Of a stretch of DNA of 64,000 nucleotides, positions 1-64,000 are shown in pieces; the first letter of the stretch is position 1, and each line of letters starts with the position of its first letter. Source of the stretch: a bacterium. Lineage in GTDB: Bacteria > Verrucomicrobiota > Kiritimatiellia > CAIKKV01 > CAITUY01. The notes below the pieces were generated by a model. The model did not search any database and had not been told where the DNA came from. It saw only the letters and a list, made by a program, of their open reading frames with translations. Made by a program: the position numbers and the translations under genes. The stretch covers positions 1-64,000 of the forward strand of contig JBAWZF010000008.1 in the NCBI GenBank assembly GCA_037143175.1, written 5' to 3'.

Positions 1-400
1 GGCAAACGTGCGATAATAGATTTTCGGTATCGCGCAGGATATCCAGATAGTCGGCATGGGCCCGGTACCATTCAAGCATGGTGTACTCAGGATGGTGCAA
101 AGGTCCCCATTCACCTTTTCGGAAGCAGTGCCCCATTTGGTAAATTTTATCATAGCCAGCGGCGAGCAGCCGCTTCATGTGCAATTCCGGGGAAGTTCGC
201 AGAAAACCTGCGCCCGCAGGTTCAGCATCAATGTGAAGTTCCATGGCGGGAGTCGGGAGGCGAACCGGGGTCTCTACCTCGATGAAGCCCTCGGCCTCAA
301 ACCATCTACGGATGGCGGATAACACCCGGCTGCGAAAAAACAAAGCCAGCTGCAGCGATTGCAGCCGACTTTTCTCATGATAAGGAGACGGGGATGCCAT
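1..400 (-). CDS. epmA: EF-P--(R)-beta-lysine ligase, 3' end outside window
   Basis: The reverse strand from an ATG at 400 encodes 133 residues of a class II lysyl-tRNA-synthetase-like catalytic domain. It begins almost at once with the catalytic fold and has no N-terminal anticodon-binding domain, which separates EpmA (GenX/PoxA) from LysS. Visible motifs include SPELHMKRLLAAG, the motif-2 stretch CFRKGEWG and HHPEYTMLEWYRA, all typical of EpmA. The family attaches (R)-beta-lysine to a conserved lysine of elongation factor P. The gene begins 14 bp after the efp stop on the same strand, so enzyme and substrate look co-transcribed. The C-terminal part runs off the window. EpmB, which makes beta-lysine, is not seen here. 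Confidence 0.9.
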   Translation of the reverse strand, partial: MASPSPYHEKSRLQSLQLALFFRSRVLSAIRRWFEAEGFIEVETPVRLPTPAMELHIDAEPAGAGFLRTSPELHMKRLLAAGYDKIYQMGHCFRKGEWGPLHHPEYTMLEWYRAHADYLDILRDTENLLSHVC

Positions 401-414
401 GATCCCTGCGGTCC

Positions 415-984
415 TTATTTCTTCAACACACGGTCGGCGTATTCGCCGGTGCGAGTGTCGATTTTGATGGTGTCGCCCTGATTCACAAAGAGGGGCACTT
501 GAATTTCAAAGCCGCCATTGATTTTCGCGGGCTTCAGGACATTGGTGGCCGTGTTGCCACGGGCGCCAGGCTCGGTATCGAGAATTTCCTTCTCAATGAA
601 CGTCGGCAGTGTGACGTCCACAGGGCGGCCGTTATGATACAGGACGCGGACTTCACAATCATCGTAAAGGAAAAACCGGTTGTTTCCCAGGACCTCGGCG
701 GTGAGCGTGAACTGCTCGTAGTTCTCATCCATGAAGATATAATGATCGGTTTCGTTATGGGAGTAACGCATGGTGCGCTCTTCCAGATCGGGCTTCTTCA
801 GTACATCGTTCGAACGGAAGGCGCGGACGAAGGTGCCGCCGTCGATGAGGCTCTTCAGGCGGCAGGTGTAAATGGCGGCGCCTTTGCCGGGTTTCACGAA
901 GTTGAATTCAGAAATCAAATAAGGCACGCCATCCAATTCGACGCGAAGCCCTTTACGAAAATCAGACGCTGTATAATCCGCCAT
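415..984 (-). CDS. efp: Elongation factor P
   Basis: This 189-residue protein has the normal EF-P length and three-domain layout: a KOW-like N-domain followed by two OB domains. The modification loop reads FVKPGKGAA, placing the target lysine at residue 34 as in E. coli EF-P, which is lysylated by EpmA. EF-P enters the ribosomal E site and relieves stalling at polyproline stretches. Proline-rich proteins in this window, such as Rho and the TolA-like protein, are plausible clients (inference). The ATG at 984 matches the usual family start. A good sigma70-type promoter lies 48 bp upstream, and epmA follows directly. Confidence 0.97.
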   Translation of the reverse strand: MADYTASDFRKGLRVELDGVPYLISEFNFVKPGKGAAIYTCRLKSLIDGGTFVRAFRSNDVLKKPDLEERTMRYSHNETDHYIFMDENYEQFTLTAEVLGNNRFFLYDDCEVRVLYHNGRPVDVTLPTFIEKEILDTEPGARGNTATNVLKPAKINGGFEIQVPLFVNQGDTIKIDTRTGEYADRVLKK

Positions 985-1338
985 AAAACCAATCCCTTCG
1001 TTTCTCTACTATATTCAGAAATAGGCCGCATAAAATAGGCATCAGACGGTGCTCTGTCAAATGTAAAGTCATAAGAGGCAAGGGGTTTATCGGCCTGTAT
1101 GCATCCGAAGGTATTCGGTTTCGAGGTCCGAACCCCGTTTGATTTCCAAAATTCCGCAACCTGACGCAAGCAGCAGGGGGATGACTTTGGCGTTAAGCCC
1201 TTCTGGTGACCAGGCGGCAGTGCTCCGCGGGTTGATGAAATTTGCGTGTCGTGATTGAGGCGGACAACTCTCCTGCTGGGATTTCTGTTCGCGAGATTCA
1301 CGTGCGTTAAGTAGGGCGGGGAAAGGGAGAATACCCGG
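985..1338. other. 354-bp intergenic region, no convincing gene
   Basis: The stretch lies between the 3' end of the M16C peptidase gene and efp. Apart from the efp promoter near 1032-1060 I see no RNA gene, clear terminator or credible protein. A short plus-strand reading frame beginning near 1181 has a GGGGG stretch before an ATG but stops after about 25 codons and is not supported. Confidence 0.5.
1032..1060 (-). promoter_or_regulatory. Putative sigma70 promoter of efp-epmA
   Basis: On the minus strand, TTGACA (1060-1055) is followed after 17 bp by TATTTT (1037-1032). The -35 hexamer is perfect and the -10 matches at four of six positions. It lies 47 bp upstream of the efp ATG. Confidence 0.6.
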
Positions 1339-4300
1339 TTACAGCACGACATCCGAAATCTCGAGGGCATTTCCCGTCAGCGTCTTATTGGCTTCAGTCA
1401 GCTTCTCGCGACTGCTGAGGACGCAAATGGGGGCGGATTTGAATCCAGCCTCCAGGGTTTCCAGCAGGGCGGAACGGGCAAGAGAGGGTCTGACGGCCAA
1501 GCGGGCGGCATAGAAGGCTTCCCGTAATTCAGGGGTTATACCTTGCAGGTGACGCGATAAAGCCTCGCTAGTCACCTCGCTCGGGCGGAGGGGTTTTTCG
1601 TCACCTTTAGCAGTTCCAATAATGGCACGGTCGATATCGGCCTGGGACCATACGGCGGTTTTTACAAATTCCGGAGTTTTGGCGAAGATGTCCAAGGTGC
1701 GGGTAATATGCGGATCGCGGAAGGAAGTCATAAAGAGAGTTCCTCCGACTGGATTGTATGAGATGCCCCCGCCATAGGCATTGCCTTTGAGCCGTATCTC
1801 AGGAAGAAAGTATTCAAAGCGCGTCAGATGAGTGGCAATAACCAGAGCTGCCGAGCGGGGATCATCTAATTTTGGTGCCAACATTCCCTGTGCGCAGTGG
1901 GCTACCTGAATGGGAACGGCAAGGCCCTCGTGAGAAGAGTGAGATGTGAGAGGTGAAGTGTGAGATGTCGGGGGAAGTGGAGTGCCTTTCATGGTGGGGA
2001 GCCAATGCCCAAACGCGGAGGTCATGGCGTTGTAGGCGTGGTCGGATCCCGTGAAACTGATGGCCAACCGCTCAGGGGAGAGCATGAAGGAGCGGATGCG
2101 TTCAATGCGCTCCATGAGCGACTCCACCTCGGCCTCAAAGTGATCGCAAAGTCGGGCGGCGAGGGCGGCCTGGGGAATGCCATTGCATTGTTCGGCCAGC
2201 AATCCATTGGATGTCAGATGCCGCCCGGCATGACATTGGGCGTAGCTGTGTCCATTCTCCATGACGTCACTGCGATAGCCTGCGCGGGTCTGCATCAGCA
2301 CATCGCGGAGCCGGTTCGGATCACGTGGGTCAACTGCAAAGATGAGGTCATGAATCACCTGCATGGCTTTGTCGATCTGCGCATCAAGCGCCTTGCAGGC
2401 GAAACCCATGGTCAGCACTGGTTTGCCTGTGATGCTGGCGTGCGACTGGAAAGAAGGCGCACAAGCGAAACCGCCTGTAGAGGCCGATACGCGCCGGGCC
2501 ATGGTTTCGTAATTCATCCCGGCCGCGCCCAGTTTGGTGATGGCCTCGCAGTAATGCGGGAGAAATGACCAGAGATCTTCAGGCAACCCGGCCAGATCGA
2601 GGCTGAATCGCAGATAGTTCACGCCATTGGTAAAAAGATCATTCCGGAGGACGGGGACTCCTGAGTCCCGAGTTTTGAGTTCCGAGTTCCGAGTCCCTCC
2701 GGGCGAGGTCTGCGGTATGTGGTCTGTGGTCTGAAGTCTTTCTAGGGCAGTCGGAATGTGGCGCGGTTTGGCGGGGAGATCCTTGACCTTGAGTTGAGGT
2801 AGAAGGGCAACTTTCTCCGGGGAGTTAGCTGTGCCGGCATCGGCATCAATGGCCGCAGATTTTTGAGATATTTCAAGAAGCTCCGCCTCGGTTCTGTGAC
2901 TACGTTCTGACTCCATTCGTGCGGCCAATGCGGCGTCCACTCTGTTCTGCCATGACTTGTCTGGTGTCAAAACCGTGGTGAGTCGGTGGGTGTTTTCAAC
3001 CAGGCTCAGCATAATCAGTCGGGAGAAGACTTGAGGATCGGCTTCATAGCGTTGGCGGCAGACCTCGAGATGGCGGCTCATGTCCAGAAAGGATAACGGA
3101 TCTGCTCCATGCACCCAGGCGCTGAGCACATGGTTCATGGTGTGGAGCGGGAACATGGGCATGATTTCGAGGTAATGGTAAGCCGTTTGCTGGAAAGCCG
3201 CTTCGATCAGTTCGCGTGGCAAGCCATCGGTTGCAATGGATTTTAATGACGAGAGCACCAGCTGCTCAAACGCATTGGCCTTATCCGGGTTACTGCCCTT
3301 GATTCCCACGCTAAAGATTGTTTCCGGACCCAGGTCCATGTCGCCACAGTCAAGAATGTCCTGCCCGAGTTTGGAGTCCACTAGAGCTTTTTTCAGCGGG
3401 GCGGCTTCATTTCCGAAAAGAGCCGTGGTGAGAACGTGTCGCAGGACGGCCTGTTCGGGATCCAGGGCGTTTCCGGTGAGCCAGGTGAGTGAGAGAAAGG
3501 TTTTATCTTCCAGCGGCTCGTCTTGTGCGGCGGGATAGGTTTCGGTGAATCTGGCCGGGGTTAGCCAACGCGGCTGTCGGGAGGCGATCGGCTCGATAGC
3601 GCGTCGCGTGATTCCGGCAAGGCGGGGAGCCAGAAACGACAGATAGGAAGCGGTGGGGATATTACCGTAGAAATAGAAAAAGGCGTTAGCGGGGTGGTAA
3701 TGCGCGGCGTAGAACTGTTTAAACTGGTCGTAGGTCAGATTGGGAATGGCGTCCGGATGACCGGCGTAATTTTTTGCATAAGCCGTGTCGGGTAGAAGTT
3801 TGGGAAGCCAGGTGTAGAACAACAGGCTCTCGGGACTGGAAAACACACCCTTCATCTCGTTGTAGACAATCCCGCTGACCGTCAACTTCCCGGTGGGTTC
3901 TTCCGGGTTAGCGGGTGCGAGATGATGGCCTTCCCGCATAAAGGTGCCTTCTGTAAGCAGGGGATGGAAGACGGCGTCGAAATAGACCTCGGCGAGGTTG
4001 AAGAGATCCTGCTCCACATTGCTGGAGACGGGGTAATAAGTGCAGTCGGGGCCGGTCATGGCGTTGATAAAGGTGGCCATGCTGGACTTCAGCATCTCGA
4101 AAAACGGTTCGCGAACAGGAAACTTTTGAGACCCGGCCAGGACGGAATGTTCAAGGATATGTGGAACCCCGGTGTCATCCGGGGGTGGGGTTGGGAAGCT
4201 GATGGAGAACAGGTTTTCGGTGTCCTCAGTGAGCAGGTGCAGAATCCGGGCGCCACTTACCTCGTGTTCAAGCTCGATGGCCATGCCACGCAGGGCGGGC

Positions 4301-4347
4301 ACGGGAGTGGTCTTCCGGACAATGAACCCTGGTATCTCAGAGTGCAT
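1339..4347 (-). CDS. M16C family zinc metallopeptidase (PreP/Cym1-like)
   Basis: This protein of about 1002 residues has the length and two-lobed plan of M16C presequence proteases, which form a closed chamber and degrade short unfolded peptides. The inverted zinc motif HILEH is at residues 63-67, and the third zinc ligand lies in NLAEVYFDAVFHP (Glu about 120). I place the start at the ATG at 4347, because the upstream in-frame codon at 4353 is TTG. It overlaps the end of the GDSL lipoprotein gene by 11 bp, suggesting coupling. No signal peptide is evident. Two low-complexity inserts, near residues 537-565 in the interdomain hinge and 793-805, are encoded by degenerate tandem repeats and look like later in-frame additions. 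Confidence 0.85.
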   Translation of the reverse strand: MHSEIPGFIVRKTTPVPALRGMAIELEHEVSGARILHLLTEDTENLFSISFPTPPPDDTGVPHILEHSVLAGSQKFPVREPFFEMLKSSMATFINAMTGPDCTYYPVSSNVEQDLFNLAEVYFDAVFHPLLTEGTFMREGHHLAPANPEEPTGKLTVSGIVYNEMKGVFSSPESLLFYTWLPKLLPDTAYAKNYAGHPDAIPNLTYDQFKQFYAAHYHPANAFFYFYGNIPTASYLSFLAPRLAGITRRAIEPIASRQPRWLTPARFTETYPAAQDEPLEDKTFLSLTWLTGNALDPEQAVLRHVLTTALFGNEAAPLKKALVDSKLGQDILDCGDMDLGPETIFSVGIKGSNPDKANAFEQLVLSSLKSIATDGLPRELIEAAFQQTAYHYLEIMPMFPLHTMNHVLSAWVHGADPLSFLDMSRHLEVCRQRYEADPQVFSRLIMLSLVENTHRLTTVLTPDKSWQNRVDAALAARMESERSHRTEAELLEISQKSAAIDADAGTANSPEKVALLPQLKVKDLPAKPRHIPTALERLQTTDHIPQTSPGGTRNSELKTRDSGVPVLRNDLFTNGVNYLRFSLDLAGLPEDLWSFLPHYCEAITKLGAAGMNYETMARRVSASTGGFACAPSFQSHASITGKPVLTMGFACKALDAQIDKAMQVIHDLIFAVDPRDPNRLRDVLMQTRAGYRSDVMENGHSYAQCHAGRHLTSNGLLAEQCNGIPQAALAARLCDHFEAEVESLMERIERIRSFMLSPERLAISFTGSDHAYNAMTSAFGHWLPTMKGTPLPPTSHTSPLTSHSSHEGLAVPIQVAHCAQGMLAPKLDDPRSAALVIATHLTRFEYFLPEIRLKGNAYGGGISYNPVGGTLFMTSFRDPHITRTLDIFAKTPEFVKTAVWSQADIDRAIIGTAKGDEKPLRPSEVTSEALSRHLQGITPELREAFYAARLAVRPSLARSALLETLEAGFKSAPICVLSSREKLTEANKTLTGNALEISDVVL
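1932..1967. repeat. Degenerate tandem repeat inside the M16C gene
   Basis: A GAG/GTGAGATG-rich tandem stretch (units such as GTGAGATGTGAGAGGTGA) encodes a Ser/Thr/His-rich loop of the form SHTSPLTSHSSH in the peptidase. The composition differs from the surrounding gene. Confidence 0.55.
2654..2738. repeat. Two degenerate tandem repeats in the M16C hinge
   Basis: The first stretch (2654-2696) repeats GAGTYCCGAGTTCC-like units. The second (2707-2738) repeats GGTCTGYGGTMTGT-like units. Together they encode a linker of low complexity without breaking the frame. Confidence 0.6.
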
Positions 4348-5002
4348 CGGCAAAGGCCTCGGCCATCAGCTGATTGCCTGCTTCATTCGGGTGCAAGCCG
4401 TCACCAAGGATGAGCCCCTCGCCGCTGCCGAATTTTGATTCCAGGTCAACCAGGCGTGCGCCCTCGGAGGAAGCAAGACTACGGATAGAACTGTTAAGAG
4501 CTTTCACTTCACCGCTCCATCGGCTATGGCTGTAGATCATGGGCGTTAACGTGGCGATAACCGGTACGGTTTTGTTGGCTTTGCACTGCTGAATGATGGA
4601 TCGCAGGTTGTTAATGGCGGTTTCCTTACCGTAATTATTGATCAGATCCACGGCGCCGAGCATAAAGCAGCAGGCGGCGGGCTTGGTGGATGAGAGGAGT
4701 CCGCCAATGCGTCCGGCCGCGCCGCCGGTATTCTCGTTCTGGCGGGCGTAGTTATTGACTGATTTCCCCGTGATTGATGCCAGGCGAGGAGGATAAGGAG
4801 CGCCACCTCCGTTGTTACCGTCAGTCGTGCTATCGCCCAGTGCAATATAAAGATTGGCATTGTTGTCGCCAATATCGCTCAGATCGCCACCCCCACCGCC
4901 GCCTCCGCCCCCGCCGTTCTCGCAACCTACCGACCCCAAGAGTGCGGTTAACAGACAAACGCTTGAAACGATCCCAGCCATTTTTAATAATTTCATATTC
5001 AT
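4337..5002 (-). CDS. SGNH/GDSL-type hydrolase lipoprotein
   Basis: The 221-residue product starts with a lipoprotein signal ending in GSVGC (Cys27), followed by a run of ten glycines that probably serves as a flexible tether. The SGNH block I motif ALGDSTTDG places the nucleophile at Ser58. The C-terminal DGLHP block gives the catalytic Asp201 and His204. Such enzymes deacylate esters, including acetylated polysaccharides, at the cell surface; the substrate cannot be told here. The ATG at 5002 has a good Shine-Dalgarno, CAGGAGAG. Its stop overlaps the start of the downstream M16C peptidase gene. Confidence 0.85.
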   Translation of the reverse strand: MNMKLLKMAGIVSSVCLLTALLGSVGCENGGGGGGGGGGDLSDIGDNNANLYIALGDSTTDGNNGGGAPYPPRLASITGKSVNNYARQNENTGGAAGRIGGLLSSTKPAACCFMLGAVDLINNYGKETAINNLRSIIQQCKANKTVPVIATLTPMIYSHSRWSGEVKALNSSIRSLASSEGARLVDLESKFGSGEGLILGDGLHPNEAGNQLMAEAFADAL

Positions 5003-5070
5003 TACTCTCCTGAATTGGGCGCTAACTGTATTCGGAGTAAGGGCATCTGAAAAGAAGTAAATCAGGGAAA

Positions 5071-5100
5071 GGATTCAGAATTCAGGAGTCAGGATCCAGA
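5071..5100. repeat. Short degenerate tandem repeat, intergenic
   Basis: GATTCAGAATTCAGGAGTCAGGATCCAGA-like units lie between the GDSL gene and the radical-SAM gene. They resemble the direct-repeat style found inside coding genes elsewhere in the window. Confidence 0.45.
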
Positions 5101-5117
5101 CGCCTAAATCCTCCGCG

Positions 5118-6128
5118 TCATAATCCGATACCCGCAATGGCGGTTTTACAGTCGGGGCAGGCGCCTTTGTGAATTCTGTTCGTGATAATGGAAAAACCAT
5201 ACCGCTCGATCAATAATGACGAACAGGAGGGGCAACGGGTGTTTTCGCCGCCTGTGCCAGGTACGTTCCCTTCATAGACATAGTGTAATCCGGCGGCCAG
5301 GCCGATCTCTCGGGCCTTTTGAAGTGTGGCCACGGGGGTTCGCGGTCGGTCGAGCAGATCGAAGGTGGGAAAGAATTGAGATACATGCCAGGGGGTGTCG
5401 GCACCTAAATGCGTCATGATAAATGAGGCGATACCTTTTAGATCGTCCTCAGCATCATTGAGCCCCGGTATAATGAGAGTAGTAAGTTCAATCCAGATCC
5501 CCAGTTTGCGGTACTCAATGATGCAATCGAGAACCTTGGAGAGTCGGGCGTGGACAATTTCCCTGTAGAATTCCTCGGAAAACCCCTTCAGATCGATATT
5601 GGCTGCATCTAGGAAGGGTGAAATTTTAGTTAAGGCTTCCTTGGAAATATACCCGTTCGTCACGAAGATATTTTTCAGTCCGGCTTTGCGTGCAAGGCGG
5701 GCCGTATCGTAGGCAAATTCAAAGAAGACCGTGGGTTCAGTATAGGTGTAGGAAATGGATCGACATTGGGTTATCCGGGCTTGTTCAACAATTTCTCCTG
5801 GCGTCCGCGCAAGTCCCCTGATGGGGGCGTCATGGGGAACCTGGGAAATGGAATAGTTCTGACAATGTTTGCAGCGGAAGTTGCAACCTGGCGTGGCAAG
5901 GGAGTAGGTCGCACTGCCCGGCATGACATGGTAGAGCGGCTTTTTTTCGATGGGGTCCACGTGCTCGGCGCAGATTTTGCCGTAGACAAGGCTGTAAAGT
6001 GTGCCGCCCCGGTTTTCGCGAACTCCACAGCTCCCCCTGGCACCCTCCTTGATCAGGCAATGGAATCGGCATAGGCCACAACGCACATGGGTGTCATCCT
6101 CACGCGTGAAAAACATGGCTTCTTGCAT
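5118..6128 (-). CDS. amrS: AmmeMemoRadiSam system radical SAM enzyme
   Basis: This 336-residue protein carries the radical-SAM cluster motif CNFRCKHC (Cys82, Cys86, Cys89). The N-terminus is Cys-rich (CGLCRFHC, SCGVREN), and the C-terminus holds a pair of CPxC knuckles that look like a zinc ribbon. This layout is typical of the PflA-like AmrS of the AmmeMemoRadiSam system, which is usually found with AMMECR1 and Memo genes. Neither partner is visible in this window. The natural substrate of the family is unresolved. The gene is divergent from the neighbouring methyltransferase, and the shared 109-bp region contains its promoter and a palindrome. Confidence 0.88.
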   Translation of the reverse strand: MQEAMFFTREDDTHVRCGLCRFHCLIKEGARGSCGVRENRGGTLYSLVYGKICAEHVDPIEKKPLYHVMPGSATYSLATPGCNFRCKHCQNYSISQVPHDAPIRGLARTPGEIVEQARITQCRSISYTYTEPTVFFEFAYDTARLARKAGLKNIFVTNGYISKEALTKISPFLDAANIDLKGFSEEFYREIVHARLSKVLDCIIEYRKLGIWIELTTLIIPGLNDAEDDLKGIASFIMTHLGADTPWHVSQFFPTFDLLDRPRTPVATLQKAREIGLAAGLHYVYEGNVPGTGGENTRCPSCSSLLIERYGFSIITNRIHKGACPDCKTAIAGIGL

Positions 6129-6147
6129 GGTATACCCTCCCGTGTTG

Positions 6148-6184
6148 ATACCATTGGTATAGTCAGGAGTGAGGGTGGGGTCAA
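6148..6184 (-). promoter_or_regulatory. Putative amrS promoter with overlapping palindrome
   Basis: On the minus strand, TTGACC (6184-6179) and TATACC (6161-6156) are separated by 17 bp. The perfect 13-bp palindrome ATACCATTGGTAT (6148-6160) overlaps the -10 element, a geometry suited to a repressor operator. Confidence 0.5.
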
Positions 6185-6237
6185 TGATTCATTGGATCGA
6201 ATTGGCAATTTTGGCAGTTATGCTACATTCACCAAAT

Positions 6238-6975
6238 ATGACAACGCAAACCGAGACGGCGGACATTGAGACTTCTTCAGACGGGTATGCGGCGCGCTTT
6301 GCCGGGCCAGCGGGGGAGTGGATGTTAGGGGTGCAGGAGGCGATCACAGTAGCCCTGCTTCCGGCTCCAGATGCTGTTACTGTTCTTGATGTAGGCGGTG
6401 GACATGGACAGTTAGTACGGCCGCTATGCCGGCGGGGTTACGTGGTAACGGTGGTGGGGAGTGAAGAGTCCTGCCGCAACCGGATAGTCGATCTGGTGGA
6501 AAAGGGGCAGTGCGGGTTTATGGTTGGAAATGTGGTGGAACTGCCTTTTCCTGATCGATCCTTTGACGTGGTGATGTCGTTTCGGCTTCTTCCTCATTGT
6601 GCGGCTTGGCCAGTTCTAATCCGTGAACTTTGCCGGGTGGCGCGTAGCTCTGTGATTGTAGATTATCCCACCAGCGAGGGGTTGAATGCCATTGCCCCGG
6701 CTTTGTTCGGGGCCAAGAAGAAGCTTGAAGGCAATACCCGTGAGTGGCGGATGTTTCGCCACGCCGAGGTTATGGAGGAATTTGCGAAACAGGGGTTTGT
6801 TCTGGATCGGCGGATCCCGCAATTCTTCCTGCCGATGGTACTGCACCGGATGCTGAAATGCCCTCGCTTTTCAGCGGGGTTGGAGGCCATTTGTCGTGGG
6901 CTCGGTCTGACGCGGCGCTGGGGCTCTCCTGTTATTCTCAGGATGGATCGCGTAGGGCTGCCGCTTGTCGGCTAG
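6238..6975 (+). CDS. Class I SAM-dependent methyltransferase
   Basis: A 245-residue Rossmann-fold methyltransferase. The SAM-binding motif I reads VLDVGGGHGQLV (residues 49-60), and the motif-4-like stretch FPDRSFDVVMSF follows. I chose the ATG at 6238 because the upstream in-frame extension has no family likeness. The gene ends 28 bp before the acyltransferase-ACP-ligase fusion and reads in the same direction, so a role in lipid or small-molecule tailoring is possible, but the substrate is not predictable. Confidence 0.8.
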   Translation: MTTQTETADIETSSDGYAARFAGPAGEWMLGVQEAITVALLPAPDAVTVLDVGGGHGQLVRPLCRRGYVVTVVGSEESCRNRIVDLVEKGQCGFMVGNVVELPFPDRSFDVVMSFRLLPHCAAWPVLIRELCRVARSSVIVDYPTSEGLNAIAPALFGAKKKLEGNTREWRMFRHAEVMEEFAKQGFVLDRRIPQFFLPMVLHRMLKCPRFSAGLEAICRGLGLTRRWGSPVILRMDRVGLPLVG

Positions 6976-7003
6976 CCGCCAAAGACAAGAGAGAAGACTA
7001 TCG

Positions 7004-9685
7004 ATGATCAACAGACTCATATTGGCTTTAGTTCGAGGGCTCCTCAAGCTTCGTTATCGTGTCCGTGTGAAGGGGCTTGATGAGGTTGCCGCACGGGGGC
7101 AAGCCGGTATTCTATTTCTGCCAAATCATCCTGCGTTGATTGATCCAGTCATTCTCATGACGCAGCTCTATCCGCAGTTCCGGCCGCGGCCTCTGGCGGA
7201 TCAGGATCAGGTGAACCGGCCTGGAGTTCGTTGGTTTGCCGGGCAGATAAACGTTGTTACGATCCCTGATCCCGCTGTGTATGGGGACGCCAGTCGTAAA
7301 GCGGTGGCGGAAGGCGTTGAGAAATGTATTGAAGCACTGAAGAGCGGGAGCAATCTTCTGCTTTATCCGGCAGGTCACATTGCCCACCAACGGAGCGAAG
7401 ATTTGGCGGGAGCCAGTGCTGTGGAGACTATTCTCCAGCGACTTCCAGAGGTTCGTGTGATCCTGGTTCGGACGCGGGGACTGTGGGGCAGTTCGTTTAG
7501 CCGCGCCTACGGCATGGCACCAGCGGTGGGGAAAGTTATGAAGAAAGCCTTACGCTCACTCCTTGCCAATGGAGTCTTTTTCTCGCCGCGCCGTACTGTG
7601 GATATCGAGGTTTCAGAACCGGCTGACTTTCCTCGTACTGACGGGCGAGCCGTAATCAACCGCTATCTGGAAGGGGTTTACAATCAGGATCCCCCGTCCG
7701 CCTGGTATGTGCCCTATACCCGCTGGGAAAAGGACGCCGCCCATGAAATGCCGGAGCCCGCAAGTCAGGTAAGTCAGGCGGATATTGATGACGTCCCTGC
7801 GGCCACCCGTGATCTGGTGATCGGGCATCTTCAGAAATTGACTGGGCGTGCATCCATCCAGGTTGGGGATTCGCTATCGAGGGATTTGAATCTCGACAGC
7901 CTTTCCATTGTCGATCTGGGATTATGGGTGGAGTCGGAGTTTGGTTTCGCGGTGGGTGATTCAGCAGCCATTCAGACGGTGGGCGATCTTTTTCTTGCGG
8001 CCCGGGGTCATGTTGCGGCCCATGGTAAAGTGGAGCTCAAGCCGGTGCCCAAAGTCTGGTTTCCTGTGGGTGGGAGTCCCATCACCCCGAGGCCGGGACG
8101 TAGAGGTGTGAGTTTGCCGGAGGGGACGACCCTGGCCTCCGTCTTTCTTGCGCAAGCGGCACTAGGCCCGGATCGGGTGGTGTTGGCGGATCAGATTAGT
8201 GGCGTTAAAACCTATCGCGACATCATTACGGGGATTCTGGCATTGAAACCCCAGATCGAGCGGATCCCCGGCAAATATGTCGGGATTATGTTGCCCGCCT
8301 CTGCAGGAGCGGGAGTGCTTTATCTCGCCACCCTTTTTTCAGGGAAAGTTCCGGTGATGGTCAATTGGACGGTGGGGGTGCGGAATATGACGCATTCGCT
8401 GGACCTATTGGGCGTTACCGCGGTACTGACCTCCGGGCGGCTGGTTCGGAAAATCGAGTCTCAATCCGGTAGCCTGGGTGAATTGAAATCCCGATTCATA
8501 ATGTTGGAGCAATTGGGGACAAAGATCGGGAACGGCGACAAACTGCGGGCGTGGTTGGTTGCTAGGTTTGGCTGGCGCTCGAAACTTGCGGCGATTCAGG
8601 TTCAGGATACGGCTGTGGTGTTATTTACTAGCGGATCCGAGAGCACGCCCAAGGCGGTTCCTCTCACTCACGCGAACCTGTTGGCCAACATGCGGGATCT
8701 CTGTCAGATCTTCCAGTTCAGTTCGGACGACCGTCTGATTGGCATTCTTCCGCCATTTCATTCATTTGGATTGTCCTGCACGATGCTCCTCCCGCTTTGT
8801 AGCGGAATCCCGGTGGCCTATCATCCCAATCCCACCGAAGGAGCGATTCTGGTCCGGCTCATTGAGGCCTATCGGATCACGTTGCTGGTCGGAACCCCCA
8901 CTTTCCTAAATGGAATTCTGAGGGCGGTGGCTTCCTCTCCCCTGAAGGGAGAGGATCGAGGTGAGGGGGGGGATGTTCTCCGCTCATTGCGCGCCGTGAT
9001 CTCCGGTGCTGAGAAATGTCCGGAGCAGACCTATGATCTGGTCAAACGCCGATGGCCTCACATGAAACTGATTGAAGGTTATGGGATCACCGAGTGCTCG
9101 CCGGTGGTCGCGGCCAATGACGAGAATGATCCGAAGCCGGGGACTATAGGCCGAGTTCTGCCATCAGTGGATTACGCGATACAGGATATGGAAACCGGGC
9201 GATTCGCTCAGGGCGGGACGACTGGCTTGTTGCTGGTGCGGGGGGCCAGTATTTTTGGTGGTTACCTTAATTATGAAGGCCCTAGCCCTTTCGTGGAGTT
9301 TGATGGGAAACAATGGTACCGCACGGGTGATTTGGTAAGGCAGCAGGAGGACGGAACGCTGATCTTCTCTGGCCGATTAAAACGGTTCGTCAAGTTGGGC
9401 GGTGAAATGGTTTCCCTGCCTGCGATTGAAGAGGTACTGGTGCGTCACTATGGAACCCCGGCGGACGAGAAACCCATTCTGGCAGTGGAAGCCTCGCCGG
9501 TTGAACTGAATCCAGAATTGGTGCTCTTTACCATTCGCGATCTAGACCGGGAAGACGTCAATAATCGGATCAAGGAGGCTGGCCTTTCTCCTATTCATAA
9601 CATTCGAACGATTCGCAAAGTCGACGAGATTCCGGTGCTAGGGACGGGGAAGACAGATTATCGTGCATTGAAATCGCTATTATAA
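7004..9685 (+). CDS. PlsC acyltransferase / ACP / acyl-AMP ligase fusion (Aas-like)
   Basis: Three domains are fused in 893 residues. An N-terminal PlsC-type acyltransferase has NHPALID (His42, Asp47). A central acyl-carrier domain has LNLDSLS, with Ser299 as the phosphopantetheine site. A C-terminal adenylate-forming ligase has the P-loop TSGSESTPK near residue 542, then YGITECS and YRTGDL, and ends in GTGKTDYRAL. E. coli Aas joins only acyltransferase and ligase to reacylate lysophospholipids; here a carrier domain lies between them, so acyl groups could be loaded and transferred in cis. I chose the ATG at 7004. Residues about 644-656 (SPLKGEDRGEGG) are encoded by a hairpin repeat inserted in frame. 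Confidence 0.85.
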   Translation: MINRLILALVRGLLKLRYRVRVKGLDEVAARGQAGILFLPNHPALIDPVILMTQLYPQFRPRPLADQDQVNRPGVRWFAGQINVVTIPDPAVYGDASRKAVAEGVEKCIEALKSGSNLLLYPAGHIAHQRSEDLAGASAVETILQRLPEVRVILVRTRGLWGSSFSRAYGMAPAVGKVMKKALRSLLANGVFFSPRRTVDIEVSEPADFPRTDGRAVINRYLEGVYNQDPPSAWYVPYTRWEKDAAHEMPEPASQVSQADIDDVPAATRDLVIGHLQKLTGRASIQVGDSLSRDLNLDSLSIVDLGLWVESEFGFAVGDSAAIQTVGDLFLAARGHVAAHGKVELKPVPKVWFPVGGSPITPRPGRRGVSLPEGTTLASVFLAQAALGPDRVVLADQISGVKTYRDIITGILALKPQIERIPGKYVGIMLPASAGAGVLYLATLFSGKVPVMVNWTVGVRNMTHSLDLLGVTAVLTSGRLVRKIESQSGSLGELKSRFIMLEQLGTKIGNGDKLRAWLVARFGWRSKLAAIQVQDTAVVLFTSGSESTPKAVPLTHANLLANMRDLCQIFQFSSDDRLIGILPPFHSFGLSCTMLLPLCSGIPVAYHPNPTEGAILVRLIEAYRITLLVGTPTFLNGILRAVASSPLKGEDRGEGGDVLRSLRAVISGAEKCPEQTYDLVKRRWPHMKLIEGYGITECSPVVAANDENDPKPGTIGRVLPSVDYAIQDMETGRFAQGGTTGLLLVRGASIFGGYLNYEGPSPFVEFDGKQWYRTGDLVRQQEDGTLIFSGRLKRFVKLGGEMVSLPAIEEVLVRHYGTPADEKPILAVEASPVELNPELVLFTIRDLDREDVNNRIKEAGLSPIHNIRTIRKVDEIPVLGTGKTDYRALKSLL
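8934..8970. repeat. Dispersed hairpin repeat inserted in frame in the acyl ligase gene
   Basis: CCTCTCCC and GGGAGAGG form an 8-bp stem with a 5-nt loop (8934-8954), followed by GATCGAGGTGAGGGGGG. This CCTCTCCCY...GGTGAGGG type of sequence is a common intergenic repeat in many bacterial genomes. Here it is translated without breaking the frame. Confidence 0.65.
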
Positions 9686-9874
9686 GCATGCTTTGGCCCT
9701 GATGGACACAAACCGAAGAATGTCGCAAAAGTTTTTCGATTACGCATTCCTTTTTTTGACTAATACACTCCACACGCCTGGGCACCCTCTGGGCCACGAT
9801 GTGGAGCAGGCATGTGCCTAGTCGCCCTCTACGTACGTCCGAGGCCATACGGCAAAGCCGGGATTATCGGTCTC

Positions 9875-9924
9875 AAAACAAAAAAGAATCAGAAGACGGG
9901 ATTATCGGATCCTGTCTTCTGATT
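9875..9924 (-). terminator. Rho-independent terminator after clpX, probably bidirectional
   Basis: An 11-bp perfect stem, AATCAGAAGAC / GTCTTCTGATT (9887-9897 with 9914-9924), is followed on the minus strand by a T-rich tract (9886-9875). It lies 20 bp beyond the clpX stop. On the plus strand the downstream sequence is also T-rich, so it may stop the convergent acyl-ligase transcript. A 12-bp direct repeat, CGGGATTATCGG, lies at 9859-9870 and 9897-9908. Confidence 0.85.
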
Positions 9925-9944
9925 TCAGGTTTTCTTATTTCTCT

Positions 9945-11237
9945 CTATGCCACTGATTCCGCTACTGCATCCAATGAGACGCGCTGGGAAACGACCATAT
10001 TCTTGGTAACGTTGAACTCACGGACGTTGCCGCGTTTAGGAACCTCGAACATGACCTCCAGCATCAGATGCTCCAGGATTGCCCTGAGTCCACGTGCGCC
10101 CGTTCCTTTTTTGGCAGCGATGCGGGCGAGTTCTTTGAGACCTGCTTCGGCAAAGGTCAACTTGACGTCTTCCATCGCCATCAGCTTCTGATATTGGCGA
10201 ATCATTGAGTTCTTGGGCTCCACCAACACCCGCACCAGATCCTCCTCCGTCAGAGCGTTCAGCATGGTGACGATGGGGAGACGGCCAATAAATTCAGGAA
10301 TCAAGCCGTATCGCATCAGATCTTCCGGTTCAATCCGGATGCTGATCTGTTCCGCTGCACTTTTCTTTTCGGGTTCCCCGAAGCCAAGTGTTTGCTTATG
10401 CTGACGACGTCGGAGGATATCATCCATTCCTACAAAGGCGCCGCCGCAGATGAAGAGGATGTGCTCGGTATTGATTTTGAGGTATTCCTGCTGGGGGTGT
10501 TTTCGTCCGCCACCTGGAGGAACACTGGCCATTGTGCCTTCGACAATTTTCAGAAGAGCTTGCTGGACGCCTTCGCCGGAAACGTCCCGGGTAATGGAAA
10601 CATTTTCAGTTTTACGGGCGATCTTGTCGATTTCGTCAATATAGATGATGCCACGCTCAGCCCGGGCAATGTCGCCATCTGCGGCTTGGATCAGGCGCAG
10701 AAGGACATTTTCAACATCTTCGCCGACATAACCCGCCTCGGTCAAGGTGGTGGCGTCGGAAATGCTGAAGGGGACGTCGAGACATTTTGCCAGGGTTCGG
10801 GCGAGCAACGTTTTTCCAGTTCCCGTAGGCCCAATCATCAGGATGTTGCTTTTTTCAATCTCAACATCCTTGTAGATTTTCTGTGCCTCAACATGAGAGG
10901 TCTGTTGATGGCGTTTGTAGTGATTATGAACCGCTACTGACAACACCTTTTTTGTGTGATCCTGGCCAATGACATACTGATTGAGATAATCATAGATCTC
11001 GTGCGGCTTCGGGATTTTTAAAGGTGGTAGCAGCTTCTCTTTCTTGGGGGCGGGAGCGGCGGCCGTGGCGGCTTCGGGCTTGCCATCCTTGCCGCTTTTG
11101 TCAAACATCTCCTGGCTGAGTTTTGAGCAACTCTGGCAGATGAAGACATCGTTGGGGCCGGCAAGCAGATTGCCCACGTCCCGCGTGCTGCGACCGCAGA
11201 ATGAACATCCGGGTTCAATGTTTTTGGATTTAGCCAT
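9945..11237 (-). CDS. clpX: ATP-dependent Clp protease, ATP-binding subunit ClpX
   Basis: A 430-residue AAA+ unfoldase. The N-terminal C4 zinc domain reads CSFCGRS...CQSC and dimerises or binds adaptors. The Walker A motif is GPTGTGKT, Walker B is [11 protein letters not shown], and the pore loop is GYVGEDV. ClpX unfolds tagged proteins and feeds them to ClpP. The start is the ATG at 11237 ([13 protein letters not shown]); longer upstream reading frames overlap clpP and have no family support. It lies 7 bp downstream of clpP and ends the operon at a strong terminator. Confidence 0.97.
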
Positions 11238-11244
11238 ACAGACT

Positions 11245-11865
11245 TCAGCTTTTCTTTGTACTCGATTTAACGTTTTTGACCAGAACCGAGTCAACCAGTC
11301 CGTAAGTGCAGGCCTCCTCTGCCGACATGAAGAAATCCCGGTCAGAGTCCTTGACAATAATGTCCAGCGACTTGCCGGTATGGAAGGCCAGAATATCATT
11401 CAGGCGATCCCTCAGGCGGAGGATTTCCTTTGCCTGAATACTGATATCGGTGGCCTGGCCCTGGGCACCGCCCCAGGGTTGATGGATCATGATGCGGGCA
11501 TTGGGCAGGGCAAAGCGTTTACCCTTGGCGCCTGCGGTCAGCAGAATCGCGCCCATGCTGGCCGCCTGGCCCATGCAATAGGTGGCGACATCACACTTCA
11601 GGAACTGCATCGTGTCGTAGATGGCCATTCCTGCAGTGACTGATCCACCCGGCGAATTGATGTAAAGACTGATATCCTTTTCGGCATCTTCACTTTGCAG
11701 GAAAAGCATTTGGGCGATGATCAGACTGGCTGAATCATCGTCGATGCCACTTCCAATAAAAATGATGCGATCTTTCAGCAGGCGTGAATAGATGTCGTAA
11801 GCCCGTTCGCCGCGACCCGTCTGTTCGACGACCATCGGCACCAGCATTTGATGAGTTGTTTGCAT
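11245..11865 (-). CDS. clpP: ATP-dependent Clp protease proteolytic subunit
   Basis: A 206-residue serine protease that assembles into the two-ring ClpP chamber. The catalytic triad is visible: Ser103 in MGQAASMGA, His128 in IMIHQPWGG and Asp177 in DSDRDFFM, with the normal spacing. It sits between trigger factor (8 bp upstream) and clpX (7 bp downstream), the classical tig-clpP-clpX order that links folding of nascent chains to protein turnover. Confidence 0.97.
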
Positions 11866-11873
11866 GTTGAGTT

Positions 11874-13190
11874 TTAGCCTTCCGGGGTGATGGTGGCTGC
11901 CGCATGCAGGAGATCTACGGCCTTTTCAAGGCGCAGGTTCCGGCGGAGCGTTTCCATGGCGCCACGTTTTTCCATGTCGGCCTTCAGCTTTTCAGGGCTT
12001 TGTCCGTATTGGGTAACCATTTCGTTAAAGCGTTTTTCCATATCGGCTTCAGAAACGGTGATTTTCTCATCATCCGCGATGCGGGTGAGAATGTAGTTCA
12101 CTTTAACGCGTTCTGAGGACGATTGTGCGGCCCGATTGAAGATATCTTCGCGATGCAACTCAATGTCATCTTTGCTAACGCCGCGGCGCATGTTTTCCTG
12201 AACCACGTCCTGGATAATATGGCGGGCCTCTTCCTCAACCAGCGATTGGGGCAAGTCGGTGAGTGGAGTATGTTCCATGACCCACTTGACGATTTCGTCC
12301 TTTTGGCGGTTGGCCTCAGTCAGTTTGGCGGTAGCCAGCAGGTTCTCTTGAATCTTTACCCGTAAGTCGGCGACAGAATCAGCCCCGACCGTCTTGGCGA
12401 AGTCATCAGTCAGCTCAGGGGATTTCCGTTCCCGGATGCCCTTGGCGGTGATGGTATAGAGTGCAGACTTGCCGGCCACGGACTTGGCGCGATAATCGGC
12501 AGGGAAGTTGATGGTGACCTCGCGAGTCTGACCGACTTCAATGCCTTCGATCAGGGCTTTAATACCGGGTAAGAACTCAGGCATTTTTTCCGAAAGCAAT
12601 ACCCAGAAATCCTTGCCCTGAGCCAATTCGGTGCGATCCGGGGCGACTTCGCTCATAGGCTTTCCTCCGTCGCAGGTGCCGCTGTAGTCAATTTCCACGA
12701 CATCTTCCTTCTGAGCCGCCCGGCCAGTGACCACTTCAAAGTGGGCGCTACGGTCGCGGATGCTGGTAAGCACCTGCTCAATGTCCTCTTCCTTGACTTC
12801 AACTTTAAGGCTTGAGACCGCAATGCCCTTATAGGGGGGGAGGGCGAAATCAGGAACCAGATCCACGGTGACCTTAAATGTCAGGGGAAGCTGTTTGGCA
12901 ATCTGAACATCACTGACATCCACTACGGCGACAGGGTTGAGATTTTCCTGCTTGAGTGCTGTCTGGTAGGCCATGGGAACCAGTCGTTCGCGGGTTTCTT
13001 CAAGGGCGTCCTTTGAAAACTGCTTCTCGACAATTGCCGCCGGGGCTTTTCCCTGCCGGAAGCCGGGGATCCTGGCTCGTGCGGCAATGGACTTGATGAC
13101 TTGCTGATATTCGGTTGTCACTTGTTCTGTCGGGACTTCAATGCGCAAAGATTTACGGCAGGGCCCGATTTGTTCAACTATTACTTTCAT
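11874..13190 (-). CDS. tig: Trigger factor, ribosome-associated chaperone
   Basis: A 438-residue trigger factor with the ribosome-binding N-domain, including the signature [14 protein letters not shown], then a central FKBP-like peptidyl-prolyl isomerase domain (about residues 150-245), and a long helical C-terminal chaperone domain. It binds near the peptide exit tunnel and shields nascent chains. It lies 19 bp after rho and just before clpP, so it is part of the coaE-rho-tig-clpP-clpX string. Confidence 0.96.
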
Positions 13191-13209
13191 AAGTATTCTC
13201 TATTCTCCC

Positions 13210-14802
13210 TTATTCTTTCATTGCCATCAGAAATTCGGCATTACTCTTTGTTTTCTTCAATTTATTTACAATCAATTCCATCGACTCCACCGGTTGGAGG
13301 CCGTTGACAGCACGACGCAAAATCCAGATCTTACTCAGCTCATCGGGATGGAGCAAGAGTTCCTCTTTGCGGGTACCCGATTTTTCCACATTGATAGCCG
13401 GGAAGATGCGCTTGTCTACCAGGGTTCGATCCAGGCAGAGTTCCATGTTGCCGGTACCCTTGAACTCTTCAAAGATCACCTCGTCCATGCGGCTTCCGGT
13501 ATCCACCAGGGCTGTGGCGATAATGGTCAGGCTTCCGCCGTGCTCAATATTGCGGGCGGCCCCGAAGAAACGCTTGGGTTTGTGCAGGGCGTTGGCATCC
13601 ACACCACCCGAGAGGATTTTCCCGCTATGGGGCTGTAGCGTATTGTAGGCACGCGCTAAACGCGTGATACTATCGAGCAGGATGCAGACATCCTTGCCGC
13701 ATTCCACCATACGCTTGGCCATCTCGATCACCATTTCGGCGACTTGGACATGCCGCTCTGGCGGCTCATCGAAGGTCGAACTGAGCACGTGCGCCTTGGT
13801 GGTACGCTCCATGTCCGTGACCTCCTCGGGGCGCTCGTCGATGAGCAGGATGATCAGGTAAGCCTCGGGATGATTGGTCGAGATACTGTTGGCAATTTTC
13901 TGGAGAAGCACCGTTTTACCGGTTCGGGGCGGTGCGACGATCAGGCCGCGCTGACCCATGCCGATGGGGGTAAAGAGATCCATGACGCGCATGGAGACTT
14001 CGCTGGGTTCCCGTTCCAGAATGAACCGGCGATCCGGGAAAAGCGGGGTCAGATTCTCGAAAGGAACCTTGCCCTTTGACTTTTCGGGTTCACCGAGATT
14101 GATCGTGTCCACCTTGACCAGGGCAAAAAAACGTTCTTTGTCTTTTGGCGCCCGGATTTCGCCTGCTACCAGATCGCCGGTTCGCAGGGCGAAGCGGCGG
14201 ATTTGGGAGGGAGAAACATAGATATCTTCGGGGCAGGGCAGGTAATTGTAATACGGTGAGCGGAGGAATCCGAAGCCATCGGGCAGGATTTCCAGTACGC
14301 CTTTCCCGTGCAGGGTCCCATTCAGGCGGCCGTTGGCCTTCATGATCTCAAAGATCAATTCATGCTTTCTCAGGGCGCCCAAATCAATGAGCCCGTAAGT
14401 TTCTGCCATGAGGTGCAGCTCGGGGACTGGCCGCAATTGAAGATCTGAAAGATTCAGGGATTGAGGAGTTCCTTGTTGGCGGGGAGCCGATGGGGGATGC
14501 CCGGCGCCCGTATCCGGCATGGAATGTCCATCCATCGATGGCTGGGGGGCTATGGTTGGCTGATATTCACCCGTTGTGAGGGGCAGGGACGCTTGCTCTT
14601 GAGGGGCCATTGGGCCATTGTTCTGCGGAGGGGGCAGGTGTTGTGGCGGCCGATCAATCATCATGTCCGGATTCGGGGGCCGTCTATGTTGGGGCCGTCC
14701 ACCACGACTGCGATGTCCGCCGCCTCCCCGGCGACGATCCGGTCTTCCTGGATCTGGTCTACCTGAGTCTGGTCTGCCTAAATTCGGTTGTCTATCGTCC
14801 AT
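13210..14802 (-). CDS. rho: Transcription termination factor Rho with long N-terminal extension
   Basis: A 530-residue Rho. The Rho_N domain begins near residue 117 (LNLSDLQ). An RNA-binding OB fold follows ([13 protein letters not shown]), then the RecA-like ATPase with Walker A APPRTGKT (290-297) and [12 protein letters not shown]. Residues 1-115 form an Arg/Gly/Pro-rich low-complexity leader, with early repeats of the type [14 protein letters not shown], which E. coli Rho lacks. Such leaders in other Rho proteins add RNA affinity or phase behaviour; this is inference here. Two bp separate it from coaE. Confidence 0.96.
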
Positions 14803-14804
14803 AA

Positions 14805-15395
14805 TTACTCTCCGCGGATTCCCCGCAATACCTGATTTACCTGCTTTTCCAACAATGACTTACTTCCGCAATTATAAATAACATAATCGGCGCGCTCGAG
14901 TTTCTCGGCCTGACTCATTTGTGCCCCGATTCTGGCCCGGGCGTCCTCCAATGAAAGCCCCCGTTCTGTAAGTCTCCGGAGTTGGTCTGCCTCCGGTGCC
15001 CCTACACAAATAACAACATCCCACGCCGCCTGCGCATCGATTTCGTATAGCAATGGAATGATGGCGACCGCACGATCTGAAGCTGCCGCCTGGGTGGCCA
15101 TCCATTCATCCAGTCGCTTCAGGATCACAGGATGCGTCAAATTATTAATTTGGGCCCGTTTTACAGGGTCAGTAAAAACTTTTCGTCCAAGTTTTTGCCG
15201 GTCAATATGACCATCCGATCCAACAATTTCAGTTCCGAATTCCTTAATCAAAGCCGCTCCGATGGCTGTATCCTGCTCCAGCACTGCATGGCCTATTTCG
15301 TCCGTATCACACACGGGTATCCCCTGTGCCTGCATCATCTCTCCGGTCAAACTTTTCCCACACGCGATTCCGCCGGTTAATGCAATCTTGATCAT
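14805..15395 (-). CDS. coaE: Dephospho-CoA kinase
   Basis: A 196-residue P-loop kinase that catalyses the last step of coenzyme A synthesis, phosphorylating dephospho-CoA at the 3'-hydroxyl. The P-loop reads [10 protein letters not shown] (7-16), followed by the family-typical CDTDEIGH and a lid region with the [16 protein letters not shown] stretch. It is the first gene of the string leading into rho, tig, clpP and clpX. The 108 bp upstream should hold the operon promoter, but I could not pick a convincing pair of hexamers. Confidence 0.95.
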
Positions 15396-15503
15396 AGAGA
15401 GGGAAGATGTGGAGTAGGTTGTGCCGCAACAAAGGGAATCGGTTAAGATTCAGAAAAGTGTTGGTGTTCTATGATATTACGGGGGGTAACGTCAATAAAA
15501 TAG

Positions 15504-16484
15504 TTATGGGCTGTTAGGGGGCCCCTTGAGATGTTTTCCGGTGGCGATGTCATGAATTGTGTAAAAATTCACTTTGGAGGCAGCATATTCCATCAGGATT
15601 TGAAAATCCGAAAGGCGGGTGCTGTAGGCTTCACCTATCAGGAATTGGGCGCCTGGTCGCGTGTTGGTTGTTAAATCCGCCCGGTCCACCTCAATGATTT
15701 TACCCGTTACTTTGCAGATGTTGAAGTAGTCAACACTGGCTCGGCGACTGATGTCGGGGGCCAGCACCAAATCGGTGCCTTTGGGGAGCGTGACCTCCGC
15801 GACAGCGGTAAGTGTGGTGCTGGTGACGGAAACTACGGTGCCGGTGACAAAACTACTGTCTGGCAGAATACGGTGCCCGTAGAGAAAAAGGATCAGATTC
15901 CGTTCGGCGGCCATATCGATCCATTGTTTGAGCAAATCTGGCGGCACATAATGGGCCATGTCGATGGCCGTGCCAGGGATGGATTGATTGGCGCTTAAGC
16001 CACTGGCCAGCGAGAGCCGTTCGGAGCGGCGATAGGTTTCAATCAGCGGGGATACGGCTTCTGCCAATTTTTTATCGAACGCATTGAAGGGAAATACCAG
16101 GGATTGGATATTCAGCCCCAGCGCCCGGAGTTCACTGATCGATTTGGTGAGTTCCTCGTTCATCCAGCGATCCAGTCCATTCTTTCGAACATAGGCTGGG
16201 GCGTTCAGGTGATGCCAGGTGTGGGTGCCAATCTCCCAATCGTAGGTGTTTTGAAGGGAGAGGAGGTCTTCAGTGGTGATGCGTCCGCTGCGCAAGTTTT
16301 GATTATTAACAAAGCAGGTCGCGACCCCTCCGGCTTTTTTCATCTCCGGGGCGATGACGGTGGCCCAACTCGACCAGCCATCGTCAAACTGAAGTACCAG
16401 CCCGCCTTGTTTGTTAGCGCCTTGGGCAACTCCGGCAAAAAAGAGGACACATAAAAGAATAAATGATGTGGTGGCTCTACTCAT
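15504..16484 (-). CDS. Secreted NodB-type polysaccharide deacetylase
   Basis: A 326-residue protein with a signal peptide (LLCVLFFAGVAQGA) and a NodB homology domain. The metal and catalytic motifs are present: FDDG with Asp34/Asp35 and the HxxxH metal site THTWHH (His88, His92). It therefore looks catalytically competent, unlike the two degenerate deacetylase-like proteins near 30-35 kb. It overlaps the upstream GHL10 lipoprotein gene by 8 bp and probably acts with it on an extracytoplasmic glycan. The C-terminal part, about residues 200-270, looks like a small beta-rich domain of unknown role. Confidence 0.82.
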   Translation of the reverse strand: MSRATTSFILLCVLFFAGVAQGANKQGGLVLQFDDGWSSWATVIAPEMKKAGGVATCFVNNQNLRSGRITTEDLLSLQNTYDWEIGTHTWHHLNAPAYVRKNGLDRWMNEELTKSISELRALGLNIQSLVFPFNAFDKKLAEAVSPLIETYRRSERLSLASGLSANQSIPGTAIDMAHYVPPDLLKQWIDMAAERNLILFLYGHRILPDSSFVTGTVVSVTSTTLTAVAEVTLPKGTDLVLAPDISRRASVDYFNICKVTGKIIEVDRADLTTNTRPGAQFLIGEAYSTRLSDFQILMEYAASKVNFYTIHDIATGKHLKGPPNSP

Positions 16485-18333
16485 TGAATCCTGCTGTCAT
16501 TGAACGATTGTACTCAAACAACACAAAACCGGAAAAGCCGGCATTTTGGATCCGAATGAGTTGAGCGGTCGTCTGATCGGGTGAAAGTTGGGACTGGGAG
16601 GAGGAGAGTCCGATGCCTGGATAGATGCGGTGTGCTTGAGGGAGGGCCTTTTGGGCATCTAGAAGTGCCTGAAAAGCTTGTAGATTTGAGGTGTAATTCA
16701 TCGGGCAGACGAAATTAATGGAATCCCTCCGGAGCCAGTCAGGCCAGTCTTGCCCCACGGAAGCAAAACAGGCGGGAGTTGCCCCGTATACGGCGGCCGA
16801 GACTTGTATGTCAGGATCGACCGCATGGATGGCCTTACTCATGGCGTTAACACAGGCTGAAATCTGGTCGGCCCTCCAGGTCTGATAGGCCTGGGCAAAC
16901 GTGCCGGATTGAGTGGCTTCAGGCCAACGGAGAACCGGGTGGCCTAGCGCCTGTTCAAAGCGCTGGCGGCAACCCGGACAATAACAGGAGTGGCTGTTTA
17001 GATACCGGATATAGTCCAAATGAATGCCTGAGAATAGTTTATCCTCGGCCAGGGTGGTGGCTGTCTTGGCCAGCAAGGCCTGGTTTTCCGGGTGTGACGG
17101 GCAGAGCCAGTTTAACGTTTCCCCACTATCAGAAACTTGCAGGCGATCTTGTTCCCGCAGGGGTTTAAGTTGTTCCGCTGTGGCCCCTTCGAGATTCATG
17201 CAGCTGAACCAGGCGTGAAGCGCAGGTCGTGTCGATTTATTCCGTAGTCTTGCAGCGATGACGGGTACGGGCAGTTGCTGCGCGGAACGCCGCAGGGTGA
17301 GCGGATTGCCAACATGGAAAAAGACGGTATTGAGATTCAGTCGCAGAAGGTTTGCTTCGATGGCAGGCCAGGAGTCAGCGGTCGGGCAGGCCCCTTCATC
17401 AAGCCAGACCCCCCGTAGAGAAAAGGCGTTGGTAAGACTCCGTTGAGCATAGCGTCTTGTGAGATCTGCCAGCCAGGCCTGTGCCGTAGTGTAGCTTTTC
17501 CAGTCTGTTGAGATGATTGAGCTGGACGGTTGGCTTTGTGCGAGTACACGGCAGGCCGTTTTCAGGCTGTCATATTCACCAAAAGGGCGGCGTGGGGAGA
17601 GGCGGTGTTCTGCCGCCTGCCCCCAGATGTCAGGGATGACGGTAGCCAGCATTGCCAGCAACATCTGGCGTTTGTTCTCGTCGTCACCCGGTTGAAGAAT
17701 ATGGCTCATCCAGAAACCGGCCTTGCTTCTGATCCAAGCGGTTTCAGGGGTACGGGTTCCCTTGGCGTCCTGCCAGTAGGCGATCACATGTGCCGTTCCG
17801 GAGTTGGGGAGAGCCGGGACAAGATGCTGTGACGATTGAAATACTTTTGCAGGAAGACCAGGCATTGTCGTACGGTCGAATTCAAAGGATGCCCATTGAT
17901 TTATAGACTTAGCCGGACGGTACCCCTCCAGCTTCACCTCCATCAATGCGGCGAGGCCTTCGTCCATGCCGTAACAGACGATCAGAATGCCGCCTGAGCG
18001 GATTACGCCTTGAAAGGTCTTGAGTTCAAGGGGTGTGGGATGCAGGTTGTAGGGGAGTATAACGACACGTGTTCTCCAAAGACGCCAAGGAGAAATGTCG
18101 TTATCGGTTAACAGTTTATGAGGTGCGCCGACATCTGCTAGCCAAGTGTCGATTTGTTTCGCAAGTCGGATGGCTTGAGTTTTTTCTGTGGAGTCCGATA
18201 GGGAGGAAGTTCCTTGCACCACAATAATTTTTTGGGCCTCCCAGTCAAACCAACCTGCGGCACAGATCCCTGTCAGGCAGAAGAAAAGCAAGGGGGTGAT
18301 TTTCCATGAATTGGGGATAAATCGATATTTCAT
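16477..18333 (-). CDS. GHL10-type glycosidase-like exported protein
   Basis: About 618 residues, starting at the ATG at 18333 (the codon at 18339 is TTG). A signal sequence (LLFFCLTGICAAG) leads into a GATase-like alpha/beta domain (about 35-150, with RVVILPYNLHPTPLELKTF and GGILIVCYGMDEG). This is followed by a TIM-barrel domain of the glycosyl-hydrolase-like family 10 (DUF187): FRGVWLDEG, GIHLDYIRYLN and FVCPMNYTSN. These proteins are thought to act on cell-wall or extracellular polysaccharides. It shares its whole architecture with the protein at 25112-27154. It overlaps tsaD by 3 bp and the deacetylase gene by 8 bp. Confidence 0.8.
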   Translation of the reverse strand: MKYRFIPNSWKITPLLFFCLTGICAAGWFDWEAQKIIVVQGTSSLSDSTEKTQAIRLAKQIDTWLADVGAPHKLLTDNDISPWRLWRTRVVILPYNLHPTPLELKTFQGVIRSGGILIVCYGMDEGLAALMEVKLEGYRPAKSINQWASFEFDRTTMPGLPAKVFQSSQHLVPALPNSGTAHVIAYWQDAKGTRTPETAWIRSKAGFWMSHILQPGDDENKRQMLLAMLATVIPDIWGQAAEHRLSPRRPFGEYDSLKTACRVLAQSQPSSSIISTDWKSYTTAQAWLADLTRRYAQRSLTNAFSLRGVWLDEGACPTADSWPAIEANLLRLNLNTVFFHVGNPLTLRRSAQQLPVPVIAARLRNKSTRPALHAWFSCMNLEGATAEQLKPLREQDRLQVSDSGETLNWLCPSHPENQALLAKTATTLAEDKLFSGIHLDYIRYLNSHSCYCPGCRQRFEQALGHPVLRWPEATQSGTFAQAYQTWRADQISACVNAMSKAIHAVDPDIQVSAAVYGATPACFASVGQDWPDWLRRDSINFVCPMNYTSNLQAFQALLDAQKALPQAHRIYPGIGLSSSQSQLSPDQTTAQLIRIQNAGFSGFVLFEYNRSMTAGFNE

Positions 18334-18335
18334 AC

Positions 18336-19388
18336 TCAATTTGTGCCGATTCCCAGGTTCGGATCAACGTCGAGGGCCATGGCCTGGTCAAGCGGCAGGC
18401 GGGTTGCCATTTTATGAAAAGCAAGTCCTGCCACCATGGCGGCGTTATCCGTACAATAACGGGGTTTCGCCAGGATCAGGCGCAGTCGCTTTTTCTCGGC
18501 CATGGCCGCAAACTTTTCGCGTAGTCTTGAATTGAGGGAAACGCCGCCGACGACGGCCATAACCTTGGCGGTGTCTGCCGCATAGGTGGCGCGTTTGACC
18601 AGGGTGTCCACAATGGCTTCCTGATAACTGGCGGCCAGATTGTTGACGTCTGCATCAGGTCCGCTCCCCAGGGGATGGTTCTTAATGTGGTAGAGCAGGG
18701 ACGTTTTCAGGCCGCTGAAGCTGACGCAATATTTTGGGAGGAGGTTCGGCATACGAGAAGGGATCTTGCTGACAAAGCCGCGGGGAAAGGTGACAAACTC
18801 CTTGCTTCCATTCCGCGCGGTTTTATCGATGGCGGGACCGCCGGGATAGCCCAACCCCAGAAGGTTCGCGCCTTTGTCGAAGGCTTCACCTGCGGCGTCA
18901 TCTACGGTGCGTCCCAATTGGCGGTATTCGCCGATGCGGTTAACCTGAATGAAGCAGGTATGTCCCCCGGAAACAATCAGAGCGAGAAACGGACAGAGCG
19001 AGTCCGGTGTCAGTTCCGGATTATCAAGAAAGATGGAGTAAATGTGGGCTTCCAAGTGGTTGATACTGAGCAAGGGCTTATTGAGCCGGAGGGCAAGTCC
19101 TTTGGCGCCGGCGAGCCCGACGAGCAGGGAACTGGCCAATCCGGGGCCATTGGTGACGGCGATGCCATCGATGTCGGCCCAGGAAAGGCCCGAGGACTGG
19201 AGGGCCTCGTTGATCACTTCCGGCAAATGTTCGACATGCATGCGGGAAGCGATTTCCGGCACCACTCCGCCATAGGGACGGTGATGGGCGATCTGGGTAA
19301 AAACGATATTTGAAAGGACGGTATGTCCGTCGCGAACGACCGCGGCTGATGTTTCGTCGCAAGAGGTCTCGATGCCGAGGATGTTCAT
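18336..19388 (-). CDS. tsaD: tRNA N6-adenosine threonylcarbamoyltransferase
   Basis: A 350-residue ASKHA-fold protein that transfers threonylcarbamoyl to A37 of ANN-decoding tRNAs, together with TsaB and TsaE (not in this window). The start MNILGIETSCDETSAA is the family signature. The metal-site histidines are in NHLEAH (His111, His115). I prefer the ATG at 19388; a GTG at 19400 would add four residues and overlap the upstream protease gene. The tail of the gene overlaps the start region of the GHL10 lipoprotein gene. Confidence 0.95.
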   Translation of the reverse strand: MNILGIETSCDETSAAVVRDGHTVLSNIVFTQIAHHRPYGGVVPEIASRMHVEHLPEVINEALQSSGLSWADIDGIAVTNGPGLASSLLVGLAGAKGLALRLNKPLLSINHLEAHIYSIFLDNPELTPDSLCPFLALIVSGGHTCFIQVNRIGEYRQLGRTVDDAAGEAFDKGANLLGLGYPGGPAIDKTARNGSKEFVTFPRGFVSKIPSRMPNLLPKYCVSFSGLKTSLLYHIKNHPLGSGPDADVNNLAASYQEAIVDTLVKRATYAADTAKVMAVVGGVSLNSRLREKFAAMAEKKRLRLILAKPRYCTDNAAMVAGLAFHKMATRLPLDQAMALDVDPNLGIGTN

Positions 19389-19389
19389 A

Positions 19390-20700
19390 TTAGATTTCAC
19401 TTTTCAGATCCTTGAATATCAAGAGGCCCTTGAGCAGATCAACGGCACGATCCAATTGCCGATCTGTTGTTTTGTCGAGATCAGCTGGCTTATTTTTCGG
19501 ATCCATCAGGTTAGGGGTCTCCAGTGTCAGTCGTTTCAACTGTACCAGCTGCCACTCTTCGGGGGGCACGGGAACAGAGATATCCGGTTCAATGCCTTTT
19601 TCATGAATGCAGCGTCCGCTGGGGGTATAATAATGAGCCGTGGTAATGCGTGCTGCTGCGCCATCTTCAATCTGAACAATATTTTGAACCGAACCTTTGC
19701 CAAAGGTGGTTTCGCCCACAAGTACGGCGCGTTTATTGTCGTGCAAGGCACCCGAAACAATTTCAGCAGCACTGGCTGAACCGCTGTTGACCAGAATGAC
19801 CATGGGAAAGCGGGTGAAATGCACCGGGCCACCAGCTTTGGCGGGCGCTTGTTGCGACGAGGCGCCCCGACCCCGCGTGGAGACGATGACCGCGCCTTTG
19901 GGGAGGAACATTTCGCTGACCTCGATCGAAGAGGAAAGCAATCCGCCAGGATTATTCCGCTGATCGAGTACCAGCGCCTTCATGTTTTTAGCCAGGAGCT
20001 CCTCCACCGCTTTCCGGAGGGCAGGTGCGGTGGGATTACTGAATTCAGTAATACGAATGTAGCCGATGTTCTCATCCAGCATCCGGGCTCCCTTAACGCT
20101 GGCGATTTTGATTTCTTCGCGGGTCAGGGTGTAATCCTTGAACTCCCCGCCGCGCAGGATTCTGATGGAAACCGGGGTACCCGGGGTGCCTCGCAGACGG
20201 GCGATGGCGTCGCGCATATCCAGGGCGTCGGTTTTGTTGCTGTTGATTTCAACAATTTTATCCCCGGAGAGAATGCCGGCCCGGGAGGCAGGGGTATCGT
20301 CGATGGGGCTGATCACCGTCAAGGTATTATCCTTGATGCTGATTTGAATGCCTATTCCTCCGAATTTCCCCTGGGTTTCCTCCTGCAGTTCCTTATAGGC
20401 AACCGGATCCATGTACTGGCTGAAAGGATCGAGTGATTGAAGCATTCCTTTCAGGGCGCAGGAAACGAGGTTGGAATAGCTCACTTTTGACTCATCAACG
20501 TAATTTTGCCGGACGAGCAACATGGTCTTGGTGAGGATTCGGATTTGACGGTAGGCCTCATCTTCGGAGTTGTCGATGGTCAGCACGGAATTGGTATCCC
20601 TGGCGGGAGTCAACTGAGGCGGGCGTGCGGGCAGGCTCCGGCAGCCCGTCATCAAGCCCAGGGCCAGAACGATCATGATGATTACAAAATGTTGTTTCAT
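19390..20700 (-). CDS. C-terminal processing peptidase (S41) lipoprotein
   Basis: A 436-residue CtpA/Prc-type protease. The start is the ATG at 20700, giving a lipoprotein signal ending in LMTGC (Cys20). A PDZ domain (about 110-195, GKFGGIGIQISI onward) is followed by the S41 catalytic core with the Ser-Lys dyad: Ser310 in NSGSASAAE and Lys335 in ETTFGKGSVQ. Such enzymes trim or degrade periplasmic proteins from the C-terminus and often regulate peptidoglycan hydrolases. It heads a run through tsaD, GHL10 and NodB. Confidence 0.92.
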   Translation of the reverse strand: MKQHFVIIMIVLALGLMTGCRSLPARPPQLTPARDTNSVLTIDNSEDEAYRQIRILTKTMLLVRQNYVDESKVSYSNLVSCALKGMLQSLDPFSQYMDPVAYKELQEETQGKFGGIGIQISIKDNTLTVISPIDDTPASRAGILSGDKIVEINSNKTDALDMRDAIARLRGTPGTPVSIRILRGGEFKDYTLTREEIKIASVKGARMLDENIGYIRITEFSNPTAPALRKAVEELLAKNMKALVLDQRNNPGGLLSSSIEVSEMFLPKGAVIVSTRGRGASSQQAPAKAGGPVHFTRFPMVILVNSGSASAAEIVSGALHDNKRAVLVGETTFGKGSVQNIVQIEDGAAARITTAHYYTPSGRCIHEKGIEPDISVPVPPEEWQLVQLKRLTLETPNLMDPKNKPADLDKTTDRQLDRAVDLLKGLLIFKDLKSEI

Positions 20701-20776
20701 TGGAAATCCCCTAAAAGGTATCATTATGAAATTACATGAAGCCAGGCTCAAGCCCAAAGATGTGGCGCCAAATCAT

Positions 20777-20854
20777 GGCTCGCCAAGGTTCGCCATTCAT
20801 AAAGATAGATCTAGCAAGTCGATGGAACTTTGGATGGCGAACCTCGCGTGAGCC
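20777..20854. repeat. REP-like long inverted repeat
   Basis: Arms GGCTC...AGGTTCGCCAT (20777-20796) and ATGGCGAACCT...GAGCC (20834-20854) pair over 11 bp plus 5 bp, with a loop of about 37 nt. It lies between the 103-residue membrane protein gene and the protease gene. It has no T-tract, so a dispersed palindromic repeat is more likely than a terminator. Confidence 0.55.
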
Positions 20855-20884
20855 GTGTGGATAGGGCGGCCCGTTATGTCCGGA

Positions 20885-21196
20885 TTACCAGACCGAAGGG
20901 ACCGCCTGGTAGAAAGATATTTCGGAGTTTTGCAGACCCAGAATGACCAGGAGTCCTATGACTGCGAAGAGGGCGATCAGCATGAACACGACCGTGGACT
21001 TTCCCTGAGCCGTTTTGGGTGCTGCTTCTTCATGTTCGGGAGCTGGATCACTTGCGGGGGCAGGGGCTGTAGGGGTGGCAACTTCCTGAGGCTGTTCGCT
21101 CTCTGGTGCCATCGGTGATGAAAGATTATTCGAACCGGCGGAATCCCCGTAGGCTTGTGAGCTTCTTTTCAGTTTGATTGTTCGGACTGTTGTCAT
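20885..21196 (-). CDS. Small single-pass membrane protein, function unknown
   Basis: A 103-residue protein with a charged N-terminus, an Ala/Pro/Glu-rich linker (about 30-65) and one hydrophobic segment near 68-90 (STVVFMLIALFAVIGLLVILGL), followed by a short tail. No known family comes to mind. It lies 64 bp downstream of tatC on the same strand, so it may be co-transcribed, but its composition does not match TatB. It could be a LapA-like membrane protein, given the LGLQNSEI ending of the helix; this is a guess. Confidence 0.6.
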   Translation of the reverse strand: MTTVRTIKLKRSSQAYGDSAGSNNLSSPMAPESEQPQEVATPTAPAPASDPAPEHEEAAPKTAQGKSTVVFMLIALFAVIGLLVILGLQNSEISFYQAVPSVW

Positions 21197-21260
21197 AGCG
21201 CACCGTTAATCTAAAATTTTCAACCCGTTTGAAGCATGCTAGGCCTTAGCCCGCTTCTGC

Positions 21261-21992
21261 TCAAGCTCTTTCTTCACGGAACCAGATCAGCCAGATGCAG
21301 AGTTCGTAAAGGGCAATGAGCGGGCTGGCAAGAATCAATTGACTGAAGGGATCCTGCGAGGGGGTGATGATGGCGGCAACAATCAGAATGATGATAATGG
21401 CGTAACGGCGCTTATCTCGCAGTTGCCGGGAATTGAGCACCCCTAATTGGCCCAGAACCAGGAGGATCACGGGTAATTCAAATGTGATGCCGAAACTCAG
21501 CATGAGTTTAAGCACGAACCCGATGTAACTCGTGACGGAGAAATATTGTGCGTGAATACCCAGCCATTCATTGACCCACAGCATCATGGCCAGTGCCGGG
21601 CCAAGGGCAAAGAAATAACACAGGGTAACCCCCCCGATGAAGAGGAACGTAGCGAAGAGGAGCCCGCCCAATAGTGCCCGTCGTTCCCGCGAGGTGAGTC
21701 CTGGAAAGACAAACCAGCAGATAGAAAAAAGAATCGCTGGCGCACTGAACAGCAGGCCGCCCCAGATGATGGTTTGCATGGCGACAGAGAGTCCCCCGGT
21801 GACGTCGAGCGGTTGGAGAAAAGTGTCGGGGTCTGGCACTACGCCGATTAACGGTCGCTTGAGGATTTTGAAGAACTGTGGGGCAAACGCACAGGCTGCC
21901 CCCATCCCGAGAAATACGGACACGGCACTCCAGATTAGCGCCCGACGCAAATCTTCAAGGTGGTGGAGGAAGGGCTTGGATGACTCTTCCAT
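21261..21992 (-). CDS. tatC: Sec-independent protein translocase TatC
   Basis: A 243-residue six-helix integral membrane protein. It has the TatC signature HHLEDLRRALIWS at the N-terminus and the conserved periplasmic and helix region ending FELPVILLVLGQLG, then AAIITPSQDPFSQ. TatC recognises twin-arginine signal peptides and recruits TatA to move folded proteins across the inner membrane. It starts 3 bp after tatA ends. Confidence 0.96.
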   Translation of the reverse strand: MEESSKPFLHHLEDLRRALIWSAVSVFLGMGAACAFAPQFFKILKRPLIGVVPDPDTFLQPLDVTGGLSVAMQTIIWGGLLFSAPAILFSICWFVFPGLTSRERRALLGGLLFATFLFIGGVTLCYFFALGPALAMMLWVNEWLGIHAQYFSVTSYIGFVLKLMLSFGITFELPVILLVLGQLGVLNSRQLRDKRRYAIIIILIVAAIITPSQDPFSQLILASPLIALYELCIWLIWFREERA

Positions 21993-21995
21993 GGA

Positions 21996-22232
21996 CTAAT
22001 TACCTTTATCGGAATCAGGTGGCTTTTGTGGAGGTTCGTGATCAGCGCTCAAAAGTTGTTTTTTAAATTCTTGAGCACCCTTTTGCAGATCCTGCATGAT
22101 TTTACCCAGTTTGCGTGCAATGGGTGGGAGCCCCTTGCCGCCGAATAGAATCAGGATAGCGGCAAGAATAACGAGCACCTCCCCCGCGCCGATGTCCCCG
22201 AAGAAGGCTAAGATGGGCTGGCTGAAATTCAT
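21996..22232 (-). CDS. tatA: Sec-independent protein translocase TatA/E
   Basis: A 78-residue protein beginning at the ATG at 22232. It has one N-terminal hydrophobic helix, the hinge FGGKGLPPIARKLGK, an amphipathic helix and a charged tail, which is the TatA plan. No separate TatB is present nearby, so this may be a minimal TatAC system in which one protein serves both roles. The next gene is tatC. Confidence 0.9.
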   Translation of the reverse strand: MNFSQPILAFFGDIGAGEVLVILAAILILFGGKGLPPIARKLGKIMQDLQKGAQEFKKQLLSADHEPPQKPPDSDKGN

Positions 22233-22264
22233 AATCAAATACAACTACCATGATTTCAGCCAAT

Positions 22265-22297
22265 AAAAAAGCCCCGGTTTTGGGCCGGGGCTTTTTG
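22265..22297 (-). terminator. Rho-independent terminator after pal
   Basis: AAAAAGCCCCGG and CCGGGGCTTTTT form a 12-bp perfect stem with a 7-nt loop. It is A-rich on one side and T-rich on the other, so it can work in both directions. It lies 18 bp downstream of the pal stop and separates the tol-pal genes from tatA. Confidence 0.92.
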
Positions 22298-22315
22298 TAA
22301 CGTATGAGCGTGTGC

Positions 22316-22840
22316 TTATTTCATCACAACGAACTCAACGCGGCGGTTGACCGACCAGGCTTTTTCGTCGTGACCGGGATCTTTCGGTTTTTCCTTGCCG
22401 AAACTTTTGGTCTGGATGCGGGTGCTGTCGATGCCCAGATTCATCAGGTAAGTGCGTACGGCTTGAGCACGGCGTTCGCCGAGCGACATGTTGTATTCAG
22501 CGCTGCCCTGTTCATCGCAATTACCTTCCAAAGTCACAAATGTGCCCGCGTTGGCCTTCAAATAACTGGCAGCGGCTTCCGCCTTGGCGCGCTCGGTTTC
22601 GTCCACCAGTGCGCTGTCAAAAGCAAATTGAACCGCAGAGAGCTGGGCGTCGATAATCTGGCCGGAGCCGCTTCCGATACGGTTACCATTTTGTCCATCC
22701 AAAAGGCTTGGATCGGTGAGGGTAACGTCAGAGACGCCGTCATTGGCTCCCTTTTTCTTGCCAAACAATCCTTTGCAACCGGTCATTGAAACGGCCATGG
22801 CGCTCACGAGAATCATCGAAACTGCGAAACGTGTATTCAT
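22316..22840 (-). CDS. pal: Peptidoglycan-associated lipoprotein Pal
   Basis: A 174-residue lipoprotein with lipobox SMTGC (Cys22) and a C-terminal OmpA-like peptidoglycan-binding domain. The family motif NMSLGERRAQAVRTYL and the ending NRRVEFVV are clear. Pal ties the outer membrane to peptidoglycan and works with TolB. It follows tolB by 44 bp and is followed by a strong terminator. Confidence 0.95.
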   Translation of the reverse strand: MNTRFAVSMILVSAMAVSMTGCKGLFGKKKGANDGVSDVTLTDPSLLDGQNGNRIGSGSGQIIDAQLSAVQFAFDSALVDETERAKAEAAASYLKANAGTFVTLEGNCDEQGSAEYNMSLGERRAQAVRTYLMNLGIDSTRIQTKSFGKEKPKDPGHDEKAWSVNRRVEFVVMK

Positions 22841-22884
22841 TACTATCTATTCCTTTTTGCGTTCAGTTAAATCAATCAAATGGA

Positions 22885-24084
22885 TTATTTCGCACACCAC
22901 GAAGGCGCGGACCAACTTCCACCATATGGCGTCAAACATACGGGGGTATCTCCCATGGTGTCAAGGAGATATATCCTTGTTCCGCCACCTTCCCGTTTGG
23001 CGCAAACGAGGTGTCGGCCGTCGGAAGCCCAGGAGGGATCTTCGTAATTACCATCAGAGGGACTGACCTGCCGTTCTTCCATGGTTGCGGGATTGATGAT
23101 GTATACGGAATAGAGACCGCTCCGACGGCTGCTGAAAGCAATCAGGTTGTTGGCGCCCCAATCGGGATCGACGTTTTCCTTGCCGCGTGACGTCAAGCGC
23201 CGGCTGGTCCCGCTACGATCCATAACGTAAAGTTGGGGTGAGCCGGCACCAGCCATATCCGAGACATAGGCAATTTGAGAGCTGTCAGGCGACCAGGTCG
23301 GGCTGGCTTCACCCGCTCGTGGCGTACGGGTCAGGCGGATCAGTTGGCCGCTCCCGAACGATTTTGAATAAACCTCGGGATTGCCATCCTTGGACAGCAC
23401 CATCAGCATTTCTCCGCCACCGGGCGAGATGGCGCCGGCCATATTGATTCCTGGACTGCGTGAGATCACAGAGCGTTTGCCTGATGCCGAATCAATCATG
23501 TAGATATCGGCAAAGCCTTTGAGAAATGAGGTGTAGACAATTTTTGAGCCATCGGGCGACCACCGTGGGGCCATACTGATGGATTTGTCGTGAGTGAGTT
23601 GGTGCAGATTGCCGCCGTCGGCATCGCAGGTGTAAAGCTCCTTGTTCCCGGTAGCGGTTCCGATCATGACGATACGACCTGAACAAATACCTCGAAAGCC
23701 CTTAATGGACATGATGATGTCATCGGCCACCTTGTGTGCAAGTCGGCGGGCATTGGGGGAGGAATCGGTGTAGGTTTTGCTGAGCACCACGCTGGACTTC
23801 AGGACATTCAAGACCTGGCAGTCGACGGTGAGGGTACCGGCATTGTCATGACATGATCCGGTGACAGTAAAAGAGGCGGAACGGACTAGTGAAAACCAAC
23901 CGCACCGCTCAAGGTCCGAGGTGAGGGTCTGGCGGAAGACGAAGCCATTGGCACCAGCGGCCCCAAAGGTAGATACATCCAGACTGGTTTTGGAGCCTGA
24001 GGCTTTGACCACCCGGACTTCCTGCGCGGGGGCGATAGAGATGAGCGAGAGTGAAAGAAACGAAAATATAATAATTCTTTTCAT
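22885..24084 (-). CDS. tolB: Tol-Pal system beta-propeller protein TolB
   Basis: A 399-residue periplasmic protein with a signal peptide (SFLSLSLISIAPAQE), an N-terminal alpha/beta domain and a six-bladed propeller made of repeats such as APRWSPDGSKIVY, SPTWSPDSSQIAY and DPSWASDGRHLV. TolB bridges Pal and the TolA side of the system in outer-membrane constriction. It lies between the TolA-like gene and pal. Confidence 0.94.
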   Translation of the reverse strand: MKRIIIFSFLSLSLISIAPAQEVRVVKASGSKTSLDVSTFGAAGANGFVFRQTLTSDLERCGWFSLVRSASFTVTGSCHDNAGTLTVDCQVLNVLKSSVVLSKTYTDSSPNARRLAHKVADDIIMSIKGFRGICSGRIVMIGTATGNKELYTCDADGGNLHQLTHDKSISMAPRWSPDGSKIVYTSFLKGFADIYMIDSASGKRSVISRSPGINMAGAISPGGGEMLMVLSKDGNPEVYSKSFGSGQLIRLTRTPRAGEASPTWSPDSSQIAYVSDMAGAGSPQLYVMDRSGTSRRLTSRGKENVDPDWGANNLIAFSSRRSGLYSVYIINPATMEERQVSPSDGNYEDPSWASDGRHLVCAKREGGGTRIYLLDTMGDTPVCLTPYGGSWSAPSWCAK

Positions 24085-24103
24085 AAGTGGCGCATTATCT
24101 CCT

Positions 24104-24955
24104 TCAATTGTTTCCTGTCAATTCAAACGCAACCGGGATACGGCGGTGGGAGGAAAGATAGCCGGCCGGCAGGTTGCTCACGCGGCGGACAGATTCAACG
24201 GCGCGCATAACTGAGGCGTCCATGGTCTTGTTCCCTGAACTACTGAGAATCCGGCTACCGACAATGGTGCCGTCCGGATTAAAGGTCAATTCCACGCGGG
24301 TGACCAGCCCGGCAATCCCGATATCCGTGGGCTGATTCCAGGCGCGATACATAGCCTGGCGCACCATATCGAGGACGATGAATTCCTGCGTTACCGCTGA
24401 GCCTTCCCCGAACTTGCTGTCGCTATTCAACAGGCGCCGCATATCAGCTTCGGAAAGGCTGGACTTTTTACCTATTTTTGCGCCCCGATCGAGGAGTTTG
24501 CGAACTTCTTCGGCCGTGAGTTTTCCCTTGCCGCTGGGAAGGGGACGTTTGACGATCTTGTTACTAATCTTGATTTTGGATGTTTTACTGTCCTGCTTGG
24601 CCGGTTCCGGTGGTTTGAGGTCAGATTTCTTTTTGGGTTTGTCTTTTTCTTTTGGCTTCAGTACAGGGACTTCATCCGGGTCGGGCTGGGTGTCCTCCTT
24701 CGGTTCTTCAACTTGCTTGTCTGGCGTTTTCTCCGGTGCTTTTTCGGGAGGAGGTTGAGGGGCAAGCTCAGTGGGGATCGGACTGGAGTCACTGGGCGGT
24801 GCCTCGATAATCAGTTCCATGGGGGAGCTGATATCTGAGACCGGAGCGTCGCAGCCATGAATGAATGAAACGGCAATGAGTGCCCCGATCAGCAGTCCGT
24901 GACAGACTGTGACCACAAGCAGTTCAGTTGTATAGTTTTGACTGGGTTCATTCAT
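24104..24955 (-). CDS. TolA/TonB-like energy-coupling protein
   Basis: A 283-residue protein from the ATG at 24955. One N-terminal membrane helix (LLVVTVCHGLLIGALIAVSF) is followed by a long Pro/Glu/Lys-rich periplasmic linker (about 50-150) and a C-terminal TonB/TolA-type alpha/beta domain (about 190-283, with VTRVELTFNPDGTIVGS). Upstream of tolB and pal it most likely acts as TolA. No tolQ or tolR genes are present in this window, so the motor must be encoded elsewhere. Confidence 0.82.
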   Translation of the reverse strand: MNEPSQNYTTELLVVTVCHGLLIGALIAVSFIHGCDAPVSDISSPMELIIEAPPSDSSPIPTELAPQPPPEKAPEKTPDKQVEEPKEDTQPDPDEVPVLKPKEKDKPKKKSDLKPPEPAKQDSKTSKIKISNKIVKRPLPSGKGKLTAEEVRKLLDRGAKIGKKSSLSEADMRRLLNSDSKFGEGSAVTQEFIVLDMVRQAMYRAWNQPTDIGIAGLVTRVELTFNPDGTIVGSRILSSSGNKTMDASVMRAVESVRRVSNLPAGYLSSHRRIPVAFELTGNN

Positions 24956-24965
24956 GCGAACTGAA

Positions 24966-24994
24966 AAAATAGCGCAGAAGTCCGACGCGGTCAA
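24966..24994 (-). promoter_or_regulatory. Putative promoter very close to the tolA-like start
   Basis: On the minus strand, TTGACC (24994-24989), a 17-bp spacer and TATTTT (24971-24966) form a good sigma70 pattern. The -10 ends only 10 bp from the ATG and no Shine-Dalgarno is seen, so the transcript would be nearly leaderless if the promoter is real. Confidence 0.4.
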
Positions 24995-25033
24995 AGCAAT
25001 CAAGTGGAGGAGATGGCCAGTTGTTATGTTGTC

Positions 25034-25097
25034 AAGTTGATGAGTTGTTGCGGAGATAAAAAGTCTTTTGCGATTTCACTCAACAACTCATCAACTT
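25034..25097. repeat. 17-bp inverted repeat between GHL10 gene and tolA-like gene
   Basis: AAGTTGATGAGTTGTTG (25034-25050) pairs perfectly with CAACAACTCATCAACTT (25081-25097) around a 30-nt loop. No T-tract follows on either strand. The arms themselves look like heptamer-style tandem units (GTTGATGA). Confidence 0.65.
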
Positions 25098-25111
25098 AGC
25101 AACCTATCAGC

Positions 25112-27154
25112 TTACTTTGTCGTCCCCATTTGCAAATAAGGAAGGATATCGTTTTTCAGGGTGGGATTGGCTTCAAAGAGGGTGAAGCCGGTAGCCCCTT
25201 CCTGGCGCAAGGCATTGATTTGGCTGATGGTCTCCACGGCAGTGAGGCGGCATTCCATGGAGGTGACCCCAATGCCTGCATACACCTTGCCTTCGACGCC
25301 AGGATACGAGACTTGCTTGCGGTACCATTCGATGAATTTGTTGGAATTGGCGGTATAACTCATGGGGCACACAAAGTCCAGTAACCCCAGTCTGAGCCAC
25401 TCGCCCCAGTCTTGAGCAATGGAATCGCGAACTCCAGGGTAAATGGGGTAGACGGATGCCGAGAGTTTCATTTTGGGATTGATCTGGTTTAGATCCTGGT
25501 GGATATCCTTCACGAATTGGGTCAGCAGATTCCTGCGCCATTGCCGGAATGCGGCTTGCCTAGTGCCGCTGCGGACATCCGCCGGCCAGTGTTTGATGGA
25601 GGTGCCGGTGGCTTGAACGAAGCGGGATCGGCAGCCATTACAGTAGCAATAATCCTGCGATTTGAACCGGGTATAGTCGAGGTGGATACCGTCGAGTTGC
25701 GGATAGCGCACCGCTAACTCTTTGATCAGGGCGCGTTCAAGCGCCCGGTTGGCGGGGTGGGATGGACAGAGCCAGGAAATGGGGGTGCCAGCTGATGACA
25801 CCTGAAGCCGTCCGGCTTTCCGGTAGGGCACCAGGGCATTGTCCGGTGCGCCTTCCATATTCCAGAGAATTACCCAGGCGTGTGTTTCGAGACCATGGCG
25901 TTTGGCAGCGACACAACAGTCGGCCATCTGATCGCCGTAACGCGTCAGGATATCCGAGGCGGGTATCAGGCGGCTGGGGTAGTGAGCGCACCAGGGACGT
26001 TGAACGTGGGGGAGAACGGCCGTCATGCCCGCCTGGGCAAGCGTCTGGCAGGTCGGGTCCCACAAGCCGGGACCAAAGCCTGTTCCGGAATGATTCCACA
26101 CACCTCGAAATTCGTTTCTTTTTGCTCGTTGAATTGAGGCAAAGGCTTCCGTCAGGGTGGCATCCAATAGGCAAGCTGACTGAATAACCTGCGCATAGTT
26201 TCCATTCTGATAATCAAGAGGAAGTTCAACTCTGAGGCGCTCTGCTTTGGCCAGAAAGGGTTGCGCGGTCATGCTGGCATTATTGTTCTGGGCCTGAAGT
26301 CGGATGGAATCAATCGCGTGGGTGGCGCTTTGGTATTTGCCCAGTTTCCCGGCTTCATTGACGGCATGGGAGGCGGCGGCCCTCAATAAGTTGCGATCAC
26401 AGGCTCCGAGAAGGCTGATAAGAAGGCGTTTTTTTGCAGGGACATCGCTTTCCAGCAGGATATGCGACATCCAGAAGCCCCGTTCTGATTGAAGCCAGGC
26501 GGGTTCGCGAGGAAGGTGGCCGGACGTGCTTTCCCACCAGGCGATCACCCGTGCATTCTGTTCGGCGGGGTAAGCGGGGAGGAGAGAGACTGATGTTTGC
26601 TCAATCCGCAGGGGGGCGGAGGGAAGAGCGTTCTCAATAAAACAGAATGCGTTCCACGAGTCGGCCCCTGGCGCTCGCATGGGAGTGCCCAGGCGGAATC
26701 CCATCAGGGTGGCGAGCTTCGGGTCTGCTGAAAACAACACAATTAATTTCCCTCCGCCCTCCACAAACCGACGGCAGGCAAGCAACTCCCTCGCACTTAG
26801 GGTGGAGTTATATGGCAGGATGGCGATGCGTGCATCGGGGAATATACCAGTGGCGAACTGGTCATCGGATACCGGATTAACGGGGATGCCCACACTTTGA
26901 ATCCAACTCTGTAAGCGGTCGGAAACTTTTTCAGCGTAGCTGCGTTCGGACGTAATGGCTATCGAAGAGCTAGGCTTAATGAGTAGTACGGGCGTGGTTT
27001 TTAATAACGGTGGAATTCGTAGGGGTTGAGTAGCGCTTGGCCGGGAAGGGGGCGGGGCGGGAGGTGAATGGGCCACGCAACCTCCAAGGAGTCCCGCAGA
27101 GGAAAGAATAAAGAGAAACTGACGTAGTCGAATCCATGGGTGACCTGTTGTCAT
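25112..27154 (-). CDS. GHL10-type glycosidase-like lipoprotein (paralogue)
   Basis: About 680 residues from the ATG at 27154 (MTTGHPWIRLRQ). The lipobox is LLGGC, followed by a Pro-rich tether. Like the protein at 16477-18333 it has a GATase-like domain (RIAILPYNSTLSARELLACR, GGKLIVLFSAD) and then a GHL10/DUF187 TIM-barrel domain: FRGVWNHSGTG, GLETHAWVILWNMEG, GIHLDYTRF and FVCPMSYTANS. It is divergent from the exopolysaccharide synthase gene, with about 180 bp between the starts, so a role in processing that polymer at the cell surface is a reasonable inference. Confidence 0.8.
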   Translation of the reverse strand: MTTGHPWIRLRQFLFILSSAGLLGGCVAHSPPAPPPSRPSATQPLRIPPLLKTTPVLLIKPSSSIAITSERSYAEKVSDRLQSWIQSVGIPVNPVSDDQFATGIFPDARIAILPYNSTLSARELLACRRFVEGGGKLIVLFSADPKLATLMGFRLGTPMRAPGADSWNAFCFIENALPSAPLRIEQTSVSLLPAYPAEQNARVIAWWESTSGHLPREPAWLQSERGFWMSHILLESDVPAKKRLLISLLGACDRNLLRAAASHAVNEAGKLGKYQSATHAIDSIRLQAQNNNASMTAQPFLAKAERLRVELPLDYQNGNYAQVIQSACLLDATLTEAFASIQRAKRNEFRGVWNHSGTGFGPGLWDPTCQTLAQAGMTAVLPHVQRPWCAHYPSRLIPASDILTRYGDQMADCCVAAKRHGLETHAWVILWNMEGAPDNALVPYRKAGRLQVSSAGTPISWLCPSHPANRALERALIKELAVRYPQLDGIHLDYTRFKSQDYCYCNGCRSRFVQATGTSIKHWPADVRSGTRQAAFRQWRRNLLTQFVKDIHQDLNQINPKMKLSASVYPIYPGVRDSIAQDWGEWLRLGLLDFVCPMSYTANSNKFIEWYRKQVSYPGVEGKVYAGIGVTSMECRLTAVETISQINALRQEGATGFTLFEANPTLKNDILPYLQMGTTK

Positions 27155-27334
27155 GCCGCATACATACTTTTCATGGAGAGCGATCTGCAAGGTAATTCGC
27201 GTTTAACTTTCATAATGACACCTAATTAGTATTATTACTTGCGTAACCGGAAAATAATTGGCATTCTTTAAACGTTCTAGATAACTTGCTGGGCGATAAA
27301 GAATGGATACGGGTTTCAGCGGTTGGGTGCAATC

Positions 27335-28993
27335 ATGGATGAACATAAAGAGGCGGAAGGAAAAGCAAATAATTATCCGGTCTCCAGATTTGACCGGCGA
27401 AGGCGGAATTTGTCCAGGGCTAACGCCAGTGACCGGCGTCAGTTTTTGAGGTATCTGGCGTCGTTTGCAGTGACTGTGCAATATACACCCGCGCAGGGGG
27501 ATCCGCAGGTGATGACCGCCACTGTGATAGACATCTCAGAGGGGGGGGTGATGTTGGAGGGTCTCGATATTCCTGATAGAGTGTCCGAGGTCGTGCTGGA
27601 GTTTTCGATTCCGCAGGGTGTCATGCCGGAGCAATTCATTCAGGGGGAATGGAAATCCAAGGCCACGGTACGTTATCGGCATCCTTCGGGTAATAAATAT
27701 GGCATTGAGTTTGAAGAACCGCTGGGCATTCGATTAGCGCGAACGACCTGGGCGCGGTTGCGTTGGAGTGCGGTGATGTTTTTCATTTTTGTGATCAGCA
27801 TTGTGCTGCTCATGAAATATGAGAACCTCTATCTCTTCTGGCTTGATGTGCCTATTTTCCTCTACAGCATCCTGGTGGCGAGCTATCTAATCACGCGATT
27901 CATTTTTGCCTCGTTCTACCGGCGGCACAAACCGTTAAAAGATTTGCCTAAAATCACTGTTATTGCGCCTGTTTTCAATGAGCGTGAGCATGTGGGGCGT
28001 ATGATCGCCCAGGTGATGGAATCGGCCTATCCTGTTGACCGGATGCAGTTCATTGTGATCAATGATGGCAGCACGGATGGGACGGAGAAATCCATTGAAG
28101 AAGCCAGGATTAAATATCCCGAGGTGGAAGTCATTACGCATACGAAATCGCTCGGCAAGCGGCATGGGATGTCGGCTGGGGCAGAGCGGGCAACGGGGGA
28201 TTTTCTGATTTTCATTGATTCTGACAGTTTTCTGGCGCCGGAGGCGTTAAGGAATCTGTTGAAGCCGTTTGCGGATCCGGAAGTTGCGGCTGTTACCGGG
28301 CATTGTGATGTTGAGAATATCTGGACCAACACCCTGACGCGGATGCAGGCGGTGCGGTATTATATTGCCTTCAAGGTGATGAAGGCGGCTGAAAGTGTTT
28401 TTGATTCTGTCACCTGCCTCTCGGGCCCGCTGGCGGCGTATCGCAAAGAGCTCTTCATGTCGGTGCGCGAGGAATGGCTGAATCAAACCTTTTGGGGAAA
28501 GCCGGCCACCTTTGGAGATGACCGGAGCCTGACCAATTCATTGTTGATGCGGGGACTCAAGGTTGTGTATGCGGACGATGCGATTACCACAACGATTGTC
28601 CCGGATGACCATCGGACATTCTTACGCCAGCAGATGCGCTGGAAACGGTCCTGGTTCAGGGAAACCCTGCGCGGGTGTGGGTTTATGTGGAAGCGCCCCC
28701 CCCTGATGTCCATCTCGTTCTATCTCGGGTTTATACTGCCACTACTAGGGCCGGCGATCGTGCTGAGGTCGTTGCTCTATGTGCCGTTGCTTCAACACCG
28801 GTCGCCGATCATCTATATTCTGGGGGTGTTTTTGATGAGTTGCCTGATGAGCTGTACCTATCTTTTCTTAAAGCGATCCCGGCTGTGGTTCTATGGGATT
28901 CTGTTTTGTTTCTATTATATGTTTGTACTGATCTGGCAGCTGCCGTGGGCGGTATTGACGTTTTCGCGTACCTTGTGGGGGACCCGAAATTAA
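27335..28993 (+). CDS. PilZ-GT2 exopolysaccharide synthase
   Basis: A 552-residue membrane glycosyltransferase. An N-terminal PilZ domain carries both c-di-GMP-binding elements: RQFLR (Arg35, Arg39) and DISEGG (Asp66, Ser68, Gly71). Two membrane helices near 150-195 lead to a family 2 glycosyltransferase with APVFNE, the D-x-D at Asp295/Asp297 (FIDSDSF) and QQMRW (432-436), the processive QxxRW motif. At least three C-terminal helices follow. BcsA has PilZ after the catalytic core; here it comes first. I infer c-di-GMP-controlled synthesis and export of a beta-linked polymer. The ATG at 27335 is preferred over a TTG at 27323. Confidence 0.88.
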   Translation: MDEHKEAEGKANNYPVSRFDRRRRNLSRANASDRRQFLRYLASFAVTVQYTPAQGDPQVMTATVIDISEGGVMLEGLDIPDRVSEVVLEFSIPQGVMPEQFIQGEWKSKATVRYRHPSGNKYGIEFEEPLGIRLARTTWARLRWSAVMFFIFVISIVLLMKYENLYLFWLDVPIFLYSILVASYLITRFIFASFYRRHKPLKDLPKITVIAPVFNEREHVGRMIAQVMESAYPVDRMQFIVINDGSTDGTEKSIEEARIKYPEVEVITHTKSLGKRHGMSAGAERATGDFLIFIDSDSFLAPEALRNLLKPFADPEVAAVTGHCDVENIWTNTLTRMQAVRYYIAFKVMKAAESVFDSVTCLSGPLAAYRKELFMSVREEWLNQTFWGKPATFGDDRSLTNSLLMRGLKVVYADDAITTTIVPDDHRTFLRQQMRWKRSWFRETLRGCGFMWKRPPLMSISFYLGFILPLLGPAIVLRSLLYVPLLQHRSPIIYILGVFLMSCLMSCTYLFLKRSRLWFYGILFCFYYMFVLIWQLPWAVLTFSRTLWGTRN

Positions 28994-29056
28994 CCGCATA
29001 CGACGCCATGGCGACACCGGAGTCGGATTGTTATCTGGACGAATGGGGTATGAATC

Positions 29057-30985
29057 ATGAAACGAGTACTGAATTTCCTTCAATGGTTTGTCTTTGCAGG
29101 GCTGGTGGTGGGTATCCTCTGGACTGTGCTCAGGCCTTCACCTCCGTTGGATTACACGCCTGAGTTCTGGTCCAATTGGGATGGGTTTATGGCGATTTCA
29201 TACGCAGGGGTAACCCGTGATGAAAATACCATCTATCCCTCGTCCAAGACCTTACGTTCGCATTTAGAGGCTTTACAAGCGGCAGGATATCGCACCATTA
29301 CGACGGAGGATGCACTTGCTTTTTTGGAGGGGCGCGCCCCGTTGCCCGATAAGGCGGTGCTCATTCTTTTTGAGGGGGCTCGTAAGGAAACTTTTATCCG
29401 TGCTCATCCGGTTCTGCGCAAGTTCGGGATGCGGGCCACCCTGTGTGTGCCCACGTCCTCCATGGAGAGTTGGGACGAGTCCTGCCTCAAGAACGGGGAT
29501 ATCCGGAAAATTGTCGCCATGCCGCAGTGGGGGATTGCCAGTATGGGAGGTAATACGATTGAACTGCAGGTGACTTCCGAGGGGCGCAAGGATCACTTCT
29601 TGAGTACCCGGAAATGGATTTCCCGAGAGAAACGGATGGAGACGGACGATGAATTCAGCGCCAGAATCAAGGAGGACTACCGCGTATCAGCGGAGGTGTT
29701 GGCGAAGTTGAACGGGAGTCCGGTGTTAGCGTATGTGTATCCCTATGCCGATGATGGCCGTCGTGCCGGTGTTGAGCCTCTGGCTGGAGAGGTTAATTAT
29801 TCCGGGGTGAATGCGCATTATCGGATGGCCTTTGTCCTTGCCTCAAACCCGTTTAATCCGCCGGGTCGGAACCCCTATGCATTAACCCGGCTCAGAGTGA
29901 ATGGAGACTGGTCGGCGGCACAGGTGTTGACGGCCCTCCGCCGCGCCCAGCCATTGGCTGCGCGTGTGGTGGAGGTGGGGTCAAGTGACCGGTGGAATCT
30001 GTTTGGTCGGGCCCGGATCCTGAATGATACGTTGAGGCTCGATGATGAAGATGCGGCATGGATTCGGGGGAGCGACCTGTGGACCGATGCCCGGATTTCC
30101 GCCGATATCCGGCGTGCGCCGCACTCGATTGCGGTCTGTTATGCCCGGATGTTAAGTCCTTCAGAATGCCTGCGGCTATCCATGGATGACAAGGCCATCC
30201 GATTGCAGGAATCCCGTAACGGAGTGCCCGTGACCCTGAAGGCCGTTTCAACACCCACGGGAGAGGTGATCCGGTTGGAGTGGAGGGTAAAAGGGCTTCG
30301 CGCCTGGTTGGTCGTGAATGATGTCCCGGCCTTCGGTCCTGTTCCGTTGTCTGTTCCCCGTGCCTCGGGGGTGATCGGGTTTGAGAGTCGTGGGGGAGCC
30401 GTTTCGCTAACGAATTTGAAGGTGAAGCCCCTGCGCCGGCAGGGCGTGGTGGCAAATTCCTGGGCGGGTCTTCCTCCCGATCAGCGTGCTCAGATCACTG
30501 ATTACATTGTGCCCTTTCCCCTGTTGGGTGAGGCGGTGACGGGGCAGCAATGCCTCGACTGTATTCAGGCCGTTGCGGAAGGGGCTGAGGTTTGGCCGAT
30601 TCTTATGACGGCGACCAATGGGGAGATGCCTGCCACGCAGGTAGAAGCGATGGTGACGCGATTTATCCACCAGGATCTTCGCCCCTTTATTAAGGGTTTT
30701 GTAGTGAATTCGGCTCAAGCAGAATGGATTGAGCCGCTTCGAGCCCAGGGTTTTGGGATTATGCATCGCGTGAAAAATGAGGAGCGGATGCCGCTTTCTG
30801 TGACCAATCAGATGGATCATGTATGGTTGGATATGACGGGCACGAATTCATTGCGGGTGGCCGCAGAATTTTTGCGGCGTCATCCGCCCACCCAGTTAGT
30901 GGTGGGTGATGAGCGGGTTGTCCGCCAGTTTCCGCGGGTAGATCAAATTATGGTGTGGCCTGAAGAAGAAGGAAAGAACCCATGA
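29057..30985 (+). CDS. Membrane-anchored degenerate NodB deacetylase-like protein
   Basis: A 642-residue protein with an N-terminal membrane anchor (FLQWFVFAGLVVGILWTVL). Residues about 45-260 keep the NodB layout (SHLEALQAAGYRTITTEDAL, LPDKAVLILF, MRATLCVPTS, LAYVYPYADDG). However, the expected FDDG is replaced by FEGA, and I find no HxxxH metal site. It is therefore probably not a deacetylase but a glycan-binding relative. A beta-sandwich-like region (about 320-470) and a C-terminal alpha/beta region (about 480-642) follow. It overlaps the next gene by ATGA, so production of the two is coupled. Confidence 0.75.
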   Translation: MKRVLNFLQWFVFAGLVVGILWTVLRPSPPLDYTPEFWSNWDGFMAISYAGVTRDENTIYPSSKTLRSHLEALQAAGYRTITTEDALAFLEGRAPLPDKAVLILFEGARKETFIRAHPVLRKFGMRATLCVPTSSMESWDESCLKNGDIRKIVAMPQWGIASMGGNTIELQVTSEGRKDHFLSTRKWISREKRMETDDEFSARIKEDYRVSAEVLAKLNGSPVLAYVYPYADDGRRAGVEPLAGEVNYSGVNAHYRMAFVLASNPFNPPGRNPYALTRLRVNGDWSAAQVLTALRRAQPLAARVVEVGSSDRWNLFGRARILNDTLRLDDEDAAWIRGSDLWTDARISADIRRAPHSIAVCYARMLSPSECLRLSMDDKAIRLQESRNGVPVTLKAVSTPTGEVIRLEWRVKGLRAWLVVNDVPAFGPVPLSVPRASGVIGFESRGGAVSLTNLKVKPLRRQGVVANSWAGLPPDQRAQITDYIVPFPLLGEAVTGQQCLDCIQAVAEGAEVWPILMTATNGEMPATQVEAMVTRFIHQDLRPFIKGFVVNSAQAEWIEPLRAQGFGIMHRVKNEERMPLSVTNQMDHVWLDMTGTNSLRVAAEFLRRHPPTQLVVGDERVVRQFPRVDQIMVWPEEEGKNP

Positions 30986-33900
30986 AAATGTTCGGATTCC
31001 TGATGGTGACTGTTGCGATGTTAAGCTGTCGTTCTGGAGTTGCAGAGACCGCTTATGAGCCGGACATGGCGCAATGGTCGGTGGTGAAAATCGTTCAGGT
31101 GGGGCGCGATGCCATGGCCGCCGGGGATAAGGCAAAAGCCAGATCGTTGGCGGAAATAGCCGTTGCGCGGGACTCGGGATATGCAGAGGGGTGGAAATTG
31201 CTAGGCACCCTTCGGTTGCAAGCGGGTGATACCAATACCGCCGCTCAGGCGTTTCGAACCGCCTTGCTGATCGCACCCCGGGATCCTGTGATCAATCGGG
31301 AATTGGCCTGGCTGCTCTGGAATGAAGATCGCGAGAAGGCGCTGGCGAACCTTGATGTGCTGGTTCAGGCAAATCTGGGGGACCGTGATGCCGTTATCAC
31401 GCGCGTCCTTAGTCAACTGGCTGAGACGGGGAATGAGACCAAGGCGCTGGAGTTGTATAAGCGCTGGAAGCCCGGCTTCACCGTGAGCGAATTGGGGGTC
31501 ACCCTTTTCAAGGGGGGGCGGCGTCTGGCGGCAGTTGCCTTTCTGGAGGCAGCCTGGGAGGTGGGTGACAATCGCGCCGGAGTGGCTCTCTATCTTGCCA
31601 GTATCGACAGCCGGCGGGGAAAATGGAGCCGTATGAATGCCTGTCTGAAATTGGTCATGGACCAGGCTCCCGGATCCTTAAATGAGGAGCAGGTTGAATT
31701 GCTTTGGGATTGCATGCTCGCGGTGAAGGTTGATGCTGCGAGTGAAGGTATTTGGCGGCAGTTGGTTGCTCGTTATCCCGCTGAGCAGGAGAAGCGTGTG
31801 GCCTTGGCCGACCGTTTTGAGAAAGCGGCCGCCTCCGCACGGCGCCGGAACGATGGGGTAACAGCATCGTTTTTATATAGCCAGACTATGAAACTGGATC
31901 CCAACCGTATCAGTTGGGCCGACTGGAGTTTATTGGAGGAGCAGGCGGGCAAGCCTGAGGCGGTGAGTGCCAGTTTGGCCGCGTTATTGCCTCGCGCTTT
32001 AAACCCGGCGGTGCGGGATGGCATGACAGCGCGGATGGCTCATTATCAGGGCGATCTTGAGGCCGCCGTGCAGGGATATCGCAAAAGTCTGGCCGTTTCC
32101 CCGGATCAATTGGTGCTCCGGGTATTTCTGGTAAGGGACCTTTTGGCAAGCAGCAAACTGGAAGAGGCACGCCGTGAACTTAAGGCCATTGATTCGCTGG
32201 GGAAAGAAACATTCGGGCGAACCCAGAAGGATCTGGCTGAATTTTGGTTTGAGGTGGGGGATATCCCTAGAGCGAATGCGCTTGATCGAACCCTGTTGAC
32301 CCAGAAATCCAAGGCTCTCATGGCGGAGAATGAGCTGGAGGCTGCGTATGCAGTGGCGGTGCTGGCTGTCACCAATGATGTGGAAAATGCGGAGGCATGG
32401 TTGCAGTTCGGGACCGTACAGGCGCGGCGCCAGCAATATACCGAGTCAAAAGCGGCATTGGAAAAGTCCATCATTCTCAAACCTGGTAATGTGAATACCT
32501 TTCATGAATTAGGGTGGACACTCTGGGCACTTGGCGAAAAAACGAATGCCTGTTCGGCGTGGGGAAAAGCCCTGGATCAGGGGGTGCCAGATCGTGTGCG
32601 GTTTGTGCGTCAGATTGTGGGGCGCATGGCGGAGGAAGGTCAGAAAGATCTGGCACTTGAGCGGCATGCGCAGTGGTTGCCTGAGACAACCCCGTTGGCT
32701 GCCGGGATGGATTTTTTTAAAGGCGGACGCATGAAGGCGGCGGAACCATTCCTCGTCAGGGCCTGGGAGACGGGTGCAGATCGGGAGTGGACTGGACTCT
32801 ACTTGGGATCTGCCCGGGCCTTGAACGGAGTGGTGGCGGGAACCCCTCAATATTTCACTGCATTCATTGCCTCCGGTGTTGCCACGGCGGCGCCAGCGGA
32901 TGTGGCACTTGTTGTTGACGCATTGCGGGTCTGTTCTGGAATTCCTGGTGCGGTGGAGACGCTCGATTCACTCGCAGTCGCCCTGACAAATCGGCCAGAT
33001 CAGGGCGTGCGTGTGACGGATCTCTATTTTGCCTATGGGCACGATGAAACGCAACGTGCCAATTTGTCGGCGGCACTAGGCTTATATGAAAAGGGATTGG
33101 AGCGGGATCCCAACCGGTTGATATGGCCGCTGGCATGGAAATTAAGCCAGCGGTTGAATGATGAGCCCCGCGGGTTTCTCTTGCTGAGCAATTTGCTGGA
33201 TCATACGACGTCGGTGGCCGTACGTTTGGGGGTGACGGGAAAACAGTCGGAAATAAAGGGAGATTTCGCGGCCGCCATTACGGCCTATCAGGCCAGCGTG
33301 GATGCCGAGCCGGGGCAGGCAGATATCCATAAATTCATTTTTGATTGTGGAGTCCAGCTTGGAGATTTTGAGCGGGCCCGACGGGAAGCAGACTGGATGG
33401 CACTGCGGGTAGATGAAGGGGCGGCCCTGTTACGGGATACCATGGCCCTGATGTGGACTGATCTGGGCGAGGATGAAAAAGCGCTGGAGGTTTGGCAATT
33501 CCTGCATCTAACCTTCCCTGACGTGCCCTACTATGCCACAGAAATGGCCATGGCCCAATATCGTACCGGCAAAGGCGCGGCGGCTGTAGAGACCTTGGTG
33601 GAGAGTCTGGGACGCAGCCCGACAGTTCTCGGTTACGAATCCCTGGTCCAAATCCTTGCCGCATTAGGGCGCCCGGCTGACGCGGTCCTTAAGGCGCAGG
33701 AGGGGTTGAGCTTTGCGGGCTCTTCCTCGCTCCGGCAGAGTCTTGCCGAAAATCTTGAAATGATTGCGACAGCAGAGGCGCCCACCGCCACGGTCGCCGC
33801 TGCCCAGGCATGTGTGGTGGATGATCCGGGCTCCACATCTCAATCGTTGTTATTAGGGCGTTCGTTGGTCGCTTGTGGCCGTAGTGAAGAGGCGATGGAT

Positions 33901-35967
33901 CACCATCAGGCGCTTTTGGGGCGCAACCCCTTGTTGGCGCCAAGCCTGGTTTTCCTCCGGGATCAGGAGTTGGTGGCACGACGGCCCCGCCATGCCATTC
34001 CCTATGCGGAGCGGTTGGCCAAAGCCCGGCCTTGGGATGATATGGCCGTGCGGCGTTATGCCATGACTCTCGCAGAGGCGGATGGATTTTCCCGAGCCAT
34101 ACGGATGCTGGAACCGTTGGCGGGGCGTGATGAGAAATCCGTGACGGCACTATTGCTCTATGGGGATACGACTGTGCATGCTTATCCCGGACGGAATACG
34201 ACCGCACAAATCGGTTCGCATATTGCCTGTCTGGCGTCCAATGGCTACAGTTTTGTCACCAAAATGCCGGCGGATCCGCCGAAGGGAAAAACCGTGATGA
34301 TCCTATTGGTCCAGCCTGACCGCGCCGTTGTGGAGGCGGTGGACGTCATCCTTCAAAAATATCAAGCCTCTGCTGTGATGGTGGTGGATCCGCGTAGCTT
34401 GAAAACAGCGCTGCCCCGGATGGCGTCTCCTCAACGTTTGGCCGAGTTACGGCGGACAGGCCGGTGGCAGATAGGTGTGACGTGTCCGGATTTGGGCGCG
34501 GCGGTTGTCCGTGCGGACGGGGTTAAGGGGAATCCGCTTACGCATCGTATCTTGATCAAGGGTGAACAGGAAACGATGGAATCCATGAGGGAGCGTGTGA
34601 CTGGCATTTTGTCCGGTGCTGCTGCAAATGTGGGCGAAGGCAAGGCGCCTGTGTTTTATTATCCGGGTGGAGATTATGGTCAGCTGTCTTTGGATACCGA
34701 CCCTGCCGCCATGGAGGCGCTTTCAAATGCCGTGAGTCGGTCATTTACAACGGCATTTTGCAGAGATGATAATGGGTTTGTCTCGAGTCTGCCGGATCCC
34801 TTAAGGATCCCTGTCAAAGCGGTTCCGCCCTCCTGGGATTTGACGGCTTTGGAAAATCACATTTTGCAGGGAAACTCGGTTGTGCGTGCCCGGCTTGAAT
34901 TGGCCAAACTGTATTACTGGCACGGGCAATGTGAGGTGGCGTCCCACTGGTTCCGGAAAGCTGCCGAGGCGGGGGCGAATCCCTTTGAGGTGACCTTCAA
35001 TCAAGGGGCGAATGCCGCCATCGAAGGGGATCTGGCGCAGGCCCTTGAAAAATCCCGCGAGGCGGTCAAGCTGGCGCCGGCGGATGACCCGCGGCCTGCG
35101 GTCCTCTTGGAGAAAGTTACGAATATGCGGCGCCCGACTGCGACACTCGATGCGACCGCCTGGTGGGATAATGAGGATCGGAGTTATTGGGCGGCAGGCC
35201 TCAGCGGTGAGGGGCCGATACGGGATTGGCTACGATGGGAAGCGGGGCTCAAGCGCCACAACTGGGAACAGAAGGGGAACGGCCATGAGCGGGCCACATC
35301 TGAAGATCTTGGGTTCCTTGCCTATATCGCCCCTGAGGTCTGGCTGGAGGCCGGTTTTCAGGAGTGGTTGATGGATACCCTGCCGGACGAGACCGGGTGG
35401 CGGGCACGACTACGCTTGCCGAATCCATGGCTTAAAGGGTATGTGAGTCTCATCAGCCGCATGGAAATGATGGAAACCGTTGAGGCCTTGCGCAAGGGGA
35501 TCACCTCACACCGCGAAGGGGTGGAAACCTATTCCCGCCTGTATGATTTCTGGGATTGTTTTGCCGATCTTTCGCTGACTCAGCGTAGTGATGGTAATGA
35601 CACCTGGTGGGGTAATGTGAGGTTTCTCCGGCGTTTGAAAGAGACTCCCTACATCGGGGTGGGCTATGCCGGAAGGTTTGCTGACAGTACGACGGACGTT
35701 CCTGAATATTGGTCGCCCACCGAGTTGCAGCAGCATCAGGTCTATGCGGCGCTACAGGGAACGGGAGTCAAGTGGGGCGGACAGTTGAGTGGGCAGGCCG
35801 GTTATGCCAAGGAGCGTGGTACGGCGTGGCGCTATGTGGTTGGCGGTAAAGTGAGTGGGATCTATAAAATGACCCAGCGCTTGAACCTCGGCGCCAACTT
35901 CCAGTATCAGGAAGGGCCAATCTATAACCGTACAACCGTTGAGGCCTATCTGAATCTCCGGTGGTAG
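30982..35967 (+). CDS. Giant TPR / degenerate NodB / beta-barrel export protein (PgaA-like)
   Basis: A 1661-residue exported protein. A signal peptide (about 1-22) is followed by a long array of TPR-like helices (about 25-1060). A NodB-like domain (about 1064-1260; GYSFVTKMPADPPKGKTVMI, VMILLVQPDRAVVEA) again lacks FDDG and the HxxxH site. A short TPR stretch (about 1290-1380) leads to a C-terminal region of alternating aromatic and polar residues ending in YLNLRW, typical of an outer-membrane barrel. PgaA of the PNAG system also joins TPRs to a barrel, but is about half this size. It is coupled by a 4-bp overlap to the preceding gene and probably exports the polymer made by the PilZ-GT2 synthase. 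Confidence 0.78.
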   Translation: MKMFGFLMVTVAMLSCRSGVAETAYEPDMAQWSVVKIVQVGRDAMAAGDKAKARSLAEIAVARDSGYAEGWKLLGTLRLQAGDTNTAAQAFRTALLIAPRDPVINRELAWLLWNEDREKALANLDVLVQANLGDRDAVITRVLSQLAETGNETKALELYKRWKPGFTVSELGVTLFKGGRRLAAVAFLEAAWEVGDNRAGVALYLASIDSRRGKWSRMNACLKLVMDQAPGSLNEEQVELLWDCMLAVKVDAASEGIWRQLVARYPAEQEKRVALADRFEKAAASARRRNDGVTASFLYSQTMKLDPNRISWADWSLLEEQAGKPEAVSASLAALLPRALNPAVRDGMTARMAHYQGDLEAAVQGYRKSLAVSPDQLVLRVFLVRDLLASSKLEEARRELKAIDSLGKETFGRTQKDLAEFWFEVGDIPRANALDRTLLTQKSKALMAENELEAAYAVAVLAVTNDVENAEAWLQFGTVQARRQQYTESKAALEKSIILKPGNVNTFHELGWTLWALGEKTNACSAWGKALDQGVPDRVRFVRQIVGRMAEEGQKDLALERHAQWLPETTPLAAGMDFFKGGRMKAAEPFLVRAWETGADREWTGLYLGSARALNGVVAGTPQYFTAFIASGVATAAPADVALVVDALRVCSGIPGAVETLDSLAVALTNRPDQGVRVTDLYFAYGHDETQRANLSAALGLYEKGLERDPNRLIWPLAWKLSQRLNDEPRGFLLLSNLLDHTTSVAVRLGVTGKQSEIKGDFAAAITAYQASVDAEPGQADIHKFIFDCGVQLGDFERARREADWMALRVDEGAALLRDTMALMWTDLGEDEKALEVWQFLHLTFPDVPYYATEMAMAQYRTGKGAAAVETLVESLGRSPTVLGYESLVQILAALGRPADAVLKAQEGLSFAGSSSLRQSLAENLEMIATAEAPTATVAAAQACVVDDPGSTSQSLLLGRSLVACGRSEEAMDHHQALLGRNPLLAPSLVFLRDQELVARRPRHAIPYAERLAKARPWDDMAVRRYAMTLAEADGFSRAIRMLEPLAGRDEKSVTALLLYGDTTVHAYPGRNTTAQIGSHIACLASNGYSFVTKMPADPPKGKTVMILLVQPDRAVVEAVDVILQKYQASAVMVVDPRSLKTALPRMASPQRLAELRRTGRWQIGVTCPDLGAAVVRADGVKGNPLTHRILIKGEQETMESMRERVTGILSGAAANVGEGKAPVFYYPGGDYGQLSLDTDPAAMEALSNAVSRSFTTAFCRDDNGFVSSLPDPLRIPVKAVPPSWDLTALENHILQGNSVVRARLELAKLYYWHGQCEVASHWFRKAAEAGANPFEVTFNQGANAAIEGDLAQALEKSREAVKLAPADDPRPAVLLEKVTNMRRPTATLDATAWWDNEDRSYWAAGLSGEGPIRDWLRWEAGLKRHNWEQKGNGHERATSEDLGFLAYIAPEVWLEAGFQEWLMDTLPDETGWRARLRLPNPWLKGYVSLISRMEMMETVEALRKGITSHREGVETYSRLYDFWDCFADLSLTQRSDGNDTWWGNVRFLRRLKETPYIGVGYAGRFADSTTDVPEYWSPTELQQHQVYAALQGTGVKWGGQLSGQAGYAKERGTAWRYVVGGKVSGIYKMTQRLNLGANFQYQEGPIYNRTTVEAYLNLRW

Positions 35968-36035
35968 TAACGATTGATGGCGATTCAATTCTGGATTTTG
36001 TTATAGTGCCCCTGCACGTTGCGAAAGGGATCATT

Positions 36036-37169
36036 ATGACATTTACTGAATTAGGATTATTACCATCATTGGTAACAGCTTTGACAACCGAGAAGATCAC
36101 CGACCCCATGCCTATTCAGGTCGAATCCCTGCCGGTGCTGCTGGCAGGAAAAAGCGCCTACCTTAATTCAGAAACGGGAACAGGGAAAACCCTCGCCTAT
36201 CTTCTGCCATTATTTCAAAGGATTGATCCCGCTTTGGCGGCAACCCAGATGATCGTGGTGGTGCCAACCCATGAATTGGCCATCCAGATTCAGCGTCAAG
36301 CCGGAACGCTGGCGGTCAACTCAGGGTTGCCCATCCGTTCTGTGCTTCTGATTGGGGGAACCCAGATGCAGCGGCAAATCGATAAGCTCAAAAAGAAGCC
36401 GCAGGTAGTGATTGGCTCGCCGGGTCGAATCCGCGAGATGATTACCTTGAATAAGGTGAAGACCGGTTTAGTGAAGAGTGTCGTGCTGGATGAAGCGGAT
36501 CGTCTGCTGAGTGCGGAAAGTCTGGCGTCAGTCCGGGCGATTGTAAAATTCACGCCCCCGAGCCGGCAGTTGGTTTTTGTGTCGGCAACAGAGCAGGTCG
36601 AAGCTACCCGTGAGGCCAATGCGATGGCCCCGGAGCTGGTGATGGTGCGGGCGGGCTCGGCGCGGGTGAACAGTGATATTGAGCATCTGTATCTCGTCTG
36701 TGAAGAGCGTGAAAAAGCTGACTGGTTGCGAAAACTGATCAGGGCCATGAACCCGGAGCGGTCGCTGGTTTTTGTCCATCGTAACGAGAGTGCCGAGGTG
36801 GTTGCCTCCAAGTTGGCTCATCACAAGGTCAAGGTCGCGGATTTACATGGCGCCTTTACCAAGGAAGAACGTAAGAAAGCAATGGATGATTTTCGGGGAG
36901 ATCGTGTGAATGTCATGATCGCCTCCGACGTGGCTGCACGCGGATTGGATATCAAGGGGGTGACGCACATCTTCAATTTCGACATACCCAGTGACAGCAA
37001 GGCCTATCTCCATCGGGTAGGGCGTACGGCGCGGGCCGGGGCCAAGGGGTGTGCCATCTCCCTGCTGACCGATCGTGATCTGCGTTTAGTGCGTCGCTTT
37101 GAGGAGGAGCTTGGCATCGTCATGACGCCGATTGTTCTGCGCGAGGGTGATGTCTTGATCGATGCCTAG
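36036..37169 (+). CDS. DEAD-box RNA helicase
   Basis: A 377-residue two-domain helicase starting at the ATG at 36036 behind a good Shine-Dalgarno (GAAAGGGA). Motifs: Q motif PMPIQVESLP, motif I SETGTGKT, Ia VPTHELAIQ, II LDEADRLL, III SATEQ, V DVAARGLDIKGV and VI HRVGRTARAGA. It lacks a long C-terminal extension, so it is a minimal helicase for RNA unwinding in ribosome assembly or mRNA turnover. It lies between the exopolysaccharide genes and the convergent chemosensory operon, and has no obvious functional tie to either. Confidence 0.92.
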   Translation: MTFTELGLLPSLVTALTTEKITDPMPIQVESLPVLLAGKSAYLNSETGTGKTLAYLLPLFQRIDPALAATQMIVVVPTHELAIQIQRQAGTLAVNSGLPIRSVLLIGGTQMQRQIDKLKKKPQVVIGSPGRIREMITLNKVKTGLVKSVVLDEADRLLSAESLASVRAIVKFTPPSRQLVFVSATEQVEATREANAMAPELVMVRAGSARVNSDIEHLYLVCEEREKADWLRKLIRAMNPERSLVFVHRNESAEVVASKLAHHKVKVADLHGAFTKEERKKAMDDFRGDRVNVMIASDVAARGLDIKGVTHIFNFDIPSDSKAYLHRVGRTARAGAKGCAISLLTDRDLRLVRRFEEELGIVMTPIVLREGDVLIDA

Positions 37170-37172
37170 ACG

Positions 37173-37907
37173 TTATCCCTGTCCGTTCGCCGGAGGATAG
37201 AAGGTCTCTGCGCAATGCGGGCAAAGGGCATGGGTAAATTCTACGGCGGAATGATCCTTGAAGAAGGCTTCCAGTTGTTGCCAATAGCCCTGATCATTCC
37301 GGATCTTCTTGCAATGGCAGCAGATCGGGATCAGGTTGCCCAGCGTGTTGATGGTTGCGACCGCAGTCTGAAGTTTCCGGTTCGCCTCTTCGAGTTCAAT
37401 GTTTTTCCGCACCGCCGTTTCAAACGACGAGAGTAGCAGATCCAGAATCTGAATCCGATCGGAATTCAAGAGATAGCGATGGCCTCCGAACGCGATTTCA
37501 ATGGCCATGTCCGAGGTCAGTCCATGGCGTAGTTTCTGGTTGGCTAAAATATAATCAATGCGGGAGACAAGGTGGGCGGCCTCGTAGGGTTTGGTGATGA
37601 AGTTGTCGGCCCCGCACTTGAGCCCCTTCAGAATATCTTCAGGATAGGAGAGGGTGGTCAGGAGAATGACGGGGATACGACGAAGGACCACGTCGCTCTT
37701 GATGCGAGTGCAGAGCTCATAGCCATCCATTACCGGCATCATAATGTCGGTGATGACAATATCGGGAGACAGAAGGCGGGTTTTTTCAAATCCTTCAGCG
37801 CCATCTTTCGCCATGGTCACATCAAATCCGTTATCCTCGAGGATGTGTTGAAGCTTCAACGCCTGTGTTGAGCTATCTTCCACAAGAAGTATTTTTGGAT
37901 TAGCCAT
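37173..37907 (-). CDS. Response regulator with C-terminal zinc-ribbon-like domain
   Basis: A 244-residue protein: a receiver domain (Asp54 in IVITDIMMP), a helical linker closely resembling that of the neighbouring REC-GGDEF protein (QILDLLLSSFETAVRKNIELEE), and a C-terminal Cys-pair module, ICCHCKKIRNDQGYW...CPHC. That module is often found at the ends of sensor kinases and signalling proteins and probably binds zinc. It looks like a sister of the cyclase whose GGDEF domain has been replaced. It is the last gene of the chemosensory operon, 16 bp after the cyclase, and could compete for phosphate or mark output. Confidence 0.82.
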   Translation of the reverse strand: MANPKILLVEDSSTQALKLQHILEDNGFDVTMAKDGAEGFEKTRLLSPDIVITDIMMPVMDGYELCTRIKSDVVLRRIPVILLTTLSYPEDILKGLKCGADNFITKPYEAAHLVSRIDYILANQKLRHGLTSDMAIEIAFGGHRYLLNSDRIQILDLLLSSFETAVRKNIELEEANRKLQTAVATINTLGNLIPICCHCKKIRNDQGYWQQLEAFFKDHSAVEFTHALCPHCAETFYPPANGQG

Positions 37908-37922
37908 ATGGTCCTTTAGAAA

Positions 37923-39017
37923 TTACCGCGCGACGGCTCTGGCCGACTTATGCCTAGTTTTCATTTTATACATTTCAACGTCCGCCCGGCGAATCAATTC
38001 ATCCATCGAGCAAGGGGCTTCTGGATTGTATTCAGCAATGCCAATGCTGAAGGCAATCTCGTAAGGACGTTCCTGTTTGATGTTTTGTGCCCGGGCCGCC
38101 TCTTCCAGCCGTACGACCAACCGTTGGGCGTCATCAGCTGAACCATTGGGAATGAGCACTACAAATTCATCGCCACCCAGCCGTGCTGTCACATCAGATT
38201 CCCTGGCGACGTGACGCATGATGGCCGCCACATCAACGATCAACTGATCTCCCTGAGGGTGACCGAGGGTATCATTAACAATTTTCAGGCCATCCACGTC
38301 CACAAATAGCATCCACATGTACTGCCCCTCCCGGTTGGCGATACGCAGGAGTTGCGATGCGATGGTCATGAATCCACGCCGATTATAGAGCGTGGTCAGG
38401 GCGTCGGACAGGGATAGTGCTCGCAATTCATTGGCCTGTTCCTGGAGCCGGCCTTCTGCCTCCAGCAGTCGATTGTTCATCTCGGTCAGTTCAATGTTCT
38501 TCTGGATGGCATTTTCAAAGGTGGATAGCAAAAGATCCAGCATCTGGCTGCGTTGCGCGGTAAACATATGTTTCTGGCCGGCGAAAAAGACCTCAATGCC
38601 CGGGGCGTTGCTTTCTTCGTGATGAAGAATCCGGTTGGTCAGAATATAGCGAATTCGCTCCAGTAAAAATTCCTTATTGTAAGGTTTTACCACAAAGCTA
38701 TCAGCCCCGCACTTCAGACCATTGATCACATCCATGGGATCGGACAAGGTCGTCAATAAAATCACTGGAATATGGTGTAGTGCCGGGTTGGTTTTGAGGG
38801 ATTGGCATAATGCATAGCCATCCATCTCAGGCATGACAATGTCTGTGATCAGCATGGCGGGCGGGTGTTGATGGACTGCCGTAAGGGCTTCTTTTCCGTT
38901 CCGGGCAACCACTACGCGATACCCTGCCTCCTCGAGCAGGAACTGTAGGTTAAGCGCCTGTGTGGCGCTATCCTCGGCTATCAAAATATCGATTTTGTAT
39001 GCACCGTCCATAGACAA
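37923..39017 (-). CDS. REC-GGDEF diguanylate cyclase (WspR-like)
   Basis: A 364-residue protein with an N-terminal receiver domain (Asp59 in MLITDIVMP), a coiled-coil linker (about 170-200) and a GGDEF domain with an intact active site at 281-285. The inhibitory RxxD site is present five residues before it (RESD, 272-275), so product inhibition is expected. In Wsp systems the CheA kinase phosphorylates this protein, which then makes c-di-GMP. The PilZ-bearing synthase about 9 kb away is the obvious local target (inference). It lies 6 bp after cheB. Confidence 0.93.
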   Translation of the reverse strand: MSMDGAYKIDILIAEDSATQALNLQFLLEEAGYRVVVARNGKEALTAVHQHPPAMLITDIVMPEMDGYALCQSLKTNPALHHIPVILLTTLSDPMDVINGLKCGADSFVVKPYNKEFLLERIRYILTNRILHHEESNAPGIEVFFAGQKHMFTAQRSQMLDLLLSTFENAIQKNIELTEMNNRLLEAEGRLQEQANELRALSLSDALTTLYNRRGFMTIASQLLRIANREGQYMWMLFVDVDGLKIVNDTLGHPQGDQLIVDVAAIMRHVARESDVTARLGGDEFVVLIPNGSADDAQRLVVRLEEAARAQNIKQERPYEIAFSIGIAEYNPEAPCSMDELIRRADVEMYKMKTRHKSARAVAR

Positions 39018-39023
39018 CCTCTC

Positions 39024-40097
39024 TTACTGTCCGTTTACCAGTGACACCAGCAGTCGTGCAATTTCCAGTGGGGGTTTAATATAACAAGCCCCGCCTACTG
39101 CAATCGCCTCTCCAGGCATCCCGTGCACCACGGAACTTTCCTTGTCCTGGGCAAAAGTGATTCCGCCGGCTTTTCGAAGGGCGAGCAGATCATCTGCGCC
39201 ATCACGCCCCATTCCTGTTAACAGAACGCCAGCCGCCCGCGTGCCGAATTCCTTTGCGACTGAGCGAAAGAGAAAAGATACCGCTGGTTTCAAACTATTT
39301 TCGCGGGGTGCATCGCTTAGAAAGATGGTGCCATCCCGGTGAACGCCCATGTGGACTCCATCCGGCGCGAGATAAGCGCGGCCCGGCACAATCATGTCGC
39401 CGTTTTTGGGAATTCCGACAGGGAAAAGGGTTGTCTTTTCAAGCCAATCGGCCATACCGGCAAGAAAGCCGGGTGCGATGTGCTGGACGATGACCACGGG
39501 GACGGGAAACTGTGGCGTCAGGGCCGCCAGTATGGCCTGCAACACGGGAGGGCCGCCTGTTGAGGCCCCAATCGCGACGAGATGAATAGTTGCCTTCCCG
39601 GGCTGAATAGTGAGGGGTGCCGGAGGCGGGGAAGGCTGACGGATTGCGGAGGCTATACTTGACCAGCGGCGAACCAGCGGCATTCCGGCCATGAGTTTCA
39701 CGGTCCGTATAAGATCCGTCGCTAACATCGGAGTCTCGGGATTCTTGAGTCCCGCCGGCTTTTCCATGGCGGCAACCGCCCCGGCGGCCATAGCCTGAAA
39801 CGTTTTTTCCACTTCGTCCTTTTCCCAGCTCGAACTGACAATGATGACCGGGACAGGGGACGTTGACATGATCTCGCGGGTGGCCTCAAGGCCGTTCATC
39901 TCCGGCATGTGAATATCCATCAGGACCACATCAGGTTTCTGGCGTGACATCCAGGTCAGGGCTTCTTTCCCGTTGCAGGCCGTTCCTGCCACCCGGATGC
40001 CGGGATCCGATTCCAGGATGTGCGTGAGAAATTCCCGGGCGACAGCGGAATCATCGACGATCAAGGCGGAAATTATTTTGGATTGTTGGGGAGCCAT
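39024..40097 (-). CDS. cheB: Chemotaxis methylesterase CheB (WspF-like)
   Basis: A 357-residue protein joining a receiver domain (Asp61 in VVLMDIHMPEMNG) by a Pro-rich linker to the methylesterase domain with the catalytic triad Ser179 (IGASTGGP), His206 (VQHIAPG) and Asp299 (TGMGRDGA). It removes methyl or amide groups from the chemoreceptors and resets signalling. In Wsp systems loss of this gene locks the cyclase on. It starts 2 bp after cheA. Confidence 0.95.
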   Translation of the reverse strand: MAPQQSKIISALIVDDSAVAREFLTHILESDPGIRVAGTACNGKEALTWMSRQKPDVVLMDIHMPEMNGLEATREIMSTSPVPVIIVSSSWEKDEVEKTFQAMAAGAVAAMEKPAGLKNPETPMLATDLIRTVKLMAGMPLVRRWSSIASAIRQPSPPPAPLTIQPGKATIHLVAIGASTGGPPVLQAILAALTPQFPVPVVIVQHIAPGFLAGMADWLEKTTLFPVGIPKNGDMIVPGRAYLAPDGVHMGVHRDGTIFLSDAPRENSLKPAVSFLFRSVAKEFGTRAAGVLLTGMGRDGADDLLALRKAGGITFAQDKESSVVHGMPGEAIAVGGACYIKPPLEIARLLVSLVNGQ

Positions 40098-40099
40098 GA

Positions 40100-42436
40100 T
40101 CAGATTAATCGTTTTACGGTTTCGAGCAGATTCCCCTGGTCAAAGCTGGTTTTAATGATGTAGGCGGAGGCCCCTGCCTCGATGCCGCGCTCCCGGTCTT
40201 CGCGTGAACCCAGAGAGGTCACCAGGATGACAGGGAGTTCAGCCAGGGCCTTATCCTGCCGGATTCGCGAAGTTAATTCATAACCATCCATCCTGGGCAT
40301 CTGGACATCAGAGACCACGAGATTGAAAGGGGCCGTTTTCAAGGTTGTCAGACCATCCTGCCCATCCACGGCCGTGGCCACGTGATAGCCTGCAGATTCA
40401 AGGATATTCTTGATGAGCATGCGGGAGGTGATGGAATCCTCCACAACGAGGATGGATTTGGTAGGTCGTATGTCGACTCCCGCAGCCGGTTTTGCCGCTG
40501 CTGTGGCGGGGATACCGCCTGAGAGGTTGATGGCGGAAGCCAGTAGGTCGCGGACGTTCAAGATGGGAACCACGCGGCCAGTGCCCAGAACCGTTGCCGC
40601 TGCAATATTGCGAATACGGGTTAATTGGCGGCCTAGACTTTTTACCAGGACTTCCCGTTCGAACAGTACGCGATCAATGGTAAAGGCGATCCGGCGATTC
40701 CCTGACGCCACCACCACAACGGGAAGTGCGGCCTTGGGGTCCTTGGGTAAGGCGGCGGCAGGGAGCTGAAGGGCTCGATCCAATCGGGCCAGCGAAACGG
40801 CCCGGCCATCCAACACGATGCTCTCCCGGTTTTCAATCGTGGCAACGTCTCCGACTTTCATGCGGAGTACCCGCTCGACGTTGATCGTGGGGATGACAAA
40901 TAGTTGTCCGCCAGCCTCAACAAAGGTGCCGCGGAATGTAGCCAGACTCAGGGGAAGTACCAGGCGGAATGTTGAGCCCTTGCCTTCAATGGTACTGACG
41001 GATACGGATCCGCCTAATTCTTCGACACGCTCTAATACGATGGCCAGGCCCAAACCCCGCCCGGAGAGATCGGTTATAATGGGGCTGGTGGATACGCCAG
41101 ACCTGAAAATGAGTCGTGCCAGATCGTCCTGTCCCAGACGCGTGGCATCGTCCTGACTCAGGGTGCCCGCTTTGATGGCGGCCAGTTTGACCTTGAGGAA
41201 GTCAATGCCCCGGCCGTCATCAGTGATGATAATCTCGACTTTACTGCTTTCAACCTGGGCGATTGAAAGATGAAGAGTACCCTTCCTGGTTTTGCCCAGT
41301 CGCTCCCGTTCGGCGGGGCGCTCCATGCCGTGGTCAATGCTGTTCCGGACAAGATGGATAAGCGGATCTTTCAGTTGTTCGAGGATGCGCTTGTCAATTT
41401 CGACGTCGCCTCCTTCCACTTTAAGTTCGGCCTCCTTGCCTTGTTCGCGACACACGTCACGGATCATTCGGGGAAAGGGTTCCATTAAGGAGGAAAAAGG
41501 TAGCATCAGCACCTTCTTGGCGTCCTCCAGAAGATTGTCCACCATACGATTGAGGAGCCGCTGATCCTCCTTGCTGGCCTTGGTGAGGGTGGACATCTTT
41601 TCATCTAACGATTCGATCTGGGCATGGTCCTGCGTGAGGCAATCCATGATTCGCTTAAGACTAGGTAGGAGTCGGGTATCACGCTGAGTTCGCGATTTCA
41701 GAGAATCGGCCAGAACTTGAAGAGAGGGTTGTTCCGCGGCAAGAATTCGTGAGTTTTTCTTAATTCCGGCAACTTGGGTGCGAAGCGCCATCAATTCCTC
41801 GGAGCGCTGGGTTGTGGCAAGTTTGGCGGAGAGTAGTTCTTCAACCTGAAGCAAAAGTGAATCCAGCCGGGTCGCGGGAATGCGAACCGTGCCCTCGCTC
41901 AGGGGTTGGGGCTGGGAGCGCTGGGTGGTGGTGGCTCCTGCATCAGAGGGTAAGGCCGGTTTTGCAACGGGAGTGGGGGGGGGAGGACTACTAGGTGCCT
42001 CCGGGAGCACACTAGCTGTAGGGCTGGGAGTACTTGATGAAGGCACTACCGCCGTCATGCGGCCTAATTCATCAATCAACTCGCCGGTGCCTGATTGTTC
42101 GGGTGAGGCGGCCAGCAAATCCTCGATTTTATCCATACTCCGGATCAGGGGGTCAAGGGCAGCAGGAGTGAGTGAAATAATTCCCTTTTTGGCGCCCGCC
42201 AAAACATTTTCCATGGCCTGACAAACCGCCTCAACGGAGCGCAGGTCAATGGCCCGGGCCGCACCCTTCAGGCTGTGGGTGGCTCGAAAGACCGTCTCAA
42301 TGCGGGCGATTCGCTCGGGACCTTCTGGTAGGGACTGTAATGCCTGAAGGTCAGCGGAAATCGCCAGAATATGTTCGTTTGCCTCGACTCGAAACGTCGC
42401 CAGCAACCGTTGCATGAATTCTTCGTCACGGGTCAT
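40100..42436 (-). CDS. cheA: Hybrid CheA histidine kinase with C-terminal receiver (WspE-like)
   Basis: A 778-residue protein. An HPt domain has the phosphorylated His54 in RATHSLKGAARA. A long Pro-rich linker (about 140-190) stands in place of a P2 domain. Dimerisation and HATPase domains follow (RNSIDHGMERPAER, DDGRGIDF, GRGLGLAIV). A CheW-like domain comes next, then a receiver domain (Asp710 in VVSDVQMPRMDG). The CheA-REC hybrid without P2 is the WspE layout and distinguishes it from flagellar CheA. It lies between the receptor genes and cheB. Confidence 0.94.
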   Translation of the reverse strand: MTRDEEFMQRLLATFRVEANEHILAISADLQALQSLPEGPERIARIETVFRATHSLKGAARAIDLRSVEAVCQAMENVLAGAKKGIISLTPAALDPLIRSMDKIEDLLAASPEQSGTGELIDELGRMTAVVPSSSTPSPTASVLPEAPSSPPPPTPVAKPALPSDAGATTTQRSQPQPLSEGTVRIPATRLDSLLLQVEELLSAKLATTQRSEELMALRTQVAGIKKNSRILAAEQPSLQVLADSLKSRTQRDTRLLPSLKRIMDCLTQDHAQIESLDEKMSTLTKASKEDQRLLNRMVDNLLEDAKKVLMLPFSSLMEPFPRMIRDVCREQGKEAELKVEGGDVEIDKRILEQLKDPLIHLVRNSIDHGMERPAERERLGKTRKGTLHLSIAQVESSKVEIIITDDGRGIDFLKVKLAAIKAGTLSQDDATRLGQDDLARLIFRSGVSTSPIITDLSGRGLGLAIVLERVEELGGSVSVSTIEGKGSTFRLVLPLSLATFRGTFVEAGGQLFVIPTINVERVLRMKVGDVATIENRESIVLDGRAVSLARLDRALQLPAAALPKDPKAALPVVVVASGNRRIAFTIDRVLFEREVLVKSLGRQLTRIRNIAAATVLGTGRVVPILNVRDLLASAINLSGGIPATAAAKPAAGVDIRPTKSILVVEDSITSRMLIKNILESAGYHVATAVDGQDGLTTLKTAPFNLVVSDVQMPRMDGYELTSRIRQDKALAELPVILVTSLGSREDRERGIEAGASAYIIKTSFDQGNLLETVKRLI

Positions 42437-42445
42437 GAGTCACCC

Positions 42446-44053
42446 TTATACCTGATATTTTCCCACAAGTTCTTTAAGCCGACGTCCCAGAGAGTCAAGA
42501 TTCCGGGCCGCCAGTTCCATTTGGCGCGTTCCTTCCACGTTCTGCTCACTGGCCTGTTTGATATTTTCCATTGCGATGGTGACCTGATCCACCCCGGCAA
42601 ACTGCTGCTGGGTGGAAACCGCGATTTGGGCGGATGCCTCGGCGGCCGACTGGATGTTCCGGGCAAGGGTCTGGATCGCCTCGCCGGTTCGTGCGGACTG
42701 AGTGGCGCCGCCGTTGACGGCATTGCCAGCCTGTTCGGTGGCCATCACGGCGGTACTGGTGGCGCGCTGGATGTCATTCAGAATGGTGCGAACCTGGGAG
42801 GTCGCCTGCTTTGATTGTTCGGCAAGATTTTTAACTTCCTGAGCCACCACGGAAAAGCCCTTGCCGTGTTCGCCGGCTTTGGCCGCTTCGATCGCTGCGT
42901 TGACTGCCAGCAGGTTCGATTGCTCGGCGATGTCGTCCACCGAAGCGATGATCATGCCTATGGCCTGACTTTGCTCGCTCAACTTCACCATGCTTGCGGC
43001 GACAGAATCCACCTGTTCGCGGATGCGGGACATGCTTTCCCCGGTAGCCTGGACGGCATCTTCACCGGCTTGGGCGATGCGTGCTGTTTCGCGGGCGCCC
43101 TCGGCGACTGAGCGTGATTTTTCGCGTGCCAGTTCGGCGGTCTTTTTGACTTCCTCCACAGTCGCGGTGGTCTCGCTGACGGAGGAGGCGGTCTCCGTGG
43201 CAGAGGCGGCAAGTTGAGATACGGTGGTCGATATTTCGCTGGCGGAAGAGGCAAGCACGCCGACGCCGTCAAGAATCTCGCGGATCTGGACTCGCAGATT
43301 TCCGATCATCTGATTGAAGCTTCGGGTCAGCACGCCCAGTTCATCGTGGCGCCCGGTATCTTTGGCGTCAAGGGTGAGGTTCCCTGCCCCTGCGGCATTG
43401 GCCACCTCAACCAGGATTTTCACCGGTCGCGTGATGTTGAGGGTGATGGCGATACCAAGTATCGAGAGGATTATCAGAGCGGCAATGGAGCCGTTGCGAA
43501 TCACGCTCATGGTGAGATGGTCGTCCTTTTTAGCTTCTGTTTCCAGATTGTTCAGCATGTCCCTTTCGATAGAGATGGCCGCATCAATGACGGTTCTTAG
43601 ATCATCCGAAGCTTTCTCCCCTTTGCCGGATTTTAAAAGCGTCGCGACGGCGTCAACGCTTCCCGTGGATTTAAGTGCCAATTCCTCTTTCATGAGGGTG
43701 CACTTGTTTGAGACGGCCGCTTGGATTTGGGCGATGGCGCTGATCGCATTGGTATCTTTGGCGGCGTTACGCACGTGGCTGATATCCGCTTCAATGGTCG
43801 TCAGCATATTGCTGAAATGGTCGAGGTGGCTTTCGTCTCCGGAGAGGAGATAGCCCCGCAAGCCAGCTTCGGCATTTACCATGCGAAGAATGACGTGATC
43901 CATTTCGTCGATAATTAAATAAGTGCTGGCCACCTGCTCCGCATTATCAATGCCGTGATGCACGTTTTGATACGACGTCACGCCGACAATGAGGAGGAGA
44001 ATCAGTGCACACCCATACCCCATCCCTATTTTAGAGCCAATGGATATTTTCAT
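42446..44053 (-). CDS. Methyl-accepting chemotaxis protein with CHASE3-type sensor and HAMP
   Basis: A 535-residue receptor with an N-terminal membrane helix and a periplasmic helical sensor of CHASE3 type ([19 protein letters not shown]). A second membrane helix follows near 188-208, then a HAMP domain ([19 protein letters not shown]), and the cytoplasmic signalling hairpin with tip [19 protein letters not shown]. It is about as similar to the next receptor as a recent tandem duplicate. It probably fills the WspA role of surface or envelope-stress sensing. Confidence 0.92.
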
Positions 44054-44088
44054 ACTCTTTTTGCCTTTTTGTTAATTCATTTTAATGA

Positions 44089-45558
44089 TCAAGAAAGATG
44101 CCGAGTCACCAGGTCGCGCAACTCTTTGCCCATGTCGCTCAGGTTTTTTGCCGTTTCGTCCAGTTGCCGTGTACCCTCTACGTTTTGTTCACTCGCCTGC
44201 TTGATGCTCTCCATGGCAACTGTCACCTGATCCACGCCGGCAAACTGTTGCTGGACAGAGACCGTGATTTGCGAGGAGGCCTCGGCAGCCGAGTTGATGT
44301 TCCGGGTCAGACTCAAGATGGCCTCGCCAGCCTTGGTGGCCTGATCGGCGCCGTTGATGACGGCGTTGCCAGCCTGTTCGGTGGCCATGACCGCCGTGTT
44401 GGTGGCGCGCTGGATATCATTCAGGATGGTGCGCACCTGATTGGTGGCCTGTTTGGACTGCTCGGCAAGATTTTTGACTTCCTGAGCCACAACGGCGAAA
44501 CCCCGCCCATGTTCACCCGCCTTGGCCGCTTCGATCGCTGCGTTGACTGCCAGCAGGTTGGACTGCTCGGCAATGTCGTCTACTGAGGCGATGATCATGC
44601 CGATGGCCTGGCTTTGTTCGCTCAGTTGCGTCATGCTGGCGGCCACCGATTCCACCTGGCCCCGGATCCGGTTCATGTTGTCGGCGGTGGCCCGCACGGC
44701 CTCTTCACCAGCCTGAGAAATGCGGACGGTCTCACGTGCGCCCTCTGCCACCAGCCGTGATTTTTCCAGGGCGACCTCGGCTGTTTTCTTCACTTCCTCT
44801 GCCGTGGTGGTGGTTTCCGTCACAGACGAGGCGGTTTGAGTGGTGGAAGCGGCGAGTTGTGAGACGGTGGCCGAGATTTCGCTGGCCGCGGCAGAAAGGG
44901 TATTGGACACGCCAATCACACCCCGCATGGGCCGGGTAATACTGAGTGTAATGACCATGCCGGCAATAATCATCAAAACTACGGCGGCGGCAACGCCATA
45001 GCGAATGGTGGCAATGGTCAGGCTGTTGCTGGCGGATTCCTCTTCGGCGTGAACGGACAGCCGCCTTTCTCCTTCCTGAGTCAGGCTGGCAATGACACTC
45101 CTGAGCTCATCGGCAACCGCTTCGCTTTTTCCGCTTTTCAGGTTGGCAATGGCGTCGTTCGTTGAGGTGCCGGCCTTGAATGCGACTTCCTCCGTGAGCA
45201 TGGCGCACCGGTTACTGACCAGATTGCCTATTTTTTGCAGTTCATTGCGAATGACCACATCAGACTCCTGACTGGTGATATCTGTCAGATCCTTGCCGAT
45301 GTTCATAACAAGATTGCTGTAGTGATCGAGATAACTAGGATCTCCGGTGAGGAGATAGCCCCGCACTCCCGCCTCGGCCTCGCTGACCCTGAGGGCCACA
45401 TGTCCGATCTCAATGATGGTCGTATTCTCCTGGTCAGTGGCCAGGGAATTGGCAATGCCCTTTATCACGTTGCGATAGGCCACTCCGCCCACCGTGGCCA
45501 GCAGGATCAGGGCGATCAGGTATCCGGTTCCAATTCTGAGTCCAATAGGCATTCGCAT
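44089..45558 (-). CDS. Methyl-accepting chemotaxis protein lacking most of HAMP
   Basis: A 489-residue receptor with the same plan as its neighbour: a CHASE3-type sensor ([19 protein letters not shown]), two membrane helices and an almost identical signalling tip. After the second helix it passes from [16 protein letters not shown] directly into the first methylation-helix-like region, [15 protein letters not shown]. Roughly 45 residues that form HAMP in the neighbour are missing. Signal transfer to the hairpin must therefore be direct or altered. Confidence 0.9.
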
Positions 45559-45578
45559 AAACTATCTCCTTAACTTAA

Positions 45579-46142
45579 TTAAACTGTTTCATTCACGATA
45601 ATGGAGGGGCTGGTCAGCAGACGTTCTGCATCCAGAACAATCAACCGCTCGCCGGTGACCCCTTTCAAATACTCTTCCCGGATCCCCGTCAGGGTAGGGA
45701 GAGTGGGCTGAAGGTCATCGGTGCCGATTTCTCGTGTGCCCATGACTGCATCGGCCAGAATTCCGAACTCCATTTTTGGGGAGCGCAGAACAATGACGCG
45801 ACTCCGGTCGCTCAAGCCTTGGTTAGGCAACTCGAAAAAAGCGTGTAAATCCACGATGGACAAGATTTCACCCCGCAAGTTGGTCAGCCCCAGTACAAAC
45901 GAGGGGGCACCCGGTAGTGGCGTCAGGGATTTGAGCGGATAAACTTCACGGACATAACTGGACTCAACCGCATAATTTTCCTCGGCCAGTTTGAAGGCGA
46001 CCAGTTTCAGTTCGGTTCGCGCGGCCTTTTCCGGCTGTACTTCGCGGGCCAGCAGGCGGGCACGTTCACGAAGCAAGCGGCGTTCGTCATCGGGGGAAAT
46101 GACACGGGCGGAAGAAGGTAATGTAGTAGGTACTGAATTCAT
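45579..46142 (-). CDS. cheW: CheW-like coupling protein (WspB/D-like)
   Basis: A 187-residue protein with a single CheW domain (about 45-175; LVAFKLAEENYAVESSYVREV, FVLGLTNLRGEILSIVDL). It has a 45-residue N-terminal extension rich in Arg and Glu. It links receptors to CheA. It starts 2 bp after the cheR-TPR gene. The operon has two CheW genes, as in Wsp systems. Confidence 0.92.
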   Translation of the reverse strand: MNSVPTTLPSSARVISPDDERRLLRERARLLAREVQPEKAARTELKLVAFKLAEENYAVESSYVREVYPLKSLTPLPGAPSFVLGLTNLRGEILSIVDLHAFFELPNQGLSDRSRVIVLRSPKMEFGILADAVMGTREIGTDDLQPTLPTLTGIREEYLKGVTGERLIVLDAERLLTSPSIIVNETV

Positions 46143-46144
46143 GA

Positions 46145-47677
46145 CTATGTCTCCCCCATCTCATTCAGAATCGAAATAACCAGTTCTTCCAGGCGGCCTG
46201 CTGTTAATCCATCCGATTCAGGTAACACATCATTTCGGGTATGCTGTTTAAGCAACCCGAGGGCATTTTCGAAATGCCGGCGCGCTTCAACTTTGTTTCC
46301 TGCACTTCTTCCTGCATTCCCCATAGCAAATTGCGCGATAATGAACTTTTGGTCAAGAAACAATGTTCGCCGTAAGGCTTCCCGTGTTTCGCTCAATTCC
46401 CCGCACTCTTGGAGAATCGTGGCCTGAAGGTAATGGTAACGTGGATTCACCTTATCCTGGGCGATGGCTTGATTACACCAGTCTAAAGAGTCCTTCAAAC
46501 GTCCCAAATTAGCGAAAAGACGTGCCAGAAGCCCCATACTTTGAGCGGTATGCTCGGTGGTATAGTGTTTTCCTTTTGATTGCGCCAAGTCGTTTATTAG
46601 CAGGGAAATAGCCTCTTCGTAATGTCCCTTATGGTATAGGGAGAGCGCCTGTTTGCAGGCTTGTTCGGCCTGACTGGTCTGGGGTGGCGTTGGGGTCGGA
46701 CTATGGGTGTGATGGGGGAACGGTGGCGCGTAGGACAGACGAGGCGCATCTTCAAGCCGAATTGGGGCCGGGCGGTATTCAGGGAGAGGAGGCTTGATTT
46801 TGTGAGCACGTTTCCGATAGCAAGTGATGTGGCCCTCCTCGGCCTGCCCGAATTCGGTCTCATGATAGATGAAGGTGTCGGTAGGGCCCACGAACAACCA
46901 CCCTGTTTCCAGCAGTGAGCGGTAAAATCCGGATGCCACGCGCTTGGAGTGGGGGGCGTCAAAATAGATTAAAACGTTACGGCAGAAGATGATATCCATG
47001 GCGCTGGTATTGTTGACAAGTGAAGGGTAGGGGTCTTCGGCCAGATTCAGATGCTCAAAGACAACCATATCACGGATGGCGGAATTAAGTTTCCAGTGTC
47101 CGTCATGGCGTTTGCGGAAATACCCCTCTTTGAGCCACGCTGGAGCGTTACGGAATGACCATTCGGAATAAGATGCGTTCTCTGCTTGTCTGAGGAAGTG
47201 GCCATTGATGTCGGTGGCCAGAATGGTGATTTTCCAGTTGGCGATGTCAGGGATGGCGCGTTTGAGGGAAATAGCCACAGAGTAGGGCTCCTCCCCGGTA
47301 CTGCAGCCTGCACACCAGACCCGGAGACGCTTTTCATCATTTTCCTTAAGGCGGATCAGCTCGGGTAGAACACGCTGTTCCAGGAACGTGAACTGTTCAG
47401 GGTTCCGGAAGAAATACGTTTCGCCAATGGTCAGGAATCCCGCTAATTCCTCAATCTGCAGTTTGGAGAGAGGGGTACTCAATAGCCAGGAGACGTAGTC
47501 AGCCACATGGCGGCGCCCGCTTTCTTTGGCAGCGGCATGAAGCCCCCGCTCAAGGTCGGAGCGACGCTCGATGGGGAAATGTAATCCCATGCGGTCGTTT
47601 ACGAATGCGGTGATCTGATGGTAGAGGGTGTCAGGCAGGGATGGCGCTGGGCCCGGCTGATGTGAGGGTGGTGTCAA
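46145..47677 (-). CDS. cheR: CheR methyltransferase with C-terminal TPRs (WspC-like)
   Basis: About 510 residues. An N-terminal CheR domain methylates receptor glutamates: the helical part with FPIERRSDLERGL, then the SAM site RVWCAGCSTGEEPYS and FCRNVLIYF. The C-terminal region (about 350-490) holds TPR-like repeats, as in WspC. I place the start at a TTG at 47677 because AGGAGG lies nine bases upstream. A longer reading frame would overlap the upstream cheW by more than 80 bp. With this start the overlap is 47 bp. Confidence 0.88.
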   Translation of the reverse strand: MTPPSHQPGPAPSLPDTLYHQITAFVNDRMGLHFPIERRSDLERGLHAAAKESGRRHVADYVSWLLSTPLSKLQIEELAGFLTIGETYFFRNPEQFTFLEQRVLPELIRLKENDEKRLRVWCAGCSTGEEPYSVAISLKRAIPDIANWKITILATDINGHFLRQAENASYSEWSFRNAPAWLKEGYFRKRHDGHWKLNSAIRDMVVFEHLNLAEDPYPSLVNNTSAMDIIFCRNVLIYFDAPHSKRVASGFYRSLLETGWLFVGPTDTFIYHETEFGQAEEGHITCYRKRAHKIKPPLPEYRPAPIRLEDAPRLSYAPPFPHHTHSPTPTPPQTSQAEQACKQALSLYHKGHYEEAISLLINDLAQSKGKHYTTEHTAQSMGLLARLFANLGRLKDSLDWCNQAIAQDKVNPRYHYLQATILQECGELSETREALRRTLFLDQKFIIAQFAMGNAGRSAGNKVEARRHFENALGLLKQHTRNDVLPESDGLTAGRLEELVISILNEMGET

Positions 47678-48128
47678 TGAGTGTTTCCTCCTCAAACGAA
47701 AGCAGACCGGCAAGATCGTGGATCAGCAACAGGCCGTCGGGCAGTTTGGCAACTCCGCGGAATTGAGGCAGGGAGGGGAGAATTCCGCCGGAGGCCGTCA
47801 TGGTCCCGGGCGCCAGGTCAAAGAGATTTTCCACCTCGTCGGCGACCAGCACGACGGAACGTGTTCCCGCCCGGGCAATGATAAAGCGATCACTGAGTTG
47901 CACGGGTTTGGCGGGTAGTTGAAACTTCTTCCGCATGCTGATCACCGGCATGATCTGGCCTTGTACGTTGATCACGCCCAGCGCGCAGTCCGGAATGCCT
48001 GGCACGGGGGTGACTTCAACAGCCCGGATTATCCGAAGCACGTTCTCAACGGGAATTCCAAAGCGTTCCTCCCCGAGGCGATAAGCCAAAACGCGTGTGG
48101 GTTGGTCGTTCATTTGCTGGGCATTCAT
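47631..48128 (-). CDS. cheW: CheW-like coupling protein, first gene of the operon
   Basis: A 165-residue single-domain CheW (LAYRLGEERFGIPVENVLRII, GVINVQGQIMPVISMR). The start is the ATG at 48128 (MNAQQMNDQ); the ribosome site is weak, and an ATG five codons further on is possible. It is the first of nine co-oriented genes with gaps or overlaps mostly under 40 bp: cheW, cheR-TPR, cheW, MCP, MCP, cheA-REC, cheB, REC-GGDEF and REC-zinc ribbon. Confidence 0.9.
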   Translation of the reverse strand: MNAQQMNDQPTRVLAYRLGEERFGIPVENVLRIIRAVEVTPVPGIPDCALGVINVQGQIMPVISMRKKFQLPAKPVQLSDRFIIARAGTRSVVLVADEVENLFDLAPGTMTASGGILPSLPQFRGVAKLPDGLLLIHDLAGLLSFEEETLIDTTLTSAGPSAIPA

Positions 48129-48380
48129 AATAAGAGATATTAATGATTTCCTTCTGGAAGGATGATGCACGGAGTCAAGTTATCGTGCAAGTGAATAGTT
48201 TCCCCCTCCTTAAAACTAACAGCGTGCAAAGAACCACACGGGCGTGCAACTCCAGGCGTGGCAGTAGCTGTTTAAAAGATAGGAGCCGTAGGGATTGCGC
48301 TTCGGGTCATTCAGGTCCCATAAAACCACCACACGCTTTTCCCGTCATAGGTGCCATCTGTGCCGCGATAGAATGTCATG

Positions 48381-49739
48381 TTATGAAATCTTTCGTGAAA
48401 GTTTGATGATGATTGGCATAAGAATGCCGATCATCAGGATTAGTGAAACGGTTAAGAGGGTTTTGCCGGAAACTCCTCCGGTCTTGGACTGTTTTTTGAA
48501 GGTGGGGTTGGGTTGAGCCGCGCCAACCGTCCACTGTGCCCCTGAGCCGGCAGGGATCGCTGCGAGTACCGTGGCAACATCATATTTTGGAGCCGGAATT
48601 TCTGTCCCGCCGAAATAGACCTGATAGGTCATTCCTGACTTGGGAAAAAAGAGTGCCTCGTAAGTATTGTAGCGGGCTCGTAGTCCGGCAAACGTCAACG
48701 GCGGATTGTCCTGATTCTGAATGGTCAGGCGGAAGAGGCGGCCACGGTATTCGCAGGGAAGCGTAAGCGTCATGCAGTCCTGCTGGATAATTCCGGCGCG
48801 GATGCGGGTGATACGGCCGTTGGCCAGTGTCTGCCAGGCTTCCTGTGTTGTGGCCCGCCCTTCCAATGTCACAGCCCGCGAAAAGTTTGCCTCTTCAGTT
48901 TTCGGGATGATCGCAACAAGCGGTTCTCGTAGCGTGGAAAACGTGAGAATGGTTTGTTGCCGGGGTAGATCCTGATTGACTGTCCAGTGGGTAAGGTCGC
49001 GCTCAAGGGTCGCGGGGTCACCTGCCACGACAGACAACTGCTGGCCTAAAAATATAATCCGATCCATCCGGAATGGTTCCCGGCGGAACGAGGTGGCTTC
49101 GGTTTCGTTCCCCGCCTGACCGCCACGGGTTTGCCGGATGATCTCCACCAGCGGGGAGTCCTTGTTCTCAGTAATGTTTGAGACTTCAATCCGATACCAG
49201 AGGTAATTACCAGTCGAAATCGGGACCCGGTCGCGCCTGACATCTACAAAACGGGAGTAGTCGTATATGGGTTCGTTGGTGGCGAGAAGGGTCCATGATT
49301 GACGGTCCGTGCTGCCGGCAACGGTTACGAGCTTTTCGAAATTACGTACACCGGATTCGAATTGGAGGGCGCCCGGTTGAGGATGTTTTGGGTCCCGTGC
49401 GACCACCATTTCGATGCGGTTATTTTCGAGCGTTCGGAAGGATTCGATTTTAGCAGGTGCGAAGGGTTGCAGGGTTTCTACCGTGCGGAGAGGAATCTTG
49501 AGCCTAAGGAGGAAGGGGGTCTCCCGGCCAGTGGCGTCGAAGAGGCGAAGGTTGGTTGGCGGAGCATCCAGAACGTCAAACAGTTCGGCATCGAGCGTGA
49601 AGGACCCGATTTCGGTGGATAGACCTGCGGGTGGTTGAAGAGACTTGAACTGTTTAAAGGCATCAGGGGTTACCCCGGCCAATGGCAGGGTGGAGGCCGC
49701 AATAAGTATCGAAATATGCATGATAACACGTGAAATCAT
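48381..49739 (-). CDS. DUF3999-type exported membrane protein
   Basis: A 452-residue protein with a signal peptide (MHISILIAASTLPLAG), a long beta-rich extracytoplasmic region and one C-terminal membrane helix (TLLTVSLILMIGILMPIII). I recognise it as the DUF3999 partner that often accompanies DUF2339 proteins. Function is unknown; beta-sandwich folds suggest binding of a surface ligand. It overlaps the upstream DUF2339 gene by 4 bp. Confidence 0.75.
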   Translation of the reverse strand: MISRVIMHISILIAASTLPLAGVTPDAFKQFKSLQPPAGLSTEIGSFTLDAELFDVLDAPPTNLRLFDATGRETPFLLRLKIPLRTVETLQPFAPAKIESFRTLENNRIEMVVARDPKHPQPGALQFESGVRNFEKLVTVAGSTDRQSWTLLATNEPIYDYSRFVDVRRDRVPISTGNYLWYRIEVSNITENKDSPLVEIIRQTRGGQAGNETEATSFRREPFRMDRIIFLGQQLSVVAGDPATLERDLTHWTVNQDLPRQQTILTFSTLREPLVAIIPKTEEANFSRAVTLEGRATTQEAWQTLANGRITRIRAGIIQQDCMTLTLPCEYRGRLFRLTIQNQDNPPLTFAGLRARYNTYEALFFPKSGMTYQVYFGGTEIPAPKYDVATVLAAIPAGSGAQWTVGAAQPNPTFKKQSKTGGVSGKTLLTVSLILMIGILMPIIIKLSRKIS

Positions 49740-52120
49740 AGGGTTTCCTCCTTGATGAACTTTTTGCTGGCGCGGAGATAGACGAATGAGCCGAGGAGCA
49801 GCAGGATGCCGATAATCATCAGGGCGATGACCCGGTAGATGGTGGGCATATGGGCCATATCGACCATGAAGACTTTGAGGGCGACGGTGGTGAAAAGGAT
49901 CAAGCCGACGATCCGGATGGCGCGGATCCGCCTCCAGATCCCGCCGGTGATGAAACTGAAGGCGAAGAGGGTCCAGAGTACCGAGATGCCGCCCGCTTCA
50001 AATTCACGGAGCTTCCAGTGGAGAAGACTGTAGAGCTCGGTGGTCAGGTAAAGCCAGAGCAGGGCGATGGCGGTGTAACCAAAGATGGCGGGAATGATGG
50101 TTTTGGTTCCCTGGCGATAGAGTAGAGCGGCGCCTGCCCCCAGAAGGACGAGCACGGCGGTAAAGTCCAGCCAGCGCATGAGGGCAAGGAAAGGCGTATA
50201 GGTCATGTTAAAATAGCCTTGCTCACACAAATTCCAGCCGGGCATATCGACAAAGATGGTTTTGATGACCGCACCGGCGGCAAAGAATATCAACCCCGCG
50301 ACGAACGGAGTGGTTTGTGCCGAGCGGTAAAGCAACAGGAAGCCCAGTGCCATGGCGCACCAGAGGCCCGTTAACATGGCGGGACGCCAGGGGGTGAAAA
50401 AGCTGAACATCATGTAAAGCTCGCTGTGGAGATACAGGAAGATTACCGCTACGGCACCCCAGAAGAAGATGCGATGGGTAATGGAGGCGGGCGCAACATC
50501 AGGCGTATCGGGCAGAGGTTCTGCGGTTTGTTCGGACGGTCTGATGGCCTGGTGCAGTTCAAGAATGAAGGCCGCCGCTATCGAACCGATGGCGCCGCCA
50601 AAAGTCCATAATCGTGTTGCCAGGGCTTTCCAATAGGCCGTCATGTCGGATGGGGTAGCACTGGAGAAATCAAAGCGGGGACATTCAAATACTGCCAGCC
50701 GCATCAAGGTGAGCGCGTAGACTACGTAGGCCACCTGCCGCAAAAAGGCGCTGTCGAGTCGGCGTCCGAGCCAGAGGAACATAAACGCCTGTAAAGACCA
50801 GGCGAGCGTGAGTGATTCCTGTTCCATGGCCAGGGGCATGGTCAGCGTGGTGTAGAAACCAGCCAGGGCAATCAGGGCCACCAGCAATCGGCGATCGGTA
50901 GATTTTAACTGGATGAAAGCCGCGACATGCAGGACATAGTATAAGGCGATGGCGATGGTCATCAGCGCCGGGTAAGGGCGGCCTACTGCTTCGATAATCA
51001 GACTGTAGGCAAACCAGGAGAAAAGTCCGGCATTGAATACAAGATGCATGATTTCAAGCAGGGACGCTTGAATTGAGCGGCGCAGGTTGTGGAGAAAAAC
51101 AAGGGTGGAGTGCGCCACGAAGAATAACGAGAGGAAGGTGATGGCGACAGGAAAGTCCGACGTTTTATATTGGCTGAGCGAGCCGATATAGATGGCATAG
51201 GTGAATACGAAGCCCAGATAATTAAGGAGGCGCCATTGGCGGAGATGGGCGATGCCAAGGATGCCGAGATTGAGCAGGAGCAGATAACTGAAAAGTGCCG
51301 GGAAGTTGGGGGTTCCCGTGCTGAGCAGGATGGGGGTACAGAAGCCGCCGATGAGGCCGAAAATGGCGATTAGCATGGAGTCTGCATAGAGGGCCAGGAT
51401 GCCGGCCGCGACGGTGATCAGGATCATCAGGGCGAAAACCAGAACCATGGAATCCAGCAGGTGATAGAGAGGCCCGAGCGCATACATGCTGAAATACAGG
51501 GTGGCCAGGCCGCCGCCCACGAAGCCCTGGCCCAGGATGTTCCAGCGGTTTCCCAGCAGGCGGATGCCGCCACCCAGCATGCCGAGGCCAAACAGAATGC
51601 TCATGGCCACGCGTAGGGTGGGGCCCATGAGGTTGTTATCCAGCGACCACTTCAGGAAATAGCCCGCACAGGAGACGAGGGCCACAATTCCCACCCGCAT
51701 CAGCCAGGTCGTGGCCACGGCATATTCCATGGTCACGCCTTTGGGTCGGTATTCCTCGCCCACCAGGATCCATTGCCAGATGCGGTTCAGGATGTCCTTG
51801 GCGGACTGAACCCAGGCTGGGGGTGGAGTGGGTGTTTCCTGTATTTCGGTAGGGCGAGGCGTCCCTGCCGAGCCGTCTTTGGGCGCTGGTTTGTTGTCCA
51901 ACAGGTTTATTGGAATGGGCGGCGGCTGAGGCACCGCTTTCTCGGGGATGATGGCGGGCTTTTCCAGGGGTTTGACTGGATGGCGGAGTTCCCGTTGGAT
52001 ATCCAGAAGTCGATCTTCCAGGCGATTCAGATCGCTAATACTGTTCTTGATCTTTCGGAGTTGGACGACGATATAAATGGCGAGAAGGGTGAGGACGATC
52101 AAAAAAGGTTCATCAAACAT
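49736..52120 (-). CDS. DUF2339-type polytopic membrane protein
   Basis: A 794-residue protein. A first membrane helix and a short coiled coil (NSISDLNRLEDRLLDIQREL) are followed by a Pro-rich linker (about 50-110) and then some 20 or more hydrophobic helices filling the rest of the chain. This is the DUF2339 layout. The molecular role is unknown; the size and number of helices suggest transport or an envelope scaffold. It is translationally coupled to the DUF3999 gene. Confidence 0.78.
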   Translation of the reverse strand: MFDEPFLIVLTLLAIYIVVQLRKIKNSISDLNRLEDRLLDIQRELRHPVKPLEKPAIIPEKAVPQPPPIPINLLDNKPAPKDGSAGTPRPTEIQETPTPPPAWVQSAKDILNRIWQWILVGEEYRPKGVTMEYAVATTWLMRVGIVALVSCAGYFLKWSLDNNLMGPTLRVAMSILFGLGMLGGGIRLLGNRWNILGQGFVGGGLATLYFSMYALGPLYHLLDSMVLVFALMILITVAAGILALYADSMLIAIFGLIGGFCTPILLSTGTPNFPALFSYLLLLNLGILGIAHLRQWRLLNYLGFVFTYAIYIGSLSQYKTSDFPVAITFLSLFFVAHSTLVFLHNLRRSIQASLLEIMHLVFNAGLFSWFAYSLIIEAVGRPYPALMTIAIALYYVLHVAAFIQLKSTDRRLLVALIALAGFYTTLTMPLAMEQESLTLAWSLQAFMFLWLGRRLDSAFLRQVAYVVYALTLMRLAVFECPRFDFSSATPSDMTAYWKALATRLWTFGGAIGSIAAAFILELHQAIRPSEQTAEPLPDTPDVAPASITHRIFFWGAVAVIFLYLHSELYMMFSFFTPWRPAMLTGLWCAMALGFLLLYRSAQTTPFVAGLIFFAAGAVIKTIFVDMPGWNLCEQGYFNMTYTPFLALMRWLDFTAVLVLLGAGAALLYRQGTKTIIPAIFGYTAIALLWLYLTTELYSLLHWKLREFEAGGISVLWTLFAFSFITGGIWRRIRAIRIVGLILFTTVALKVFMVDMAHMPTIYRVIALMIIGILLLLGSFVYLRASKKFIKEETL

Positions 52121-52237
52121 ATAAAGCCTCTCCTTGATTGGCGGCAGGTCGCATTAACATCACACAGTCATGAATGGCGATGATGTTTAAAGGCGAGGGG
52201 AGTGTCAAGGGCGGAAGCGGAATTCTCTCATCCTTTC

Positions 52238-52266
52238 TTGATTCTTGCTACCCTGCGCACTATCCT
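52238..52266 (+). promoter_or_regulatory. Putative promoter of the type I restriction-modification operon
   Basis: TTGATT (52238-52243), a 17-bp spacer and TATCCT (52261-52266) lie 35 bp upstream of the hsdM ATG. Each hexamer matches the consensus at four positions. Confidence 0.4.
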
Positions 52267-52301
52267 CCTCGGAGATTTAACAAGAAAGATAACCTCATCT
52301 C

Positions 52302-54779
52302 ATGGCCTTGAAGAAATCTGAACTCTACTCATCCCTCTGGGCCGGGTGTGACGAACTGCGCGGCGGTATGGATGCCAGTCAGTACAAGGACTATGTTCTG
52401 GTGCTGCTTTTCGTTAAATACGTCAGCGATAAGTTTGCCGGTCAGCCTTATGCTCCCATCACGATTCCGCCAGGCGCCAGTTTCACTGACTTGGTCGCAC
52501 TCAAGGGCAAAGCGAGCATCGGCGATGACATCAATAAGAAAATCCTGGGCCCCCTCGCTCAGGCCAACACGCTGTCTGATATGCCGGATTTCAACGATCC
52601 GAACAAACTCGGTAGCGGCAAGGAGATGGTCGAGCGCCTGACCAACCTCATCGCCATTTTCGAAAACCCCGCCCTCGATTTCTCAAAGAACCGCGCTGAT
52701 GGGGATGACCTCCTGGGGGATGCCTATGAATACCTGATGCGGCATTTCGCCACGGAAAGCGGCAAGAGCAAAGGCCAGTTCTATACCCCCGCCGAGGTCA
52801 GCCGCGTCATCGCCCAGATCCTCGGGATCCACCATGCAGACACCCGGAACGAAACCACCGTCTATGATCCGACCTGCGGCTCCGGCTCCCTTCTCTTGAA
52901 GGTCGGGGATGAGGCGCGGCACGGCAAGGACGTGCACGTCTCCCTGTTCGGACAGGAAAAGGATTCCTCCACTGCCGGTCTCGCCCACATGAATATGATC
53001 CTGCATAATTATGGCACGGCCGAGATCAAGCAGGGCAACACGCTTGCCAGTCCCCTTTTTATCGAAGGCGACGCGCTGAAGACCTTCGATTACGTCGTCG
53101 CCAATCCGCCCTTCAGCGATAAACGCTGGAGCACCGGCCTCACTCCCGACGTCGATCCCTTCCGTCGTTTCGCCGGCTATGGCGTTCCGCCTGCCAAGCA
53201 GGGCGACTACGCCTACCTCCTGCATATCCTCCGCTCACTCAAGAGCACAGGCAAGGGCGCCTGCATCCTCCCGCACGGTGTTCTCTTCCGTGGCAACGCC
53301 GAGGGCGTCATCCGCCGCAATCTGATCCAGCGTGGCGTGATCAAGGGAATTATCGGCCTGCCCGCCAACCTTTTCTACGGCACCGGCATCCCCGCCTGCA
53401 TCATCATGCTGGACAAGGAGCACGCCCAGGCCCGCAAGGGCATTTTCATGATTGATGCCTCCAAGGGGTTCCGGAAGGACGGCAACAAAAACCGCCTCCG
53501 TGAACAGGACATCCACCGTATTGTGGACACCTTCACCCGTCAGGTCGAAATCCCCGGCTACGCCCGCCTGATCCCCGTGTCCGAGATCAGCGCCGCGAAA
53601 AATGACTACAATCTCAACCTGCCCCGCTACATCGACAGTACTGAGGCCGAGGACCTTCAGGACATCACCGCCCATTTGCGCGGCGGTATCCCGGATCGCG
53701 ACCTTGATGCGCTGGCCCGCTACTGGACCGTGCTCCCCAATGTCCGGGCGACCCTTTTCAAACCCGTGCGAAAAGGCTATTCCCGACTCTCGACTCTCGA
53801 CTCTCAACCCGCAACTGGTTCATCTCTGAAAGCGGCGATCCTTGGCCATGAGGAATTCACCGCCTTTAACGCCTCCGCAACCAAACTTTTTACGAAATGG
53901 AAGAACGCCAATACCCCGCACCTTAAGGGCTTCACCCAGAACGGCCATCCCAAGGTCCTCATCGAAACCATTTCTGAGAACCTGCTCACTACCTTTGAAA
54001 AGGCGCCACTTCTGGACCCCTATGACATTTACCAGCACCTCATGGACTACTGGGCTGAGACGATGCAGGACGATAGTTACATCATCGCCGACGAGGGCTG
54101 GCTCAAGGGTGCCCAGCCCCGGCTCGTGATTGAGGACAAGGCCAAGAAGACCAAGGCCAAGCCTGATTTCGTGGTCGGCAAAAAGAAATACCAGACCGAA
54201 CTGATCCCGCCCGCCCTGGTCATCGCCCGCTACTACGCCAAGGAGCAGGCCGCCATTGAGACGTTGGAAGCGCAGATCGCCGCCATTCAGCAGCAGATTG
54301 AGGAAATGGCCGAGGAACACGGTGGGGAAGAGGGGCTGCTGGTCGAAGCCTTTACCGAAAAAGGCACACTCACCGCCAAGAGCGTGAAAGACCGGCTCAA
54401 GCAGTTGGCAGTTGACAGTGGGCAGTGGACAGTGGAGGAAGAAGACGCATTGACCGGGTGGTTGAAGTTGGCGCAGCAGGAAGCGGACACCGGTGCGGAA
54501 CTCAAGACCGTGCAGGACGCGCTCATGGCCAAGGTCGCGGCCAAATACGGTCAACTCACCGAGACCGAGATCAAGACCCTTGTGGTGGACGACAAATGGC
54601 TGGCCACCCTGGCCGCCGCCGTGCAGGGCGAGTTGGACCGTGTCTCCCAGACCCTGACCGGCCGCATTCGCGAACTCGCTGAACGCTACGCATCCCCCCT
54701 GCCACAGATTACTGAGGAAGTGGCTGAACTGGAAGCCAAGGTGGCCAGGCATCTGGAGAGAATGGGTTTCAAGTCATGA
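52302..54779 (+). CDS. hsdM: Type I restriction-modification methyltransferase subunit
   Basis: An 825-residue N6-adenine methyltransferase. The N-terminal helical HsdM_N domain reads SSLWAGCDELRGGMDASQYKDY. The SAM-binding motif is PTCGSGSLLLKV near 190 and the catalytic NPPF is at 268-271. The C-terminal third is long and helical (about 600-825) and probably contacts HsdS. Two inserts are encoded by tandem heptamers: SRLSTLDSQ near 495 and LAVDSGQWTVEEE near 701-713. The stop codon is part of a 16-bp sequence repeated 639 bp downstream. Confidence 0.94.
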   Translation: MALKKSELYSSLWAGCDELRGGMDASQYKDYVLVLLFVKYVSDKFAGQPYAPITIPPGASFTDLVALKGKASIGDDINKKILGPLAQANTLSDMPDFNDPNKLGSGKEMVERLTNLIAIFENPALDFSKNRADGDDLLGDAYEYLMRHFATESGKSKGQFYTPAEVSRVIAQILGIHHADTRNETTVYDPTCGSGSLLLKVGDEARHGKDVHVSLFGQEKDSSTAGLAHMNMILHNYGTAEIKQGNTLASPLFIEGDALKTFDYVVANPPFSDKRWSTGLTPDVDPFRRFAGYGVPPAKQGDYAYLLHILRSLKSTGKGACILPHGVLFRGNAEGVIRRNLIQRGVIKGIIGLPANLFYGTGIPACIIMLDKEHAQARKGIFMIDASKGFRKDGNKNRLREQDIHRIVDTFTRQVEIPGYARLIPVSEISAAKNDYNLNLPRYIDSTEAEDLQDITAHLRGGIPDRDLDALARYWTVLPNVRATLFKPVRKGYSRLSTLDSQPATGSSLKAAILGHEEFTAFNASATKLFTKWKNANTPHLKGFTQNGHPKVLIETISENLLTTFEKAPLLDPYDIYQHLMDYWAETMQDDSYIIADEGWLKGAQPRLVIEDKAKKTKAKPDFVVGKKKYQTELIPPALVIARYYAKEQAAIETLEAQIAAIQQQIEEMAEEHGGEEGLLVEAFTEKGTLTAKSVKDRLKQLAVDSGQWTVEEEDALTGWLKLAQQEADTGAELKTVQDALMAKVAAKYGQLTETEIKTLVVDDKWLATLAAAVQGELDRVSQTLTGRIRELAERYASPLPQITEEVAELEAKVARHLERMGFKS
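53784..53804. repeat. Three tandem CGACTCT heptamers in hsdM
   Basis: Three perfect copies of CGACTCT sit in frame between the methyltransferase core and the C-terminal region of hsdM. Three heptamers make 21 bp, so the frame is kept. Confidence 0.85.
54402..54436. repeat. Five tandem CAGTKGR heptamers in hsdM
   Basis: Units CAGTTGG, CAGTTGA, CAGTGGG, CAGTGGA and CAGTGGA follow each other without gaps. The same heptamer family occurs on the other strand at the start of hsdS (56327-56361). Confidence 0.9.
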
Positions 54780-54788
54780 GCGAGAACA
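54773..54788. repeat. Left copy of 16-bp direct repeat at cassette edge
   Basis: GTCATGAGCGAGAACA includes the hsdM stop TGA and an ATG overlapping it. The identical sequence recurs at 55412-55427. Confidence 0.9.
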
Positions 54789-54813
54789 GATCAGCTCCGA
54801 CGGGGATAATATC

Positions 54814-54896
54814 GCATCGTAATCGTAATCTTAATCCTAATCGTAATCTCTTGCCCCAAAGAGGATTATGATTAAGATTACGATTAAGATTATGAA
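54814..54896. repeat. Imperfect palindrome of ATTAAG/ATTACG repeats, left of four-helix-bundle gene
   Basis: The left arm (54814-54850) is made of TAATCGTAATCTTAATC-type units and the right arm (54861-54896) of GATTAAGATTACGATTAAG-type units. The arms are inverted around a 10-nt loop and form a long imperfect hairpin. Confidence 0.75.
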
Positions 54897-54944
54897 TCAG
54901 AAAAGACCCTTAAGTAAGCGCCATTCCCCTCTAAAGTGCTAATC

Positions 54945-55331
54945 ATGAACACAAGTTTTGATCACGAGAAATTGAATGTATACAAAGAGGCGATTAAGTT
55001 TGTCGTTTGGGCGGATGAACTTCTGGAAACGCTCCCCAAAAATCTGGCTGTGCACGGTCAACTGGACAGAGCAGCGACATCCATTCCGCTAAACATTGCT
55101 GAGGGAAATGGGAAATACACAGCACCTGATCGATGCCGATTCTTCGATATCGCTCGTGGTTCGGCACTGGAATGTGCGGCGTGTCTGGATGTGCTTGTAG
55201 CCAAAAAAAGACTTAAAGAGGCCGACGAGGGGAAAGAGATTCTGGTTCGAATCGTCTCCATGCTGGTAGGATTAATCAGAAGCACATCGTCTGATCGTGT
55301 TCATGAAGATAGTTGCTCTTACGTAACGTAA
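54945..55331 (+). CDS. Four-helix-bundle protein (S23/Avd-like)
   Basis: A 128-residue, all-helical protein of the family first noted as the product of intervening sequences in 23S rRNA genes. The family signature is clear: KLNVYKEAIKFVVWADELLETLP and QLDRAATSIPLNIAEGNGKY, ending in helices around ARGSALECAACLDVL. Relatives form pentameric bundles that can bind nucleic acid, but no activity is established for most. It sits alone within a 639-bp segment inserted exactly at the hsdM/downstream-gene junction and is flanked by ATTAAG-type repeats. I chose the ATG at 54945 (MNTSFDHEK); a GTG nine bases upstream is possible. Confidence 0.9.
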   Translation: MNTSFDHEKLNVYKEAIKFVVWADELLETLPKNLAVHGQLDRAATSIPLNIAEGNGKYTAPDRCRFFDIARGSALECAACLDVLVAKKRLKEADEGKEILVRIVSMLVGLIRSTSSDRVHEDSCSYVT

Positions 55332-55345
55332 AACGGGAAACCAGT

Positions 55346-55386
55346 GGATTAAGATTAAGATTAAAATTAGGATTAGGATAAAGATA
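55346..55386. repeat. ATTAAG/ATTAGG tandem repeats right of four-helix-bundle gene
   Basis: GATTAAGATTAAGATTAAAATTAGGATTAGGATAAAG lies just after the four-helix-bundle gene, inverted relative to the first tract on its left side. The outer sequences (GGGGATAATATCG on the left; CTTTATCC...GGGGGTTATC on the complement of the right) are loosely similar. Confidence 0.7.
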
Positions 55387-55411
55387 ACCCCCTGCAGAAG
55401 TGACTGTGCCC

Positions 55412-55427
55412 GTCATGAGCGAGAACA
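55412..55427. repeat. Right copy of 16-bp direct repeat at cassette edge
   Basis: Identical to 54773-54788. It contains the ATG used by the downstream small gene, so after insertion both hsdM's stop and this gene's start were kept. Confidence 0.9.
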
Positions 55428-56020
55428 AGAAAATCCATAGTATCTTTAGCAGCGGTGAATTGCTGGAAGATCCTGTTATCCGGAAATTCCGGAATACTGC
55501 CACAAAGATTGAAGAAAAAGCAGCGTGTCGGAATTTCCGACATACTGCCGATTACGGAAAACGAATTCTTGCGACAGTGTCGCAAGAATTGACGGCTGAG
55601 TACGGCAGGGAGGCCAATTGCTCGGAGCTCACCCATACGGATCGCTTTGCCAATGTGTCGACGCCGTCGACACAATTAAACGGACGACACGGGTTCGACA
55701 GGCTCACCGCAGGCGGAGGTCGTCCCTCAGTACCGCATTTACTGGTGAACCCAAAATGTGCGAAGGATTCGCACATTTTGAGTTGGTCCCATTACGTCGA
55801 GTTTCTTGGCATCTGGGAAACCGTTTTTCAATCACAAGTTTATTATGGCGAATTCGCCATAATTAAAAGCCAGGCAGTTCAATGTGATCAGAACATTCTG
55901 AACTGCAAGGCCTTAGAGATTCGGCAGACAGTGTCTGCCGAATTGGCCCTCAAAGGCGAATTTGAAGCGACAATTGCAGCGGAAGGAAGAGCCATGAAGA
56001 AGATGGAGTTCAAGATATGA
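55415..56020 (+). CDS. Palindrome-rich small gene with DUF1016 (YhcG)-like and RhuM-like segments
   Basis: A 201-residue reading frame (MSENKKIHSIFSS...). Segments resemble conserved pieces of two families common beside restriction-modification genes. FSSGELLEDPVIRKFRNTA and CRNFRHTA resemble the RhuM family. YGKRILATVSQELTAEYGR and ILSWSHYVEFLGIWE resemble the N-terminal DUF1016 domain of YhcG-like proteins. The frame contains seven of ten near-perfect palindromes and a REP-like insert, yet stays open and overlaps the next gene by ATGA. It is either a mosaic remnant or a living gene that tolerates in-frame palindromic insertions. Family matches are from memory of motifs and need a search. 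Confidence 0.55.
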   Translation: MSENKKIHSIFSSGELLEDPVIRKFRNTATKIEEKAACRNFRHTADYGKRILATVSQELTAEYGREANCSELTHTDRFANVSTPSTQLNGRHGFDRLTAGGGRPSVPHLLVNPKCAKDSHILSWSHYVEFLGIWETVFQSQVYYGEFAIIKSQAVQCDQNILNCKALEIRQTVSAELALKGEFEATIAAEGRAMKKMEFKI

Positions 56021-56265
56021 ATATTGAAAATGATGGATCTCCCCTCATGAGCAATATGTGCAACTCGTTGGACAAAAATGGGATAAGAGGTGTATCGCCC
56101 CCCAATCTCCGCAAATTCAGGGAATTTTATCTGGCTTACCGGGAGATTCAACAGACGCTGTCTGTTGAATCTGATGCAACGTTCGCCATGAAACCCGGCC
56201 CAATTCTCGTGACAGTGTCACGAAGATTAAACAGAGGGACAACTATCCGGAATTTCCGGATAGTT
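55479..56265. repeat. Array of ten near-perfect palindromes with covarying arms
   Basis: Perfect-arm palindromes lie at 55479-55493, 55526-55542, 55564-55590, 55654-55674, 55752-55780, 55842-55863, 55919-55943, 56144-56172, 56207-56223 and 56241-56265. Arms are 7-13 bp with 0-3 nt centres. An imperfect one lies at 55874-55906. One set shares the core GACA-G-TGTC or a close variant, with different but still complementary outer arms. A second set shares GGAA-N-TTCC. Confidence 0.92.
55682..55725. repeat. REP-like inverted repeat inside the palindrome-rich gene
   Basis: GGACGAC (55682-55688) and GTCGTCC (55719-55725) enclose GGTTCGACAGGCTCACCGC and an inner CCGCAGGCGG palindrome. The TTCGACAGGCTCA core resembles dispersed repeats seen in many bacterial genomes. 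Confidence 0.6.
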
Positions 56266-56310
56266 CAATTCGCGCCCTTTCTCCGTCAACTCCCCAAAAG
56301 CCGCCCATGA
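56017..56310 (+). CDS. Small coupled gene with DUF1016-like fragment and palindromes
   Basis: A 97-residue frame that overlaps both its neighbours by ATGA, so the ribosome could pass from the preceding gene through this one into hsdS. The middle part (GVSPPNLRKFREFYLAYREI) resembles the DUF1016 segment that follows GFS in YhcG-like proteins. It then runs through three palindromes that encode QTLSVES, VTVSRRL and IRNFRIVQ. The end (FAPFLRQLPKSRP) shows no family. It may be a truncated relative of the preceding gene. Expression is supported only by the overlaps. Confidence 0.5.
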   Translation: MNIENDGSPLMSNMCNSLDKNGIRGVSPPNLRKFREFYLAYREIQQTLSVESDATFAMKPGPILVTVSRRLNRGTTIRNFRIVQFAPFLRQLPKSRP

Positions 56311-57749
56311 ACTCACCACTCGCCGCTCCACTGTCCACTGCCCACTGCCCACTGTCCACTCTTGGCTCCCCCCCCATCCCCCCCGGCTACAAACAGACCG
56401 ACGTGGGCGTGATCCCGGAGGAATGGGAGGTTTCCTCCGTGGGTCGTGAGTTTGAAATCAAACTCGGTAAGATGCTCGACTCCGAAAAGAATTTTGGCGT
56501 GTCGAAGCCATATCTTGGTAACAGGGCAGTTCAGTGGGATCGAATCGATATTAGCGACCTGCCGAACGTCCCGATGACACGCGCCGATATTGAAAGATTT
56601 CGCTTGAGAAAAGGTGACCTTCTTGTGTGCGAAGGCGGTGAAGTTGGCCGCGCTGCAATATGGGATGCTCCGATTGACGAATGCTACTACCAAAAAGCGA
56701 TCCACCGATTGCGTGCTTTACGTGGCTTCGACTCGAGGCTCATGGCGGCGCTATTGCGTCTATGGTCTGAGCGTGGGCTCCTTGCAAACTACGTAACCCA
56801 GACAAGCATCGCGCACCTGCCCCGTGAGAAGTTCATGGAAATTCCGATACCCGTGCCTCCCCTCCCCGAACAACGCGCCATCGCCGAGGCATTAAGCGAT
56901 GTGGATGCGCTACTGTGCGGACTGGACCGGCTCATTGCCAAGAAACGCGACCTCAAACAGGCCACCATGCAGCAACTCCTTACCCCGCCACGGGCGGGGC
57001 AAGCCGGCCAAACCCGCCTCCCTGGGTTCAAAGGGGAGTGGGAGGTGAAGAGGCTGGGGGAGGTTGGCAAGTGCCTTCGCGGTGTTAGTTACCAAGGAGA
57101 CAGTGATCTGTCTAATCGCGATACGACTCGTACGAAGCGACTGCTTCGGTCGAACAACGTTCAGGATGCTGTCGTCGTCACTGAAGATGTTCAATTCGTT
57201 AATGCTGCACGAGTGACATTGCTCCAAGTGCTCAAAAAAGATGACATTCTTATTTGTATGGCAAACGGCAGCAAGGCCCTTGTTGGTAAGTCTGGTTTGT
57301 TCAGGGTGATCGATGGATACGAATACACATTCGGCGCTTTCATGGGTTGCTTTCGCACGAACCCCAATGAAACGAATCCCTCTTTTGTTTTCTATCTTTT
57401 CCAGACTGGACGATACCGCGACTACATCAATAACTTGCTCGCAGGTTCGAGCATCAACAATTTGAGGCCGAGCAGTATTGAGTCTCTTGAGTTTCCCATT
57501 CCCCCCCTCCCCGAACAAACCGCCATCGCCGGTGTGCTCTCCGACATGGATACGGAACTGGCGGCGTTGGAGCAGAGGCGGGAGAAGACCCGCGCCCTCA
57601 AGCAGGGGATGATGCAGGAGCTGCTGACGGGGAGGATCAGGCTGGGTGCGGGAGGGGAACAAAAGGGAAAAATGAGACATATTGAAGAAATGGGACGTAT
57701 AAAACATGGGGCACCTGTGTCCCATAAAGCACGGGGAGGTGCCGCGTGA
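56307..57749 (+). CDS. hsdS: Type I restriction-modification specificity subunit
   Basis: A 480-residue HsdS with two target-recognition domains, each followed by a conserved helical spacer: PPLPEQRAIAEALSDVDALL (about 188-207) and PPLPEQTAIAGVLSDMDTEL (about 400). The two halves read the two parts of a bipartite DNA site. The first 20 residues, before GYKQTDVGVIPEEWEV, are encoded by five inverted CAGTGGA-type heptamers and are probably an added leader. The tail after TGRIRL, about 30 residues, is encoded by another degenerate repeat. Four-bp overlaps link it to the genes on both sides. Confidence 0.93.
   Translation: MNSPLAAPLSTAHCPLSTLGSPPIPPGYKQTDVGVIPEEWEVSSVGREFEIKLGKMLDSEKNFGVSKPYLGNRAVQWDRIDISDLPNVPMTRADIERFRLRKGDLLVCEGGEVGRAAIWDAPIDECYYQKAIHRLRALRGFDSRLMAALLRLWSERGLLANYVTQTSIAHLPREKFMEIPIPVPPLPEQRAIAEALSDVDALLCGLDRLIAKKRDLKQATMQQLLTPPRAGQAGQTRLPGFKGEWEVKRLGEVGKCLRGVSYQGDSDLSNRDTTRTKRLLRSNNVQDAVVVTEDVQFVNAARVTLLQVLKKDDILICMANGSKALVGKSGLFRVIDGYEYTFGAFMGCFRTNPNETNPSFVFYLFQTGRYRDYINNLLAGSSINNLRPSSIESLEFPIPPLPEQTAIAGVLSDMDTELAALEQRREKTRALKQGMMQELLTGRIRLGAGGEQKGKMRHIEEMGRIKHGAPVSHKARGGAA
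56327..56361. repeat. Five tandem YCCACTG heptamers at the start of hsdS
   Basis: TCCACTG, TCCACTG, CCCACTG, CCCACTG and TCCACTC run without gaps. They are the reverse complement of the CAGTGGR units in hsdM (54402-54436) and encode residues just after the hsdS start. Confidence 0.9.
57671..57725. repeat. Degenerate GGGACRTAT-type repeat at the 3' end of hsdS
   Basis: ATGAGACATATTGA, ATGGGACGTAT and the complement of GTGTCCCAT occur close together and encode the non-conserved hsdS tail. A related inverted piece (GTCCCATATGTCCCCTATG) lies at 58472-58490. Confidence 0.45.
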
Positions 57750-58438
57750 GCAAGGGCTTCATTCCTCCGCATGGTGGCTTTGAGAATCTTCACAGCTACC
57801 GGAAGTCTCTCATCATCTTTCTGGCGACCTACTACCTGGCGAAGCGCTGGGTGCGTGCGGGGTCGCGGACTCGCGACCAAATGGAGCAATCTGCCCGGTC
57901 CGGCAAGCAGAACATCGTCGAAGGCAGCCTTGCCGCCGCCACCTCCAAGCAGACCGAGGTTCACCTGACCAATGTGGCCCGCGCCAGTTTGGGTGAACTC
58001 CTGGAAGACTATAAGGATTTCCTCCGCCTGCGCGCCCTGCCGATCTGGCCCAAGGACGCCCCTCGTATGCTGGCACTGAGGGCGCTGGGGAATAATGATG
58101 CGACGTATGAGACCTATAAGAATTATGTGGAGAGCGATGACCCGGAAATGGTCGGAAACGTCATGGTCTGCCTTTGTACCCAGACCTGCTACCTGCTCGA
58201 TCAGCAAATCCGGGAACTGGAACAGGCCTTTCTCAAAGAGGGTGGCATCCGCGAACGCATGACACAGGCACGGAATGAGGCCCGTGACCAGCAGACCCCG
58301 CCTGAACCCGACGCTCCCGCTTGCCCACTTTGTAACAAGCCCATGCGAAAACGCACGGCCCGGCAGGGGAAAAATGCAGGCAATGCCTTCTGGGGCTGTT
58401 CTGGTTTTCCCGCGTGCAAAGGCACGCGCCCATCATGA
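57746..58438 (+). CDS. Four-helix-bundle protein with C-terminal zinc-ribbon suffix
   Basis: A 230-residue protein starting at a GTG that overlaps the hsdS stop by 4 bp. Residues about 10-180 form a four-helix-bundle domain (FENLHSYRKSLIIFLATYYLA, MEQSARSGKQNIVEGSLAA). Residues about 195-228 form a topoisomerase-type C4 zinc ribbon (CPLCNKPM...WGCSGFPACKGT). This matches the four-helix-bundle-suffix family known from type I restriction-modification loci. The zinc ribbon suggests DNA binding; its role in restriction is unknown. It is distinct from the lone four-helix-bundle gene at 54945. Confidence 0.85.
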   Translation: MSKGFIPPHGGFENLHSYRKSLIIFLATYYLAKRWVRAGSRTRDQMEQSARSGKQNIVEGSLAAATSKQTEVHLTNVARASLGELLEDYKDFLRLRALPIWPKDAPRMLALRALGNNDATYETYKNYVESDDPEMVGNVMVCLCTQTCYLLDQQIRELEQAFLKEGGIRERMTQARNEARDQQTPPEPDAPACPLCNKPMRKRTARQGKNAGNAFWGCSGFPACKGTRPS

Positions 58439-58542
58439 TATCCCCCCCCCTCATTACCATTTATCCCCTCCGTCCCATATGTCCCCTATGAATTCGGCTG
58501 TTATTGGCCGGCAACATCGTTATAACTGTAAAGGAGAACCGC

Positions 58543-59256
58543 ATGGCGCAACGCAAGACTGTAAAGAGTACTAAAAAGAGCACCCCGGCCGTGAAAACGG
58601 ATCCGAAGCCCAAGACTCCCACCCAGGCGGCCCTGGAGGTGACCTGGCTGCTGAAGGGCAACCTCAAGAATGCCCGCATTGCCTATATCCGCATCGGCAT
58701 CCTCCTCGCCCGGGTGCGGGATGAAAAGCTCTACACCGCCCTGAAACATCCCGATATCGAAAGTTATGCCGAAGCACGGCTGCAACTCGGCAGATCCTCC
58801 CTCTACAAATACCTCCAGGTCCACGACTGGATGGTCGAGTTCCACCCGAAGTGGCTCGAACCCAAGCCGGAAGGGTTCATTCCTGAATTAGCCGATGCCG
58901 GCGACCTGATCTGGATCGAGAATGAACTTGCAAAAAAAGATCTTAAGCCGGCGACGCGGACCACGTTGGAGGGATTGCAGAAGAAAGCCATGGAAGGGCA
59001 GTTGCGGGAAGGCGACCTCAAGCCACACCTCCAGCGGCAGAATACGGCGGCCGCAGGACTCAAGTCCTATCTGTCGAAACTCCGACTCCTGCGCAGACGC
59101 GCTGCCGAGCTTGCGAGCATGCCGCCGGAAGTGATCTCGTATCTGGATAAGGCGATCGAAATCCTCAACAACGATCACACCACGGCGTCGTCCGGACAGG
59201 CTTCCGGCGGCGCCAGATCAGGGAGTGGCGCGAAAAATAGTGTCGTAAATGGTTGA
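58543..59256 (+). CDS. Restriction-locus accessory protein, function unknown
   Basis: About 237 residues from the ATG at 58543, which has a strong Shine-Dalgarno (AAAGGAGAACC). A basic Lys/Thr/Pro-rich N-terminus (MAQRKTVKSTKKSTPAVK) leads to a helical domain with a possible helix-turn-helix (YAEARLQLGRSSLYKYLQVHDWM, about 85-107). A second helical region (about 125-220) ends in a Ser/Gly-rich tail. I do not recognise the family. Its place between the four-helix-bundle-suffix gene and hsdR, and the HTH-like segment, suggest a DNA-binding regulator or restriction modifier (inference). Confidence 0.65.
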   Translation: MAQRKTVKSTKKSTPAVKTDPKPKTPTQAALEVTWLLKGNLKNARIAYIRIGILLARVRDEKLYTALKHPDIESYAEARLQLGRSSLYKYLQVHDWMVEFHPKWLEPKPEGFIPELADAGDLIWIENELAKKDLKPATRTTLEGLQKKAMEGQLREGDLKPHLQRQNTAAAGLKSYLSKLRLLRRRAAELASMPPEVISYLDKAIEILNNDHTTASSGQASGGARSGSGAKNSVVNG

Positions 59257-59305
59257 AAAATAGCATGTTATAAAAAGTCCAGTTGACTGGATTTTAAGGA
59301 AATTC

Positions 59306-62300
59306 ATGAACACGGAACGTGAGACGCAGAATCGGGTGATCGCCCTGTTTCGTGATGAACTCCACTATCGCTATCTTGGCGATTGGGCGGACCACCCCGC
59401 CAACAGTAACATCCAGGAGGATTTGCTGACCGACTACCTGGCCAAGGCGGGTTATGCGCCGGAACAAATCAGTCGCGCCATTTTCCTGCTCCACAAGGCG
59501 GCGGATAATCCCACCCAGGGCCTCTACAATAACAACAAGGCGGTTTATGACCTGCTGCGTTACGGCGTGCCGGTAAAAGTCGAGGCCGGCAAGGTCACCG
59601 ATTCCGTCAATGTCATTAACTGGCGGCAGCCGGAGAAAAACGACTTCGCCATTGCCGAGGAGGTGACACTGCGCGGTAACCTGGAGCGCCGTCCTGACCT
59701 TGTCCTTTACGTCAATGGCATCGCCGTCGCGGTGATCGAGCTGAAAAACAGCCACGTCTCGATCGGTGACGGCATTCGCCAGTTGCTCTCCAATCAGCAG
59801 CCGGAGTTCAACGCCTGGTTCTTTGCCACCGTGCAGATCGTCTTCGCCGGCAACGATTCCGAGGGTCTGCGCTATGGCGCCATCAAGACCGAAGAGAAAT
59901 ATTTCCTGAAATGGAAGGAAGACGAGGCGGACGACACCCGCTTCAAACTCGACAAGTATCTGCTCAAGATGTGCCGCAAAGACCGGCTTATTGAACTGAT
60001 GCATGACTTCGTGATCTTCGACGGCGGGATCAAGAAACTGCCGCGGGTCCACCAGTATTTCGGCGTCAAGGCGTCTCAGGCCCACGTCAAGGCGTGCAAG
60101 GGCGGAATCATCTGGCACACGCAGGGGAGCGGGAAAAGCATCGTGATGGTGTTGCTGGCCAAGTGGATCCTTGAAAACAAGCCCAACGCCCGGGTACTCA
60201 TCCTTACCGACCGCGATGAACTGGATAAACAGATCGAGCGCGTCTTTGCCGACAGCGGGGAGACCATCTACCGCACCAGTAGCGGCCAGGACCTGATGGC
60301 GCAACTGGGGCGGGCCGCGCCGCGTCTGCTTTGCTCGCTGGTTCATAAGTTCGGCAAAAAGGGCGTGGATGATTTCGATGCCTTCATCGAGGAACTCAAG
60401 AAGCAGCCCAGTCCGGCGGTTGGCGAGTTGTTCGTCTTTGTGGACGAATGTCACCGGTCGCAAAGCGGCAAACTGCATAAGACGATCAAGGCCATGTTGC
60501 CCGGCGCGGTGTTCATCGGGTTCACGGGCACGCCGCTGCTGAAGCAGGATAAGCAGACCAGTCTGGAAGTCTTCGGCGGCTACATTCATACGTACCGGTT
60601 CGATGAGGCGGTGGCGGATGAGGTGGTGCTGGATCTGGTTTACGAGGCGCGGGACATCGAGCAGAGTCTCGGCTCACAGGACAAGATTGACGCCTGGTTT
60701 GAGGCCAAGACGAAGGCGCTGAACAACTGGCAGAAGGCGGCGCTGCGCGAACAGTGGGGCACAATGCAGAAGGTGCTCAGCTCCCGCTCGCGTATGGACC
60801 GCGTGGTGAGCGACATCGTCTTCGACTTCAGCGTTAAGCCGCGTCTGTCCAGTGAACGCGGCAACGCCATGCTGGTGGCCTCCAGCATCTATGAGGCGTG
60901 CAAGTACTTTGAGTTGTTCCAGAAGACCGTGTTCAAAGGCCGGTGCGCGGTCGTCACGTCTTACAACCCGCAGGCGCAGGATGTCACGCTGGAGGAGACC
61001 GGCGCGAACACCGAGACCGAGAAACAGTTTCTTTACCATACCTACACCGCGTTGCTGGAGGATGTGGACGCCAGACCCGGTAAGACCAAGACCGAGACCT
61101 ATGAGGATGCGGTGAAGGAACTATTCAAGAAAGAGCCGGCGAACATGCGCCTGCTTGTTGTGGTGGACAAACTGCTCACCGGTTTCGACTCACCGCCTTG
61201 CACCTATCTCTACATTGATAAGTCCATGCAGGATCACGGCCTGTTTCAGGCGATTTGCCGCACGAACCGGCTGGATGGCGATGACAAGCCTTTCGGCTAC
61301 ATTGTGGATTACAAAGACCTGTTCAAAAAAGTGCAGGGCGCCATCGCCGTGTATACCTCCGAACTGGATCACAGCGCCGGTGTTGGAAGTCCGGAAGTCC
61401 TGTTGCAGGATCGCCTCAAGAAAGGCCGGGAGCGGCTTGACCAGGCCTTCGAAGCCATTAGCCTGCTCTGCGACCCGGTTCAGCCGCCAAGGGGCGTGCT
61501 GGAACACATTCACTATTTCTGTGGCAATACCGAGAATCCCGATGATCTTAAGAAGCACGAAACGCAGCGCGTCGCGCTCTACAAAGCATCCGCCGCCTTG
61601 GTGCGGGCCTACGCCAATATTGCCGATGACCTGCCGCAGGCCGGCTATACTGCGGCCCGTATCGCGCAGATCAAGCAGGACCTCGACCGGACGTTGAAAC
61701 TGCGAGACAGTATCCGGCAGGCCAGCGGTGAGACCATCGATCTCAAGGCCTATGAGGCCGATATGCGGCATCTGATCGACACCTACATTGAGGCCGCCGA
61801 GCCGCGGAAGATTTCCGATTTCGGGGAGATCGGGCTGCTGGAGTTGATCGTGAAGAGCGGCATTGCCGAAGCCATCAACAGTCTCCCCGAGGGTATCCGT
61901 GGCAATCGAAATGCGGTGGCGGAAACCATCGCCAATAACGTGCGCAGTAAGATTATCAAGGAACACCTGAACGATCCCGCCTTCTACGACACCATGTCGG
62001 CGTTGCTGGGCGAGATTCTCGCCGACCTCAAGACGCAGCGGATCAGTTACGAGGAATTTCTGAAACGGGTGGCCGACCTCGCCCGGAAAGTTCAGGCCGC
62101 CCAGGCGGACGACACACCGGCGAAGCTGAACACCCCCGGCAAACGCGCCCTCTATAACAACCTGATGCTGGATCTCAAGGGGACTGCCGCCGATACGGCG
62201 GCTACTACAGTAGGACGCGATCCGCTGTCGTTATTTGGGACCGATGGGGTGCATCAGTTGATTGAGCGTGTCATCCGGATTGACGATACCGTGCGCCGGG

Positions 62301-62434
62301 TCCGCCCGAACGCTTTCCGCGGCAACCGCGCGAAAGAGAATGTCATCAAGGCCGCGTTGCTACCTCTACTGGGGAATGACATGAGCGAGGTGGAGCGCAT
62401 CTTCCGCATCATTGTTGCCCAGCCGGAGTACTGA
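59306..62434 (+). CDS. hsdR: Type I restriction endonuclease subunit
   Basis: A 1042-residue protein. The N-terminal PD-(D/E)xK nuclease has RRPDLVLYVNGIAVAVIELK (about 129-149). The SF2 translocase motor has Walker A GSGKS (274-278), DECHRS and GFTGTPLL, then later motifs QAICRTNR and YIVDYKDL. A C-terminal helical region should dock onto the methyltransferase core. HsdR pumps DNA with ATP and cuts at a distance from unmethylated sites. All nuclease and ATPase motifs look intact. The ATG at 59306 follows TAAGGA, 49 bp after the previous gene. Confidence 0.96.
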   Translation: MNTERETQNRVIALFRDELHYRYLGDWADHPANSNIQEDLLTDYLAKAGYAPEQISRAIFLLHKAADNPTQGLYNNNKAVYDLLRYGVPVKVEAGKVTDSVNVINWRQPEKNDFAIAEEVTLRGNLERRPDLVLYVNGIAVAVIELKNSHVSIGDGIRQLLSNQQPEFNAWFFATVQIVFAGNDSEGLRYGAIKTEEKYFLKWKEDEADDTRFKLDKYLLKMCRKDRLIELMHDFVIFDGGIKKLPRVHQYFGVKASQAHVKACKGGIIWHTQGSGKSIVMVLLAKWILENKPNARVLILTDRDELDKQIERVFADSGETIYRTSSGQDLMAQLGRAAPRLLCSLVHKFGKKGVDDFDAFIEELKKQPSPAVGELFVFVDECHRSQSGKLHKTIKAMLPGAVFIGFTGTPLLKQDKQTSLEVFGGYIHTYRFDEAVADEVVLDLVYEARDIEQSLGSQDKIDAWFEAKTKALNNWQKAALREQWGTMQKVLSSRSRMDRVVSDIVFDFSVKPRLSSERGNAMLVASSIYEACKYFELFQKTVFKGRCAVVTSYNPQAQDVTLEETGANTETEKQFLYHTYTALLEDVDARPGKTKTETYEDAVKELFKKEPANMRLLVVVDKLLTGFDSPPCTYLYIDKSMQDHGLFQAICRTNRLDGDDKPFGYIVDYKDLFKKVQGAIAVYTSELDHSAGVGSPEVLLQDRLKKGRERLDQAFEAISLLCDPVQPPRGVLEHIHYFCGNTENPDDLKKHETQRVALYKASAALVRAYANIADDLPQAGYTAARIAQIKQDLDRTLKLRDSIRQASGETIDLKAYEADMRHLIDTYIEAAEPRKISDFGEIGLLELIVKSGIAEAINSLPEGIRGNRNAVAETIANNVRSKIIKEHLNDPAFYDTMSALLGEILADLKTQRISYEEFLKRVADLARKVQAAQADDTPAKLNTPGKRALYNNLMLDLKGTAADTAATTVGRDPLSLFGTDGVHQLIERVIRIDDTVRRVRPNAFRGNRAKENVIKAALLPLLGNDMSEVERIFRIIVAQPEY

Positions 62435-63165
62435 TGAAAGCACAGCTCCAGCTGGGGAATGTTGCCGTCGACGTGGTTTGGAAGGATATCAGGAATGTTC
62501 ACCTCAGCGTGCATCCGCCGACCGGGCGGGTGACGATCTCGGCGCCTACCCGTCTGAGTCTTGATGCCCTCCGCGTTTTTGCCATCTCCAAGTTCGGCTG
62601 GATCCGGCGGCAGGCTGAAAAATTGGTGGAGCAGGAGCGGGAAGCACCACGTGAATATCTTAATCGCGAAAGTCATTACGTCTGGGGGCGGCGATACTTG
62701 TTGAAGGTCATTGAGGCAAATTCGGTGCCCTCGGTGGTATTGAGTCATAACCGGATGATGATGCAGGTGCGGCCGGAGCGGGATCAGGCCAGCAGGCAGG
62801 AAGTTCTTGACGCGTGGTATCGCGAGCAGCTTAAGGCCGCGTTACCCGCCTTGGTTGCCAAATGGCAGCGGTTACTGGGTGTGCAAGTGGAGCGGTGTTT
62901 TGTGCAACGCATGAAAACCAAGTGGGGCAGTTGCAACCCCCGGGCCCGGACGATACGCTTGAACACCGAACTCGCCAAAAAGCCCAGGGAGTGCCTTGAC
63001 TACATTGTCCTGCATGAGATGGTTCACCTGTTGGAACCGACGCACTGTGCAAACTTTGTCAAATTGATGGATCAGTTTATGCCCAAATGGCAGCATTACC
63101 GGGACATCCTTAACCGCTTGCCGGTGCGGTATGAATTTGGAGTGCGGCGGCTTGACGCCTCCTAA
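62434..63165 (+). CDS. YgjP/WLM-type zinc metallopeptidase-like protein
   Basis: A 243-residue protein of the DUF45/YgjP family. The conserved core TKWGSCNP is followed by the zinc site HEMVH (194-198) and LEPTHCANF, which supplies the third ligand region. The gene shares one base with the hsdR stop. Members of this family are repeatedly found as the last gene of type I restriction-modification operons, but their substrate is not known; control of HsdR by proteolysis is a possible role (inference). Confidence 0.88.
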   Translation: MKAQLQLGNVAVDVVWKDIRNVHLSVHPPTGRVTISAPTRLSLDALRVFAISKFGWIRRQAEKLVEQEREAPREYLNRESHYVWGRRYLLKVIEANSVPSVVLSHNRMMMQVRPERDQASRQEVLDAWYREQLKAALPALVAKWQRLLGVQVERCFVQRMKTKWGSCNPRARTIRLNTELAKKPRECLDYIVLHEMVHLLEPTHCANFVKLMDQFMPKWQHYRDILNRLPVRYEFGVRRLDAS

Positions 63166-63172
63166 TTTCCTG

Positions 63173-63202
63173 TTGGCAATCCATTCTATTGCGGTGTAAA
63201 TT
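63173..63202 (+). promoter_or_regulatory. Putative cydA promoter
   Basis: TTGGCA (63173-63178) and TAAATT (63197-63202) are separated by 18 bp. They lie in the 105-bp gap between the metallopeptidase gene and cydA, 68 bp before the cydA ATG. Confidence 0.4.
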
Positions 63203-63270
63203 TATCCACATTGATTTTTCCTCCTCGGGCAAAAAGGGGTGGAGGATGTGTTGTGTAAAGGATATGGGGT

Positions 63271-64000
63271 ATGACCGAACTATTGATTTCGCGGATGCAA
63301 TTTGGAGTTTCGATTGGAATTCATTATTTGTTTCCCATTACGACACTGGGGTTGACGCTGTTCATTGTTATTTTTGAGACACTTTACATTGTAAAAAGAC
63401 AGAATCAGGATCGTGCCATATCTGCGTTTCTGGTGAAGCTGCTAGGTTTGATTTTTGTGGCAGGGGTGGCGACCGGGTTGATGATGCCTTTTTCGATGGG
63501 CGCGAACTGGGCCCGTTTCTCCACATATGCCGGTGCGGTGCTGGGCGCCCTTATTTCGGTGGAGGCCATTACCGCCTTCGCACTCGAATCCGCCTTTATC
63601 TCAATCCTCTTGTTCGGGCGTGATCGTGTGTCTCCTTTCGTCTATTGGCTGTCGGCGGTGCTCGTATTTATCGGGGCGCATCTATCCGGCTTCTGGATTG
63701 TGGCGGCCAACTCCTGGCTGCAAACTCCGGCAGGCTACGCCCTGGAAGATGGCCGCGTCGTGCTGACAAGTTTAAGTCAGGCGCTGTTCAACCCTTCGAC
63801 CCTGATCCGTTTTGCGCATGTGGTGACGGCGGCCTGGCTGGTGGGCGCCTTTTTCACGGCGGGGATCGCCGCATATTATTTGGCCCGTTCCCGGCATGAA
63901 GCCTTTGCTAAAAAGCTACTGTCAGTCGCCTTGCCACTTGCGTTGGTGCTGGCGGTGTCCCAGCCGATTCTGGGGCATTTCCATATCATGGAGGTGTTGG
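63271..64000 (+). CDS. cydA: Cytochrome bd ubiquinol oxidase subunit I, 3' end outside window
   Basis: The first 243 residues of CydA are present. The start MTELLISRMQFGVSIGIHYLF contains a haem-ligand histidine (His18, matching His19 of E. coli). At least five membrane helices follow, with the family features MPFSMGANWARFSTYAGAVLGA and FALESAFI (quinol-site side). Cytochrome bd is a high-affinity terminal oxidase used at low oxygen. The ATG at 63271 follows AAAGGATATGG. cydB is expected beyond the edge. Confidence 0.93.
   Translation, partial: MTELLISRMQFGVSIGIHYLFPITTLGLTLFIVIFETLYIVKRQNQDRAISAFLVKLLGLIFVAGVATGLMMPFSMGANWARFSTYAGAVLGALISVEAITAFALESAFISILLFGRDRVSPFVYWLSAVLVFIGAHLSGFWIVAANSWLQTPAGYALEDGRVVLTSLSQALFNPSTLIRFAHVVTAAWLVGAFFTAGIAAYYLARSRHEAFAKKLLSVALPLALVLAVSQPILGHFHIMEVL

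What the first reader, a model, noticed from the sequence alone, without database searches (positions are those of the whole stretch)
55479..56265. Ten near-perfect palindromes with covarying arms, read in fixed frames, inside two small genes between hsdM and hsdS
In under 800 bp there are ten palindromes with perfect arms of 7-13 bp and 0-3 nt centres. They are not copies of one sequence. Five have the core GACA-G-TGTC or a close variant, with outer arms that differ but stay complementary (CTTGC/GCAAG, CGGCA/TGCCG, TCGT/ACGA). Three have GGAA-N-TTCC with different flanks. Every member of the first set is read as xTxSxx followed by L or S (ATVSQEL, STPSTQL, QTVSAEL, QTLSVES, VTVSRRL). Every member of the second is read as R-K/N-F-R (IRKFRNTA, CRNFRHTA, IRNFRIVQ). 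Both the pairing and the frame are therefore preserved across two genes. This could be a family of in-frame palindromic insertion elements, comparable in idea to Rickettsia palindromic elements but with variable arms, or structured sites that direct recombination or diversification of these genes.
Basis: partly seen in the sequence, partly recalled or inferred. Interest (0 to 1): 0.88.

Follow-up and report, generated by a model that had tools for sequence, protein, structure and literature searches.

The report
Defence genes with built-in DNA palindromes
Four unrelated families of bacterial genes that ride along with anti-virus systems each carry, at one fixed point inside the protein-coding sequence, a short DNA palindrome whose two halves change together, and phages carry the same palindromes without the genes, which suggests a hidden DNA 'password' that could be tested directly in ordinary E. 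coli (gene yhcG).

Summary
In detail: 10 palindromes (arms of 7 or more) lie in the 979-bp hsdM-hsdS gap and fill 23% of it, against 0.5% in a 400-kb genome sample. The two 'genes' are relic ORFs that mix pieces of YhcG/DUF1016, RhuM and KilA-N genes. Intact homologues do not lack the palindromes; they carry them at one fixed codon position. I found this in YhcG (69 of 80 loci across phyla, E. coli yhcG among them), RhuM (all 23), KilA-N (47 of 49 viral loci) and ORF6N (about 16 of 18). Arms vary but stay complementary. Synonymous-codon shuffles give arms of 10 or more in 0.13% of cases, against 71% observed. Mismatches show no G:U excess, so the constraint looks DNA-level. Orphan copies exist: 38 of 44 viral matches to one 25-bp RhuM palindrome have no rhuM gene; 31 of those are intergenic. 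In 947 E. coli genomes the gltD-nanQ site without yhcG holds one palindrome; in the strain read it is 27/27 identical to yhcG's own. Best reading: cognate DNA recognition sites, perhaps self-immunity elements like BstA's aba, copied by phages; the window is a relic collection. Function is inferred, not shown. A recombination-site role is the main rival.

The parts
52302..54779 (+). hsdM, type I restriction-modification methyltransferase (left border of the locus)
   Evidence: Pfam N6_Mtase 2e-101, HsdM_N; PADLOC MTase_I
54936..55331 (+). 23S_rRNA_IVP family gene inserted between hsdM and the palindrome stretch
   Evidence: PF05635 E=4.5e-21
55400..56020 (+). relic ORF 1 (206 aa): mosaic of RhuM, YhcG and KilA-N pieces, not an intact gene
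   Evidence: DUF1016_N below cut-off; tblastn pieces; KilA-N match YGEFAIIKSQA
55479..55493 (+). palindrome 1, arm 7, RhuM type (PVIRKFRNTA)
55526..55542 (+). palindrome 2, arm 8, TGTCGGAATTTCCGACA, RhuM type (CRNFRHTA)
55564..55590 (+). palindrome 3, arm 13, AATTCTTGCGACAGTGTCGCAAGAATT, YhcG type (ILATVSQEL; intact counterpart ILVTVSREL in L024)
55654..55674 (+). palindrome 4, arm 10, TGTGTCGACGCCGTCGACACA, YhcG type (NVSTPSTQL)
55752..55780 (+). palindrome 5, arm 13, CAAAATGTGCGAAGGATTCGCACATTTTG, YhcG subtype (PKCAKDSHILSWSHYVEFL; counterpart PKGAELPHLLSWTHFVELL in L015)
55842..55863 (+). palindrome 6, even-centred arm 11, ATTATGGCGAATTCGCCATAAT, KilA-N type; core identical to KilA-N genes L274, L275, L282
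55866..55914 (+). imperfect gapped inverted repeat (AGTTCA...TGAACT), family not assigned
55919..55943 (+). palindrome 7, arm 12, ATTCGGCAGACAGTGTCTGCCGAAT, YhcG IxQTxS type
56017..56310 (+). relic ORF 2 (97 aa): YhcG piece (GVSPPNLRKFREFYLAYREIQQTLSVES), second YhcG piece, RhuM piece
56144..56172 (+). palindrome 8, arm 13, AGATTCAACAGACGCTGTCTGTTGAATCT, YhcG IxQTxS type
56202..56228 (+). palindrome 9, inner arm 8 perfect (TCGTGACAGTGTCACGA), YhcG type (ILVTVSRRL)
56241..56265 (+). palindrome 10, arm 12, AACTATCCGGAATTTCCGGATAGTT, RhuM type (TIRNFRIVQ); exact 25-mer in 44 viral stretches
56307..57749 (+). hsdS, type I specificity subunit (right border of the locus)
   Evidence: PF01420 E=2.1e-29

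Best explanation
The palindromes are cis-acting DNA sites belonging to four families of accessory genes that sit in restriction-modification and prophage loci (YhcG/DUF1016, RhuM, KilA-N, ORF6N). SHOWN: each family carries, at one fixed codon position, a 22-33 bp palindrome with family-specific core and ends and variable but complementary arms; it is kept at DNA level; it is multiplied in some yhcG genes; it also occurs without the gene, in phages and in hsdM-hsdS gaps. INFERRED: the encoded protein recognises its own family's palindrome as a symmetric double-stranded or cruciform site and treats DNA carrying it as self, as BstA does with its intragenic aba DNA element; phages and hosts that keep or capture a palindrome gain immunity or a decoy. 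The window is a relic collection: at least ten former or captured sites from three families between hsdM and hsdS.
For: Fixed position across phyla: YhcG 69/80 loci, 5.2 palindromes per kb in the zone against 0.12 elsewhere in the same loci; RhuM 23/23 with 3 or fewer mismatches of 11, 17 of 23 with 1 or fewer (shuffles 1.8%), and viral RhuM 17/17 with 2 or fewer mismatches; KilA-N 47/49 viral loci, in codon register; ORF6N about 16/18. DNA-level constraint: synonymous shuffles give arm 10 or more in 0.13% against 53/75; GC-rich yhcG genes use ATT for the motif Ile 57/60 (elsewhere 93/533) and TCT for the motif Ser 59/60 (95/947). Covariation: variable triplet complementary in 55/66 genes, 6.1 when shuffled; three or four pair types at d=7-9. 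Not an mRNA hairpin: G:T 32, A:C 47 mismatches in YhcG. In ten genomes the YhcG consensus occurs only in yhcG-type genes or just beside one. Orphans: 38 of 44 exact RhuM 25-mers in viral contigs have no rhuM hit, 31/38 outside ORFs (random 21%), 38 distinct flanks; 33 perfect against 48 imperfect KilA-type matches, 23 perfect ones outside the gene. One orphan lies beside a phage DNA methylase gene. YhcG, RhuM and KilA-N are PADLOC candidate defence families PDC-S02, S05, S22. Precedent: BstA-aba, DNA-based, cognate, transferable (PMC8585504).
Against: No functional data. BstA's aba is 63 bp at the gene start with direct repeats, not a palindrome. One yhcG gene can hold several palindromes with different arms, awkward for a single sequence-specific reader. 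RhuM mismatches lean slightly to G:T (10 against 3 A:C). YhcG, RhuM, KilA-N and ORF6N activity against phages is itself only predicted. Orphan 'immunity' sites do not explain why palindromes are the only recognisable part left in hsdM-hsdS gaps, nor the E. coli left junction.
Confidence: 0.42

Rival explanations
1. Recombination or attachment sites: the palindromes are structure-recognised sites (like integron attC hairpins in idea) through which these hitchhiker genes enter, leave or are shuffled; the palindrome left behind is the scar.
For: E. coli ATCC 25922 has gltD and nanQ 67 bp apart with only AATTCGCCAGACAGTGTCTGGCGAATT between, identical 27/27 to yhcG's internal palindrome; K-12-like strains have a palindrome at the left end of the gltF-yhcG insert and another 16 bp after yhcG; 947 genomes carry the empty site. 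Breakpoints at palindrome edges: yhcG truncated right after palindrome 3 (L199), KilA-N truncated two codons after it (L330-L334), lone 27-bp palindrome between yhcG and hsdS (L250). rhuM flanked by palindromes in a phage (L217). YhcG C-domain was related to Holliday-junction-resolvase-type PD-(D/E)XK nucleases (PMC1189080).
Against: The palindrome lies inside the gene, not at a cassette end, in nearly all homologues; the strain with gltD-yhcG-nanQ alone has no left palindrome; no shared recombinase was found; right arms of the E. coli pairs do not match what simple crossing-over would leave; only some loci show it.
Confidence: 0.25
2. Autogenous regulation: each protein binds the palindrome in its own gene as an operator or roadblock that sets its own expression and that of the operon it sits in.
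For: Sites lie in the gene itself (or just beside it) and nowhere else in ten genomes; RhuM has a weak helix-turn-helix match and KilA-N is a DNA-binding domain; dimer binding explains symmetric arms.
Against: Operators 250 bp inside a gene are unusual; does not explain orphans in phages that lack the gene or in the gltD-nanQ gap.
Confidence: 0.15
3. Mutational upkeep: template switching between the arms keeps rewriting one arm from the other, so complementarity is mutational and not selected.
For: Known to homogenise inverted-repeat arms and cause clustered amino-acid changes in yeast genes (PMC8604942); would explain perfect arms with free sequence.
Against: Other palindromes of the genome are few (4 with arm 10 or more in 400 kb); same position kept across phyla in four families; family-specific ends and cores kept in non-coding orphans; K-12 yhcG palindrome 1 carries an uncorrected mismatch.
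Confidence: 0.1
4. mRNA hairpin in the coding sequence (pausing, processing or RNA recognition).
For: Stems of 11-16 bp would fold in RNA; RhuM mismatches are G:T 10, A:C 3.
Against: YhcG mismatches show no G:U excess (G:T 32, A:C 47, other 105); innermost pairs with a 1-nt centre, which RNA cannot use, are often kept; KilA-N palindromes have no loop at all; orphans lie in intergenic phage DNA.
Confidence: 0.05

Closest known systems
BstA-aba (prophage phage-defence protein with DNA self-immunity element; PMC8585504)
   Same: A DNA-based element inside the locus of a KilA-N-like defence gene, cognate to its own protein, active when moved to another phage.
   Different: aba is 63 bp at the gene start with CCCGCC direct repeats; ours are palindromes at internal codons, in four families, across phyla, with orphan copies; immunity is not shown.
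Rickettsia palindromic elements (RPE)
   Same: Palindromic DNA read in frame inside genes.
   Different: RPEs are about 100-150 nt selfish inserts scattered in many unrelated genes (PMC4316617); ours are 22-33 bp, at one fixed position of particular families, with covarying arms.
PARCEL (palindromic amphipathic repeat coding elements; PMC2996958)
   Same: Intragenic repeats whose coding DNA shows dyad symmetry, spread by horizontal transfer.
   Different: PARCEL is one 25-residue DUF285 repeat; ours share no protein motif and show independent palindrome classes.
Coding palindromes in Nematomorpha mitochondria (PMC6649704)
   Same: Protein function and perfect inverted repeats kept together in coding DNA.
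   Different: Those are long (to 284 bp), in housekeeping genes, and not shared with orphans.
Integron attC sites (own knowledge)
   Same: Palindromic, conserved structure with variable stem sequence.
   Different: No integrase found as regular neighbour; no R'/R'' core sites; location inside genes rather than after them.

Membership tests
BstA-aba self-immunity element | DNA element overlapping the coding sequence of the defence gene | tested here: met
   Palindromes at fixed codons in four families; codon null
BstA-aba self-immunity element | 63-bp element at the gene start with terminal CCCGCC direct repeats | tested here: not met
   Palindromes are internal, 22-33 bp, without direct repeats (aba sequence)
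BstA-aba self-immunity element | Confers immunity to the cognate protein, in DNA form | not testable with these tools
   Indirect only: orphan copies in phages
Rickettsia palindromic element | about 100-150 nt insert absent from orthologues | tested here: not met
   22-33 bp; homologues across phyla have the site at the same codon
PARCEL | 25-residue amphipathic DUF285-type repeat | tested here: not met
   Encoded peptides differ between families and subtypes
REP/RAYT palindromes | GTAG or CGTC tag at one end of the palindrome | tested here: not met
   Ends are ATT/AAT, AAC/GTT or AGT/ACT
Integron attC | RYYYAAC / GTTRRRY core sites and an integrase that uses them | tested here: not met
   YhcG ends ATT/AAT; no integrase is the regular neighbour
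DUF1016_N (YhcG) gene, for the two window ORFs | Score over the Pfam cut-off of 32.8 bits | tested here: not met
   27.2 and 20.8 bits: relics, not members

The most novel reading that the evidence does not exclude
A general 'password' layer of bacterial defence: several unrelated restriction- and prophage-linked defence proteins test DNA for a palindrome that is written inside their own coding sequence, so protein specificity and password travel and change together; phages steal passwords, and loci such as this window collect them. Amino-acid covariation in four protein families would then be dictated by DNA symmetry.
Probability: 0.35. Interest if true: 0.97.

Novelty: new variant of a known kind. 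Interest (0 to 1): 0.9.

Why it matters
Four widespread families of poorly understood genes found in restriction and prophage loci turn out to obey a second, DNA-level code inside their coding sequences. The same sites sit without the genes in many phages. That gives a direct, cheap handle on what YhcG, RhuM, KilA-N and ORF6N proteins recognise, in E. coli K-12 itself, and may add a class of phage counter-defence that no protein search would find. It also warns that amino-acid covariation in such families is partly nucleotide-driven.

Tried and rejected
Chance: rejected. Protein motif simply encoded that way: rejected by codon shuffles and codon bias. mRNA hairpin: no G:U excess in YhcG. General terminator or regulator site: the YhcG consensus occurs in ten genomes only at yhcG-type genes. 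Plain mobile insert: position fixed in homologues. The YhcG model (mean pLDDT 69, pTM 0.35) shows only that the palindrome-coded residues 100-135 are a disordered linker and that the C-domain is PD-(D/E)XK-like; it does not say what is bound. Solved structures: no relative of YhcG or RhuM by sequence. First attempts with a 13-row alignment and a wrong tree filter failed and were redone. I first saw neighbouring palindrome arrays around phage orphans by eye; with one mismatch or fewer allowed they are not clearly enriched (2 neighbours), so no array claim is made for phages. Literature searches found no report of palindromes in DUF1016, RhuM, KilA-N or ORF6N genes, within an open-access library only. 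Ascertainment caveat: relics are recognised by their palindromes, so non-palindromic relics may be missed; hsdS loci were therefore taken without regard to palindromes.

Full report
1. Observation. The hsdM-hsdS gap of the window holds ten palindromes with perfect arms of 7-13 bp. They fill 227 of 979 bases (23%); in 400 kb sampled from the same genome the fraction is 0.5%, and no 979-bp stretch has more than two palindromes of arm 8 or more against nine here. The rest of the window has none with arm 10 or more.

2. What the two ORFs are. ORF 55400-56020 and ORF 56017-56310 hit DUF1016_N (YhcG) below the Pfam cut-off. Read against relatives they are mosaics: a RhuM piece (SGELLEDPVIRKFRNTA), a second RhuM motif, YhcG pieces of several subtypes (DYGKRILATVSQELTAEYGR; ILSWSHYVEFLGI with PKCAKDSHIL; LRKFREFYLAYREIQQTLSVES; ILVTVSRRL), a KilA-N piece (YGEFAIIKSQA) and a last RhuM motif (TIRNFRIVQ). 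Each piece keeps its palindrome.

3. Intact YhcG genes have the palindrome too. In 24 of 30 DUF1016 loci of relatives a perfect palindrome of arm 8-15 occurs, nearly always about 240-260 nt into the domain, just before the LSWSHY motif, with different sequence each time. In 80 loci from named genomes (Proteobacteria, Planctomycetes, Acidobacteria, Omnitrophota, Patescibacteria, Verrucomicrobia, a cyanobacterium, a Methanoperedens archaeon) 69 have one; density 5.19 per kb in the zone against 0.118 elsewhere in the same loci. Plasmid-borne homologues from other phyla agree. The commonest form is ATT-NNN-CAGAC-RNY-GTCTG-N'N'N'-AAT, read IxQTxSxx; some genes carry two to four units.

4. The constraint is on DNA. 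Shuffling synonymous codons within each gene gives arm 10 or more in 0.13% of trials; 53 of 75 real genes have it. In 48 GC-rich genes the motif Ile is ATT in 57 of 60 (elsewhere 93 of 533) and the motif Ser is TCT in 59 of 60 (elsewhere 95 of 947). The variable triplet is complementary to its partner in 55 of 66 genes against 6.1 expected after shuffling, with about 39 changes on the tree (which unit is orthologous to which is uncertain in multi-unit genes). Pair types at d=7, 8 and 9 run C-G, G-C, T-A, A-T with 4-7 mismatches of 88. Among 188 distinct sites mismatches are G:T 32, A:C 47, other 105, so there is no sign of G:U tolerance; d=12 is paired in 165 of 188 although it was not used for selection.

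5. Three more families. RhuM: all 23 relatives examined have the palindrome at one codon position with 0-3 mismatches of 11; 17 have one or none, which 1.8% of shuffles reach. Two end classes occur, AAC...GTT (AT.....IVQ) and AGT...ACT (SV.....TTA), so residues at both ends covary. Of 17 viral RhuM genes all have two or fewer mismatches, 15 in the same frame. KilA-N: an even-centred palindrome on GAATTC, in codon register, so that codon i is the reverse complement of codon -i (FNYGEFAIIK, FKLVEFDQFR, FNPVEFDGIR, FKPIEFDGFK, FNSLEFEGIR); 10 of 12 relatives have perfect arms of 9 or more, and 47 of 49 viral loci have it at the same phase and nearly the same offset (many of the 49 are near-identical, about 20 distinct sites). 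ORF6N: TTGAGGTCRCAA.TTGYGACCTCAA type in about 16 of 18 loci. YhcG, RhuM and KilA-N are PADLOC candidate defence families PDC-S02, PDC-S05 and PDC-S22. YhcG genes often lie directly behind a type I methyltransferase or an integrase.

6. Orphan palindromes. The exact RhuM 25-mer AACTATCCGGAANTTCCGGATAGTT occurs in 44 viral stretches; with 24 fixed bases chance would give far less than one in any collection of this kind. In 38 there is no rhuM homology nearby, the flanks of the 44 sites fall into 38 distinct types, and 31 of the 38 lie outside ORFs of 100 aa or more against 21% of random positions. For a KilA-type pattern 33 matches are perfect palindromes and 48 are not (chance would be about 1 to 255), and 23 of the perfect ones are not in a recognised KilA-N gene. 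For the YhcG pattern about eleven perfect sites in viral contigs are outside yhcG genes. In one group of phages the orphan site lies 3' of a DNA methylase gene. In hsdS loci taken without regard to palindromes, single palindromes or small groups without a matching intact gene appear in L255, L257 and L250; a relative of the same genus has a cluster of ORF6N-type and YhcG-type sites (L231).

7. E. coli. The E. coli member is yhcG, matched in 4,429 of 5,426 complete genomes. K-12 carries the palindromes (first one with a single mismatch) and another 16 bp after the stop codon. In ATCC 25922 gltD and nanQ are adjacent and the 67 bp between them hold AATTCGCCAGACAGTGTCTGGCGAATT, identical to palindrome 1 inside yhcG; 947 genomes have this empty site. 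K-12-like strains have a palindrome at the left border of the gltF-yhcG stretch as well. Truncations exactly at palindrome edges occur in yhcG (L199) and in phage KilA-N genes (L330-L334).

8. Mechanism. Any explanation must cover DNA-level symmetry at fixed codons in four families, family-specific cores and ends, arms that change but stay paired, and orphans in phages. A cognate recognition site covers these best. A dimer that reads both halves, or an enzyme that reads an extruded cruciform, forces symmetric arms without fixing their sequence; linkage inside the gene keeps site and protein together; a phage that carries the site without the gene gains if the site spares or titrates the protein. 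BstA-aba is an experimental precedent for a DNA-based, cognate, transferable self-immunity element inside a KilA-N-like defence gene, though its element is not a palindrome (PMC8585504). The recombination-site reading has real support from the E. coli empty site and the breakpoints and is the main rival. Steps shown: position, symmetry, DNA-level constraint, orphans, empty site. Steps inferred: binding by the encoded protein, immunity, reason for retention.

9. Limits. Function was not tested. Relics are recognised by their palindromes, so the relic picture is biased. The viral collection may contain host DNA. Mutual exclusion of yhcG and the empty site in E. coli is inferred from totals only. 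The literature search covers open-access papers only.

Noticed in passing
window 54820-54900 and 55345-55385: AT-rich tracts built of GATTAAGATTA/TAATCGTAATCTTAATCC units; many near-copies across the genome.
   Followed up: no
window 55690-55735: GGTTCGACAGGCTCACCGCAGGCGGAGGTCGTCCCTCAGTAC, resembling an interspersed repeat known to me from metagenome genomes, sits between palindromes 4 and 5.
   Followed up: no
L197 1201-1618, L204: yhcG of some E. coli strains (UTAK-12, SCU-104) is frameshifted by a deletion that removes palindrome units; the downstream palindrome is kept.
   Followed up: partly
L217 4547-5838: A phage rhuM gene with one palindrome about 90 bp upstream (YhcG-type core) and another about 110 bp downstream, besides the usual internal one.
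   Followed up: partly
L028 1752-1819: The window's own genome has an intact yhcG on another contig with two tandem copies of one 27-31 bp palindrome (ISPTALAKL).
   Followed up: partly
L203 1480-1540: IS1 inserted inside a yhcG palindrome in E. coli T16R.
   Followed up: no
L218 3423-3449: A perfect YhcG-type palindrome 31 bp behind a small gene next to an ATPase gene that looks like an OLD or PARIS-type defence pair.
   Followed up: no
L210 9937-9985: Two abutting palindromes just upstream of a large serine recombinase gene in a mobile element.
   Followed up: no
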